From contig OZ004587.1 of assembly GCA_963924555.1 (NCBI GenBank), positions 2,170,001-2,234,000 on the forward strand: 64,000 bases of DNA, in the 5' to 3' direction. The notes below the pieces were generated by a model that ran no database searches, was not told where the DNA came from, and saw nothing but the letters and a program-made list of their open reading frames with translations. This document shows, in pieces, positions 1 through 64,000 of the stretch. The stretch comes from Crambe crambe (Eukaryota; Porifera; Demospongiae; Poecilosclerida; Crambeidae). The first letter of the stretch is position 1. Each line of letters begins with the position of its first letter. Position numbers and translations under genes: made by a program.

Positions 1-405
1 GCTAAGCGATTGAAATGCAGGCGTAGCCGATATATGTTAAAGGACCTGGGTCGGTCATGCCAGACTATGAATTGTTGGTGAACATGCACTCTCAGCAAAA
101 CACTTGTCAAACCACCATGCAACCACAATCATGCACCTGTAAATTCATGCACTGTTTCTAGAAGCAAAATATTAGTTGTATCATCTGGCTTTAGTTCAGT
201 TTTGTATTGCTCTTGATTTATCATTCTTGAAAACTAACATGAATAGCAAGTGTTCCATAGTAGCACTACTTTTAGTTAGCAAAGTATAATACAATACAGT
301 GGGATAAGTTCCGTTCGAATAAACATTGTGTATTGGCATTTGTGGTTGGCATGTCTTTCCGTAAACAATATCAATGATGAAAACTGATCAGTAGACATAT
401 CCTCT

Positions 406-1028
406 TAGCCTTGTACCCAGGCCCGCTTTTTTCGTGGGGCAGTGGAAAAGCGAAGGGCCTGGTATAAGTTGCATGCGCATGCGCTCCATCCGGGATTCAT
501 TATACTTTCGGGCACGTCTGTTACACAAATCATAATAAACATTACATCATCATAATTTTGAGAGCCGCTGAGTCAGCAGCTCTAGATAGAGATTGTTCTG
601 TCGCTTTTGCTCTTTCTGCGCTAGATTCAACTCACCTCACTCTAAGAAACATTCTGTGCAAACTGTTTATGAAAGAAGTGATTTGTTTGTGTCACTACTA
701 ACTGGTTAGACGAGAAGAGTCGCTCTGCTATCAAAGTATCATGTCTTACCTTTGTTTTTGACCATAAGCTTGGCTTGAGAGGGATAGTGCTGTTCTTGTT
801 GTGTCTTAGTTTATTTCACTGATGTGGATAAGGTCTGGAGCCAGATCTAGCTAGCTAGCTAGCTTTAAGCTGATTGAATGCATGCGTGCTACATACGTTT
901 TTATGATTGCATCATTCATCATGCACGATATTATTTCGTGTTTAATAAAGCGCATGCGCATGCAACTTATACCAGGCCCTTCGCTTTTCCACCACCCCAC
1001 GAATAAAGCGGGCCTGGGTATGAGGCTA
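406..1028. mobile_element. Foldback MITE, TAGCCT family, 9-bp TSD
   Basis: Inverted ends of about 80 bp. The left end starts TAGCCTTGTACCCAGGCCCG and the right end is its complement, finishing ..CCTGGGTATGAGGCTA. The ends carry GCGCATGCGC near their inner edge. The flanks are ATATCCTCT (397-405) and ACATCCTCT (1029-1037), a 9-bp target duplication with one mismatch. Long inverted ends with 9-bp duplications fit a Mutator-like non-autonomous element; there is no coding region. Related copies lie at 6014-7164 and, diverged, at 17762-18172. It sits downstream of the receptor tail exon. Confidence 0.8.
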
Positions 1029-1037
1029 ACATCCTCT

Positions 1038-1535
1038 CTTCTAACTGTAAGTGCAGCAGCGTGTTTGTACATTGAAATAGTCCATGAATACCATTACGGA
1101 ATATCTCTCACGGGTCATGGAAAAATTATTAGATTCGAACGGAATGTGAATCCACTGTAACTCCAGTCTAGTTTAAATGACTTATGACCTTTGACCTGCC
1201 ATCTCTGGCTAGCTTAGAAACTAGGGTACATTCGTGTGACATACTCAATTGGTCGAGCAGAGTAATTCATGAAACTACGAACTCACTTATCCTTCAACTT
1301 TGTAACCTCTTAAGCTATGCATGAAGTGGTGATTCCAACTATGGCAGCTGTTACCACAAGCCAAGGCTATAATCCACTTAGACAACCCAAGCCTCTATGA
1401 CGAAATGTAGTTAAGCTCTATGGGCATGCTTAATTTGTGGGGCCAAAGGTCAATGACAATGTATGTGCATGTGCATTGAATGTGATGTACATATTGGAAT
1501 CTCAATTTACATGAATAGGGGCTCGCTACACTCAC
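1038..1535. other. Gene-free stretch
   Basis: No exon found. It holds a short copy (about 1365-1405) of a dispersed repeat with the phrase ATAATCCACTTAGA, also met near 14390, 22365 and 52612. The first 396 bases of the window likewise show nothing I can assign. Confidence 0.5.
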
Positions 1536-1571
1536 CAATAATTATCAGTAGCAGGTATGGTAGTATGTATA
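1536..1571 (-). CDS. Receptor gene exon 6: short cytoplasmic exon (tentative)
   Basis: A 36-nt stretch between a pyrimidine-rich acceptor (TTATTTTCAG) and a GTGAGT donor. Entered in phase 2, as left by the transmembrane exon, it stays open and reads SIHTTIPATDNYW with phase 2 out. A Tyr-containing juxtamembrane piece is plausible. Evidence is limited to splice signals and phase. Further tail exons must lie between here and the window edge or beyond; I could not pick them out. Confidence 0.45.
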
Positions 1572-4500
1572 CTGAAAATAAATGCATTTGGTGTTGCCTA
1601 TTATTAATAATATCGTACGATTATTGTTATTTACCTTACACCAATGATGATACTGAAAGTGACAATGACGATGATGATGATGATGAAAAATATAGAAAGA
1701 CCAACAGCCAAACCAACATTAGCTACATTAAAAATAATATTATAGTTTATTATAGCAGATATAGAACCAGATATGGGATATTTTATCTGGAGTTGTAAAG
1801 TCATAGATAGAGTCTCCTAACTGACCGGTGAAAATATTCCTATAATTATATTCTGCATTAATAATGGAATTTTATCTTTTGCTAGCTCAATGAATTAGGT
1901 TGTGGTAGAAGCAGCATTCCTACCTTTACTATAGTTTCACTTTGGCTATCATTGCTAGCTCTACAGCTACAGCTATTATGAATGCATGAAGGGAGATGAG
2001 CATACTTTTGAAACAATAATTGTGATATACTTGAGAAAAGGCTTGTAAAGTTTACAAGGTATGTACATACTTTAAAATGTACAGTCATGTGATGTAACAT
2101 TCGGTACAACTCTGGGAACAAAACTTAATGGTGTAGCTATAAGTTTGACTTCAAACTCCAGACTAAGAGCTTTAAAATGATAACTCAGTTTTGAATTTTT
2201 ACTCCTTATCTCAAGTATTATCACATTTGTAGTTCTGTTAATTGGTTTTCTTTGTTACTATTATTATTTTGTTGCTGAAAAAGAGAATAAAAATATCTAA
2301 TATTATAGCCATACGTTCTTCAGGAATGCTTGTTGTTGTTGTTGTTGTTGTTGTCGTTGTCGTTGTGAAGGAACGAGTGTTACCGAAAGTTGTTCCTGCT
2401 GAGTTGGTGGCTGTTACACGATAGTAGTATGTAGTGCCTGGCACGAGATTACTTAATTCCACACTGAGGAGAAGGTTAACACGGGTGATATTTGGACCAC
2501 TGCAGTCTTGGGAACTATTGATATTCAAGTTGGACTCAGATAGTCCATACTGCACGACATAACACTCGGGATCATAAGTTATAGAGGACACAAGCCACTG
2601 CACTGTGGAACGATTATGGAACAAAGATTCCCTCACATTCATGGGTTTAGCTGCACCTATAGAGTATAAAAAAGGTTAGCTACAACTATGCCACTCTAAG
2701 TATAAGATATTGTAAAGGAACAGGTTGCTTACCAGTATTATACTCTGAGTGAACACTCTATAGCTATGACCAAGAAAACAACATGCTGCCATAATTCAAC
2801 CATGTTTGCCAACTTTTGAAGACTCACTTTCAGATGCTATTCTATTCAAACTTCCTTCAAAATGGCAAACTGCTACCTAGAAAATCTTTCTTTCTTTGTA
2901 TCATTGACAAGTAGTCCAATTATTTAGCCACTTAGAAAAGCAAAATGATTCCTTTACAAACAAGTTGTACACAGACAAGCTGCATTTCAATTTTATGGTA
3001 TAAGCATAACATTGTATCCAAATCCCTTAGAACATTCAAGCCTATAACACTATAGCTAAATTCATAAACATTTAAACATTCAAACTTAATAAGCATACAT
3101 TATGAATGACTTACCGGAAATGGTGATATTTAGTGAAGAAGCATTAGTGATGATATCAGGGGCTGGGGAGACATCCAGAGTCACTGTGCAGGTGTAAGCG
3201 TGGATTCCTGCTTCAGTGGCATTGATGGAAAGTACACTACTTCCACTTGTACTTGACTGCCAGTAAAAAACTCAGCAGAGATGTTGGATGAAGACCCCTC
3301 TATGGTACGCTGCCAGCTAAAAACCCTGTGAAGATTAACTGAAATGCCTGGAACAGTAATCATAGCAGAACAGTTGAAGGAGAAACTATTATAAGGAGCA
3401 ATGTCCAGGTAACGATCAGCCACAGGATACACAGGGACCAAAGAAATGTCAATCGTTGGTCCTATACAATAATAGATCAATACATGATTTAGCTACACTA
3501 CAGGTTCTCCCACCCCAATTACATACCAAGTAGAAAAAAAAAGAAGAAAATACGTAATGTATAATCAAAGTGCGTTTCTTCCCTGAGTACTTCAGCGCTT
3601 CGTTGCCATCACGGATCTGTAAAGCAACTTCATCCTTCTCCATGCTATTAACTTAGAGCACTTAACTCTACTTTGTTTTGGACTGCGCATCAGGTCAGAA
3701 ATTGTACTACCATCTCCATATTGACGATCTTTACCATACAATTTAAGAACACATGCAAGCAGAGTTCTTTAGCTTTATCCTGTAGTAGCGAAGCCTTGAT
3801 TGCAGACAGAGATGAGACTCTACTAAGCAGCAGTGTGTACAGGCATTACGTATGTGGTTCAGGTGAGTATCTAGCCAGCTTTACTATCATCGGTATTGTC
3901 TCCATGTTGATGATCTTTACCATGCAATCTAAGAACACATTCAAGCAGAGTTCTTTAGCTTTCTCCTGTAGTAACAGTAAGCCTTGATTGCAGACAGAGA
4001 TGAGAGTCGTCTACAGGCATTATGTCTAATCAGCTTCAACTATCATCTGTATTAGCTGACAAAAAGCAGTTAGGTCATAATCAACTGCTTGTATTATGGA
4101 AATGTTTCCTATCCTTTATCAGGTGATGGCCTTCCAGCTTCAATAATCTGTGACTTGGGACACTAGTGAGAGAGTAACTTGCTACAAAATAATATTTTTA
4201 ATGATCAAAATAATTATTGCCTTGACAGCTTCTCTCAGTGACTCATAAACACACTGATCCCCAGGCAACAGTTTTAGGTTTTCAGAAGCTGACTGTTGGA
4301 AGAAGATGATAATGAAGATAATGATCAGATAACATTGTCATTAACTATTACTAAAGAGTCTATTTCTGTCTCTGGTAGTTTATAGCTGACTGTTGGAAGA
4401 AGATGAAGTCATCTGGTACTGGTCACAAGGAAATTTCATATTTCTTGCAATTTTCCACTGGAAAAAATAATTGTCTAAGGTCCATTTGGTATTTTTTCAG

Positions 4501-7500
4501 TATTTTTGGCGTCATACCTTCCACTAGCTTAGCTAATTCACTGCCGCTAGCAAACACAAAACATGGGTGGAGGAATTCGGGTATGGTGGGCATGGGAGGA
4601 GTTTGAGTTGAGCCTTGTAGTCTTTGCAAATGGGCTCAAGAGCACTAGGCTCTGTGGAATTTTTTTTCATGTTTGAAAACAAGGGTTACACAAAATTAAC
4701 AGTAAACTGCTAACACAAGTATTGGCATCTGAACAACCGCATATCCCGTGACAGGGACAAGCCATGGTAGGAGTTTTTGTTTTATTTCGTAATTAAGGGG
4801 TAGCTATATGCTAGCTAAAACTACAGATCAACCAATGAAACCATGTGCCCGCACACAGCCATCCCCACTTTTCTTTATTTAGGATAAATATTTTCCTTTA
4901 TTTGTGTAATAATCACCTCGTGTATATCCTGTGAAGCTAAACTGAGGTTTATGTAACAGTTAGAACACAGTAATTATGGCCAATAAACAACCGAATCCGA
5001 GGGCGCAGCCGGAGGTTAAGGTTGTTTATTTAGCCATAATTACCAGGACTACCGTGTTCTAACTGTCCCCAGGTTCAAAAAAGTCCAGCAACAAGAGAGT
5101 GAACTTCAGTCAAGTAATCCCTTACCCATCACCAATATTACCAAGCTACGGGCTAACTATTCCTAGAGTGAAATAGGAATAGTTACCTCGTAGTTGGTGA
5201 TAGGTAAGGAGTTAGCTACTTGACTGAAGTTCACTCTCTTGTTGTTGAACTTTTTTGAACTGCACACAGCAATCCCTACTTTTTATTTAGAATAAATATT
5301 TTTTTCTTTTAATTGTTCATCACCTTTTTAGATATAATGCTCTATTATTTTATTACAGGCAACTTGATGCTGTGATCCTGCTATCCAAGTTGAAGTTCAT
5401 GTATTGTAGCTATGTAGTTCAATAGAGGTTTCATCACAATATTGAATGAGCTGAAATGAATCTGATTCAGAACGACATGCTATCTATAAGATTGCCATTC
5501 ACCTAATTTTGTATATAATTTTTTAAGGCCTTTACTGATATGTACCTGATATACTGTTGCATCAAGGCTTGATTCATAACCAGACTAACCTATAGGGTTT
5601 ACGCTCTAAGCATCGAGACCAACTTCAAGAGAGAAAGCTAATGACTAGTCAGTTGTGAGGAGGTTGTGTACGGGGGTGGGGCATAAAAATGTCTGCCACA
5701 TTGTAGGTTGAAGCTAGCAAGTTAGAAAATGACGCGCTATTTTTGAACATGCAGAGTTAAAGGTAAAGGATTATAGCACAATTAATTTTGAATAGTGTGG
5801 TATAATTTTCTGAAATAAAGTTGTTTAATGATGATGATGATGAACGACCAGATGAAAACGGCGATTTTAAAAGTCGCTGTAAAATGATACTGCTTTGTCT
5901 TCTGTTCTTCATACTTGAGTCCTAGCACATTAAAGGGGTTCTGTCTCCAAGTTAGGAGTTGCTGACTGTAGGAGGGGAGTTATGAAAGAAATACTAAGTA
6001 TTAGTCCAATGGGTAGCCTCGTTCCCAGGCCTATTTTTTTTTCGGGGGGGGGGGGAGGGGGAAAAATAGGGCCTGGTATACACTGATTGCGCATGCGCTA
6101 AAATGCCCCGGCATTCCAGGGCCTCCGCACACTACATCGTAATATCATCGGTATACCTTTACTACTATGTAAGAATAATGGGTGTGGTTAATTTCTTAAG
6201 ATGGTTTTTTAGAGAAGTTTGGTTCATTCTTGCTTTGAAAGAAGAACAGCGCCATTTATGAGGGTAAAGATGTCTTCGTGTGTGTCTCCCCACAGGTAGT
6301 CTCGCAAACCAGATGTCGGGAAGATTCTGTGCTACCAAGTGCTTCCCTTCCTGGCTGGCTGGCTGGCAGTTTGAAGACCAGCGCTGTGCTGGTAGTGTTC
6401 CCACTCATCGCTTTGATGGTTGACAGGTTTAAACTCTTAGGAAGAGACTGAGAGGCGTGAAATCGGTGGTCATCTCATCTCAAAACGGTATCTCTTTCTT
6501 CAGATTCGAGCCTCTGCACTGACAGTACTTTCTTTTGTGATCCTGAAGCTCCATAGTGGAGGGATGCTCTTGACAAGCGGCAGGGTTTCCAAAGTTTCAG
6601 ATTTTATCCAAAGACTCAGATTTTTATACACTCTGTTCAGTATTTGGACAGGATTTCTCCTGCACTAGCCTACTACTCAGATTTTTTTAATTCAAGAGAA
6701 AATTTAATTTTTATTCTAATTATGTGTACAATAAATGGAAATATTAATGTTGAGTCAGAGTTGGTGTGGATACACTGACATCTCTACTTACAATGTCAAT
6801 GAGGATTTGAACGAAGTAAAAGTCGTAAGTAATATCTTCATTAGAAGATTTTCATTAGCCATATGCACCCATAATTTTTTCACAGACTGTGAGCTAACTA
6901 TGTAGGTATGGTCTATTAATTTTGTATTCAGATTTTCTTTGGATTTTTTTGCTATTAAAAGTTTAGATTTTAATTCTCAAGGACCATTCAGAGTTTTCAA
7001 ATTTTAACTTTGGAAACCCTGCAAGCCTATCTAGCGCCTACTGTGTACGTGTGTTGATTTCTACGTCATAATAATCACGTGCTATCATTATGACGATTTA
7101 ATCTTGCGCATGCGCAATCAGTGTATACCAGGCCCTATTTTTAATGGGCCTGGGAACGAGGCTATCCAATGGGGTGATCCTACTCTCTGATAGAAGCCAA
7201 GGCAGAGCTGAGGCATCTTAACAGTGGTGGCTGAGAGTGGGGGCGAGAGGGGCTAGAGCCCCCCCCCCCCCCCCCCCCCCCCCACTTTTTTGACCCATTA
7301 TATAATTGACTAACTGCAGCAGTAAAGTCTACTGTCGAGTCACTAATGATTGTTTCAAGTCACTAATGATGTTGCACATTAGTGACTGCATTGTTTCAAG
7401 TCACTAATGTGGGAGTAGTCATCGATGCGCAATTTTGAGTCCCCCCACTTTTTGGGGTCCTCAGCCACCCCTGGGCTCTCTATAAATAACCGCCATAAGT

Positions 7501-10500
7501 GTATCCTGTAGAAGTTCTAAATTGAGGTTTATCTGGTTTGTACTATGTTTACACTAGTGCTGTGACCAGCAAAGAACAAGGGAGCAGCCGTATTTCTGAA
7601 ATGGTATAAGCTGGTCCTGAAATGATAGGATGTAGGTGCGGGCTGATTTTCCCTGGTCTATTATTTGTGAAGTTTCACTACTCACACTATTATAAAATTA
7701 ATTATTTTGTGAAGTATAATGTTTATCCACTGATCAGGCTGGTCTACCACTCCACTGGTAGCTAAATAGTTAGCTATATAAAGAGTACCCTACAGTGATG
7801 GAAATTCCTTCGATGTTACTGATGAAATGGATTCCACAGAGCAGATTGGAATTTACTACAAAACCATGCCAAAGGATACACATTGACTTTGCAGGTCCAT
7901 TTCAAGGACAGATGTGGCTGATAGTGGATTCAGTGGCCAGAGGTAATACTGATGAAAACAACTGCCACTCATACAATTCAAGAGAGCTACAATTGATTTT
8001 TGCATGAATTTGTGGCAGAAGAACTTCAAGAATTTGTTAAATTGAATATGGCATCAAACACATCAAAATAACACCTTATACTATCCCAGGTCAAATGGCC
8101 TTGCAGAAAGATTTGTATAAACATTTAAAGCAGCAATGAAGAAGATGGTTAAGGAAGGAGGAGATATTAGCAAAAATTTCATTGACATATAGAAAGACCC
8201 CTCAAGCTACAGTGATGGAAGCTCCTTCCATGTTACTGATGAAATGGATTCTAAAAAGCAGATTGGATATGATATGACCAGACTTGAATAAAAGCATGGA
8301 GGAAAAGCAACAGAAACTAAAACAGAATTTCGACAAGAAAGTCAAAAAAAAAAAGAAAAAAGAATTCCAAGTTTCTGAGCCAGTATGGGCAAGAGATTAC
8401 CGCGGATCAGAGAAGTGGACTAAGGGTGTGAGGCAACATATGGAAATGCCATGCTGAAAGGTTACATCATCATTATAGTTTAGATGAAGAAACCATTACC
8501 ACCTCTCAAATAATAGAAGAAAATATTTCACAAACTGAAACTCTAATACCACAAATAGAGCCCACAAGTGAATCACAGATGATACATCCACCATTGCCGG
8601 AGAAAGACCAGTATGTGAATTAATACAGCCAACCAGACTAACGTATTACAGTCCAGGAAATTCAGCAGGGTTGATTGGATAGAGGTGGAGGAGATACTAA
8701 CATACATTATGTACATTGCTAATTAACAGTATGTATGATTGTGAGTTGTGTGAGTCACCTTATCTGTATGACTTTGTTAAATTTTGTTGTCATTAAGGCT
8801 TACATAGTGTTATAAAAATTAATGGTTGCATGTTATAGCAGGTTTTTTTGTCTCACTCTTTAGTCAGTTAGCTGTTAGTAATTGTAGCTATCTATTGTGT
8901 AGCTAGTTTTCTAATATTGTTATTAAAGATTAAAAAAATATTCCAAAATAACGAATGGTGACAAGGTGAGTTGGAGATATGGGCCCCTTTGAACAAGTGA
9001 AAATGCAGTGGACATCCTATTCAGAAAGGATTGAGAATATTTGCTTGCTAATGGTGTACATGATAACAGGAAGAAAGCGGCAATTCTGCTAAGCACCACT
9101 GGAGATGCAGCTTATGAACTACTGCAAGATTTGTGCTTGCCAGATAAACCAAATACGAAATCATTTGATCAGCTGGTGATGAAGTTAAAAGAACATCTCC
9201 AGCTGAGACCTACGGTTATTGCTGAAAGCTACAAATTCTATCAAAGGAACCAGGAAAAGGGAGAATCAATTGCAGATTATATTGCATGCATTACAATGAT
9301 TGGCATGAGACTGCAATAATTTAGCTGAGGTTCTCAGAGATAAATTTGTATGTGGACTATTGGACAACAACATCAAGAAAGAATTATTGAAGCAAAAGAA
9401 GCAGCTGCAAGTGACAGCACACTAATGGGAAACAAGAAATTTTTCGAGTAAGCAAAGCTAATAGGTTTCCCAGAAGGCAGGAACATTATTGTTGTGGCAA
9501 AGCAGTCCATAAACCATTCGAGTGCAAATTTAAATGTTTTAGCTGTGGGCACATAGCTAGCAGAAGTAAAAAAAGAAAAATTCCAAACCATACATACAGA
9601 AGCAACTAACAGTTTTCAGATGAAAGTGGAGAAGAACAAAATTAATGTTCTTACAACTTAACGAGTTACAAGATTGAGCCAGTCAAGAACCCAAGATAAT
9701 CAAGGTTTGCATTAATGGAAATGTGATACCAATGGATAGATACTAGGGGTGCTGTTACAGTAATATCAAGCGATAAAGGAAATTTGAACTAAACAAACTG
9801 CAAAGAAATTGATATCGGCTACAGGGCAGATTATGGAATTTGCAAGAGGAACTTGAGTGAAAGTTCAAATCAGAAATGGAACAAAACATCTCAGAATCTA
9901 TTTGACAAAAGGCCATCATTATTCAGCAGAGATTGGATACAAACATTCTTTGGTGATAACTGAATGACAAGTAAAATGATACACTTAGTTCAAGAAAAAA
10001 AAAGAAACCAGAGAGGTTGAAGAAAATATTATTCTGATTCAGTTTTCAAGTCTGGACTGGGTACATTAAGGAACATTACAGCACAATTTTCCCTGAAGCC
10101 TAACACCAACCAGAATTTTGAAAAACAAAGATCAGTATCTTTTGCAGTAATACCAAAACTGGAAAATGGTAGAAGGAAATCTTGAAAAAGTTGATTATTG
10201 TAAATGATTGTACCACCTCCCTGGCTGTACTCCATTCCAGATATCCTGGTCACTCTACAGTTCATGCCGATATTAAATGGTATCAATAGTGTTAATATCA
10301 TTTATAAACTGCAACGTTGACCATTATTGTTCCGGTATTGCAGCTCATGTTTCTCTCTAGTAACTGTGATTGATTCCAGCAAATTTGTGTTGGATCTTGG
10401 CATTGAAGTTCATTGACACTTTTGATGGTATAATCAGCAACCCTGCATCAATTTTTGTGATCACTTACTTGTACATGCAAATCTATCTGAGCTGGAGAGT

Positions 10501-13500
10501 AATTAGTATAATTATTGTGTAGTAGCCTCCTCCTCGGCTGATGAATAAGGAGAGGAAGAAGAGTCCATCACATCACTAGTAGCGTGCACTGTATGTATTG
10601 AACGTGCATTATCACTGTACTGTAAGATTTTAAGTGTGCATGTTTACTTCATAACACGGATTGCCTGTGGAATTGGTTCCGTTTCCAATCCCGGGGCAGT
10701 AATATACTATCTATGCATAGATTTCCATGGCTCCCAATCTCCAACTGCTTCTTTTTCTTCCAAAACTGCTATCCTGGCTAGTAACCTCTCCCATGCACGT
10801 TGGTGCTCACCACTACTGCAACAAGGTAAGTTCTACTCACATACGTATACATAGTTCCTGTACTAGCTTTTCAACTTTAGTTAACAGCATAGCAGCCTCT
10901 TCTCACAGCCACAACTCGGAGTCTTGTCACCTCCTCGTCTTTTTCCCATAGCCCTTCCCGAATGCTGACTAACTGAGCTTCCAGCTCCAAGTCCGCAGTA
11001 TGAAGCGAAGTTTCCTCTTCAAACATAGCTACTTCAGTTGTCTTGCAGAGCAGGTTCTAGTTTGTACGTGTCCAACAACTTCAATTCTCGAATTGACATC
11101 AAGTTAATCAACAGCTCAGTCCAGACAGTGGTCGCCAATTATCACACCCAGGTCTTTAGACATGTGAATGGGTAGAAGCTTTTAAATGAAGTCACTCAAG
11201 AGACTCAGTAAAAAAAAAAAAAGATCTCACTCATTTTATTATGAAAATGGACACTGTATTAGTTACTGAGCATGTGCAATATGATCATATGCAAAGATAC
11301 AATAAGTAGGGTTAAGGTAATGTACCTTGTGAAGCTTAACACACCTGTAATGATTTTGCTACATAAAAAGCAAATTTACATAAATGAAACTATTAACTAG
11401 TCTTTTAGTTTATTATTAATTTTGGGGTTGCCTTATCACTGATTTATTTTTTGCAGGTGAATATAGAGACTGAAGAATTGCATGCATGGCATTTAATCAA
11501 TGACTTTAGCTAAGTTAGTGACTTTATTTCTTGCTATTTAGCTTTGTATACCCACTGCTCTCGCTGTTTATGGCTTTCATGTTGGTTTTCTTGCTCCCAG
11601 GATGATCATTAACTTACCTACTGCCTCTGCTCTTGCTGCTTCAATCTCTTTCTGCTTCCTTACAACTGTTAGCCTGATTTTGTAGCTTCTGTTCTTGCTA
11701 TTTAAGGCTCTCTTGCTGCATTTTCAGACGATCTTTGTACCCTCTGCTCTCATTGCTTCATGTTGGTTTTCTTGATCCTGGTACGTACTTTCTCAAATGA
11801 TTATTGACTTCTTGTCTCATACTAAATTCATTGCTAGGCTCCTGCTACCCTGCTAAGCTGCATGGCTGAGCTGAACTGTCATGCCAAGGTCACATGCGTA
11901 TAACCATTTGCACATGCTACTAATAAGACATACATACCATAGATCATAGTCGCCTCCAGCACTGTGCCTTGGCACTTCGGTGCTGAGGCAAAATTTTTTA
12001 AACCTCCGAAATAATAAGGTATTTGTAAGTTAAACATGCATGGCAACAATGTACTTACTCAGCACCGTGATATTCTCAGTTTGTTCTCGCATTCCAATGA
12101 GTTGCATATCAGAAATGGACATGACTGTACCATTGCAGCGGTAACTGCCTTCATCTTGCGCACTTATGGGGTTGAACTCCAAAATACGCTGAAATCTAAT
12201 TCCAGTTCTTCTTACTTCACTCAGTTGTACATTGTTTGAGTTGTTTTGGATGCCAGGCCCTGAGAATGAGATATCCACTTCAACTTCATTAATGCTGGGT
12301 GTGGTTTGCTGGTACGTCAAAGTACAACTGTAACTGATATTCAATCCAATATAGTTTACTCTTGGAGCATCTATTTGTCGCTGGATAAAGATTCTAATAT
12401 CTGTGGAAAGTAAGAAAAATTGATTTTGGCTAATGATCCCAGAAAATAGATGTTAAGCAAATCAGCAAAATCAAGAAATAAATATGCTTAGTACCTGCAA
12501 ATAATTGTAGTGCCCAATATCAAAAATAATAACAAAAAAAAAATGTGTGCGGCCAAGCTCACACCTAGTTACTATTGCACATGGAACTCTGGTTAAACCA
12601 TTAATTTTTTAAAAAAATTTATACTTGCTCCATAATGATTTTCTTGTGAACTTATTGAATTGCAGGGATACCGTATACGAGTTAATTTTGGCGGGAGTTT
12701 TATTTGGCATTTATACCAAGGAAGGCTTTTGGCAGACACTATTATTGGCGACAGCACATTATCACGCACTCACACATGCTGCTTCCCTCTCTTTTTTTGT
12801 TGGTCCTCATCACTTCACAATCTACGTAGATCTCTTTTAATTTTTAACTGAGCATCTTTCAAGGAAACACTCCCTTTACTCCTTCTTCAAGAACTTTTGA
12901 AGAGCCATCACAATCGCAAACTGATGGAAACGGAACTAGCTAGATAATCATGTTGTAATTTGTAAAGGTCTGTTATCAAGTGTGTTTCATGTTTTTGATT
13001 TGTGCATTTACTCATTAGGTGTATATTATCTATGTGCTGTGTCAGTTTTCTGTAGGTGTAGATACAAAAAGGACAGTATTCTTTAGTAATTTTTGTCTGG
13101 TTATAGTCTGGTCTAACCAAGTTGCCAATTAATCTTTCATTAAACTACCAGCTGTTCTCTGCATCGCATTCTGCTCTATCACATTTGGTGGCATCCATCG
13201 AAGACAAGCAGTTTTTAGAGATCCACGATCGAGCAACGTGAGGTGAATCCAGCGTATGTCGAAGACCAGATAAGGGAGAGTCTACAATAAGGTGGGAAAT
13301 TCGGAGAATATTGAGAAGGAAGTGGAGAGAGAAGAAATGACAGAGAGCCAAGTTGGAGTGGGTGTAGCAGAGTTGCTACAGATGTAACTGGAAGATCGGC
13401 AGAAGTGTGATGCAGAAGCTGCCGAGAGAGCAAGAGAAAGAGAAGAGAACAGACGACGGACGAGGGAACGAGCGGAAGAGCATGAATGTCTGGAGCAAGA

Positions 13501-16500
13501 CCATAAAGAGTGAGTGCGGGTGATACAGAGATGATGCAAGGGTGGATGGACCATAGCCAGGCTCAAGAAGCGAGAAGCAAACAAACAGAAGAGATGAGGC
13601 AGTTAACACTAACGAAGCTATCGTCTAAGGAAGATATCAAGGCCTATTTGATGACTTTCGAGGAATGATGGAGGCATTTAAGGTGAAGGAAGACCTCTGG
13701 ACATTCAAACTAGCCTAGTAAAACAAACGACTACAAGCCAGTGAAGAAAGCAATACTCAAGTGGTACGACATCAGCAAAGAGACTTACCACCAACACTTC
13801 CGGTCTGCAAAGAAAACGGAAGGTGAGGGGTATTTGGAGATAGCAACAAGATTGCAAGACCTACTGGACAAGTGGATGGCTGGCTGCATGTCAGGATAAC
13901 ACCCCTGACATGTAATCTCAACTGTGGATTAACACTTATGTCTGTGTTTAATTGTTACTTCTGTGTGTCATGTGAATTTTATGTTGTGCTAATATGTGGA
14001 CTCTTTGATGTGTGTCTAGAACTTTCTGTGTGTGTGGATAATTGGATTCTGGAAGCAGTGAGATAGCTAGCTGATCTAGGAGAGATCAGAGTAGTTCTAT
14101 TTGTTTTTGTAAGAGATTTAACATTTACTATAATAACATTTTAAAAGCTGCATCTTACTCTATACGTACTCTCTAGGGCTTGTAAGTTTCTCCCATATAT
14201 TTTTCAATACAGCCATTTTCTTAGACTCCATTTACGTTTATTTACTACCGTAGACTTTCTGTATACTAAGTAGTCGATATTATGTGCTGCAACAGATGCT
14301 GGTCAATAATGGTGACTTATGCTACATAGAAAGCTGTAATGCTTACCACAAAGTACTTACATACATACCTAGATAAAGCCTAGTGCCTACAATCCACTTA
14401 GATAAGCCCTAGTGCCCCTAAGACTGTATGAATCAATCAAGGCAATTACAACATGCGCATTATGCACACACAACACATACCGTATAGCCGGAAATACTGA
14501 CGGGAATTATATTATACGATTTCCCCCCCAAAATGTTTTTGATGGTATTTTATTTGACGAACCCACGTTGTATAATTATTGCGCGCAAAATTCAAATCGA
14601 CCATCGCGCCTGCGCGCAGATATCCACGTCCACGTGGTCTATTTATTGTAGCGCTGAAAAAATATGGATTCCTTCGAGTTATCCAGCTGTGTGAGGGGCC
14701 ATCATATCTATAAGAGTTCATGGACTCCAACTCTTGGAGAAGAATTGGACTGTAGGAGAGAGGCTGATAACAGTAGCGATCCCTATGTTGTTGCTGTTAT
14801 TAGGATGTCTGCAATTGTCGGATACGTCCCCAGGAGAATTTCAGCTGCTTGCTCTCTTTTCCTTCAAAAGGATGGCTCTTCAATTCGTTCTATAATCACA
14901 GGCTCAAGACGCTACTCCTCTGATTTACCCCAGGGAGGCCTAGAAGTACCCTGTCTCCTAAAATTTTCAGGAAATGCTAAAGAGATTGCTAAATTAAGGA
15001 AATTGCTGATGCCAACAAAAAAGCAGCTGGATGTTGAACCGCCTCTAAAGAAGAAAAAAAATCAATCCAGTTCCTGATGACTTGGAAGTCAACCTTCCAG
15101 AACAGTGGTTATCCTATAATAATATTGTACTTACTATGGAGGATAAAAATATCATAATAGCTGGTGAAGAGCTGACAGACAAACATAATCGACTTTTCAC
15201 AATATCTAATCAGGAAGGATAACAAGGATATAATTATGTGGTCTCCAATCTACACTTACTCTTCATCGCATCCAGAATCCAATAAACTCTGAAACTACAA
15301 CTGCCCTCTATATTATACACAGCCGAAAGAACCATTGGATTATTCTCACAAATATAGGTTATGCTCTAGGCCAAGTGAAAATTTTTGATTCCATCTACTT
15401 TACCATCAACCAAGAAACACTCAAGCTTATATACAGTATTTATGGAGCTAATATTCAAGTTACTGTTGAAAAAGGCCCTAAGCAAGTTGGTATTAAAGAT
15501 TGTGATCTCTTTGCAATAGCTACAGCTGTACTACTTGTCAATGGAGGTGATCCTGTTACTGTCAATTTTGATCAAAACAGTATGTGAAAGCATTTAGTTG
15601 AATGTTTTGAATCATACAAGTTCACTTCCTTCCCCATACTGCAATTTTAGTTCATTATTGTAATAATATCAGATTGGAATGTACATTAAACATCCATAGC
15701 ATGACTAAAATTAAATAACCTCAGTAACAGCATCCAAAATACCAGTTTTCTTGAATCCATTAATGATGATGCTAGGTTGAGCCTGTAGGCATTGCCAAGC
15801 ATGAATAAACCAGTTCATACTATTTTCTTTATAATACTAGCACTAACATCAACCTTCACATTCATGACTGGAACAGTTTTTAGCTGCTCTTGCATTTGTT
15901 CAGCATACCAAGAATGAAAACACTTTTTCAGCTCATCCTTCATTGGCTTATTTACTGAGACGTCTAAAGGCTGCAGTTTGTCTGTAGAGTTAGCTGCAAC
16001 TATTACAAATCTGATATTATGCTCTTTAAGTAACCTATAGAATTCAGGAGTGGTTTGACCACGAAAGCAGTCAAAGATTGCCAGAGTAGGATGAGTTTGT
16101 GGAATCTTCAGAGCCTTCCTTTTCCTTTCAAGAAATGGAATGATAACTTTTTCCAAGTAGCGTTTCATTGTCACCTCATTTGACCAGTGATTTTCAGTAT
16201 GCCAAACATCCCAACCATCAAGAACAGTAACTTTTGGGTGACAACGAACTGTTTTACCTTGATAGATAACCTGAGGAGGCAAAAATTCACCAGTTAGAGT
16301 AGCAGCAAAGACGGCAGTAACTTGACGCTTGTCATCACTGTTAGCAATCAGAATAATTTTTTCCCCTGCCTTGTGCATCGTCCACTGGCCTGTTGGAACA
16401 AAACGAAGCGGTGTTTGATCCCAATTGAATATTAATTCTTGCTTAATCTCATTCATCACAATCTCTGCTTGAATATCAGCCAGGAAGTCGTCTTGAATCT

Positions 16501-19500
16501 CCTTAAACTGATAAATAGATATTTTCCCCGCATTAGAACACTTTCTCTTCACATATCCCATGTGTATTAAGAGAGATTTAGCCCATGATTTTGTTAGTTC
16601 GATATGCCCACCATGCTGAACAAGCAGGCTTTGATCTCGTGCAGTTATAATTCCCTCTGCTGCAGCCAGCACTATGGTAGTATTAATTACCCCTCCAACT
16701 GTCCTCATTCCTTGAATGTAATCTCTCACAGCTGTGTCTAGCTGTTATGCATATTTACCTATCTGTGCCCTTTTCTCGGCGTCATAGTGATTATACTTGC
16801 CTCTTTTTGATTCAGACTGCGTAAGCTTTCCAGCTTCCAGACATTCCTTGATTTTCTCCCCAGCAAGCTTCAAATCTTCATGAGATAAAGAGCGACACAA
16901 TTCTTTATCAGGTAAGAGTATACTCTCCTTCTTTGATAGATACTTTAACAGAGCCATCTTCATTCGATCAGCAGCTGGCCAAATACGCGCGCATGGCATG
17001 CATATGCGCATGCGCAACATAAGCCGCACAATGCGTTTTTGACGGTTTATATTTTAACGGTATGATTCACAAACTGCCAAAGCGTCAAATTAAATTCATC
17101 GTCAATATTTCTGGCTATACGGTACCAGACCTCTGCATTTTGACATAGATTATAACAATTTCAATGAGTCATAACCTGACCATGACTTGCATGACCTGAG
17201 AGTCAGTTCACTTGCTCCGCTCGCTCACTGAATTATGTAGCTAGCTAGCTACTTTGACTGCAACATGTAAATCCATGGGCTTGACTTGATATGGTGGTAT
17301 CATGCTACATACTCTATTATTGTTTCCATTTGTAAATTTGTAAATTTTAGAGCATGCGTGATAGGGTAACGGGATTATAGTAGTCATTTATGTGTCACTG
17401 TGTGTCATGCACCTGATCTCTGAGATGGCATGTTTTTAACCCTTGAGAGGTGGATTTTCAATCCTTCAGATAAATACTACCGCAACTATGCAACAATCTA
17501 ATGTTTGATAACTACATTTTAGCTCTGCTGCAATGCATCTTAGCTACAAACAACTAGCTCCTATCTATGCTGCGATCCTCCAACTAATGCACACCTACAA
17601 TTCAGCTTACCCACTCCTTGAACAGTGGTACCCTTAAATTTTAACAGCATCAGGCTTAGACTTTTGTAGCACATGCACATTAAATGTTCTCTGCATGTAC
17701 TGAAGCGACCAAGTATCCTCTAATCTTTTAGTATACGAAGGTAAGACACTGGCAACAAGGTCAAGCCAGCCTACATTTTTTTTCGTGGGGTGATTGAAAA
17801 ATAAGGGTCTGCAAACTTGCATCGTCAAGTTGTTCTGCACAGTCAGCAGTACTGGTACATGGTTGGCTGGATCCTTAATCTGATGTCGTGCACCTAATGA
17901 GATAAATGCACATGCAATGTTAATGAGCAGATCTACGAAAAGAGCTATCTCTTGGAGAGTGCCGAGTTGTTGGGGTACAGCAGTATGCAAATAGAAGCTG
18001 TGACTGCGGATGATACTTTTGTACCATTACCCACAGGATGTCTTAAAGCCACACCTAATTATGAAATATGATGCACATCCGTCCAGAAAACATCTGGACA
18101 CTCAGAATAATGCAACCATAGACCCTTATTTTTCTACTGCACCTGTGAAAAAAAAATAAGTGGGCTAGCTAGCAAGACTAATGAGGTTCTTCACGAAAAA
18201 TCCGAAGGGATGATGTATAATATCACCGAGGTTGAGCCGAGGTGATTATTATGTCATCCGTGAGGATTTTATCCTTGTGCCAGTGTCTTTATTTAGAAAA
18301 TGGAAGATACACTGTAAAACCTTGAGCGCTCAAAACTTTCCTTGTATCAGCACTTCTCTTCTTAAGGATGTGGATACTAGTTCTCCTATAAGTTGCAAAG
18401 CTAATTTGGGCTGGGAAGAACTACTCAGCATTCCTGTTGATTCAGAGCACAACATTTTGACAGTAGGAAGCACCCGAAGTGTGTGAAGAGTCTGAGGGCT
18501 ATGAATGTTACTTTTTAAATTCTTCACAGCAATATGAAGACAGCGTTGCAGCTGAAATTGACTAGACAGCTATTTTTGTGGCGGCATCACAAGAGCTCAA
18601 GCTGGTCCAGGATCATCATTCTAAATCTCTGTCCGCAAATGAGTTCCTAGGAGTGAAAGTGATATTCTATAATTGGCGAGCCTCCTTTCATGCAAATTGA
18701 GATACACATGTGCTTGTTCCACCTTTGATCCCACAAATAAAACAAGCCCACAACACTTAGCAACAAATAACTAGAGGTTATTACTTTCTACAGCATTTTG
18801 TCATAGGCTTATCTAAGTAGATTCTAGGCACTTGGCTTTCTAGTATTATACAACCTCCTGTGTATGCTGCTGCACCACTTCATCCTGACAGCAACATTTT
18901 AGCCTAAGAAGTTGAATAAAGTATTTCTGTAAGACTCCTGCCTATAGTCGGAGGTTTTAATATATTGTAGCTATAAGCTGGGTGAATTAGATCGGTTGTC
19001 ATTGACCTTGAACATAATCAGAGAGTATGATAGTACTCTCTAAGTAGGGATGGTTGAATGACTGATGAAAACGGCGATTTTAGAAGTCGCTGTAAAATGA
19101 TACTGCTTTATCTTCTGCTCTTAAGTTAGGAGTTGCTGACTGTAGGATGGAAGTATTCTGGACTTATGCTAGGCAATCTGTGCCAACCTTACTTACAAAC
19201 TACTATGATATCTGTCATAAGATGCTCACATTTTGATGCTAAATCTTTGGCTCTGTGCAAATCCTCCTCCCACAGTGACACCCACCCCCTCGCATGCGAT
19301 CAGCTCCACTTAGTGGAACCCCACTTTTACAAAGGCTGCATACGGGCCTGTATTACCAATGAAATGAATACCATTCTCTTCCTTAGACACAAGTGGCATA
19401 AGCCACTGATTATCAACCATACTTTAACCCTCGCACCATACATCTCCCTCACTGATTGTCGGTCATCAAAGTCTTAACCATCATCCTAATAATGTCATAT

Positions 19501-21100
19501 AAACTATTTTTCTCACAATATTGGATAGAATCCACCGAAACCTATTTACGTATGACCGACCACCTGTTGAATATCAATCATCGTCCATTCCATTCTTTCT
19601 TTCAGTTTTTCTCCGCTACATAATTATTAGACACATCATCATAACAACTAAAATGAATGAAGCTTTTCTATCATAAATTGCTTCACATTTTAACAGTGGG
19701 ATGCAACTGCTGCAGAAGTTTTCAGGTGAGTCTTCATTGGTCTGTGTTTCATATTCCTACGGAATACAGTCCATACAGTCTTCTCTAAACAAGCACCAAA
19801 TTTGACTAGTAGATAGCTTTCGTTGTTTTTACAGGAGCCAAGGTGATGGGTAATGTGAGTTAGTAACTTACTTTCATACTGCAGTTGATAAAATTATTAA
19901 TATTTGCTGTTTTATCTCTAGAACTTGTAAGTTGTTGTTTTTTTTTGTTGTTGTTGTTGTTGTTTTCAATGCAGCCATTTTCTTAGACTCCGTTTACGTT
20001 TGTTTACTACCGTAGACTTTCCGTATACTAAGTCTTGATAATAGGTGCTGCAACGGTTGATAATAGATGCTGGTAGCTTATGCTACACCTTACATTTTTC
20101 ACTTGGACCCATAACATTATGTAAATATTGATAGCTATCACTTTTCTCTAACTAGCTAATTTTCCTGTTGATTTAATTCTGATCATTGTGTACTATATTT
20201 TATGTGAATTCAGCACCTGCATTATAAATATCATACATGCCAAAGCCCTGTATACTTAGTTAATTTCCACCATCTCTGTCATTTTTAGCCTAAATACTCC
20301 AGATTATACATGTAACACATGGAAATGTAAAAGTAGTTTGTGCTTTATGATTCTTGGCCAAACAGAGTATGTAAGGATGCTTCCAAACTAGTCTCGCTAG
20401 CCAGACTCCTTTACCCTCATAATCTTTGCACATACACTTACTTGCATGCGTGCGCAGAAGGAAGGGAGGAAGAATGAAAGAAGAGGGGAAAAGGAGTCTG
20501 GACAGGTTTTGTGGACCCTCTGGAATGTTAGTAGTCAGAGATTCATGTGATAAAAGGGCTGACAATCACGAGGATGGGGTGTGTGCGTGGTATATTTGTG
20601 TAGCGCGAGATGAGACTTTGCTAAGAACAATTCGAGGCAGATCTCTCTGAAGTAGTGAGGGTCTAGCTACCCGAGACGAGCGAGTACACAACCCGCTTGT
20701 TCAGTGTGGAGGCAGTAGCTAGATCAGCTTATTTTACAAAGTGGTTTTTTCTAGTTTCTCTCACTTACTATGGTGTAGCCTCTTGATATTGAAATAGTGC
20801 GCCAAATTCACGGAGAAGAATTTCATGTGACAATTTGTAATGACATCAACAGTCATGTGACTTATTTATAGCTTTTTAGCAAGGGATCTGATTGGCTCTG
20901 CTTACATTCCTGCAGGGATCCAGAAAACCTGTCTATTTACACCAGACTCCTTTTTCCCTCTTCTTTCGTGTATGTGTGTATTATAGTACTAGAATAAAAT
21001 GATACTTACTTTGAGCTGACATGAGAGGTAAATATGCCATAATCAGGATAGCAACTCCCATTACCAGGGCCTGGTGATTGCTCCTAGACTTCATTATCAT
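1536..21100 (-). CDS. Ig-Ig-FN3 transmembrane receptor gene (6 exons seen, 3' end outside window)
   Basis: Gene model joined by eye from six minus-strand exons: signal peptide 21100-21010, Ig 12400-12059, Ig 3461-3115, FN3 2656-2315, transmembrane 1722-1635, tail 1571-1536. The first four junctions are phase 1 on both sides and the last two are phase 1 then phase 2, so all exons read through once joined. The product would be a type I cell-surface receptor or adhesion molecule with an extracellular Ig-Ig-FN3 array, a Thr-rich stalk and one membrane helix. Phase-1 module exons are the known pattern for shuffled extracellular domains. The cytoplasmic region is cut off by the window, so a kinase, phosphatase or plain adhesion receptor are all possible. 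One oddity is a one-base frame slip inside the second Ig exon. The introns hold several kilobases of mobile DNA. The 5' UTR and promoter, above 21100, were not resolved. Confidence 0.75.
1635..1722 (-). CDS. Receptor gene exon 5: transmembrane helix
   Basis: Acceptor (TTAATGTAG) before 1722 and donor GTAAAT at 1634; 88 nt, phase 1 in and phase 2 out. After joining to the FN3 exon the frame reads PNVGLAVGLSIFF followed by a long Ile/Val stretch (IIIIIVIVTFSIIIGV) and then Arg. This is one helix of about 24 residues with a basic stop-transfer residue. The ATC repeats appear on the plus strand as GAT repeats and mimic an acidic ORF there. The position directly after FN3 and the stalk is what a type I receptor needs. 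Confidence 0.7.
2315..2656 (-). CDS. Receptor gene exon 4: fibronectin type III domain and poly-Thr stalk
   Basis: Acceptor (CTCTATAG) before 2656 and a likely donor GTATGG at 2314; 342 nt, phase 1 in and out, 113 codons. The FN3 hallmarks are the early tryptophan (STVQWLVSS), the YxVQYG strand, and the closing LVPGTTYYYRVTATNSAG with the conserved L, tyrosines and NSAG turn. An uninterrupted run of about a dozen threonines follows, encoded by an imperfect ACA microsatellite (GTT on the plus strand, about 2329-2366), then SIPEE before the splice. The Thr run probably forms an O-glycosylated stalk just outside the membrane. If the donor at 2314 is not used, the frame stays open to 2238, where another hydrophobic stretch ends. 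Confidence 0.82.
3115..3461 (-). CDS. Receptor gene exon 3: second Ig-like domain, with a frame slip
   Basis: Acceptor before 3461 (GTATAG) and donor GTAAGT at 3114, both phase 1. The peptide begins PTIDISLVPVYPVADRYLDI, then carries the strand-B cysteine in SFSFNCSAM and the strand-C tryptophan in VFSWQRT. The strand-F motif (ATEAGIHAYTCTV) follows in a different frame. The length of 347 nt does not fit a phase-1 to phase-1 exon, and the shift falls at a run of six A on the plus strand (3265-3270). A one-base homopolymer error in the assembly is the simplest reading. A real lesion is possible but less likely, because the domain is otherwise intact on both sides and the splice sites are preserved. 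Confidence 0.72.
3673..4240. repeat. Local direct duplication inside intron
   Basis: Two imperfect direct copies of about 170 bp: around 3700-3850 and 3880-4030. Both contain ATGATCTTTACCATRCAAT-like text followed by GCAGAGTTCTTTAGCTTT and TTGCAGACAGAGATGAGA. They lie in the long intron upstream of the second Ig exon. No coding signal. Confidence 0.6.
4241..5066. repeat. Dispersed 0.83-kb repeat, copy 1, ending in a hairpin
   Basis: Matches 51411-52226 in the same orientation almost throughout. Both open with ACTCATAAAC, share the ACTGTTGGAAGAAGATGA and TCACAAGGAAATTTCAT blocks, and end with a hairpin. The hairpin here (4956-5066) has arms ACAGTTAGAACAC and GTGTTCTAACTGT plus a second stem built on AATAAACAACC. 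No target duplication was recognised. A non-autonomous DNA element is likely. Confidence 0.65.
5073..5260. repeat. Palindromic (foldback) element
   Basis: Two arms of about 90 bp meet at an AT-rich centre. The left arm starts GTTCAAAAAAGTCCAGCAAC and the right arm ends GTTGAACTTTTTTGAAC. Flanking text GCACACAGCMATCCCYACTT occurs on both sides (about 4852 and 5262), so the neighbouring hairpin and this palindrome sit inside a small direct duplication. Confidence 0.75.
6014..7164. mobile_element. Foldback element, TAGCCT family, perfect 9-bp TSD
   Basis: The left end starts TAGCCTCGTTCCCAGGCC and the right end finishes GGCCTGGGAACGAGGCTA. Inner parts of the ends share AGGGCCTGGTATACACTGAT and GCGCATGCGC. 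The flanks TCCAATGGG at 6005-6013 and 7165-7173 are an exact 9-bp target duplication. Length is 1151 bp. The interior has no clear gene; the open frame at 6165-6404 on the minus strand is not recognisable. The left end contains a run of 14 or so G. The 9-bp duplication fits Mutator-like transposition. Confidence 0.87.
7222..7475. repeat. Short inverted-repeat element with C-run
   Basis: Ends CAGTGGTGGCTGAG and CTCAGCCACCCCTG are near-complements, a look typical of hAT-type MITEs. It holds a run of about 23 C (from 7261) and three copies of a TTTCAAGTCACTAATG phrase. No 8-bp target duplication was found, so the family is uncertain. Confidence 0.5.
7790..10330 (+). mobile_element. Ty3/gypsy LTR retrotransposon fossil (old, heavily broken)
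   Basis: Parts in order on the plus strand are an integrase region, an LTR-like AT-rich segment, a gag region with a zinc-knuckle-like cysteine/histidine cluster, and the start of a reverse transcriptase region. Integrase lying before gag, with an LTR-like segment between, suggests remains of two copies arranged head to tail and sharing one LTR. It is old and carries many breaks. It lies in the long intron of the receptor gene, between the two Ig exons. Confidence 0.65.
10331..12058. other. Intron stretch with unresolved fossil-like and coiled-coil-like traces
   Basis: Around 10700-11160 the minus strand shows a primer-site-like TGGCGACCACTG followed by acidic, coiled-coil-like text; this may be the gag start of another LTR fossil but is too weak to call. 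Around 11520-11860 two copies of a phrase (ATGTTGGTTTTCTTG) mark a small degraded direct repeat. No exon was found. Confidence 0.35.
12059..12400 (-). CDS. Receptor gene exon 2: first Ig-like domain
   Basis: Acceptor (..TTTCCACAG) before 12400 and donor GTAAGT at 12058; 342 nt, phase 1 in and out, open throughout. The peptide has the strand-B cysteine in NISYSCTLTYQ and the strand-F motif SAQDEGSYRCNGT, the usual D-x-G-x-Y-x-C of Ig domains, then ENITVL as the closing G strand. Several N-x-S/T sites (NIS, NGT, NIT) fit an extracellular glycoprotein. About 113 residues is normal for an Ig exon with linkers. The next exon lies 8.6 kb downstream on the minus strand. Confidence 0.8.
12401..13144. 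other. Intron stretch, no gene seen
   Basis: Lies between the first Ig exon and the gag fossil. It is AT-rich, with no domain, splice pair or terminal repeat that I could support. Short open frames near 12625-12851 and 12908-13120 show no family features. Confidence 0.4.
13150..13920 (+). mobile_element. Gag fragment of a Ty3/gypsy-like element (old fossil)
   Basis: Plus-strand text contains a primer-site-like TTTGGTGGCATCC, then a highly charged Arg/Glu stretch, then gag-like phrases including LSSKEDIKAYLMTFEE. The same layout occurs at 58430-60360. It looks old, is broken in several places, and no flanking LTR was recognised. Confidence 0.5.
14172..14326. repeat. Dispersed repeat R2, partial copy
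   Basis: Matches the ends of the longer copies at 19439-20088 and 53989-54760. Shared text includes TACTACCGTAGACTTT and a G(T/A)GCTGCAAC block. It is immediately upstream of the pogo-type transposon. Confidence 0.65.
14664..15587 (+). pseudogene. HIRAN-like domain plus Ulp1/C48-like cysteine protease, decayed
   Basis: The first intact part (14664-15077) starts MDSFELSS and carries the HIRAN-type pattern: HHIYKSSWTPTLGEELDCRR, then a DPYVVAVIR strand, IVGYVPRRISAACSLFL and DLPQGGLEVPCLLKFSG. HIRAN domains bind DNA ends or damaged DNA in other proteins. In a shifted frame a linker follows (LPEQWLSYNNIVLTMEDK). A protease-like part (about 15252-15587) then has the C48 residues in order and spacing: His-Trp in KNHWIILTN, Asp in VKIFDSIY 18 residues later, and Gln six residues before Cys in KQVGIKDCDLFAIA. 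Known C48 enzymes (Ulp1/SENP) cleave SUMO or related modifiers. The usual Gly after the catalytic Cys is Asp here. About three frame changes separate the parts, so it is a pseudogene as it stands. Confidence 0.75.
15717..17029 (-). pseudogene. pogo-family DDE transposase, decayed
   Basis: The main open part is 16729-15815. It shows first aspartate FNWDQT, second aspartate in LAIFDCFRGQTT, and the third acidic site in NSTDKLQPLDVSVNKPMKDE, the DDE_1 layout of pogo/Tigger transposases. Typical neighbours SWAKSLL.MGYVKRKCSNAGK and CHPKVTVLDGWDVWH are present. The N-terminal part (17029-16745) ends in KYNHYDAEKRAQIGKYA and is out of frame with the rest. Compared with family members I remember, about 50-60 residues of the region joining them, including much of the helix-turn-helix, are missing. 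After 15815 the sequence continues in another frame as NWFIHAWQCLQAQPS to 15717. It is too broken to give enzyme. Confidence 0.85.
17125..17761. other. Intron stretch, no gene seen
   Basis: Ordinary AT-rich sequence to the right of the transposon, with an AGCTAGCTAGCT run near 17240. Nothing I can assign. Confidence 0.4.
17762..18172. mobile_element. Diverged foldback element of the TAGCCT family
   Basis: Left text ACATTTTTTTTCGTGGGG..GAAAAATAAGGGTCTG is mirrored by CAGACCCTTATTTTTCTAC-like text and TAAGTGGGCTAGCTAG at the right end. Layout and wording match the ends of 406-1028 (CGTGGGGCAGTGGAAAAGCG). Exact ends and target duplication could not be fixed. Confidence 0.55.
18190..18275. repeat. 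Short hairpin
   Basis: Inverted arms TTCACGAAAAATCCGAAGGGATGATGTATAATATCACC and GGTGATTATTATGTCATCCGTGAGGATTTTA flank a short GAGGTTGAGCCGA loop. No target duplication seen. Confidence 0.5.
19439..20088. repeat. Dispersed repeat R2, long copy
   Basis: Aligns over about 650 bp with 53989-54760 in the same orientation (shared CCATTCTTTCTTTCAGTTTT, AACTTACTTTCATACTGCAG, CTACCGTAGACTTT) and over its last 155 bp with 14172-14326. This copy has a GTT microsatellite (about 19940-19966). Just upstream, 19055-19140 shares a block (AAAACGGCGATTTTA..AGTCGCTGTAAAATGATAC) with 5845-5985. No coding region. Confidence 0.65.
20391..20510. repeat. Inverted-repeat fragment, TAGTCTCG type
   Basis: Starts TAGTCTCGCTAGCCAGACTC and contains the mirrored GGAAAAGGAGTCTGG near 20495. 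The opening resembles the 55-bp element at 55482. The right end was not found. Confidence 0.4.
21010..21100 (-). CDS. Receptor gene exon 1: signal peptide
   Basis: The exon opens at ATG 21100-21098 and gives 30 codons plus one base before a GTAAGT donor at 21009. The peptide starts MIMKSRSNHQ, followed by a hydrophobic core (ALVMGVAILIMAYLPLM) and a small-residue end (SAQ), which is a textbook signal peptide with a cleavage site near its end. The exit phase is 1, matching the phase-1 entry of the Ig exon at 12400; the split codon becomes Asn. A second in-frame ATG lies two codons in. The exon is too short to appear as a long ORF and was found from the donor site and the hydrophobic core. Confidence 0.72.
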
Positions 21101-21185
21101 GTCCACAATAATAGCTAAAATTAATAATATAATAAGAGCATAATAGCTAGCTATTGCTAAAATTGTACAAGTAGCTAACTTTTAT

Positions 21186-21350
21186 AATCAGAGAGAGCGG
21201 TAGCTCTCTCTATGCAGCAATGACCCAGACGGCTGCGCGCACCGCGTATAGACTAATACTAAAGTGAAATTCCCACTTAGACTTTAACAAAAGATAATTA
21301 TCCAGCTAGAGCCTACTACAAAGTGCAGACCAAGTTTCAGGACCAGGGAA
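21186..21350. mobile_element. MITE fragment with GAGAG hairpin end
   Basis: Opens with CAGAGAGAGCGGTAGCTCTC, a small terminal hairpin, followed by text shared with 49852-50040 and 59930-60065 (GTAGGCTCTAGTAGG, AGTCTAAGTGG on the complement). It lies just upstream of the receptor signal-peptide exon and could overlap its promoter region. Confidence 0.55.
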
Positions 21351-22104
21351 CTTTACCGTTTCAGAAGTACGGCAAGCAAATAAGTCGCTGGATTCTTCTT
21401 CTCTATTGTTATTATTATTATTACTATTCTTCTTCATAGACAATCATACCTCTCAAACCACTCAAACTACATCTGGATAAATCCACTCCAAATTCTACCA
21501 GCTACGATCTTTTGTACTCGTCAATCCTCGAAAGAGTCAATGTAAAAGGAGACACTATGAAAGACAGTACTCGACTAACTAATTATTGGAAGCCATTTTT
21601 CGATAATACACATGCGCGTGTATTACTCAGCTACGTAGCTGTACTCTGAGTTAGCCCACCATAAAAAAGGCTGAGGAAGAGATCCTGTGTATGAAGCATG
21701 CTTTTTTGAGAAATTTGTAAGAGTTGCACCAACAATGAATCCTGCTATTTTCGTGCACTCTATCGAAAGATGCATCCATTCCCAGCACATTGCCATTCTT
21801 TGCATAATCCCATTGAACTGGGATACCTTAAGTTGGTTTTTTAAAACAGGTTCTAATTTTAGCAAATTTAGCAACTTAAGTCCTAAGGGTGTTGGTATCC
21901 AAGGAAATAGAAAATTTTTTTGTCAAACTTCTAGGCTTCATACAGCCTTCATACATAGCTACCTTTTTTACCACAGTTTTTTAAAGAGCTTTCCAATGGT
22001 CTATTCATAGCTACCAACCATGCATGACCGAGATAGCAAAAAATTGTTCATGCATAATTATTGTATTTAACTCTTCATACCATTTTTTAATTGTACTCGT
22101 GATG
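21351..22104. other. Stretch without assigned genes
   Basis: AT-rich. Open frames at 21623-22010 on both strands overlap and show no recognisable family. An ATT-rich short repeat lies near 21410. Confidence 0.35.
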
Positions 22105-22109
22105 CCATG

Positions 22110-22200
22110 CTCTAAAATTTTGCGGAGACGGACAAAAGAGCCTGGTACCCATTGTTTGCGCATGCGCCAAAAATTCCCCATGATTCGGGGAATTTGAAAT
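22110..22200. repeat. TAGCCT-family end fragment
   Basis: AGAGCCTGGTACCCATTG..GCGCATGCGCCAAAAATTCC matches the inner end sequence at 6070-6110; a further relative lies at 42955-43030. It is probably a remnant of a larger element into which the palindrome at 22531 inserted. Confidence 0.5.
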
Positions 22201-22530
22201 CTCTCAGTAATCTTCCATAACTCTTTACAGACAGTGTGTTTGTTTTACGCCCTATATTAGCTGGGACAAGCCCACCTAATACTGTACAAAGAGCAGCAGC
22301 AAGCAATTCACTCTGTTGGTTTGTTCATTGGGGAATAGTGCAGAGCTGGGGCTGGATATGGATAATTCACTTTGATAAGCCTAGCGCCTCTATGATAAAA
22401 GGCTGTAGAAAACAATCTAGCTCAATTACAATTGGAGCATGCGCATTATGTATGCTCAGCGCTACTAATTCGGGACACATACATACCATACGTATGCCTG
22501 GGGCATTTTGGAGTGTAGACCTAGATATAT

Positions 22531-22854
22531 GAGAATAAAAACATTTCTTCTAAATGAAAGAGTGATGTAGGCTTGAGTACATGACTATAAAAAGTACGGA
22601 AACAAGGTGCTGGTATATACTTCATAAGCTCTACAGAATTGACAAACCCTACAATTGACATAAACCCTACATCACTGCTGCCATATTATCCTTTTGGCTA
22701 CACCTTGCAGCGATGTAGGGTTTATGTTAATTGTAGGGTTTGTCAATTCTGTAGAGCTTATGAAGTATATACCAGCACCTTGTTTCCGTACTTTTTATAG
22801 TCATGTACTCAAGCCTACACCACTCTTTCACTTAAAAGAAATGTTTTTACTCTC
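22531..22854. mobile_element. Near-perfect palindromic MITE, 143-bp arms
   Basis: Arms 22531-22673 and 22712-22854 are complements with few mismatches, separated by a 38-bp loop. The outer ends are GAGAATAAAAACATTTCTT and AAGAAATGTTTTTACTCTC. Both arms carry two CCCTACA(A/T)-type phrases. No coding region and no clear target duplication. High arm identity suggests a recent origin or ongoing arm correction. Confidence 0.82.
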
Positions 22855-23071
22855 ACTTGTTTGCATACTTTTTTTCAAGGGGCGTGGCTAAGGATGTCGA
22901 TAATGACCCTTTACCAAATAAGCTTACCAAGCCTCAGCAAGGCAGTTTTTTCTCAGTGTATATTGCTAACTGTGTCTACGAAGCATTCTAGCATTCTAAT
23001 GTTGTCTACGTAGCGTCTACGAAGTGTATAAACTAACTGTGCTGTCTACGAAGCGTTCGAGAATTCGAGTC

Positions 23072-23387
23072 GTCCACGAAGGCATTCGAACGGCAATTGA
23101 CAGTTAGGACTTCAGCTGTACTTCAATTTGAACGATACCATTCCTTACCTGAGGTATAGAGCTTCAAGATGGTACCAAGATCGTAGATATAGGATGAAGC
23201 AGTCTGGACTGGGAGTTATGGCTGTCAAGCATCCACGAAGGCACTCAGACGGCAATTGACAGCTAGGACTTGAGCTTTACTTAATTTTAAGAAGACCATT
23301 CCTTAGATCAGGTGTAGAGCTTCAATATGGTACCAAGATCGTAGATATAGGATGAAGCAGTCGGGAGTTATGGCTGTCAAGAAGAAG
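23072..23387. repeat. 159-bp tandem duplication
   Basis: Two adjacent copies begin TCCACGAAGGCA (about 23072 and 23231) and share GGTACCAAGATCGTAGATAT and GGATGAAGCAGTC. They are followed directly by an ATT microsatellite of about 13 units (23387-23427). Confidence 0.75.
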
Positions 23388-23430
<43 letters not shown>

Positions 23431-23461
23431 AGCGTGGGCGTTTTGCGTGTCAAGCCTACAT

Positions 23462-24563
23462 CATAGATAATAAGAGGTTTTACGGGATTGGAAACGCCCA
23501 ATGAACCGTGGCGCGTTGACAGATGCGCACGCGCATGCAGCATTAATTATATTAATCGTTGTGAAAAGAGATCAATATTCACTCCTTTCAAAGCAGTTAA
23601 AGTGATATTCTGCCCCTACAGCTCACAGAATAGTACAAGTAAGCTAAGGGGAAGGTATTGAAGAAGTGAAGAGTCAGAGAGTTGAAGTTGGAGAGTCTGA
23701 GGAAGGAAGTTATTAATTATTCATAACTTTTTTCCTTGTAATTATAACTATGAGTACCTATCATTGCTCATTATACATTAATTTTATGTGATTGATTTGA
23801 AAGAAAGGCCAGAATGACTTTTGGTATTAAAATTAGACATAAATTCATTATTATTATAGCTGGATAATTTTGCCCCAAAGTTATCCGCCAGTTTCTGCTC
23901 AGTTCTCCCTCATCAACATTATTGCAATACTTCCAGCTTTTGGCTGTTGGGTTTTGACACCATCCACCTCAAGAATTCGGCTCAGTCAGCTGTCCTGTGG
24001 ACCCTATGGATATTAGGGGGGAAATATAGTAAGCTTGCCATCTCCATAGGATGACTATTGTATAGAAAACGAATGCACTAATTCCATTTACTGTTCTATC
24101 CTTTCCCTGAAATAACTACTACAGTTTCAATATTGTTAATCTATTTCTTGGGAGAGGGATTACAGTTTTAACACCACTTGCAAATGCTAGAGACAATATA
24201 TGTCAGCTAATACAAAAACCAACATTACTATTCCATGTAGCTAAAGTTTACATGCCTTTTGATCAGAAAATGGGCAACAGCAATTGATTCCATCAAGCGT
24301 GAGAGGGATTACAGTCCCATTAACCACTACAGTAGTATTTGTAGGAATAAACTTGAAAATCTGAGCTGAAATTTATTTCATACAGTAAATATATGCCCTA
24401 GTGTATTATAGTATCATTGGCATAAGTCTTACCTCACGGATCTTGTCAGAACAGCAACTTTGACAAAAGTGCTATGTCATTCAGCTGTCAACGCGCCTCG
24501 GTTGTTAGTTGCTAACGAGAGCACGTGATCCGTTTCCAATCCCGTAAACCTCTTATATCTATG
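23462..24563. mobile_element. 1.1-kb element with about 75-bp inverted ends
   Basis: Left CATAGATAATAAGAGGTTTT and right complement CATAGATATAAGAGGTTTA open the repeats, which continue through ACGGGATTGGAAACG and a GGCGCGTTGACAG block on both sides. No transposase seen inside and no convincing target duplication, so the superfamily is unknown. Confidence 0.68.
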
Positions 24564-24807
24564 GTGGCTGGTATTCTGCACTAGCTGCCCTACTTGCCAT
24601 TCAGCGTCCAACCATAATTATGACGCTGTGCCCCTACCTTACGTGGGCAACACAGTGAGTGGGTGGGTTATAGAGTGAAAGATAGTTCGGTACCATACGA
24701 ATCACGACGTTGAAGTGGGATGGCCATATTCTTGTAAGCAGCCAAAAGTAGCTACATCGCTATAGAGACAGAAGCACTGAGCATGCGTAGTACACTCGCG
24801 CGGGCTA

Positions 24808-24935
24808 TAAAATAGTTATTAACCGCGCGCGTGCGGTTTGTAGTGAATTATAAGCACTCGCCCCTCGGGCTTCGCCCTCGGGCCTCGTGCTTATAATTCG
24901 ACTACAAACCTAGCGCTTGGTTAATAACTATTACA
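24808..24935. mobile_element. Hairpin MITE with GC-rich tip
   Basis: Arms of about 50 bp: ATAGTTATTAACC..TTTGTAGT..AATTATAAGCAC and GTGCTTATAATTCGACTACAAA..GGTTAATAACTAT. The tip, CCCTCGGGCTTCGCCCTCGGG, is itself a small palindrome. It is the same general design as the hairpins at 4956, 40931 and 52107 but with different arms. Confidence 0.72.
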
Positions 24936-25156
24936 TAATTCTCAAATATTACACAACACTTCTAGATATACTGTATGATGCCAGTATTATTTATCCGGGC
25001 GTACTAGCTACCTTTAAGTGATATGTAGATATGTATATATTTTCACTACTCAGCAAACATCCTCAGGGAACTATAGTAGTAACAGGTGATTAACACGATC
25101 ACATCTCCTCTTGTATTGTACACTCCAACTCTCTGCGAAAAGCAACTTTTTCATGG

Positions 25157-25412
25157 TTATGTTTAACACAAAGCTGCTACATCCACCTTTAACTGCATCA
25201 CACTGATAGATTCCTGCATCTGAATTGGTACAATTATTGCTAGCAATCACAGATTTAATACCAATGCAATATAGAACATGCATATGGAAGCCGAGGTCGG
25301 AACGTGTGTCAATAATCGAAATCTCAGATTCCAGTATTCCGTTCCATTCCACCAATCCTATTGGGAAAGAAATTGAGCTTGAGCCTGAAGCTTCTAGCAC
25401 TAGCAGTAATAT
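25157..25412 (-). CDS. Lone Ig-like exon (tentative)
   Basis: The minus strand reads EASGSSSISFPIGLVEWNGI, with the strand-C Trp, and then NNCTNSDAGIYQCDAVKGGC with the strand-F D-x-G-x-Y-x-C motif and VLNITM. An acceptor (GTGCTAG) before the Glu codon would give phase-1 entry, as in the receptor's Ig exons. No canonical donor follows. It lies 4 kb upstream of the receptor's signal-peptide exon, so it belongs to another gene or is a remnant of a duplicated receptor. Confidence 0.45.
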
Positions 25413-26118
25413 TATGTCTTTTGAGTATATCAAAGCTTGGTAGATATCAAAGCATTTATGGGCATGCAGTGTGCTTGAAAATTTGAGAATATAGTTGAAT
25501 GAGCCCTAATACTCACTTAGGGGTATCGGGTCGAAAGTTTAAAAGTGGTCAGGCCATGGCCTGACTGGCCTGACCGGTTGCTACGGGCCTGTTATGAGCT
25601 GCCTGCTTCAGTAACTATATACAAAATTCTGAAGTTTTGACTAACAGGCCTACCATGATCATGTCAAACGTGACAGAATAACAACTGCTCCTCTGCCAAC
25701 AGAAAACAAGGTATATGCTAATCATTCTACCCAAATGTAGCCAAGTGAACTAGCTACCTGCAGCAGAAAAAAAAATTGATTTGGTGCAAAAACTCTGTAG
25801 ATACTGATATTCTTTCTCTGCACGACCAGAATTGCACCGCGACCGGAATTACCCTACTTTGTATAGTAAGTATCAAGAATGCAGACTGCTCTGTGTATAG
25901 AATTAGCTACTCAGTCCTCAGCTATTTGGAAATACAATAACAATTATACCTATTCTACTGCTGAAGCATAAATAAAACAGCAAGTGAATAATAGCTAATG
26001 GTGTAAATTACCACTGGAGCAGCCTAGCATGTAGCCTTTATCAGTAGTTGGTCAAAAAAAAATCAACTGTACTAGCAGTAGTATATTCAGAGCATTGTTT
26101 TTATTCATCAGGTACTAG

Positions 26119-26310
26119 CTATAGTGTATTTAGTGATGATATAATAAGAGGGGGAATAATACTATTGTGACCGCTGCTTACCTTAAGTGAAACAGCCCAC
26201 CCTCCAAAAAATGACCACAGTAAGCTGGCGCTACTTGAACGAGGGCAGCTAGTTAGAATAGAAGCTATGAAGTCTATCAGCAAACTGACTCCAACATTCA
26301 CGCAAATCAA
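26119..26310 (-). CDS. Possible exon of unknown gene
   Basis: ATG at 26310 opens MICVNVGVSLLIDFIASILT, a hydrophobic start, and the frame reaches FFGGWAVSLK before an AAG/GTAAGC donor at about 26181. I do not recognise the product; a signal peptide or membrane segment is possible. The evidence is only an open frame and one splice signal. Confidence 0.25.
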   Translation of the reverse strand: MICVNVGVSLLIDFIASILTSCPRSSSASLLWSFFGGWAVSLKVSSGHNSIIPPLIISSLNTL

Positions 26311-26957
26311 ACTTATAAGATGACACAGAACTTTTCCGTCAAAAAATTATTAATAAAGTACGCATGCGCAGTCGAGGAATTCTCGTTATTATTCATGAGT
26401 ATTAATTTGACCACAAACACTAATTTTAAAAAGTGTGTTTCATAGGGTGGACTGATGTTTCAGGAATAGTTCTTCTCTGGTTCATATATGTCCTTTGACC
26501 TTTGACTTGTGTGAGAGGGAAAGGAAGGAGGAAGATGTGATGATCACTATAGTGATATTAACAATATTAATGCAGTTAAAATGTCTAAAGTAGCTAAGTA
26601 TGAGTAACATGAATTAATTTAGACTTGCATCCACCTTTTAGATTACTGATGAGTGGAACAGTGAGGATTAAGGGTCATAGGTGTAGGAATGGGAGGGGGG
26701 ACAATCTCCCCATACCAAACCATAAATTAATCTGATGAGGTAACAGATAAAACAGGAGCACACAGGCCTCCCAATCAATTCCTATGAGGGGGAGGTATCG
26801 AATGCCAAACGAGTGATTATTATTTTCATACTTTATGTAACAGTTATATCCCTAGCACGAGGGATATAAGTATTTTGTGTCCACCCAGTCCGAAGATCAA
26901 AGAAGGCGGCGTGCAAAACACGAGCTCGCTGTTGACCAGCTAGAATGTTCTGTCTCT

Positions 26958-27090
26958 ACTCTCAGAAAAGCTTGTTGGGTTTAAAACATGGAATTTTAAT
27001 GTTATTCATTGACCATGGTGCAAGTTTATAGTTTATAATGACATTAATTGACCACATTCCAAGTTCAAACCCAACAAGCTTTTCAGATTG
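26958..27090. repeat. Inverted repeat, AAAAGCTTGTTGGGTTT arms
   Basis: Arms AAAAGCTTGTTGGGTTT and AAACCCAACAAGCTTTT flank AT-rich sequence with a second pair of weaker arms. A matching end fragment occurs at 53448-53480. A small hairpin with TATATCCC/GGGATATA lies upstream at 26840-26870. Confidence 0.6.
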
Positions 27091-27274
27091 TAGCCAGCAT
27101 AAAAGGCAGAACTTTAGCTGTCTGACAGTGTGGGCTGGTGTTTTGCATGCCAGTTTGCTCCTAGCTGCCCCCTAGGTCAGTGTCCAACTAGGGCACCTTG
27201 CCCTGGGTGGGTGAGTTAAAGCACAGTGAGTGCGTGGGTTGTAGCACACTTGAACTTCATGCAATTTAAAGTTC

Positions 27275-27556
27275 AGTAGTAGTTGGCGATACTAGCTTTT
27301 TTTGTAAAAATACGATACCAAGTACTTTTCTCACAAAAACAGTGATATTGATACTATAAAGATACAATACTAAATGGTGGTGGATTGAAAATATTAAATG
27401 TTTATAGCTAAACTTGCTCAGCTGCTAGATAGACTGTACTCTGCACTTTGCACTGTCACATGATAAGGTCGATACCCGCCTAATTGATATTTCGATACTG
27501 ATACTTGGTTCCATCAGTGAGGTATCAATATTTGGTATCAGTATCGCCCACCACTA
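27275..27556. mobile_element. MITE with AGTGGTGGGCGATAC-type ends
   Basis: The left end AGTAGTTGGCGATACTAG and right end GGTATCAGTATCGCCCACCA are imperfect complements, with repeated GATAC words inside. The style resembles hAT MITEs, but the flanks do not give an 8-bp duplication. Confidence 0.5.
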
Positions 27557-28125
27557 TCTTCCAGCTGGGCATGACACAGTGGGAGATACTTCTACTACCT
27601 CACACCGCACAGAGTGAAGCATTCCTCCAACAAAGACAATGATAAATAGATCCTATTTGAAAGCCACACCCATGAAGGGGAAGGGGCCTCTTAAATATTT
27701 AAGTTACATCATTCAATGACTAAATTACAAAAGTTTAGCAAGCAGATAAAATAATCTTGATGAAACATCACAAATAATTCTACAACTGACACTCACACCT
27801 AGTTTAATAGTATATTTTATGTGTTTAAAGTGACACATGCATGGTCACAGGTAAGGGAGAATGAAAGCACAGGTAGTAATTGCTCTCTATAATGCAAACC
27901 AGAATACAGTGCAACCAGACGTTTATACTGTACATATGGTGGACTTCTTTTCTATTCACACCACTTTGACTATGGTCTCAGATACCAGATTTTAAATTCA
28001 TTCCATTCAGTGTATGCAGCAAAGTAGGCATGGTCAAGCACAGAACTTTCTAGGGGCATTAATTTAAAGTTTGCCTACACAACAGTTAATTAGGAGCCAT
28101 GATATGATGATCATTTTAATAATAA

Positions 28126-28800
28126 ATTAGTTGGCGAGCGAGCGAAGCGAGCGAAGCCCCACACTAATTGGTCAAAATGGAAAATTGCGATATTTATATG
28201 TTACACGTACGTCACTCAAAATGCGCATGCGTGAAATAGCTACTAAGCAACGTCATAATAAGCAATCATTTTCGTTAAGCTTGAAGTTGAAACACTATTG
28301 TAGCGAGTATTATGGAACCCAGAGAACCAGAAAACAAGCGAAGGAGGGCCCCAGAACACCCTCTAGAAACTGACCAGCAAAGAATGAAAGAAATGAAAGA
28401 GACAGAGCTAGAAGGAGAACAGAGTCAAAGGAACAGAGAAAAACAAGACTAGCAAAGAAATGCGACAGATAGAGCCAGGAGGAGGGAATGTACAGAGTCA
28501 GCAGAAGATAATGCTGCAAGAGCAGAGCAAATGAGAGCCAGAAGGAGAGCAGAGTCAGCAGAACACAGAGCTGCCAGATTAGAGCATATGAGGGCTCATT
28601 ATTTGAGAGACTATCTACTGAGTCTGAACAGGAGTGGTAGCCTGGGTTCAGAGAAGACACTCTAATGCTAACTGGGAATGCACCAAGTCAGTTAATAACC
28701 TGAATAGCTAGATATCGAAAGTCACTGTTGGGGCTATATAATCATAAGTGAGGGAGGAGCACATTGAAATGACCACTGGCTGCTTGCTCGCCCAACTAAT
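28126..28800. mobile_element. Inverted-end element with decayed Arg/Glu-rich coding text
   Basis: Ends ATTAGTTGGCGAGCGAGC and GCTTGCTCGCCCAACTAAT are complements over about 17 bp. Inside, from ATG 28312 on the plus strand, several frames carry Arg/Glu-rich heptad-like text such as RRAESAEHRAARLEHMRAHY and QMRARRRAESAEHRAARLEH, interrupted by at least two frame changes. Such text occurs at the start of proteins of some large transposons, for example Helitron-type helicases, but no helicase or transposase is present here. Confidence 0.55.
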
Positions 28801-28840
28801 GCTATACGAGCATCTCTAGTAACCAGAGAGTTCAGGTCTA

Positions 28841-29329
28841 CCTTAAGGTGGGTATTATTGGCGACTTCTTAATTTAGCGAGTAGGCCTTTATTCGCTAAT
28901 AAAAGCACGCGCTAATAAAAAAATTTCGTATAATTTTGAACAAAAACGGTGCTAGCTGTTTGAGTGTCCTGGTGGAGTTAGCTAGCTAGCTAGATCGCTG
29001 TTGTCTTTATCAGAGTCTGTTTCGGATACTTCTGATTTCATGGACTCAAGAATGGCAGCAGTAGGGGTGGAAAAAGCCAGGAGTGACAGGTGATTGAAGT
29101 ATCACTATTCCCACTGAAGATCCTTTTTGTTCAATCTACAAAAACTAACTCTCCGATGATAGTTACTGACACAATAATGCATTGTATTGTTCGTGCCTGA
29201 TATTCTTGAAGCAACTTCATAAACTACATTTAAGAATAGAATACACAAAGCTCAAAATAGCTAAAATTAATACCCGCCAAATACGGTATCCCCTTAAGAC
29301 GCTAGCCGCCAATAATACCCACCTTAAGG
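28841..29329. mobile_element. TA-flanked MITE (mariner/pogo type), 489 bp
   Basis: The element starts CCTTAAGGTGGGTATTATTG and ends with its complement CAATAATACCCACCTTAAGG, flanked by TA at 28839-28840 and 29330-29331. The terminal 8 bases (CCTTAAGG) are themselves palindromic. No transposase. TA target duplication places it with Tc1/mariner/pogo-mobilised elements. Confidence 0.82.
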
Positions 29330-29350
29330 TATGTATAGGTTATTGCACGA

Positions 29351-29463
29351 AGTCCAGGAGTTTCACTATTAATTTTTAGGAACCTGAGAGCTGTTGCTAT
29401 TATGGTGACAGGTCATCATAGGCAACAGCTCGAAGGTCCTAAAATAGTGGAACTCCAAGACTG
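29351..29463. repeat. Hairpin element
   Basis: Arms GTCCAGGAGTTTCACTAT..GAGCTGTTGC and GCAACAGCTC..ATAGTGGAACTCCAAGAC pair over about 45 bp with a few mismatches. It begins 20 bp beyond the MITE at 28841. Confidence 0.6.
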
Positions 29464-29961
29464 AGGGCATTAACCAACTTAGACTATGGGTGGCTAAGCA
29501 CTGTAGTAGCAGCAGTTACAGTCTCAATGAGTACTGTCAAACATTCAGCAGTCTTGTTGGGTTTCTACAGGATGTAATTAGAATATGATTAATCTTTATT
29601 TACTCTACACTTTTTCAAGCAATTCAAGTATGTAGTTTTTGATACCACTTTTTATTAGTAAAGTTTCAAAATATATAATCATATTCATATACAAATAATT
29701 GCATTCTTCAATGAAACTCATTGAAAGTTCTGAGAGTGTGACACTATAAAAACAGCCCTTGACTTGCTCTACTGGTCATTAATTAGTTTAATGCCCTGAT
29801 GGCTGGTGGTTTCACCGTTTTAAAAACCTAATTGTGGTCAAAACTTCAAAGCATATTATGGATGCCATAGTCTAAGTTCCTTTAGGGTGGCATCACTGAT
29901 ATGTTAAAGTTGTATTACACATACATTGGGAAAGTCCTGACTACTACCAGAACACATTTAT

Positions 29962-30317
29962 AGTAGTAATCACTTAAGTTAATGAGAGGAAGTTGTGTTA
30001 CCTCACACACTCACTCATCCTCTCAAATTAAGCCATAAGGACCTCATAGTCACCATAAGGACTTCATACAGAGTCACCATATGGACCTCACATAGTCACC
30101 ATAAGGACTTCATATAGAAACACCATAAGGACTTCATACAGAGTCACCATAAGGACCTCATATAGAGTTATCATAAGGATTTCATATAGAGTCACCATAA
30201 GGACTTCATATAGAGTCACCATAAGGACTTCATATAGAGTCACCATAAGAACTTGTAGTAGTAATCACTTAAGTTAATGAGAGGAAGTTGTGTTACCTCA
30301 CACACTCACTCATCCTC
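29962..30317. repeat. 24-bp minisatellite between two direct repeats
   Basis: About ten imperfect copies of GGACTTCATATAGAGTCACCATAA lie at 30034-30255. A unit of about 57 bp (starting GTAGTAATCACTTAAGTTAA, ending CACTCACTCATCCTC) occurs once before (29962-30018) and once after (30261-30317), so the array sits inside a direct duplication. Confidence 0.8.
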
Positions 30318-30595
30318 AAACAAGACTTAAGGGAAGACAGAACCATAAAAATTAAAATTTTAAACGTCCATATCTTCATTATACTACCCCCTATAAGCTT
30401 GATTTAGGTCTCAAAAGAGAGCTCTCTTGTAGAGCTTTCCAATGGTGTACTTAGTTACAACTTTACACCCCCCATATATGGAAGACCTGACATGACCTCA
30501 GAAATTAAAAAAATTCTTTTAAATTACCACATACTTAGGAGGCCTTTGATACTCCTATCATAGCTTCTATGGGCCTAGCTGCTTTGAATGAACGA

Positions 30596-30718
30596 AGGGA
30601 TTTCAAGGGGGGGTATGGTTCCAAACATATGAAGGGAGATGTTGAAACAAGTATCTTTTTTCACATTTACCTTTTTTTCTTTGGAACCATACCCCCCCCC
30701 CCCCCCTTGAAATCCCTT
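30596..30718. repeat. Foldback hairpin at the left edge of the satellite
   Basis: AAGGGATTTCAAGGGGGGG..TATGGTTCCAAA is mirrored by TTTGGAACCATACC, a C-run of 14 and TTGAAATCCCTT. The last bases run straight into the first 52-bp unit. Confidence 0.7.
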
Positions 30719-33700
30719 AGAGAGGACTCTCAAGTCCCCATATTGACACACGTCTACAGTGGAACCTCTTAGAGAGGACTCTCAAGTCTCCATATTGACA
30801 CACGTCTACAGTGGAACCTCTTAGAGAGGACTCTCAAGTCCCCATATTGACACACGTCTACAGTGGAACCTCTTAGAGAGGACTCTCAAGTCTCCATATT
30901 GACACACGTCTACAGTGGAACCTCTTAGAGAGGACTCTCAAGTCTCCATATTGACACACGTCTACAGTGGAACCTCTTAGAGAGGACTCTCAAGTCTCCA
31001 TATTGACACACATCTACAGTGGAACCTCTTAGAGAGGACTCTCAAGTCCCCATATTGACACACGTCTACAGTGGAACCTCTTAGAAAGGACTCTCAAGTC
31101 TCCATATTGACACACATCTACAGTGGAACCTCTTAGAGAGGACTCTCAAGTCTCCATATTGACACACGTCTACAGTGGAACCTCTTAGAGAGGACTCTCA
31201 AGTCCCCATATTGACACACGTCTACAGTGGAACCTCTTAGAGAGGACTCTCAAGTCTCCATATTGACACACATCTACAGTGGAACCTCTTAGAGAGGACT
31301 CTCAAGTCCCCATATTGACACACGTCTACAGTGGAACCTCTTAGAAAGGACTCTCAAGTCCCCATATTGACACATGTCTACAGTGGAACCTCTTAGAGAG
31401 GACTCTCAAGTCTCCATATTGACACACGTCTACAGTGGAACCTCTTAGAGAGGACTCTCAAGTCCCCATATTGACACACGTCTACAGTGGAACCTCTTAG
31501 AGAGGACTCTCAAGTCCCCATATTGACACATGTCTACAGTGGAACCTCTTAGAGAGGACTCTCAAGTCTCCATATTGACACACATCTACAGTGGAACCTC
31601 TTAGAGAGGACTCTCAAGTCCCCATATTGACACACGTCTACAGTGGAACCTCTTAGAGAGGACTCTCAAGTCTCCATATTGACACACGTCTACAGTGGAA
31701 CCTCTTAGAGAGGACTCTCAAGTCCCCATATTGACACACGTCTACAGTGGAACCTCTTAGAGAGGACTCTCAAGTCTCCATATTGACACACGTCTACAGT
31801 GGAACCTCTTAGAGAGGACTCTCAAGTCCCCATATTGACACACGTCTACAGTGGAACCTCTTAGAGAGGACTCTCAAGTCTCCATATTGACACACGTCTA
31901 CAGTGGAACCTCTTAGAGAGGACTCTCAAGTCCCCATATTGACACACGTCTACAGTGGAACCTCTTAGAGAGGACTCTCAAGTCCCCATATTGACACACG
32001 TCTACAGTGGAACCTCTTAGAGAGGACTCTCAAGTCTCCATATTGACACACGTCTACAGTGGAACCTCTTAGAGAGGACTCTCAAGTCCCCATATTGACA
32101 CACATCTACAGTGGAACCTCTTAGAGAGGACTCTCAAGTCCCCATATTGACACACGTCTACAGTGGAACCTCTTAGAGAGGACTCTCAAGTCCCCATATT
32201 GACACACGTCTACAGTGGAACCTCTTAGAGAGGACTCTCAAGTCTCCATATTGACACACGTCTACAGTGGAACCTCTTAGAGAGGACTCTCAAGTCCCCA
32301 TATTGACACACGTCTACAGTGGAACCTCTTAGAGAGGACTCTCAAGTCTCCATATTGACACACGTCTACAGTGGAACCTCTTAGAGAGGACTCTCAAGTC
32401 CCCATATTGACACACGTCTACAGTGGAACCTCTTAGAGAGGACTCTCAAGTCTCCATATTGACACACGTCTACAGTGGAACCTCTTAGAGAGGACTCTCA
32501 AGTCTCCATATTGACACACATCTACAGTGGAACCTCTTAGAGAGGACTCTCAAGTCCCCATATTGACACATGTCTACAGTGGAACCTCTTAGAGAGGACT
32601 CTCAAGTCTCCATATTGACACACATCTACAGTGGAACCTCTTAGAGAGGACTCTCAAGTCCCCATATTGACACACGTCTACAGTGGAACCTCTTAGAGAG
32701 GACTCTCAAGTCTCCATATTGACACACGTCTACAGTGGAACCTCTTAGAGAGGACTCTCAAGTCCCCATATTGACACACGTCTACAGTGGAACCTCTTAG
32801 AGAGGACTCTCAAGTCTCCATATTGACACACGTCTACAGTGGAACCTCTTAGAGAGGACTCTCAAGTCCCCATATTGACACACGTCTACAGTGGAACCTC
32901 TTAGAGAGGACTCTCAAGTCTCCATATTGACACACGTCTACAGTGGAACCTCTTAGAGAGGACTCTCAAGTCCCCATATTGACACACGTCTACAGTGGAA
33001 CCTCTTAGAGAGGACTCTCAAGTCCCCATATTGACACACGTCTACAGTGGAACCTCTTAGAGAGGACTCTCAAGTCTCCATATTGACACACGTCTACAGT
33101 GGAACCTCTTAGAGAGGACTCTCAAGTCCCCATATTGACACACATCTACAGTGGAACCTCTTAGAGAGGACTCTCAAGTCCCCATATTGACACACGTCTA
33201 CAGTGGAACCTCTTAGAGAGGACTCTCAAGTCCCCATATTGACACACGTCTACAGTGGAACCTCTTAGAGAGGACTCTCAAGTCTCCATATTGACACACG
33301 TCTACAGTGGAACCTCTTAGAGAGGACTCTCAAGTCCCCATATTGACACACGTCTACAGTGGAACCTCTTAGAGAGGACTCTCAAGTCTCCATATTGACA
33401 CACGTCTACAGTGGAACCTCTTAGAGAGGACTCTCAAGTCCCCATATTGACACACGTCTACAGTGGAACCTCTTAGAGAGGACTCTCAAGTCTCCATATT
33501 GACACACGTCTACAGTGGAACCTCTTAGAGAGGACTCTCAAGTCTCCATATTGACACACATCTACAGTGGAACCTCTTAGAGAGGACTCTCAAGTCCCCA
33601 TATTGACACATGTCTACAGTGGAACCTCTTAGAGAGGACTCTCAAGTCTCCATATTGACACACATCTACAGTGGAACCTCTTAGAGAGGACTCTCAAGTC

Positions 33701-35552
33701 CCCATATTGACACACGTCTACAGTGGAACCTCTTAGAGAGGACTCTCAAGTCTCCATATTGACACACGTCTACAGTGGAACCTCTTAGAGAGGACTCTCA
33801 AGTCCCCATATTGACACACGTCTACAGTGGAACCTCTTAGAGAGGACTCTCAAGTCTCCATATTGACACACATCTACAGTGGAACCTCTTAGAGAGGACT
33901 CTCAAGTCCCCATATTGACACACGTCTACAGTGGAACCTCTTAGAGAGGACTCTCAAGTCCCCATATTGACACATGTCTACAGTGGAACCTCTTAGAGAG
34001 GACTCTCAAGTCTCCATATTGACACACGTCTACAGTGGAACCTCTTAGAGAGGACTCTCAAGTCCCCATATTGACACACGTCTACAGTGGAACCTCTTAG
34101 AGAGGACTCTCAAGTCCCCATATTGACACACGTCTACAGTGGAACCTCTTAGAGAGGACTCTCAAGTCTCCATATTGACACACGTCTACAGTGGAACCTC
34201 TTAGAGAGGACTCTCAAGTCCCCATATTGACACACGTCTACAGTGGAACCTCTTAGAGAGGACTCTCAAGTCTCCATATTGACACACGTCTACAGTGGAA
34301 CCTCTTAGAGAGGACTCTCAAGTCCCCATATTGACACACGTCTACAGTGGAACCTCTTAGAGAGGACTCTCAAGTCTCCATATTGACACACGTCTACAGT
34401 GGAACCTCTTAGAGAGGACTCTCAAGTCTCCATATTGACACACATCTACAGTGGAACCTCTTAGAGAGGACTCTCAAGTCCCCATATTGACACACGTCTA
34501 CAGTGGAACCTCTTAGAGAGGACTCTCAAGTCCCCATATTGACACACGTCTACAGTGGAACCTCTTAGAGAGGACTCTCAAGTCTCCATATTGACACACG
34601 TCTACAGTGGAACCTCTTAGAGAGGACTCTCAAGTCTCCATATTGACACACGTCTACAGTGGAACCTCTTAGAGAGGACTCTCAAGTCTCCATATTGACA
34701 CACGTCTACAGTGGAACCTCTTAGAGAGGACTCTCAAGTCCCCATATTGACACACATCTACAGTGGAACCTCTTAGAGAGGACTCTCAAGTCCCCATATT
34801 GACACATGTCTACAGTGGAACCTCTTAGAGAGGACTCTCAAGTCTCCATATTGACACACGTCTACAGTGGAACCTCTTAGAGAGGACTCTCAAGTCCCCA
34901 TATTGACACACGTCTACAGTGGAACCTCTTAGAGAGGACTCTCAAGTCTCCATATTGACACACGTCTACAGTGGAACCTCTTAGAGAGGACTCTCAAGTC
35001 TCCATATTGACACACATCTACAGTGGAACCTCTTAGAGAGGACTCTCAAGTCCCCATATTGACACACGTCTACAGTGGAACCTCTTAGAGAGGACTCTCA
35101 AGTCCCCATATTGACACACGTCTACAGTGGAACCTCTTAGAGAGGACTCTCAAGTCTCCATATTGACACACGTCTACAGTGGAACCTCTTAGAGAGGACT
35201 CTCAAGTCTCCATATTGACACACGTCTACAGTGGAACCTCTTAGAGAGGACTCTCAAGTCTCCATATTGACACACGTCTACAGTGGAACCTCTTAGAGAG
35301 GACTCTCAAGTCCCCATATTGACACACATCTACAGTGGAACCTCTTAGAGAGGACTCTCAAGTCCCCATATTGACACATGTCTACAGTGGAACCTCTTAG
35401 AGAGGACTCTCAAGTCTCCATATTGACACACGTCTACAGTGGAACCTCTTAGAGAGGACTCTCAAGTCCCCATATTGACACACGTCTACAGTGGAACCTC
35501 TTAGAGAGGACTCTCAAGTCTCCATATTGACACACGTCTACAGTGGAACCTC
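30714..35552. repeat. 52-bp satellite array, about 93 units, no indels, with higher-order repeats
   Basis: The unit begins TCTACAGTGGAACCTCTTAG and continues AGAGGACTCTCAAGTCTCC then ATATTGACACACG. Its first and last TCTACAGTGG starts (30753 and 35537) are 4784 bp apart, exactly 92 units. Variation is almost entirely single bases at three sites: AGTCTCC/AGTCCCC, CACG/CACA/CATG, and a rare AGAAAG. Read as a code, these variants show a 5-unit repeat twice near 30961-31481, a 20-unit (1040-bp) repeat 2.25 times at about 31481-33821, and an 11-unit (572-bp) repeat twice at about 34393-35537. 52 is not a multiple of 3 and no lasting reading frame exists. Confidence 0.95.
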
Positions 35553-35694
35553 TCGTTGTGGACACCTTTGCAACATGTAATAGAGTCCACATTAGAGAAG
35601 TCTCCAACATTCAGGTCACTCCATTTTGCTATGGGAAAAGGTGTCATGAGAGTTTAGTATTTGAGGGAGTCCACAATAAGGGGATCCACTCTAA
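35541..35694. mobile_element. MITE-like sequence joined to the satellite's right edge
   Basis: The last unit's ACAGTGGAACCTCT runs into CGTTGTGGACACC, and the mirrored GGGAGTCCACAATAAGGGGATCCACT lies at about 35664-35690. The imperfect inverted ends begin with the same AGTGGAACCTC that opens each satellite unit, a wording common at pogo/Tigger ends. Confidence 0.5.
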
Positions 35695-36478
35695 GGAAGT
35701 GACTCTATTTACAGCTAATGAAGGTCATAATAATAAATGACAGATCTTGGTGCAGCTGAGCCTTCCACAAATATCAATTTAAAAAGGAGGGTCTGGGCCG
35801 AGGCTAGATAACCATCAGTTCAAGTGGTAACATGTGAACTTTAACCTTAAAATATACTGGAGAGACTGAGAGATGGCCAGTGGCTGAGAACCAGAGGTCA
35901 AAGGAGAGGAGGGAGGAGTCACACAGACACTATTAGTAACCCATCGAGATTGAAGAATGTTTGAATGCATGTAGTCAGGATTTAAAGGTGGGAGTGCTGA
36001 GATAGTAAGCTATGCACTATGCTTTCCATTCCTACAAGTCAATCACACAAAAGCTACGTCAGTTTCTTCAACACAAGTCTACCACTGTGAAGACCACACC
36101 CATCCTTCTACCCACTTTAGTCGTGTCATCCACACAGTAGGTGAGATGTCTTCCCAAGCTTAATACCTGTTGGATACGATTGAGGATCATGTGACTTGGA
36201 GGAAAGGCTTATCATTACCCATTTACAACTTGGATGCATTCTGTAGGTGACCTTCTGACATGGCACTCTTGCCACAGCACTAAATAACAGTCAAGTGATC
36301 AGTGCAGTGTCATATCTCAGATCACTTATGGTGAATCTCTTAGCTATCACTATACCTGCTACAGTTTATATTACTGTTGACTGCTGCAAAGGACGTGGCC
36401 ACTACATTGTCACTCACTCAGCATCAAGCAGGTCCCTAGTCTAGTAATAATAATACAGACGTCTGGAGTAGCGGCGAC
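35695..36478. other. Stretch without assigned genes
   Basis: No repeat ends or exons supported. It may include the promoter region of the plus-strand exon series that follows, but no promoter motif is clear. Confidence 0.35.
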
Positions 36479-36523
36479 CCTTACCAACCAAGCCCTTCCG
36501 ATGGTTTGGTAAGGGTCGTGGTA
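36479..36523 (+). promoter_or_regulatory. Hairpin just before a start codon
   Basis: CGACCCTTACCAACCA and its complement TGGTTTGGTAAGGGTCG, with one bulge and an 11-base loop, end six bases before the ATG at 36529. If transcribed this forms a stable 5' leader stem. The role is unknown. Confidence 0.4.
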
Positions 36524-36528
36524 GCATC

Positions 36529-36654
36529 ATGTGGGCCGCCTGGGATGCATGGAGCCGGAGATCTCGAAAAAAAATTCAGATCGCTACAGTACCAATTGTT
36601 GCAAAGAAAGAGCCCGGGGACAATGACTTATTGCCCAAGTTTGACCTGTTCAAG
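36529..36654 (+). CDS. Putative first exon, unknown product
   Basis: ATG 36529 opens MWAAWDAWSRRSRKKIQIAT and the frame runs 42 codons to PKFDLFK, then an AAG/GTAAAT donor, phase 0. The next candidate exon is 37075-37155, also phase 0. I do not recognise the sequence; it is rich in Trp at the start and basic in the middle. It may belong to the talin-like exon series that follows or to a separate short gene. Confidence 0.45.
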
Positions 36655-37074
36655 GTAAATGCACAGCATAATAATCAGTGTAATAGATTAGATTGTCCCA
36701 TACACACCTTTAATAAGGCCTTAGGGTCTTAGACTTTTGGTCATTATACACTGTTTTTACCTCTTCAATGGTCCCACTCAGATTCTAGTTGATTGGCTGA
36801 AAGCACATGCATTGCTGCTGGATTTCTCAGTAACAAACTACCTATAACCTTTGAACCCCCTTATGTATGTTAGATGAATTTATGTGGAGGGTGGAACACA
36901 TTCAGAGGCTTTTGGTTCTTTATTGGATGCCATAACTAACCAATATCCTGTCCCATAAATTATCAATGCATCCATTTAAATATACCTTGTCATTCATCAT
37001 CTAGAAATTAAAATCTCCCATATACAAATTCACAAAATTATAAATCAATGTCTATTTCTCCCAATAGGCTATAG

Positions 37075-37155
37075 CTCCTGTCCTTCAACCATAACGAGCC
37101 ACTTAGTGATCTGTCGTACTTCCACTGCTTGGACCTGGTCACCAAAACATCTAAG
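37075..37155 (+). CDS. Putative second exon, unknown product
   Basis: Between acceptor GGCTATAG and an AAG/GTACAG donor, 27 codons read LLSFNHNEPLSDLSYFHCLD and LVTKTSK. Phase 0 on both sides fits the exon at 36529-36654. The intron of 420 bp is ordinary. A competing acceptor six bases earlier gives a stop in this frame. Confidence 0.4.
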
Positions 37156-37708
37156 GTACAGTGAATCAACTACATCTCACTCTACTTACGTATGGTGGTA
37201 CATGGTTGGACCAAAAGCAAAGCCATTATTGTGTTACTAAAATGAGCAAGAACAGGTCAAGATTTGCTTCCTATGGGTTGAATAATTCAAGGGTCTCATC
37301 CCTACATGTTATGAAGTCAATATTTGCAGTTCCCTAGGACTTACCACCACAAAGGTCAATATTGATAACAATGACAGTTGCTTTTGATTTGGAAATTTTC
37401 GAGGAGATGGTTATCATTATATAAAATCCACGAAACTTCTACCCCACGAAAATCTCCTGCTCTGCAGTAATTATTTGTATGGATAATATTCATGGAAATT
37501 CTCTACCTGTTAACTTGTGTACATTATGACTGTTAGGTTCTGGGAGAGGCAGGTGTCTTGATCACTAGGAAAAGCCTTTTATATAGTGGCCCACTGAAAC
37601 CAACTCAGCAAGCCTCTGCCAATGTAACTGATGATAATACTAACTAAGATCAAGGTATGTATGTGTACATGAAACAATTAAACCTGCAGCTGTTTGAATA
37701 CCTGCCCT

Positions 37709-37733
37709 GGGGGGGGGGGGGGGGGGGGGGGGG
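37709..37733. repeat. Poly-G run
   Basis: About 25 consecutive G inside the exon-series region. Similar runs occur at about 6046-6056, 50543-50569 and 51337-51357, with C-runs at 7261-7283 and 30693-30706. They produce false Gly- or Pro-rich open frames. Confidence 0.85.
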
Positions 37734-38345
37734 AGGTCGGACAAGCTTTTTGCAAAATTGGCTTAACCTTTTTTCTGAATCTGAATCTCCAAAACAGGAT
37801 GGGGATCAATTGGGTTCATTCCCTTTTCATAAATCTACCTGTTAGATTTATCTACGCAGTCCATACGCAGTCCAATTAGAGTCCGTTCAAAGCGTACCAA
37901 CCTCACCTTCGAAGAATGTATTGAAATTCTATGTGAATAAAAAGTGCCTACTCAGCAATAATATCCCTGACTCTCCCCTTCCCAGGACATGCCTTGAATT
38001 GTCTGATTCAACAACTTATACATGCTTCAGAACTGAATAAACATTTTGAAATCTAAAGTTATCTCATCAGAGAGTAAATCGTCCTTGTCACTCGTTATTA
38101 GGCACACCTCATTCATAAACGCATAACTGTTAGTTGCTGGTTAATTTTCTTGTAGTAAATTAGTATGCTTTCAAAAATTCTCTCCATTTATGGTGGGCAT
38201 TATATTGAGATCAAGGTATGCACACATTGAACAAACCTTCTACCCCCAGCCTTCAGGGTTTCAGGAGACATTCCCCTTTCCCCATATCTGTGACTTTCAT
38301 ACTATATCTGTTGGGCCATTCATATGGTGTCAAAGTAATCTTTAT

Positions 38346-38906
38346 GTAATATTTAGTTCACTCTTTTCTAGCTCTAAGTGTTTTAATGCACCTGCACGAG
38401 CATTATAGCATCATTCGAGTGCACCATGCATTAAAACACATGGAGCTAGAATAGAGTGATCTAAACATTTTAGTGCTGATCACATGACTTGTGACCAATC
38501 AAATTCCAGTTGGTCCTTACACAACCCTAGCCCTAGCTAGCCTAGCCCTAGTACCTAGCAAGCTCTGACATACTTTGGTTCAGTAAGAATGCTCTAATTT
38601 AATGATATTCAAAAAAAATAAACGAGGTAAATTCCTGAGGTTTTCCTGTTTGAAACCCAATGTAATAAGTGAAATGCTAAAGTCTATAAAAGAAAACATT
38701 AAGACATATACTTACTGTAAGCACTAGGGACTGAGGCTGGAAGGTCATAGTCCTAGTGGATCTTCCACTAGGCTCCTATGTACCTTCAGCACAGTTCCCC
38801 AAGTGTGCACTAAACATTTAGTGCACATAAAAGTGTGCTTTATGAGATTTAAAGTACACTTTTCAGAGGATCTGATTGGTCACAAGTCATGTGACCAGCA
38901 CTAAAA
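38346..38906 (+). mobile_element. R3 element, copy A (empty site for the 55-bp insertion)
   Basis: Inverted copy of 55320-55889. It contains a palindromic front part (AGCTCTAAGTGTTTTAATGC..GCATTAAAACACATGGAGCT) and inner inverted ends, AGTGCTGATCACATGACTTG and CAAGTCATGTGACCAGCACT. At 38724-38732 it has CTAGGGACT uninterrupted, where copy B carries an insertion. At 38752-38772 it has its own 21-bp palindrome (CCTAGTGGATCTTCCACTAG plus G) that copy B lacks. Confidence 0.75.
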
Positions 38907-39142
38907 TTGTATAGACGGCAAATTTATTTTTTCTATTGATGACATTTGCTTGCATGGATCTGAAAATGAGCAGAGTCAATCAGAAATGTAGCAAGAAAAG
39001 TGTGCAATGAATTTGTCGTTTTCCTGGAGCTTCATAAGTAGTAGATACAGAAGATTTACTCATTGGAAAAAGGGATAGGCATAAATTATGTAATATTTAT
39101 TATGATATCTGCTATTGAATCTCCTCCCCTTTATTACTGTAG

Positions 39143-39232
39143 ATCACTGGAGGTGCAGCTGTGAAGAAGATCACTGAGACAGTGAAACCAGCTCAGCAAG
39201 TCTCTGCCAATGTACGTACCACTAAGATCAAG
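39143..39232 (+). pseudogene. Talin-like linker exon, best-preserved copy
   Basis: Acceptor ATTACTGTAG and donor AAG/GTATGT enclose exactly 30 codons: ITGGAAVKKITETVKPAQQV then SANVRTTKIK, phase 0 both sides. It resembles the Ala/Lys-rich linker ahead of the I/LWEQ module of talin (GAAAAIEAAAKKLEQLKPRA in vertebrates). Copies at 45413-45481 (MTDAAVKKTTTINVIDEDTT) and near 46470-46531 (AVKATETLVKTSANGTDDDA) are shorter but open. Those at 37537, 41847 and 44092 carry stops. Confidence 0.6.
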
Positions 39233-39509
39233 GTATGTACCATATGTGTTCATGATACAAACCTCTCATACATAATTCCAGTTTAACTTGTGCTGATGTA
39301 TAGTCCAGAGGGGACATCCCTTATCGGTGCACCCCGTAGTCTTTACCAACCAATGAGGTCTAGTAGAGTCAGCCAGTTAGACTATGATTGGGAAGGAGAT
39401 GTCCCCAGTACATGTCCGATGGTGCATAGACAATCCACATATCCTAGAATAATACTATCCACGTTCATCCAGGTGGCCATACATGCACACACTGGTAGAG
39501 TATCTGTGT

Positions 39510-40640
39510 GAGATACTTTGCATATCCTAGGATACTCTTGGGATACTATACATACTCTGTGGCATATCCCCACATACCTGGAATAGTTTGCTCATCCCAA
39601 GATACTCTTTGGATACTACTGGGATACTGGCCCATCCCAGTGGGATACTACACATATGTAAACTGCAGTATGTCCTCATGTACCCACTGACAGAGTATGT
39701 ACAGACACCTGAGATACTCTGTCCATCCCAGGATACTCTTTGGATACTACTGGGATACTGGCCCATCCCAGTGGGATACTACACATACGTAAACTGCAGT
39801 ATGTCCTCATGTACCCACTGACAGAGTATGTACAGACACCTGAGATACTCAGGATACTATTGGGATACTACACTTACACTGCAGTATATCTCCACCACTG
39901 GCAGGATATCTACGGATACCTGGCATATTTTGCCCAACCTAGGATACTAGTGGGATACTACACATACACTGCAGTATATCCCCATATACCCACTGACTAA
40001 GTATCTATGGATACCTGGGATACTTCCCATCCCAGGATAACATTGACCTGTCTGATATCAACTCCATAGGAGGTTAAAAAACAAGTAAGGTGAACTTAAA
40101 TTAAGGGTGCTTTCAATAGCAACGCCCGTGCTTCTATTTCTAGAGTAAGAAAATGTTGTCCTGCACTTATACTGCCTAATTTTCATGGGTGCTATGAACA
40201 ACTTTGCTAATGCCTGTAATTCTCAGGAACTGTTGGACTTGGATATTTTTTTCTCTCAGACTATATTCCACAACATACCTGTTCTCATTTTTTGTTTATT
40301 CTTAATCGACCTTGTGATTTGAAAAGTCTAAGCTAGATACAGAAAAAATGTTGATCACCTTGGCTTATGAAAGCTGCATGCCAAAAATGAGCTGATTCCA
40401 ACCAGATGTACGAGGTAATCAAAGCTTTATGGGATACTACTGGGATACTACACTTACACTGCAGTATATCTCCACCACTGGCAGGATATCTACAGATACC
40501 AGGCATATTTTGCCCATCCTAGGATACTAGTGGGATACTACACATACACTGCAGTATATCCTCATATACCCACTGACTAAGTATCTATGGATACCTGGGA
40601 TACTTCCCATCCCAGGATAACATTGACCTGTCTGATTCAA
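39510..40640. repeat. GGATACT repeat family with nested duplications
   Basis: Units built on TGGGATACTACACATACACT, GCAGTATATCCCCATATACC and CACTG..GAGTATCTATGGATACC. A 131-bp tandem copy lies at about 39601-39860, and a 230-bp direct duplication at about 39850-40060 and 40435-40640. Further blocks lie at 44170-44350 (opposite orientation), 44510-44600 and 45640-45750. All lie between the talin-like exons and probably travelled with their duplication. Confidence 0.75.
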
Positions 40641-40930
40641 CACCGTAGGAAGTTTTAAAAAACAAGGAGCAGATAAGCAAGGGGAACTTAAATTAACAAC
40701 TAGAGCAACGAAATTAGCAACTAACAGTTAATTATTGTGTTTATAAATGATCTGATAACTTTAGAGATGATGATGTAACCTACTAAAATTCTCAAAAGCC
40801 TTTCTCTCTAATTAACACCTTATACATGCTTCACAACTTCAGAACGAATCTTTCCTCTCAAGTTATCTCATCAATCGTTGCTCGTTATTAGGCAAGGCAA
40901 TAAATGCATAATAGTTAGACAACGAGACCT

Positions 40931-41033
40931 AGGGATCTAAGTTATTTAGAGACCCGAGGGCCCTGGGCTGTAACGACCCGAGCGCAGTGAGGGCGCTACT
41001 AAGGGCCCAAGGGTCTCTAAATAACTTAGATCC
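40931..41033. mobile_element. Hairpin MITE
   Basis: AGGGATCTAAGTTATTTAGA..CCCGAGGGCCC is mirrored by GGGCCCAAGGGTCTCTAAAT then AACTTAGATCCT, with a GC-rich tip. A related end fragment (TAGATCCTGTTGGTTGAG) lies at 53117. Confidence 0.7.
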
Positions 41034-42321
41034 TGTTGGTCAAGTTGCCTAACTTATTTAGAACATAGCAACATATTAGTTTTGGAACTTAGACTAAAGT
41101 AGAAAGGCTTCAAATGAATCGCTAAAGTTAGCTAGTCAGCCCGTGCATGGAAAATCCAGCAGCTGGGAATCACCCGAACTAAGGTAGGCTTTCTAGCTTA
41201 TATGCTTGAAAATATGAACTAACTAAGCTTTCTACGCTACCTTCAGTACTTGTTACTCTTTTCTAGGCTTTAGTTGGTACTTACTAGCGTTAGGAGGCGA
41301 GAAACTAGCTTTCACCATAATGGTTTTTTGACAAGTCTTCTTATCTAATACATGCCCACCAGGTGGGGTTGGTTGGTTACTATGGATTCATAACAATATT
41401 TCTAATTACTGCCCACCACAGGTTTACTAAGTTACTAAGTGCCCGGGGCACTTAGTAAACCTACTGTTAGACACTTAGTATCCCTGTGATGCGTTATGAG
41501 GTTTAGAAGATCTGCTTTTGTATTGTGAATGTACAGAGCTGTGTTCTAATAACTGTTAGTCGCTGGTTAATTTTCTTGTTGGTCCATCATGTAATCTCAC
41601 TATTTGGCTTGTACTGCTTGCTAACAGCAGTGGTGGTGTGCTTTAATTATGTGGATTATGGACATATAATGTAGTATGTAATTTGCTCATTCAGGAAGTG
41701 ATTGAGTGAATTAGCTGATACGTAACTAGCTATGCTTTTTAAAATTACTCCATTTATGGTGGGCAGGGGTTCATTTAAGGGGGGAATGGTTCGCCCCCCT
41801 TGGAATTTAAGTAATATTAACTAACATCAATGTGTTTGTACTGTAGGTGATTGGTGCAGCGGCCACTGAGATATTAGTGAAAGCAGCTCAATACTGACAA
41901 GGTATGCACACATCAAACAAACCTCATCTGTCTATTCCCAGCCTTCAGGGTTTCATGAATTGAATTGAGGCATTAAATGATCCCTATATCTGTGACTCCT
42001 TCACTTTCTTACTCTATCTGTCAGACCACTTGTATGGTGTCTGTGCTGTATGTAGAAAGGTTTATTAGTATAAAGGCAAATTTATTTTCTACTGATGACA
42101 TTTGCTGCAGTAGTTGCTGACTATTCCCAAGGACATGGCAATTGCTTTAGGATCGAGATCTGATAGGCACATGCCACTCGTACTGCCACGGGCAAGAAAG
42201 TGTCCAGGACCCTACCTTGGACAAACTGAAGACGTCTGTTAATTAAGGTTGGTATGCATGCTTCTGATGTGATCCACTATAATGATAACAAGTAAAGGGA
42301 AAAAAAAATTTAAAAAATGAA

Positions 42322-42834
42322 AGTTGATGTAGGGATGACAAAAAACAGTGTAGCTACAAAAAAATAAAGAAACAAGGAAAGAAATTGTGAAAAGGAAATG
42401 TATGATCCCTACATCAAACCAAGAAATTATAGTAGCTAGCTATTATACTTTGACTATTCAGCTAATATACGTAAGTAGCTATCATAAGATGTTCCATATG
42501 AAACAATATATGGTACAACTATAGTATTATGTGATGCTACTACTAGCTAGGTGGTGGTATTCATAGAATGTACTTGGTGCTCACATATTGATTCAACCTC
42601 ACTGAAAGTACAATCTCAACCACCTGCTAAGAGTTACTGCTAATAGATTTTCATCTTTGAAAGGGACAGCCTCTCTAGGTTTGTATTATGGTAGATTGTT
42701 CATTGCTACCATTGATAGGCTTGATGTAGGGATGATAATATATCAACCATTTTCTTTTCACAATTTCTTTCCTTGTTTCTTTTTTTTTTTTTTTTTTTTT
42801 TTTTGTGCACTGTTTTTTGTCATCCCTACATCAA
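42322..42834. repeat. Two GATGTAGGGATGA elements in inverted orientation
   Basis: 42322-42418 and 42722-42834 are mirror copies, each edged by GATGTAGGGATGA or its complement TCATCCCTACATC and containing AAGGAAAGAAATTGTGAAAA. The right copy carries a 20-plus T run. The wording GATGTAGGGATGACC also opens the palindromes at 49308 and 58718. Confidence 0.65.
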
Positions 42835-42949
42835 CTTAAAATTTTTTTCCTTTACTTGTTTTCTTTCTTTTTCTTTTTTTTTTTGTTATCTAACTCATAG
42901 CTACCCTGCCTACGCATATACGCCCTTGGTATACAAACTTTTTATAGAG

Positions 42950-43660
42950 AACTACCCAGGCTCTAAAATTTTGTGGAGGCAGTCATTAGAGCACTTTGCA
43001 TCTCCACATGCGCCAAAAATCTTCCGTGACACATGATACAATACTGCTGAATCAGCACTGTGGTAGACAGCTATGTACTTCTTCTCGGACAGGTCCAAAC
43101 TTGAGTGCTTCATCAAGCTTAGATAGGCTACACAGGCTATTAATAGCAACATACACAGCACGTAATAAAGAATGCAAAATAGGATAAAGACTGGCAGCTG
43201 ATCTCAAAAATCCTAAGTCTGCTTTTGTATTCTGTCAAATATATAAATAGACTTAAGATCGAAGAAAGGGCAGACTTTGGTGAGGGTTTGCACTCGGCAG
43301 CGAGCCTTACTTCTATGATTCTGCATGCATACCTCTTTGCAAAAAGACCTGATGTTTTGACCATCGACCAAAGTGGGATATGTACGTAGGCAAGAAGAGA
43401 ATGTTTCTGAGAGTACTGTTAGTAGTGATAGGGTCAAAGTGCAAACCTCTCACTGTTTGATCTTAAGAACATGAAGAATGAGAAATAATGCATTTTTACT
43501 GCTCTTCTGTGATAAGTCTTTCAGCCTCCAAAATTCTCCTGCATGATAAGAATGTGCATGAAATACAGGGTAAGCAGTCATAGCAGCTATAACTTACCTT
43601 TTCTGAGAAAATCCAACTTCATTTTGTACTAGTCCTATGGAGGATCATAGGTCATCCCTA
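42950..43660. other. Intergenic/intronic stretch
   Basis: Starts with a TAGCCT-family inner fragment (42955-43030, CTCTAAAATTTTGTGGAGGC). A GAGAG-hairpin MITE end follows at 43654-43690 (CATCCCTACATAGAGAGCGC). Open frames at 43140-43437 on the minus strand are not recognisable. Confidence 0.4.
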
Positions 43661-44684
43661 CATAGAGAGCGCTATCGCACTCTCTGATTATGGTACTCTT
43701 TATCTGGAAAATAATTACGAATATCCTTTTTTTTCCCCTTAGCTAATATTTCTTCCCTTCTAAAGGCAGTGAAGAAAGGGAGTTAGATCCCCATGGATTG
43801 ATGCCATGGATTGATGCTCAGTTGGAGAGATATGACTTGATCCAGTGACCTCCTGTTTCTGCACTCTCCACCCCTGCAGATCTCACATGTAGTACAAAGG
43901 TATAAAAGATATGTAAATGTGGACTCCATAATAATACATCTTTTTCCTGGTCCATCCATGCAAGTGTGTAATGACAATAATACCTGCTATTGAATCCCCT
44001 CCCCTTTAATAGGAAAAGCCTTTTATATAGTGGCCCTGTCCCACTCATGTCCAAGTTTGCCATCATAATCCTCCATGTGTCTGTACTGTAGGTGGTGCAG
44101 CTGTGAAGAAGACATCAGTGAAAGCAACTCAACAAGTCTTTGCCAATGTAACTCTACTAAGATAGTATATGCCACAGAGTATGTGTAGTATCCCACTGGG
44201 ATGGGCAAACTATCCCAGGTATCCATAGATACTCTGCCAGTGGGTATATATATGGGGAGTATCCCAGTAGTATCCAAGGAGTATCCTGGAATGGGTAAAG
44301 TATATGTCACAGAGTATGTGTCCTGGGATATGTGAAGTATCCCAGCAGTTATTCACAGATACTCTACTAATGTGTACGCATATGACCAATTGGCCACCTG
44401 GATGCACCAATACATTTGAAGAGGGATGTCCCCTCTGGACTATACACCAGCACAAGTTAAACAGCTGGAAATAAGTTTGTACACATACGTATTATACCTT
44501 GCTTTGCCCATTCCAGGATACTCCTGGGATACTCATACCCACTGGCAGAATATCTATGGATACCTGCCCATCCCAGTGGGATACTACACATGCGTACACT
44601 GCAGCACATGTATGTATCTTTAACTTTGCTGGAGATTTGACTGAGGCCAACTGTTATTATTTTCCCTCTCCTCTGTACATGTAG

Positions 44685-44783
44685 CATGCAGATGAAGGCA
44701 GATTCTTGAAGTGGTTAAGAATATTGCTAGGGAAGAGCAAGCTCAGCTGCAACCCCAAATCAGAGGATGGACTCATCTCAGCT
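44685..44783 (+). pseudogene. Talin-like exon ending GLISA
   Basis: Acceptor ACATGTAG, donor GTGAGT, 99 nt. One frame ends SEDGLISA, matching talin's WSQGLISA. Another frame of the same exon gives ILEVVKNIAREEQAQLQ, matching talin's QILEAAKSIA just upstream. The two halves are therefore out of frame with each other, so the exon is decayed. Confidence 0.6.
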
Positions 44784-44940
44784 GTGAGTAGATACAAGTA
44801 TTGTTTATTGAATTAATTTGTTGTGGTTTGTTTGTTTTGATAGTGAAGAATGAGTTGTTATTACTAGTTGGTTGGCAGTTGTGACTATGTAAACTCTTAT
44901 TATGCAATTGGTGTGATTAGGTATTGTTTTGTGTGTGCAG

Positions 44941-45095
44941 GCTAAGCTGGTTGCCAGTGTTATGTGAAGCTGCCAATGGAGTGGTGCAAGGTCAGGCTCA
45001 GGGATAGTGGCTATCAAGGGCTGTTGCCTCTCCTCTACTGCTCAGCTGCTCAATGCCTATCAGGTGAAGGCTGACGGAACAACAGGAGATTACAG
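44941..45095 (+). pseudogene. Talin I/LWEQ exon, copy 1
   Basis: Acceptor TGTGTGCAG and donor TACAG/GTACAT. Pieces read AKLVASV, then EAANGVVQGQAQG, then STAQLLNAYQVKADGTTGDY, in more than one frame. The wording is close to talin (NLCEAANAAVQG; STAQLLVACKVKAD). It is not translatable as one frame. Confidence 0.65.
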
Positions 45096-45839
45096 GTACA
45101 TACTCACAACACTATTTTGTATAGTATACATGCGATATGCACGAGTTGTATAAGAGGAATAATACGTGTCTGATGACCCCTTACCAATTATAAAGAAAAT
45201 TCTTTTTGGGGCATTTCAAGATCTAAAAATGATCAAAATTGCAGCAAGGAAATTGTCCAGTAAATTGGCCTCATATTTTTCCAGAAACTTCTGAAATAAT
45301 AGATTCATTCAAAGAGGTAGGTACAACCTTACTATTGAATTCCCTCTCCATCAATACAAAAGTGCAGCCCTACCCCTATCCTATGTGTTTTAACAATGTG
45401 TCTATACTGTAGATGACTGATGCAGCTGTGAAGAAGACCACTACCATCAATGTAATTGATGAAGATACTACTGAGATCAAGGTATATACGTATGTGTACA
45501 TTAAACAAACCTCTTAAAATTCCAGCTGTTCAACTTGTGCTGAAGTATAGTCAACCTCCAACTTTCCTTAATCTGAGGGGACACCCCTCATCAAATTTAT
45601 CAGTGGAGGTACTTACCCAATTACCCTTTCATACATGTGGAATACTTTGCTCCTTGGATACTACACAGCATGTCCCCATGTTCCCTGCTGGCAGAGTATC
45701 TATGGTTACCAGGATACTCCTGGGATACTACACATACACTGTTGTGTATTCCCATATGACATATATTTCAATGTTTATGATTGGGGATGGAGTTTTGACT
45801 GTCTCAATTCAAATGAGTGGATGGTTTTTGTGTATGCAG

Positions 45840-45987
45840 GCTAAGCTGGTTGCCAGTGCTACGAGCAATCTGTGTGAAGCATATGGAGTGATGAACAGTA
45901 TAGTGGCTACCAAGGACGCGGCCTCTCCTCTGCTGCTCAGCTGCTCACCTGTCAGGTGAAGGCTGACGGAACAACAGGAGATTACAG
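45840..45987 (+). pseudogene. Talin I/LWEQ exon, copy 2
   Basis: The same exon about 0.9 kb later. It opens AKLVASATSNLCEAYGVMNS and closes with QVKADGTTGDY after a frame change. It keeps the NLCEA words that copy 1 has lost, while copy 1 keeps EAANGVVQG, so both derive from one better parent. Confidence 0.65.
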
Positions 45988-46727
45988 GTACATACTCACA
46001 ACACAGTCTTATATTGTACACATATTATGTGAGTGGTACTCATTTGATGACCCCTTACCAATCTTATTTAATATTACAGTAGGACCTCACCCCTTGGGAT
46101 TTTTTGTGTTTATAACGGTGAAATGTTCGTATCTTTGAAGCTAATATTTTAATGGAGTTAGCTGAATAAAGTGAGGTAAATTGTGGGTGTGGGTTTGTGC
46201 ACTGAAATCACTGTTTGGTTAACTGGTCAGTTTGTAACTCTGAGGTTCTAATGTATAGGCTCTGTTTCTAAGTCTGAAAATAAGCAGAGCCAATCACAGT
46301 TGAGAAGTGTCCAGTAAAGTGGTCACAGGAACTCCATGAAATAATAGATTTACTTGATCATTGAAAGTGGTTATAAAAGGGTAGGCACAACCTTGAAATT
46401 CAAAAAGCCTATAGTCCTGCCCTGCCCCATGTCCCATGTGTTTTAACAATGTGTTTTTTTCTGGTGCAGCTGTGAAGGCCACTGAGACATTAGTGAAAAC
46501 CTCTGCCAATGGAACTGACGATGATGCTAAGGTATGCACACATTAGACAAACTTCTTAAAATAGAACTACTGACTCTAATAGTCCACCCCCAAACTTCCT
46601 TTAATCAGTGGGGACATACTCATTAAATTCATTCTGTTATCTCAATGATCCTTTACCAATCAATGAGGTCTCAGACTATGATGAAGAAGCTGACGTAACC
46701 CTCAATTCAAACATATTTTTGGTTCAG

Positions 46728-46868
46728 GTGAAGGGGTGTGTAATGGAGGATTTCAGAAAGGAGCTGGAGGTGCAGGAAAGGATGGCTAAAATGCAGTGAG
46801 AGCTGGAGCTGGCCAAGGAGCAGTTGTACAAGATCCAAAAAAGCCAAGCACCAAGCCCCTCAACATGA
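46728..46868 (+). pseudogene. Talin-like C-terminal exon with one TGA
   Basis: Acceptor TTTTGGTTCAG. The frame VKGCVMEDFRKELEVQERMA KMQ meets TGA at 46797-46799, then continues ELELAKEQLYKIQKSQAPSP before a final TGA at 46866-46868. The TGA stands where an Arg codon (CGA) would be one transition away. This heptad helix corresponds to the dimerising C-terminal helix of talin. Confidence 0.6.
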
Positions 46869-47509
46869 TCTACATTTCTTGTGGAACTGCTAACGATAAT
46901 ACTGTAGTGATGATGTTTATGTTGTTTGAGAAAGTATTGATTTCCTCATTGCAATCGTTAGCTGATAACTGTCTATAATTATTATGTTGTCTCTCAAAGA
47001 AATGAAAATGAAACCTTCCAAATACTACTCTGCTATCAGTAATTTTGCAAGTACTGCTCCCATAGCATCAACCACAGTCCACTCCATTTACCTGAAATAG
47101 TACAGGAATGAACAAAGGATACTTCTCTAATCTCTACTGCTTTAATTACATTGTGATTAAGATGTTCCTCAATCAACACCCAATTATGACAAAAATAGCT
47201 ATATATAATGACAAAATGTGTCACCAAAATTATCGCTTTGATAGTGCAGCGCTGTTCAACAGTGACAAAACTTCCAATTCACCACCATTGATGAGAAAAT
47301 TAAATTTTAAAATAATTTCAACATTCACAAGTAAAATATTTAGAATGAGTGGGAGGTACAAAGTAAACTAAAGGAAAGGAGTGAAAAAAATGAAATGGCA
47401 TAAACAAAAACAGTTGTATAATTATTATACAAATAAAATAAAACTGTGAAAGGTGAAGTAAAATTAGAATAGAACATCATGGAACATTATAAAGATGGAA
47501 AGTTATTGT
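46869..47509. other. Gap between convergent genes
   Basis: No gene seen. It holds the presumed 3' flank of the talin-like remnant and of the ankyrin gene; it is AT-rich and a poly(A) signal could not be chosen with confidence. Confidence 0.4.
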
Positions 47510-49024
47510 TTATAAAGTACGCAAGTAATCCACCACCTCACTGTGACCCTTCGCTAGGGCATGCTGGAGTGGTGTCTGGTTGGAATTGTTCTTGACATTT
47601 GTAGGGCAATGGGCCTGTTCAACGAGATATTCCACTATTGCGAGATGACCTTCAATCGCTGCCCAATGGAGCAGAGTGTCTCCATTGATATCTTTATAAA
47701 TGGAGCCAGTATCTTTGTTTTGGGTTAGGTATTTCACGATGGAGAGATGTCCAAACTTAGCTGCCAGGTGCAGAGGTGCGAGTTTATGCTTGTCCAGAAT
47801 ATTGGGGTCACAGCCATGCTTCTCAATGAGGTTCTTGACGAGGTGGAGGTGACCCACTTGTGAAGCATGATGCAGTGGAGATCTTCCATACTGACCTGGA
47901 AGATGAGGACTGCACTGCATTACAGTGATGAAGTACTCCACCACATCAATGTGACCACCAATCGCTGCTGAATGGAGTGGAGTGTTTTTCCACTTATCTT
48001 GATATTTTACGATACTATCTTTATTTTTCGCGAGGTATTTCACGATGGAGAGATGTCCAAACTGAGCTGCCAGGTGCAGAGGTGTGAATTCATCACCGTC
48101 CTGAATATTGGGGTCACAGCCATACTTCTTAATGAGGTTCTTGACGAGGTGGAAGTGACCCTTAATAGAAGCATGATGCAGTGGAGATCTTCCATTCCAC
48201 CCTGGAAGATCAGGACTGCACTGCATTACAGTGATGAAGTACTCCACCACATCAATGTGACTATTAAGAGCTGCTTCATGCATTGGAGTATTGTTATAGT
48301 TATCTCTTGTAGTTAAGCATTTCCTATCTGCTGTTAGATATTTGACTGTTTCCAAGTGACCTTTCTGTGCAGCGAGATGTAGGAGGGTTTCTTGATTCGT
48401 GTCTGTAGAAGCTGGGTCACACCCACACTCCACTATCAAGTACTTGACAGTGGACAGGTGACCCTCCTGAGCAGCCATAAAGAGAGGTCCTCTACCATAC
48501 TCCCCTTCAGGAAGGTTGGGATCACATCCACATTCCTCAATGAGGAACTTGATGATATTGGTGTGACCCTTCAGAGCTGCCTCATGGATGGGAGGATTCT
48601 TGAACTTGTTGGGGAATGCTAAAATCTCCTGCATTGACATGGTTATTTTCATCCACTCTATCAAATGTTTGACGACTTCTAAACTACCACTATAACAGGC
48701 ACAGTGTAAAGGTAAATAACCATCTTCATCCTGTTCAAGGGGATTGGCATTATGCTTGTCCATTAAGTACTGGACGATGGAAAGATGTCCATATTCAGCT
48801 GCATAGTGTAAAGGAGTGGTTCCAGTCCAGCCTGGAAGTGAAGGGTCGTAGTGTAGATCCTCAGTGAGGAATTTAATTATCTCCAGCTTTCCATTTTCAG
48901 CTGCTATATGTATAGCAGTATCATCGTTGCTGTTCTTTGACAAGGGGTCGAGTCCCTTTGCTATGAGATCTTTCATTTTTTTCAGGTTTCCTTCTTTGGC
49001 AGCATTGTGTAGGTCTTTCTTTTC
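47510..49024 (-). CDS. Ankyrin-repeat protein, large last exon (15 repeats)
   Basis: One intron-free exon of 505 codons from an acceptor (TGACATGACAG) before 49024 to the stop at 47510. Fifteen ankyrin repeats of about 33 residues follow each other, with clear TPLHxAAxxGHLxIVKYL signatures; the first (DLHNAAKEGNLKKMKDLI) begins upstream of the first Met, so the Met at 48976 is not the natural start. Repeats 8-10 and 11-13 are a recent three-repeat duplication sharing HIDVVEYFITVMQCSP and SPLHHAS. Ankyrin arrays bind proteins; no catalytic domain is present. Entry is in phase 0, the same as the exit phase of the coiled-coil exon at 55141-55269, so those two are probably joined. The short ending (VVDYLRTL) closes the last repeat. 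Confidence 0.88.
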   Translation of the reverse strand, partial: EKKDLHNAAKEGNLKKMKDLIAKGLDPLSKNSNDDTAIHIAAENGKLEIIKFLTEDLHYDPSLPGWTGTTPLHYAAEYGHLSIVQYLMDKHNANPLEQDEDGYLPLHCACYSGSLEVVKHLIEWMKITMSMQEILAFPNKFKNPPIHEAALKGHTNIIKFLIEECGCDPNLPEGEYGRGPLFMAAQEGHLSTVKYLIVECGCDPASTDTNQETLLHLAAQKGHLETVKYLTADRKCLTTRDNYNNTPMHEAALNSHIDVVEYFITVMQCSPDLPGWNGRSPLHHASIKGHFHLVKNLIKKYGCDPNIQDGDEFTPLHLAAQFGHLSIVKYLAKNKDSIVKYQDKWKNTPLHSAAIGGHIDVVEYFITVMQCSPHLPGQYGRSPLHHASQVGHLHLVKNLIEKHGCDPNILDKHKLAPLHLAAKFGHLSIVKYLTQNKDTGSIYKDINGDTLLHWAAIEGHLAIVEYLVEQAHCPTNVKNNSNQTPLQHALAKGHSEVVDYLRTL

Positions 49025-49307
49025 CTGTCATGTCAGAGAAGGAAACAGTGTGAACCTCAATTTCATTAAATCTATGACTTAATAGAAATCTGGAAGTTCA
49101 TGTATCATGTCATTGCACATTTAGCTACTAATGATCACATCATCCCCTCATGTGAGAAAAAAGATCTCATAATGAAGAAGGATCTGGAAGTTTATGGATT
49201 GTGTCTCTACACATTGAGTTACATGAACTACAACATTGTTTATAAGTAACTGTAATTAGAGCTTGTAATGATTGTATGTAGCTAGTGAATACCTTTCTTA
49301 TTATTAT

Positions 49308-49606
49308 AAGGGAAAAAGCATTTCGTGAAATGAAAAAAGATGTAGGGATGACCACTGCTCAAAAAAGTAAGGAAACAAGAAGGATGGAAATGGGATCAAT
49401 CTTTGTTCTGTATATCCAGCAAACAATCCGTACATGTGCGTCGGGTAGCTTCAGATTATAGTGTAGTAATGTACGTATATGTAGGGATTGTTGGCTGGAT
49501 ATACAGAATAAAGATTGATCCCATTTCCATCCTTCTTGTTTCCTTACTTTTTTGAGCAGTGGTCATCCCTACATCTTTTTTCATTTCACGAAATGCTTTT
49601 TCCCTT
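49308..49606. mobile_element. Palindromic MITE, AAGGGAAAAA ends, copy 1
   Basis: A 299-bp near-perfect palindrome. It starts AAGGGAAAAAGCATTTCGTG and ends with the complement; the arms include GATGTAGGGATGACCACTGC and GGATGGAAATGGGATCAATC. Copy 2 (58718-59016) has the same length and nearly the same sequence, and partial copies occur at 50390-50500 and 50605-50690. It lies in the intron upstream of the ankyrin exon. Confidence 0.85.
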
Positions 49607-49849
49607 ATACTATGAATAATGATGATGATCCTGTGTCAGTACAATGATGGTCATAGCTAAAAGGTTATCACACATGTGCGGTACTTAACTGTTACAGAAA
49701 TTAATCCCATGTGTGCAGGTCACAGGTAACACTGCAACTGTGAAACTTGTGCTTATAATTCATTTTTTTCCATTGGGTATGAGAATATAATCTGATTGAT
49801 CAATTGCCATATGATATGAGCTAATATTGCATGTATAGCATACATTAAC

Positions 49850-50040
49850 AGAGAGAATGGCAGCTCTCTCTATGTAAGAATGATGCAGACTCCGCATATA
49901 CAATAACAATAGTGTAATTCCAGTGGACTCAACAAAAGCTACTGTGAATTATTATCCTGCTTACTCGAGCCTACTAAAACGTTTTAGGACCAGGAAGCTT
50001 AATACATATGGCAAGTCACTAGTCTATGGAGCACAACTTA
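49850..50040. mobile_element. MITE with GAGAG hairpin end
   Basis: Starts CAGAGAGAATGGCAGCTCTC and shares CAACAAAAGCTACTGTGAAT and TAGGACCAGG with 21186-21350 and 59880-59960. Non-coding. Confidence 0.55.
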
Positions 50041-50359
50041 CATTTTTATCGCTAATGTGCATGCGCACACAATTGATATCTAATTATTTGATATTATAAT
50101 ATTACTCAGCTAGCTAGATAGCTATCTCTCTACCCTAGCTCTAGATTAGCCTCGTGCCAGGCTCTCAGGCTAGCACTATATCTGGCTCAACTTGGGGATT
50201 TTGGATTCACTAATCCATCTAACAGATTTAACTGCCTCTGAGTATAGCTCACTGATAAAATAATCACACACTTCTTTTGTCTGTCCCTGCTTAGCTACAC
50301 ATAGAAGAATGAACTCCTACATTTATGTATACATGCATGAGAGAAAAAATGACCAGGAA

Positions 50360-50532
50360 CAAGTGTGGGGAAAATATTTCTGTGGAATGAAAAAAAAAAT
50401 GTAGGGATGACCACTGTTCAAAACAGTAAGGAAACAAGGGTAGGGATGAAGGATGGACATGGGATCAATCTTTGTATATCCAGCCAACAATCCCTACACA
50501 TACATCCTAGAAGGAGAGAGCAAACTTTTTTC

Positions 50533-50563
<31 letters not shown>

Positions 50564-50690
50564 GGGGGGAATTCCATAGTAATGAGAGGAAAACATTTCT
50601 GTGAAATAAATGTAGGGATGACCACTGCTCAAAACAAGAGTAGGGATGAAGGATGGAAATGGGTTTATTCTGTATATATCCCACCTAGCT
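50360..50690. repeat. Broken copies of the 299-bp palindromic MITE with a G-run
   Basis: Two pieces carry TGTAGGGATGACCACTG and GGATGAAGGATGGA in the same orientation, split by a TTTTTTTTGGGG.. stretch of about 26 G (50543-50569). Confidence 0.6.
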
Positions 50691-50738
50691 AATACATTTA
50701 CTCCCATAGAGGAAAGTGCTCTTACAGGGTAAAGTGCA

Positions 50739-51396
50739 GGGCTGTAGCCAGGATTTTAGGAAAGGGGTGGCTGAAGTACTTGTGTGTGGAAAATTTCTTT
50801 CATGGCCATGCCCACTTTTTCCTAACCATGCCCACTAGTGTCAAACCACCCCTGGCCTGAGGAGGATCACACATTTTCATTCTCCTAGGGCGGTCTTGCA
50901 ATGATCAACCTCTCGCATCATATCACTGTATGGTACCATGCAGGTTAATTTTAGTGGCTTATATATATATACATTTGCCTCATTTAGGTCTGCTTTCAAT
51001 TTGAATGATTGAGTTCTGTGTCATTATCCTTTGATAAACTGTCACATTTTAAGGGCAGGGGTCTTATAGCTAATCCGGGGATCACTGTACTGTTTGTCAT
51101 GTGCATGCTAATTGCTCACCACGAAACCCTCAGGAGAGTGAGTATAATGCCTTTAGTTGATGGGTTTGGTCTGGCCCTGGTCTCTTGAGAAACAACTGAA
51201 CATGAATAATGTTAATATTTTGCATTACTAGCACTCCACATGCTCGCAACTGTGCAGAACAAATAATTTATTGAGCACATTAATAATCTTCCTTAGCTAC
51301 TATTCTTATGGTATAATTATTTCCTGACTGAAAGGGGGGGGGGGGGGGGGGGGGGGGAGGCTCAAGCCCGCTGAGCCACCTGCTGGCTACAGGCAT
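50739..51396. mobile_element. hAT-type MITE, 658 bp, 8-bp TSD
   Basis: Ends GGGCTGTAGCCAGGATTT and (right end) CTGGCTACAGGCAT share CTGTAGCCAG. Flanks AAAGTGCA (50731-50738) and GAAGTGCA (51397-51404) are an 8-bp duplication with one mismatch. The right part holds a G-run (51337-51357). No transposase. It abuts the R1 repeat copy 2. Confidence 0.65.
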
Positions 51397-51410
51397 GAAG
51401 TGCATTTATG

Positions 51411-52226
51411 ACTCATAAACGCACTGTTCCCCAGGCTATGAATAACAACAGTTTTAGGTTTTCTGAAGCTGACTGTTGGAAGAAGATGATAATGAAGAGA
51501 TAATAATCAGATAACATTGTCATTAACTAGCTATTACTAAAGAGTCTATTTCTGTCTCTTTATTATGTTGGTAGTTTATAGCTGACTGTTGGAAGAAGAT
51601 GATTACACTGTTACTAAAGAACCTATTTCTGTCTCTGGGTAGTTTATAGCTGATTATTAGAAAATGAAGAAGTCATCTGGTACTGGGTCACAAGGAAATT
51701 TCATAGCTATTTCTTGCAATTTTCCACTGGAAGAAATTATTATCTAAGGCCCATTTGGTATTTTTTCAGTATTTTTTGGCGTCACACCTTCTGCTAGCTT
51801 AGCTAGCTAGTTCACCTTCGCTAGCAAACACAAGTGGGTGGAGGAAATCGTTAATAGCTGGGTGTGGTGGGCATGGGAGGAGTTCGAGTTGAGCCTCGTA
51901 CACGTAGTCGTCGTAGTCTTCGCAAACGGGCTCTAGAGCACGAGGCTCTGTATAGAGTTGGCATCTGAACAACCGCACACCCCAGGAAGTCCAGACAGGG
52001 ACAAGCCATGGCACGATTCTCGTTTTGTTTCGTAACTAAGGGGATAGCTTATAGCTAGCTAAAACTACAGACCGACCAATGAAATCGTGCGCCCTGGGGA
52101 TATATAACAGTTAGAACACGGTAGTCCTGGTGATTATGGCAAAATAAACAACCTTATCCTCGGGCTGCACCCTCGGATTCAGTTGTTTATTGGCCATAAT
52201 CACCAGACTACCGTATTTTAACTATT
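51411..52226. repeat. Dispersed 0.83-kb repeat, copy 2, ending in a hairpin
   Basis: Matches 4241-5066. It carries extra short insertions (for example TTATTATGTTG near 51560) and the terminal hairpin 52107-52226 with ACAGTTAGAACACGGTAGTC and its mirrored GACTACCGTATTTTAACT. Confidence 0.65.
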
Positions 52227-53988
52227 ACAATATCCAGCCTACATATACATACATTACTGCACTATTACCTGAAGCTACTTGGTGCCCAACTACCAAACTA
52301 TAGCTACCATGGTAGTGCTGCTGTTTGCTATCAATGTCAGTGTCTTCTTACTTTCCTTAGTCTGCTATTGAAGTGGCAAATGCAACATATACCAAATACG
52401 AAGTCACTGAGAAAAACCATAATTACTAGGGCAATGTGCAACGTTGATTTTGACAACAAACCAGCGAGCCAAGTAACCTATAGGCTAGCTGATAGGCTGA
52501 CTTCATGCTTCAGGCTTAGCTCAGATAGCAGAGACAGAGTCATGTAAGTGGTGGTAGCTACGTAGAAATACATAGAGATGATCTACCACAAGCACTTAGA
52601 TAAGCCAAGCACCTACAATCCACTTTGATTAGTCTAGTGCTTCTATGACAAAGGCTGAAAACAATCCAGCTCGCATTATGCACATGCAGGTGCTACTATT
52701 GCACGACACGTACCATACGTATGCCTTGGGCATTTTGGCTACAATTTCAATAGAGTCAGTTTGCTCACCCTGCTCACTCACTGCAATTACTATCTAAATC
52801 ATGCTCTTACAAAAATGCTCTGTTCTCAGTTAACCCATTACTTTCCCCTGTGAAGTGTGTTGTTATAACTGTGGTTGGCACAAGATCAATCAGATTTAAT
52901 AGTGTAATGATAACTACAAGTAATTAATCTGGCCATGACTTCAAAGTTGAGTGCCTTTCATTAGCTAAGTACGTAAAAAGCATTGTACCTAGTTATAGAG
53001 GAAGCATGTTAGATTATCATTAGTCATGCGCTTGCAGCTTAGAAGCAGGACAAAAAGGGATTTGGCATCACAATTTAATAAAAGTGCTATTTCTATAGTA
53101 GAAAAAAGATAAAGTAGATCCTGTTGGTTGAGATGTCGAACTATTTTAGATTATAGAGCCAATCAAAACAGCGAACGTCAGCTGTTAAAAAGCTAGCATA
53201 GCAACACATAACTATGTTTAAAGAGCTAGCTAGAGATGACTAAGAACAAATGCTTACTCAGTCATCCATTAAAAAAATAGCTAGCCTAACAGATAGCTAC
53301 GTCTAAGAGACGAACAAATGACAGCTCACTCACATCTCACATATTATCATTAGTGGGGGTGTGACCTGTGAGTACTAATGTATATGTAGAATGCCAGCTT
53401 GCAGTAACTGGCTAGAATATGCTAGCTACTTTCAGAAGTCAATGTTGGGTTTGAAACTTGGAATGTGGGTAATAAATTGACATGCTACAGTGCTACAGTC
53501 AGAAACTACAGTTTCATACTGACATGCACTTCATACTGAAGCCAAAAAAGTGATGCTCTACCTTGCAGAGAAACTCAACTGCTAAAGAAGTCATGATTGA
53601 TGTCAATTTCTTGAACTCTAGACTAAGTCTGTCTTGTACTTATTCCAGTTGTGAAAACCAAAGTCCAGGGCTAGATAAAGATTTGGCCAGAAAAAGCAAC
53701 ACTCCTGAATTTCAATTGCTTATAACGAGATATAAAACAGCCATAGCTTTCACTTATACCTAGTGACTTCTTTGCAAATTCTCTTCACCTGGCCTTTTCA
53801 CATGACTGCAATGTGATGCTAAATATCGATTGAGGCATGGGTCCTTTAGCGATTGAGTGTTTCATTATAGAGCATCTTTTTTGCAAGTAAGAAGTGCTAT
53901 AATCTAACTTTCTTTCTTCTCCTCCCCCTTTCATGTGTGTACAAGAGCCTGGGGATGAGGCTATCTGTGCAAATGCCTGCCTCATTAA
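52227..53988. other. Intron/intergenic stretch without assigned genes
   Basis: Contains a dispersed repeat piece near 52605-52740 (also at 14345 and 22360), a fragment of the inverted repeat of 26958 (53448-53480), and a TAGCCT-family right-end-like word (GAGCCTGGGGATGAGGCTA, 53945-53963). No exon found. Confidence 0.4.
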
Positions 53989-54760
53989 TATCTCCCTCAC
54001 CAATGGTTGTCAAAGTCTCAAACAACAACCATAGGAAAGATAATTTCATCCTATATAACGTCATTTAAATCATTTTTCTCACAATTGGATAGGAATTTTG
54101 CTATGCTGAATCTACTACATCAATTAAAAATCACTAATCAACGACCAACACTTATTTTCAACCACTCATTGAAAATCATAATATCAATCATCATCCGTTC
54201 CATTCTTTCTTTCAGTTTTGCTCCACTACATGTTAGGGCCCTTAAAAAATACTATTTTATAACAAATTTTGTAAAAAATGAATGAAACTTTTCTATCATA
54301 AGCTGCTTCACAATTAATTTTATTGGTGGAGTGGAACTGCTGCAGGTCCTTTTCGCTAGATTCAGGTGATAGTCAGACACAGTCTTCATTGGTCTGTTTC
54401 ATACTCCTACAGAATCCAGTCATAATCTATCCATACAGTCCTCACTAAACAATCACCAAATTCGACTTAAGTCGATAGCTTTCGTAGCTTTTAAGCGATC
54501 TTCTGAAGCCAATGGCGATGGGTAACTTGAGCTAGTAACTTACTTTCATACTGCAGTCGATAAATACTTGCTATTGAAGTCCTGTTTTCTCTCCAGAGCT
54601 TGTAAGTTTTTCCCATAGATTTTTTTAATGTAGCCATTTTTTAGACTCCATTTACGTTTGTTTACTACCGTAGACTTTTCTTATACAAAGTAGCTAGTCA
54701 ATAATAGGTGCTGCAACAGTCGATAATAGTTGCCGGTTGATAATCGGTAGCTTATACATT
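53989..54760. repeat. Dispersed repeat R2, second long copy
   Basis: Same-orientation copy of 19439-20088, a little longer through small insertions. Shared words include GTTCCATTCTTTCTTTCAG and TTTGTTTACTACCGTAGACT. Confidence 0.65.
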
Positions 54761-55140
54761 ACATGCATGACAACTATTATTTTTTGTATGGAAGTCTGCA
54801 AAATGTTGATATCCCTTTACCCAGATCCAGTCAAGAGAAAACAATTTTAGATCAATGACAATTGTTTAGAAATCTGGTATCAGCGAAATGTGATTGGATT
54901 CAACAAAAAGTACAATTTCATGCAAATTTTATAGCCTGTTAAAGTTTACAAGCTACATTCAAAATCAATTTCCAAACCAACCAAATCTGCTTTGGATTAG
55001 GATTCTGAAAGTATACTACTTAACAATAATAATCTTCAGCATGAAACTGTACCTTTCCTCAAATAATGGACCTTCTAAATCTGTTACTCTATTATTTACT
55101 GAACTCCGTAAGTCTCAATTTACTTAGTAGCTACACTTAC

Positions 55141-55269
55141 TTGTAACTTTTGAATAATCTGTTCTTTTTCTTTCAATTCTCTCTGCAGTTGTTCTTCATT
55201 CTTCTGTGTTTTTTCTTCCAATTTTCTCTGTTGTTCTTTATTCTTCTGTTCTTCTGTCTTCAGTTTTTT
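55141..55269 (-). CDS. Coiled-coil exon, probably upstream part of the ankyrin gene
   Basis: Acceptor ATGCATTCAG before 55269 and donor CAA/GTAAGT at 55140; 129 nt, 43 codons, phase 0 in and out, open. The peptide is Lys/Glu/Gln-rich with heptads: KKLKTEEQKNKEQQRKLEEK, then TQKNEEQLQRELKEKEQIIQ. The ankyrin exon 6.1 kb downstream enters in phase 0 and begins EKKDLHNAAK. Coiled coil followed by ankyrin repeats is a reasonable architecture. The join rests on phase, strand and order only. Confidence 0.62.
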
Positions 55270-55319
55270 CTGAATGCATTTGAAGGAAGATAATAATCAT
55301 AATAGTTCACTATATAAAG

Positions 55320-55889
55320 TTAGTGCTGGTCACATGACTTGTGACCAATCAGATCCTCTGAAAAGTGTGCTTTAAATCTCATAAAGCACACTTTTATGTG
55401 CACTAAGTATTTAGTGCACACTTGAGGAACTGTGCTGAAAGTACATAGGAGCCTAGTCTACCTTCTAGCCTCAGTCCCTAGTAGTCTCGCACGCCAGACC
55501 TTTCTGCGGACCAGAAAGGTCTGGTGCACGAGATTAAGTCCCTAGTGCTTACAGCAAGCCAATATCTTAATGTCTTCTTTTATAGACTTTAAAAACCTCA
55601 GAAATTTACCTCATTTATTTTTTTGAATATCATTAATTAGAGCATTCTTACTGAACCAAAGTGTGTCAGAGCTTGCTAGGTACTAAGGCTAGGCTAGGCT
55701 AGGGCGAGGGTTCTGTAAGGATCAACTGGAATTTGATTGGTCACAAGTCATGTGATCAGCACTAAAATATTTAGATCACTCTTTTCTAGCTCCATGTGTT
55801 TTAATGCATGGTGTACTCGAATGATGCTATAATGCTCGTGCAGGTGTATTAAAACACTTAGAGCTAGAAAAGAGTGAACTAAATATTAC
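55320..55889 (-). mobile_element. R3 element, copy B, carrying a 55-bp insertion
   Basis: Complement of 38346-38906 across nearly all of its length. It keeps the inner ends with TCACATGACTTGTGACCAAT and the front palindrome. Two differences stand out: the 55-bp insertion at 55482-55536, and the lack of copy A's 21-bp palindrome. Confidence 0.75.
55482..55536. mobile_element. 55-bp micro-MITE with perfect 9-bp TSD
   Basis: TAGTCTCGCACGCCAGACCT and its mirrored AGGTCTGGTGCACGAGATTA make a near-complete hairpin. AGTCCCTAG precedes it (55473-55481) and follows it (55537-55545). The other R3 copy has a single uninterrupted CTAGGGACT at the matching place, which confirms insertion. The ends resemble the TAGCCT family, which also makes 9-bp duplications. 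Confidence 0.85.
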
Positions 55890-57567
55890 TTAGTACCACA
55901 AATTTCAATTATCTTCACCTCTGTTCTCATAATTTCAAAATCAAAACAATAAAAAAAATTTAATAGTAGCTACGTAGTTCCCCAAAAAAGTAACAGTGAG
56001 TGGTGAAGCAAGGTTAAATAAAATAATTATCTACACCTTGTCCTCCAACATGGTGTACTAAAAAGGAAATTGCAGCAGATACTTAACTAAATTACTTTGC
56101 TAATTCTGAGAAAATCATCATCCCTAGCTACATGAGTGAAAAAATTTCCTCAGGTAGAATATGTATAGGTGTGGTTATTGAGATAAGGGGTTCCAACCTT
56201 TTAGCCTAAGTATAATTGTGTCTCTGACTCTAGCTATACTGATATTTTCATGCATCTCTGTTTGAAATTAGGTGATAAAGAATTAAATTTAGAAAAGACA
56301 AGTAATGATGACTGTGTAGGTTCATGAACAAGAGAGTTAAATGACACTATTTTCGGATATGTTAAGTTAAAGGTAAAGGATAAGGATTATCACTTTTGAG
56401 TAGTGTGGTTAGCATGGTATATGTGATTAATAGCATAAATAATGCAGGGACAATAGCATGAGGTGAAGCCAAGTGCTATTTACTGCATTAATAGTAGCTC
56501 TTCTATTGCTTTTGATAAAGTTAATAAAACTCTGGGCAGAAGAAGGAATAAGTCCACCATGTAGCTAGCTAGTAGTGTTTTTGTGGCTAGTACTTAGTTT
56601 GTTACTTTCTCATAGCTAATAGTTCTTCTGTGTACAATTAACTAAGGCTAATCAATGATAATTACAGCACATGTGCATGGGATAAGTATGCTATTACAGT
56701 TAGTAACTACTTGTGCCATTACAGATTAATAGTTGAAATTGCATTCTCTATTAATGAATAAACCATTTCTGAAATTTGGCGTTAGAAGATGAAGGACCAG
56801 CTGAAAAAGGTGATTTTTGTGAAATGTGATGCATTTTGATCCACTGAGAGTACGATAGTACTCTCTAAGTAGGGATGGCACGGATGCCCCATTTGATTAG
56901 TGCAACATTTTCTTTCATACCAAAATACTTCTCAGCAATTCCTGACTTCCTTCAGTGTGCTAAGACTAAAGGTATGAAGATCAGGAGATAAAGCAGTATC
57001 ATTTTACAGTGAATTCAAATGCTATAATTATGCAAAAATAAACAGCAGCCTCTAGATAATCATAGTGCCCTAAACTCTGAAGAGTAAGTCGGTATGTTGA
57101 TCTCAAGTTTTTAAGGATTATTGAATGTGTCTAGAATTCTTTGAACTCTTCTTCCTCTTCTATGAGCTGTATACTGACTCACTGGAGTAAAGATACGTAG
57201 ATGAAAAGAATTTATACAGATTTATGGTCATCCCTTGTGCCACACTCTGATTATGAACAGTAGTCAATTTTCTCTCTTATAGAACACATCAGTCAATGAA
57301 GAAAAGATTTTATTGGCTGACTTAAGATTTTTAAAAATTAGTGTAGTAAAAATAGAAAAAGAGCTTTGGGCTTATTATAGCTACAGCATTATATTTGACG
57401 TGCAAGATCTACCACTCTTTGAAAAAAATTAGTGTATTATTTGAAGGTAGGCCAGGATGATTGTTATGGAGGACATGTATGGGTGAATTGTTTTTTTCTA
57501 GTAGAGTATGTAAGTATGAGTAGTCAAGTTTTATACTCGAGAAGGAATGAGTACAGCTGAAACTTAC
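55890..57567. other. Stretch without assigned genes
   Basis: Possible 21-nt micro-exon at 56036-56056 on the minus strand (YTMLEDK between CTTTTTTAG and GTGTAG) is too weak to call. A GAGAG-hairpin end lies at 56846-56880 next to text shared with 19015-19120. Nothing else. Confidence 0.35.
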
Positions 57568-57676
57568 CAGATTTTCTTTATACCGTGACCTACAAAATCA
57601 ATAATAACATCTCTATAAAACACATGTTTATAGGCTATTAAGTAATCAAGAGTCCCTTGAAAGGAGGACAGACTAT
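57568..57676 (-). CDS. Putative exon, unknown product
   Basis: Acceptor TTTCCATTGCAG and donor CTG/GTAAGT enclose 109 nt, open when entered in phase 1 and leaving in phase 2: SLSSFQGTLDYLIAYKHVFY then RDVIIDFVGHGIKKI. Both splice sites are strong and the composition is protein-like. It may be an N-terminal exon of the ankyrin gene, but the phase does not fit the coiled-coil exon directly, so another exon would be needed. Confidence 0.42.
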
Positions 57677-58097
57677 CTGCAATGGAAAATGTTGCATGGT
57701 CTTTATGAGCCCTTGATTCAAATATTGCATGCCATTATGTTGATTAATTTGGTTTTTAAAAGATTTGATGCCTCAGCATGTAACCTCGGCCACAGGCACT
57801 CTTCTGCGACCTGTCTAAAAGAGAGCCTGGTATCAGTTAGCCTCGGAATCCTGAAGTTTCCGTATATTCCTCGTACACTCTCTGTAAACGGATGCTTAGC
57901 TATTCACTGAAAAAATAATCTGAGCACCAAACAATTAAACCAGCCTAAAGACAGTCTTTTGGAGCATAAGTACTGCAGTAGCGAAATTGGTTAAAAAACA
58001 ATCTCACTCAGTAAACTTTCATGTATACTACATGCATGTAAAAACAATTGATATACTTATACAAGGCTCTATTTTCAATAGAGCATGGGGACGAGGT

Positions 58098-58144
58098 AGC
58101 CTCGTATCCAGGCCTTATAAATAATTGGGCCTGGGTACGAGGCT
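58098..58144. repeat. Tiny TAGCCT-family palindrome
   Basis: TAGCCTCGTATCCAGGCCTT and the mirrored GGGCCTGGGTACGAGGCTA enclose about 8 bases. Just to its left, CTATTTTCAATAGAGCATGG looks like another, older right end of the same family. No 9-bp duplication was found. Confidence 0.6.
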
Positions 58145-58717
58145 ACCTCAGCACATAGTAGATTGATTAATACTGAAGACTGAAGATCTTATTTTGCATG
58201 CATGTCATTATTCTATATTATTACATCATTGATCAATGAACCTCTATGCTGCTATAGCTAGCTAAGTTATAGTATTCATAGTTTACTTGTGATCGACTTT
58301 GTAGCTTGTTCTTGCATGCTAGCTATTAAGGCTTTCTTCAAGCTTTCTTGCTGGGAGAGTTTTTGTGTACTGGAATCTGATAATAATCGGCTACTTTACC
58401 TGTTGGGGAACATTGAATGTGCTATCTGGGAACAGTTGATCACATTTGGTGGCAGTGGTGGGATCATTCGAAGAGATGGAGCCAGTGTATGTCTAAGATG
58501 AGGCAGGGAAAGTCTACCCTCGAAGCTTGGAGATCAACAGAGGATCTAGTCAGTAGGAATGGGAGTCGGAGTCATGATCAGATGTCAATTGAAGGTGACT
58601 GGAGACAGGAAGAGGTTAATCAGTGCAAGAGAGGGGAAGAACAGCATCAATAAGAGCAGGAGCATAAGCTTAGTGTCTGACAGATGGAGGGACAGTTAGA
58701 AGCTATGCTGCGAGAAC

Positions 58718-59016
58718 AAGGGAAAAAACATTTCGTGAAATGAAAAAAGATGTAGGGATGACCACTGCTCAAAAAAGTAAGGAAACAAGAAGGATGGAAA
58801 TGGGATCAATCTTTGTTTTGTATATCCAGCCAACAATCCCTACATATTATGTCGGGTAGCTTCAGATTATAGTGTAGTAATGTACGTATATGTAGGGATT
58901 GTTGGCTGGATATACAGAACAAAGATTGTTCCCATTTCCATCCTTCTATGTCTTTACTTTTTTGAGCAGTGGTCATCCCTACATCTTTTTTCATTTCACG
59001 AAATGTTTTTTCCCTT
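58718..59016. mobile_element. Palindromic MITE, AAGGGAAAAA ends, copy 2
   Basis: 299 bp, nearly identical to 49308-49606. It begins AAGGGAAAAAACATTTCGTG and ends with its complement. The flanks GAAC and GTTC extend the palindrome by four bases here but not in copy 1. It is inserted in the gag fossil. Confidence 0.85.
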
Positions 59017-59504
59017 GTTCCTGGTCTTTTTTCCTCTCTTTTATGGTTTTAGCTATGTATAAGAGTTCATTCTTCTATGTGTATGCAGGGACAGATGGAA
59101 GAAGAATAGTTCTCCAATAGCATAGCAACAAGTCAAGGTGTTGTTTTATTATTGAGCTATACTAGGAGGTCAAATAGAGTCTACCGGTATATGGATTGGT
59201 GAATCTAAAACCCCCGAGTTGATACAGTAGTCTATGATCATTATCTAGAGCAGAGATAGCTGAGTAATATTATAATTTCGAATAATTGGATATCAAATAC
59301 ATGTATTACAGAAAAGATGGCTTCCTAATTGAATTAGTCAAGTGCTGTGGTCCGTAGTGTCTCCTTTTTCATCGACTCTTTCGAGGATCAACGAGTAGAA
59401 AAGATCGTAAATGGTAGAATTTGGAGTGGATTTATCCAGAAATCATACCAGTAACTTGAGTGGTTCGAGAGATGGTTGTCTAAGAAGAATAATAATGAAA
59501 TGAA

Positions 59505-60066
59505 AAAAGATGTAGGGATAATCATTCACAGTAGCTTTTGTTAGGTCTAAGTGGGGGAACTAGAATTTTACTTTTGTATTAGTCTATAGGCGGCGAGCGC
59601 GGCCGTCTGAGTCATCCCTACATAGAGAGTACTACCGCACTCTCTGATAAGAAGAATAATAATAATAGAGAAGCAGTGGCAGATGTAGAAAAATTGAAAG
59701 GGAGTTTCAGCTATTCATGCGCTTGCGCGCAGAAAATTTTTTTACATGACCATGCCCACTTCCCCCGTAATCACACTCTTATTGGATGGTTTATTAAGAG
59801 TGATGAAAATGGCAAGCTTCAGCTAAAACTGACCGTTTCTGGATGACTGAAGGCGAGAGATAAGACTCTGAGCAGCTCCCTGGTCCTGAAACTTGGTCTG
59901 CACATTGTAGTAGGCTCTAGTAGGCTGGATAATCATTCACAGTAGCTTTTGTTAAGTCTAAGTGGTGGAACTAGAATTTCACTTTTGTATTAGTCTATAT
60001 ATAGGCAGCACGTGCAGCCGTCCACGTCATCCCTACATAGAGAGAGCTACTGCTCTCTCTGATATA
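59505..60066. mobile_element. Two GAGAG-hairpin MITE copies in direct order
   Basis: 59505-59650 and 59925-60066 both run from ATAATCATTCACAGTAGCTT through AGTCTAAGTG and TTGTATTAGTCTATA to CATCCCTACATAGAGAG and a CTCTCTGAT end. The segment between them is shared in part with 21300-21350. Confidence 0.65.
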
Positions 60067-60535
60067 ATTATAGTTGGAGTGGGGACAAAGATCGTGACCA
60101 CCTGAAGTTGACTAAGCTAACGGAGAATGAAGACATCGAGGCATACATGAAGACATTCAAGAGGATGATGGAAGCATATGATACTGGCTATGATGAGACA
60201 GAATCTAGTCAAGGGACTCTGGTCGGACCCAAAAGCAGTCCACACCCAAGGGAGTTAACTACCAGGGCACAGGAGAAAGCCAGCACAGAGGAGGTGGAGG
60301 AATCTGGAGATAAGCTAAATACAACCGACAGTGCGAAGGAGAGTGTGGCTGCATGAGTCCAGGGAGGAGAAAGAAACTGCCATGGAGGTAAGAGAGTTAC
60401 CTTGAAGGAGAAGCAGTGATGGTGTTGTGCACTCACGGTGGCGTAAATTATGCCCATTGGCTAAAGTGAAGGTGGAAGTAGGATGAGACCCTCATGTGAC
60501 CCTCATGTGTGCAGCAGAAACAAAGAGATTACCTG

Positions 60536-60883
60536 TGTAATGTGGCCGACTTGCGGAATATCTCGCAACCAGAGTAGGAGGTTTACAGCAGCAAATATTA
60601 TCTTATAACTCACAATTTTAGCACACTGACAACTGACAAGACTACTACTTATATACTAGACAGAAAGATGATGACCTAATGTATGATGTGTGTATGCAGT
60701 GAACCATTGATGTGAATGCATGGTGGAGCTTACAGTCAGTCGTGGACTATGACACAAAATACAACTAAACCTCAGACACAACACATGACATCAATCTGTA
60801 GCTAAACTGTCACTATCCACAATCAATGGATGGCTAGGCCACAAAATGATTAACACTTATTAAAACTACTTAACACTGTTACA
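60536..60883 (-). repeat. 3' LTR of the young Ty3/gypsy element
   Basis: Read on the minus strand it starts TGTAACAGTG and ends CCACATTACA. The first 230 or so plus-strand bases recur at 63769 with one difference. The target duplication cannot be tested because the other flank is outside the window. Confidence 0.88.
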
Positions 60884-63768
60884 CCACTCCCCCTTTTGAA
60901 GAATATGTCCCATATTCGCTGACTGTTAGTGGGAAATTCCTGGCATGAAAAAATCAGGAGGAGCACGATTTCGCTGTGGATATCGGTGTGAGGGTGGAGA
61001 GTTTGAGGGTGCATGTGGCACCGATGAAACATCATCCGATACTGTGAGATGAGTTCCTGGTGGTGGTGGGGGTGGAAGTGGGTCTTTCTCCTGGTCATTC
61101 TTCCTTTGCTTTGTCTTTTGGCGAGTGGGTAAGCGCATGTCTGGTGGACATGCCTTGAGACGGTCAAAGTGAACCACCATTCGTTGTCGTCTGGCTTGAA
61201 CATTCTCTATCCGATAGGTTACTTCCGATATTACAGTGACAACTTTGTAAGGTCCTGTCCATGGGGAATATAGCTTCCTAGATTGCCCACGGGGTATCAC
61301 TGGTGAATTTAACCACACCAAGTCTCCAACACTAAAGGGTTTTCCATGCACCTTTCGATCATAGAATTCCTTTTGTCGCTCAAGTTTTTGTCCAGTTTTC
61401 TCTCGTACAAACTCATATGCAGTCTGCAGTTGCTGTTGCAGTTGAGTTGCGTATTCTGAATGAAATTGTGGATCTGTGGTTTCTGCAGGAGTCCCATACA
61501 TAATATCGATAGGCATTCGAGCCTGGCGACCAAACATGAGAGCAAATGGTGTATATCCCGTAGTTGGATGTACACTGGTGTTGTAAGCCATACAGAGACG
61601 TCTCAGATGATCTTCCCAAGCAAATGGTTGGCCTGCAGCTGCTGTTGAGAGCATACTCAAAAGAGTGCGATTGAATCACTCAACTAGACCATCAGATTGA
61701 GGATGGTATGGTGTTGTTCGGGTCTTAGCCACCTTGAGCAGTCTGCATGTTTCAGCAATCACTTCTGACTCAAACTGTCTTCCTTGGTCTGAATGAAGTT
61801 GCTCAGGAATTGAAAATCTAAAGAAGAACTCATCTGTCAACTTCCTTGCTATGGTAGTTGCTTCTTGGTTGGGAATTGGATATGCTTCAGTCCATCTGGT
61901 AAAGTAATCAGCCACCACCAGTATATACTTATTCCCAGTCTTGGATTCTGGAAAAGGTCCCAGAATGTCTGTTGCCACCATTTGTAATGGATATCCTGTT
62001 CTGATGCTCTGTAATGGAGCTCTTGGCTTTTGTGGAGGGTTCTTCCTAGCCGAACAAGTAGCACAATTCCTACACCAGTTCTGCGTGTCTTTATGATGAC
62101 CGGGCCAGTAAAATCTTTCTTTTACACGGGCAAGCATCTTTTCCATGCCCAGATGACCACCGAGTGCCCCTTCGTGTAAATCTTCAAGCACCTCATCTCG
62201 TAGTGACGTTGGAATAATCAACTGCAGATGAGATTTTTCTTTCATAGGATGTGCATATTGCCTGTAGAGAATGCCATCTCGCACAATCAGCTGGTCCCAC
62301 AGCTGCATTAAGCGTCTTGCGGCTGAGCCAAATTCTCGCTCATCTGCTTTTAATGGTTTCTCTCCTGCTTCTTTGGATATCAGTAATGGTTTGATAATCG
62401 GATCTTCTAGTTGAGCATCTCGTAGGGTCTTCTGAGTTCTCTCTGATGGAATTTTTACAGTCTCCATTGCATGGACAACAGGCATGCCAGGTGAATCGAG
62501 AACGGACTCAATTAGTGAGAACTTGCATCCTTTTTTTCCAAAATAAAGCAGCTTCTTTGCAATATCCACACTGGCCTCCATCTCCTTCAGGAAGTTCAGA
62601 CCAATGATTGCTTCTGTGGTCAAAGAGCTCACCACAATGACATTGAGAGGTAATTCTTCTTCATCCAGCTTGATGGTCACATTGGCTTGTCCATGGACAT
62701 GAATTGGTGAACCATTTACACCTACCAGACTCTGTCCAGTCCATGGCTCTAGATCACGTTGAAGTCTGGCATTGATCTTGTCCCACACATCCTTCCTCAG
62801 TAGTGTTACTGGAGCACCAGTGTCAAGCAGGAAATTCACAGGCTCGCCTTCCACTGAGCTCTGTATCCTTAGGCACCCTACTGAGGAAATGGTGGAAATA
62901 CTAGAAATTAAGTTACACTCATGGGCCTTACTGTCACCCTCTGGCATTTGGCCCTTCTGCTTGGAGCATTTCCAACAGGTTCTTGGCGAACTGCTTGACT
63001 TCTCAGTCCATCGTTTCTTGTTGTATTGATGGTTGTGTTGAGTTGGCTTCTTCTGTGCCTCACTGTACTCCATTCTTTGGGAAGATGGGTTGTTCAGCTT
63101 GCTCTCCAGCATGTCAACTCGCTCTATCAGTTTCTCAATGAGGTTAGTCAGCTTGTCTGATGATGACATAGCTGACACAGAAACTTCTTCTTGTAGGACA
63201 CCAGCAACTGCCTGTTCCCCACTCTTGTTTCCAATCACATATGCTTCCATTTCCAGAGTGGAAGCAACGGCATCATCTAGCTTCTCAGGCTTCTGCTGCC
63301 TTACACTAAAGGCTACCTGAGGGTGCTCAAGCTGCTGGAGGTACTGATTAAGCGCCAGTCTCTCCCTTGCTTCTGCCTGCAGCTTTGGGTAAGCTTTGTC
63401 TGCCAGCTTGCTCAGGTCATCTGCCAAGTCAGCCCAGCCCTCAGTCTTCTTCTTCCTGCGGGACTGGAACTCTGCTTGGTATCGTCCTTGACGACTCTTG
63501 GGCTCAAATCGTGTTGTCAGAGCTTCCTTTGCATTATCGTATGTCCCCCTAGCTTCTTCAGATAGGCGCTGAAAAGCTATCTGAGTTCGACCAGTAAGTC
63601 GTGTTTTCAGCCACTTCAGCTTCTTCTCATCATTCCACTCATTAACATCTGCGACACTTTCAAAGTGATATAGCCATTCTTCCCATTTCCCATCTCCAGT
63701 GAAGGGTTCTGGAATCACAAGTGGTCTTGAAGTTGCCATGTAGGTATGATCCTGCCGACTACGCCAGT

Positions 63769-64000
63769 TGTAATGTGGCCGACTTGCGGAATATCTCGCA
63801 ATCAGAGTAGGAGGTTTACAGCAGCAAATATTATCTTATAACTCACAATTTTAGCACACTGACAACTGACAAGACTACTACTTATATACTAGACAGAAAG
63901 ATGATGACCTAATGTATGATGTGTGTATGCAGTGAACCATTGATGTGAATGCATGGTGGAGCTTACAGTCAGTCGTGGACTATGACACAAAATACAACTA
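63769..64000 (-). repeat. 5' LTR of the young Ty3/gypsy element (partial)
   Basis: Starts TGTAATGTGGCCGACTTGCG on the plus strand and is cut by the window end. Confidence 0.88.

What the first reader, a model, noticed from the sequence alone, without database searches (positions are those of the whole stretch)
14480..17122. pogo-type transposon carrying a HIRAN plus Ulp1/C48-like protease gene
The TA-flanked element has a DDE transposase on one strand and, convergent to it, a gene with a HIRAN-like DNA-binding domain joined to a cysteine protease that keeps the C48 His, Asp, Gln and Cys in canonical spacing. Ulp1-like genes are known cargo of some MULE and other transposons, but in a pogo element with HIRAN this is unusual. 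Inference: a SUMO-directed protease could shield the transposase or counter host silencing. This copy is decayed; intact relatives may exist.
Basis: partly seen in the sequence, partly recalled or inferred. Interest (0 to 1): 0.85.

Follow-up and report, generated by a model that had tools for sequence, protein, structure and literature searches.

The report
Jumping genes carrying HIRAN DNA-end-binding genes

Summary
Window 14478-17124 is a decayed pogo-superfamily (DDE_1, DD35D, TA-flanked) transposon with a convergent second gene encoding HIRAN plus a C48/Ulp1-like protease. It is not a chance insertion. Ten elements of this genome, the window's included, have matched TACCGTA ends around HIRAN, C48 and transposase, and five loci keep one open 330-354 aa HIRAN-C48 frame. 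Copies 97-99% identical sit in unrelated flanks, HIRAN and transposase distances correlate, and the pairs that could be scored have dN/dS below 1.

Two results change the reading. First, HIRAN is the more constant partner: one transposase clade (8 of 24 ingroup rows) carries HIRAN without the protease, and two of its near-identical copies have open frames. Second, a canonical Tigger element of the same genome carries a different HIRAN gene on the same strand inside its own ends.

Best explanation: the HIRAN protein acts on 3'-OH DNA ends made during transposition, shielding or channelling them, and C48 is an optional isopeptidase brought there. The mechanism is untested. Ten literature searches listed no paper on HIRAN in a pogo element. 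I rate it a new variant of a known kind.

The parts
14478..14502 (+). left terminal inverted repeat with TA at its outer edge
   Evidence: the repeat finder I1, 92% complementary to 17100-17124; in the whole-element pairs similarity starts at or within nine bases of TACCGTA
14664..15074 (+). start of the cargo gene, HIRAN domain (domain match 14733-14912)
   Evidence: PF08797 27.3 bits, cut-off 24.7
15049..15222 (+). linker and start of the C48-like part, shifted frame in this decayed copy
   Evidence: stop-to-stop ORF; the region is continuous in the intact relatives
15234..15584 (+). C48/Ulp1-like catalytic part with His, Asp, Gln, Cys in order
   Evidence: 31-45% identical to the C48 parts of the five open cargo frames; such proteins match PF02902 and, as a profile, Ulp1/SENP in PDB
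15818..16744 (-). pogo-type transposase, catalytic part (DDE_1, DD35D)
   Evidence: PF03184 45.2 bits; spacing counted on the sequence
16748..17053 (-). transposase N-terminal part, cut off by an in-frame TAA at 16745-16747
   Evidence: same reading frame; similar stretches at C13:1515k, C8:5661k and C3:1681k
17100..17124 (-). right terminal inverted repeat with TA

Best explanation
This is one decayed copy of a lineage of two-gene pogo-superfamily transposons. Gene 1 is a DD35D transposase. Gene 2, convergent to it, encodes a HIRAN protein, in many subfamilies fused through a linker (with a basic run in 4 of 5 open cargo frames) to a C48-type cysteine isopeptidase. The two genes have moved and diverged together (shown). 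Proposed working: after the transposase cuts, HIRAN binds the freed 3'-OH strands at the transposon or donor-site ends. There it keeps out or redirects host HIRAN proteins of the HLTF/Rad5 type, much as a free HLTF HIRAN domain blocks HLTF from stripping Cas9 off a cut end, so that re-insertion or repair favours the element. Where present, C48 removes SUMO or a similar tag from proteins at that site (inferred; optional, since one clade lacks it).
For: Layout repeated: of 23 held stretches with both HIRAN and transposase, 15 show both matched ends, 10 with C48 (window included) and 5 without. Of 26 transposase loci with E<=4e-41, a convergent HIRAN was found in 23. Among 39 HIRAN profile matches, 14 lie within 3 kb of one of the 150 scored DDE_1 matches, 0.25 expected if places were random and independent. 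Open HIRAN-C48 frames at 5 loci. Copies 97-99% identical in unrelated flanks, similarity ending at or within nine bases of TACCGTA. Transposase-HIRAN distance correlation 0.92 on 22 rows, 0.81 on 15 non-redundant rows, 0 of 5000 permutations as high; transposase-C48 0.90 on 15 rows (0 of 5000), 0.58 on 10 non-redundant rows (8 of 5000). dN/dS 0.19-0.34 in 4 unsaturated HIRAN pairs and 0.24-0.47 in 9 of 10 C48 pairs. A second HIRAN-transposon union in a canonical Tigger. The free HLTF HIRAN domain inhibits removal of Cas9 from cut ends, the N90A-N91A form much less (PMC11237066, passages); the Asn that aligns with N91 (numbering recalled) is invariant in 8 of 8 HIRAN rows from this genome.
Against: No functional data. 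[quoted passage not shown] A six-row HIRAN profile from these elements found no PDB chain at E<=10, and HIRAN is under its cut-off in 2 of 4 intact cargo proteins. The single-sequence fold of the window HIRAN was poor (pLDDT 47). HIRAN was not found at 3 of 26 transposase loci: C11:5538k, where a TACCGTA end lies about 90 bp beyond the C48 remnant, C8:5661k and C5:6032k (1 kb examined). Of 150 scored DDE_1 matches 136 have no HIRAN profile match within 3 kb; at least six of those 136 do have HIRAN by protein comparison, but most scored DDE_1 matches show none, so pogo transposition does not need HIRAN in general. One C48 pair gave dN/dS 0.90. The permutation tests treat rows as exchangeable.
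Confidence: 0.45

Rival explanations
1. Target or timing factor: the HIRAN protein brings the transpososome to replication forks, where nascent 3' ends and modified PCNA are found, and C48 trims SUMO there. This would resemble TnsE of Tn7, which uses replication cues (recalled).
For: HIRAN of HLTF/Rad5 is tied to replication fork remodelling (PMC11237066 and PMC7804152, passages). Drosophila pogo transposase was reported to bind PCNA (recalled; the search returned no paper).
Against: A simple PIP-box pattern was found in none of the transposase frames listed. Insertion sites were not analysed.
Confidence: 0.2
2. Counter-silencing: the C48 domain strips SUMO from repressors at the element, HIRAN only anchoring it to DNA.
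For: SUMO promotes silent chromatin in animals and other eukaryotes (PMC8131101, start of abstract in the listing). Ulp1 domains recur in transposons and have been suggested to act in transposition (PMC2836005, passages). dN/dS below 1 in 10 of 10 unsaturated C48 pairs, one of them 0.90.
Against: Near-identical, open-framed HIRAN-only elements of the same lineage exist, so the protease is unlikely to be required. No evidence on substrate.
Confidence: 0.2
3. Passenger: HIRAN(-C48) is a captured host gene with no role in transposition, carried along.
For: Transposons capture genes; C48-PHD frames elsewhere in the genome suggest that C48 circulates.
Against: Frames kept across deep divergence, dN/dS below 1, co-divergence with the transposase, and a second HIRAN union in Tigger.
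Confidence: 0.12

Closest known systems
pogo superfamily of IS630-Tc1-mariner transposons (Passer, Tigger, Lemi, pogoR, Mover, Fot)
   Same: DDE_1 domain, DD35D spacing, TA at the ends, short TIR, 2.1-3.5 kb; 1.2-5.2 kb, DD29-56D and TIRs of 40 bp or less in most families are given for the superfamily (PMC7386202, passages)
   Different: a second, unrelated HIRAN gene convergent to the transposase; no CENP-B_N or HTH_Tnp_Tc5 reported by Pfam in the two full-length transposases tested
Ginger1 and Mutator elements with Ulp1 domains
   Same: cut-and-paste element that encodes a C48/Ulp1 domain (PMC2836005, passages)
   Different: in Ginger1 the Ulp1 domain is part of the transposase; here it is fused to HIRAN in a separate convergent gene, and the transposase is of another superfamily
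HLTF/Rad5 HIRAN domain
   Same: HIRAN domain; the Asn aligned to HLTF N91 and the Asp three residues on are invariant in 8 of 8 rows (numbering recalled)
   Different: no helicase or RING match among the Pfam hits of the four intact cargo proteins; free-standing or fused to C48; encoded by a transposon
Tigger elements
   Same: one Tigger family of this genome also carries HIRAN
   Different: there HIRAN lies on the same strand downstream of the transposase, probably with an intron, and is about 26% identical to the one studied

Membership tests
pogo superfamily | DDE_1 catalytic domain | tested here: met
   45.2, 47.0 and 53.7 bits vs cut-off 22 in the window, C6:3893k and C5:3256k proteins
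pogo superfamily | DDD triad, DD29-56D | tested here: met
   35 residues between the second and third Asp, counted by hand on the window, C6:3893k and C5:3256k proteins; range from PMC7386202 passages
pogo superfamily | TA target duplication and short TIR | tested here: met
   in copies with unrelated flanks similarity ends at or within nine bases of TACCGTA. No empty site was examined, so duplication of TA is inferred from the ends.
pogo superfamily | CENP-B_N and/or HTH_Tnp_Tc5 DNA-binding domain | tested here: inconclusive
   not reported at E<=10 in two full-length transposases; both found in the Tigger of the same genome
pogo superfamily | place in a named pogo family by phylogeny | not tested
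   no named reference transposases were put in the tree
HIRAN (PF08797) | profile match over curated cut-off | tested here: met
   window 27.3 vs 24.7; of 4 intact cargo proteins 2 over (27.7, 24.8) and 2 under (24.0, 20.0)
HIRAN (PF08797) | binding of 3'-OH ssDNA ends | not testable with these tools
   bench assay needed; N91 equivalent kept in 8 of 8 rows, N90 equivalent in 1 of 8
Peptidase C48 (PF02902) | profile match over curated cut-off | tested here: met
   2 of 4 intact cargo proteins over cut-off, 1 below, 1 not reported; the window fragment alone not reported
Peptidase C48 (PF02902) | His-Asp-Gln-Cys in order | tested here: met
   5 of 5 open cargo frames: His-Asp 16-18 apart, Gln-Cys 6 apart (in C16:5645k the script took a nearer Gln, the alignment shows one 6 before Cys)
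Peptidase C48 (PF02902) | SUMO/NEDD8/ubiquitin cleavage | not testable with these tools
   bench assay needed
Ginger1/Mutator Ulp1 transposons | Gypsy-integrase-like or Mutator transposase | tested here: not met
   DDE_1 instead

The most novel reading that the evidence does not exclude
HIRAN is a recurrent accessory of pogo-superfamily transposons: at least two lineages acquired it independently (this convergent HIRAN/HIRAN-C48 lineage, and a Tigger with HIRAN on the same strand). In both it acts as an element-encoded 3'-end-binding protein that protects or channels transposition intermediates against HLTF/Rad5-type host factors, with C48 as an end-tethered isopeptidase in part of the first lineage.
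Probability: 0.35. Interest if true: 0.82.

Novelty: new variant of a known kind. Interest (0 to 1): 0.64.

Why it matters
Cut-and-paste elements are usually thought to leave their intermediates and donor breaks to the host. An element that encodes its own HIRAN protein, in one genome at least twice over, would be a handle on how eukaryotic transposons deal with host end-processing. The presence or absence of C48 within one lineage gives a natural comparison for what a transposon-encoded Ulp1 domain is for, a question raised when Ulp1 domains were noted in Mutator and Ginger1 elements (PMC2836005, passages).

Tried and rejected
Chance adjacency or a single chimeric insertion: rejected by copy number, matched ends and co-divergence. 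C48 as an obligatory part: rejected, one clade has none detected. Whether C48 was lost once or gained once is unsettled: the single outgroup has a long branch (1.44 on each side of the root), the root fork is open and the nodes that nest the HIRAN-only clade have 86/90 and 80/75; with that root a single loss is simplest. HIRAN as a general pogo feature: rejected, 136 of 150 scored DDE_1 matches have no HIRAN profile match within 3 kb, although at least six of those have HIRAN by protein comparison. Relatives in IMG/VR and in bacterial/archaeal genomes: none confirmed (pattern hits 42 and 105). Fold of the window HIRAN without alignment: pLDDT 47, not used. PIP-box pattern: two hits, both in C48-bearing frames (C9:7789k, C6:3811k), none in a transposase frame. 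First TIR finder demanded six exact terminal bases and 18 of 24 matches and missed most ends; looser ones replaced it; 8 of 23 HIRAN+transposase stretches still show no pair of ends, some because the held stretch stops short. Literature: ten searches. By their listings none pairs HIRAN with a pogo or Tigger element, but one search listed 20 of 34 papers and one search listed 8 of 9, and five of the six papers (HIRAN domain and transposase) were not opened. Seen in papers: passages only of PMC7325037, PMC7386202, PMC2836005, PMC11237066 and PMC7804152; the rest as search listings. Subscription papers and Repbase were not searchable.
Full report
What is in the window. The element runs from 14478 to 17124, with 25-nt inverted repeats that are 92% complementary and carry TA at both outer edges. 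On the minus strand lies a transposase with a DDE_1 match of 45.2 bits against a cut-off of 22; counted on the sequence, 35 residues separate its second and third Asp. One in-frame TAA at 16745-16747 breaks it. On the plus strand, convergent to it, an ORF with its first ATG at 14664 gives a HIRAN match of 27.3 bits against 24.7. Two frame changes follow, and then a 117-aa open stretch with the His, Asp, Gln and Cys of a C48 peptidase. Pfam does not report the window's C48 fragment by itself. Elsewhere in the window are an ankyrin-repeat frame (47510-49027) and a frame with aspartyl-protease, H2C2 and integrase-core matches (61676-63835).

It is a lineage, not an accident. The window lies in a 143-Mb genome. 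HIRAN gave 39 profile matches, the window transposase 141 listed protein matches and DDE_1 150 scored profile matches of 248 candidates. Fourteen of the 39 HIRAN matches lie within 3 kb of a DDE_1 match, where random independent placing predicts 0.25. With transposase loci added the number is 22 of 39, one of which (C17:6340304) is a different HIRAN ORF just outside an element. Near-identical copies are among these, so the events are fewer than the counts. Of 26 transposase loci with E<=4e-41, a convergent HIRAN was found in 23 (C6:3884k alone) and not in three: C11:5538k (C48 remnant present, with a TACCGTA end about 90 bp beyond it, so an internal deletion is likely), C8:5661k and C5:6032k (1 kb examined).

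Whole elements. Of 50 held stretches with a HIRAN match, 23 also hold transposase, and 15 of these 23 show both matched ends. Ten, the window's included, carry HIRAN, C48 and transposase (2.6-3.5 kb); five carry HIRAN and transposase without C48 (2.1-2.4 kb). The ends read TACCGTA followed in many copies by a GGGAAATTTTC-like stretch. Five loci keep HIRAN and C48 in one open frame of 330-354 aa; two of these also have long open transposase frames (480 aa; 443 aa). Whole-element pairs 97-99% identical sit in unrelated flanks, and similarity ends at or within nine bases of TACCGTA; for the HIRAN-only pairs of C5:3256k one end lay outside the held stretch. TIR-bounded derivatives of about 0.55-0.72 kb that keep part of HIRAN also exist.

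What the second gene encodes. Of four intact cargo proteins scanned, PF02902 is over cut-off in two, below it in one and not reported in one; HIRAN is over cut-off in two and under in two. All five open cargo frames keep His-Asp-Gln-Cys, with Gln and Cys six apart. A C48 profile of seven rows, five of this lineage, finds Ulp1 (1euv, E=0.0015) and SENP1, 2, 5, 7 and 8 in PDB, besides four unrelated flavoprotein sequences at E=0.38. A HIRAN profile of six rows finds no PDB chain. Another HIRAN frame of the same genome (C12:5967k, the best profile match) does find HLTF (E=6e-9). Through alignment A4 the residue that aligns with HLTF N91 is invariant in 8 of 8 rows, while the N90 position is Asn in 1 of 8; which Asn of HLTF bears these numbers is recalled.

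Evolution. The transposase tree (25 rows, 24 ingroup) puts the eight HIRAN-only rows in one clade with 100/100 support. With the single long outgroup the HIRAN-C48 rows are paraphyletic, which favours one loss of C48, but the root fork is open. In the HIRAN tree the same eight rows form one side of a branch with 93/91 support. Pairwise distances of HIRAN and transposase correlate at 0.92 (22 rows) and 0.81 (15 non-redundant rows), none of 5000 permutations as high. For C48 the values are 0.90 (15 rows, none of 5000) and 0.58 (10 rows, 8 of 5000). For rows that I picked (13 HIRAN, 9 C48, 12 transposase), unsaturated pairs give dN/dS of 0.19-0.34 for HIRAN (4 of 78 pairs), 0.24-0.47 in nine and 0.90 in one of ten C48 pairs (of 36), and 0.52 and 0.67 for transposase (2 of 66). 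The pairs share history and some members are decayed copies, so these values are rough.

A second HIRAN-transposon union. Three copies (C9:3753k, C5:4468k, C16:4084k; C9 is 98.8% and 99.3% identical to the other two) are Tigger elements with CAGTGGACCCTC ends. In the C16 copy both ends are present, 2494 bp apart, around an open 549-aa frame with CENP-B_N, HTH_Tnp_Tc5 and DDE_1, followed on the same strand by a HIRAN exon and a further open exon, with a GT...AG interval between them read in the C9 copy. The C5 copy also has both ends, with its transposase in two frames, and C9 lacks the transposase-side end. This HIRAN matches Pfam at 37.8 bits and is about 26% identical to the convergent one. 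Orientation, transposase family and HIRAN sequence all differ, so the unions look independent.

How it may work. For HLTF, HIRAN binds 3'-OH ssDNA ends; HLTF uses it to strip Cas9 from cut ends; and the isolated HIRAN domain inhibits that stripping, the N90A-N91A form much less (PMC11237066, passages). DDE transposases work through free 3'-OH ends (general knowledge). A transposon-made HIRAN protein is therefore placed to shield or steer the 3' ends of excised or donor DNA against HLTF/Rad5-type factors. That step is inference, and a Rad5 HIRAN that keeps two of ten HLTF contact residues shows that not every HIRAN keeps them (PMC7804152, passages). C48 fused to HIRAN would act as an isopeptidase brought to the same ends; because a HIRAN-only clade with near-identical copies exists, it is an optional part.

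Relation to known systems. Ulp1 domains in transposons are known: Ginger1 and Mutator (PMC2836005, passages). Pogo elements are described with one or two ORFs encoding transposases (PMC7386202, passage). Ten literature searches listed no paper pairing HIRAN with a pogo or Tigger element; some listings were capped, few papers were opened, and the library lacks most subscription journals and Repbase. The class is therefore known, and the HIRAN gene and its recurrence are the new part. The distribution outside this genome could not be tested: viral and prokaryote collections gave nothing and no other animal genome was available.

Noticed in passing
L003+L104 (C9:3753131-3757400), L002+L106 (C5:4468140-4472300), L004+L105 (C16:4084028-4088300): Tigger element with a second, same-strand, probably two-exon HIRAN gene inside its ends; open 549-aa transposase frame in the C16 copy.
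   Followed up: yes
G000 C11:1.58-3.78 Mb: 31 places with fragments related to this transposase (38-49% identical in the main pieces), 28 of 31 on the minus strand, spaced about 35-150 kb apart along one chromosome; could be exons of an amplified host gene derived from the transposase, or a giant repeat.
   Followed up: no
L061, L062, L064, L071, L072, L073, L079: Open frames joining a C48-like domain to what looks like a C-terminal PHD finger (PHD over cut-off in the 2 of these 7 that were scanned), resembling the Ulp1-PHD parts reported for Ginger1; their transposases were not sought.
   Followed up: partly
L008 (C17:6340178-6341098, minus) and C9:6640744: 307- and 315-aa frames with HIRAN matches; the first is 24.4 bits against 24.7 with no C48 match, the second was not fetched.
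   Followed up: partly
L016 (C5:7243403-7246603): HIRAN frame (29.4 bits) convergent to a frame with a weak DDE_3 match (17.7 bits, cut-off 28.6): a possible third kind of HIRAN-transposon neighbour.
   Followed up: partly
C8:1519505-1520052, C18:4730748-4731291, C16:312236-312740 and similar: A family of about 0.5-0.55-kb short elements that share the ends and in most cases a piece of the HIRAN region, at 12 places.
   Followed up: no
window 61676-63835: Gypsy-like retrotransposon frame with aspartyl protease, H2C2 and integrase core matches.
   Followed up: no
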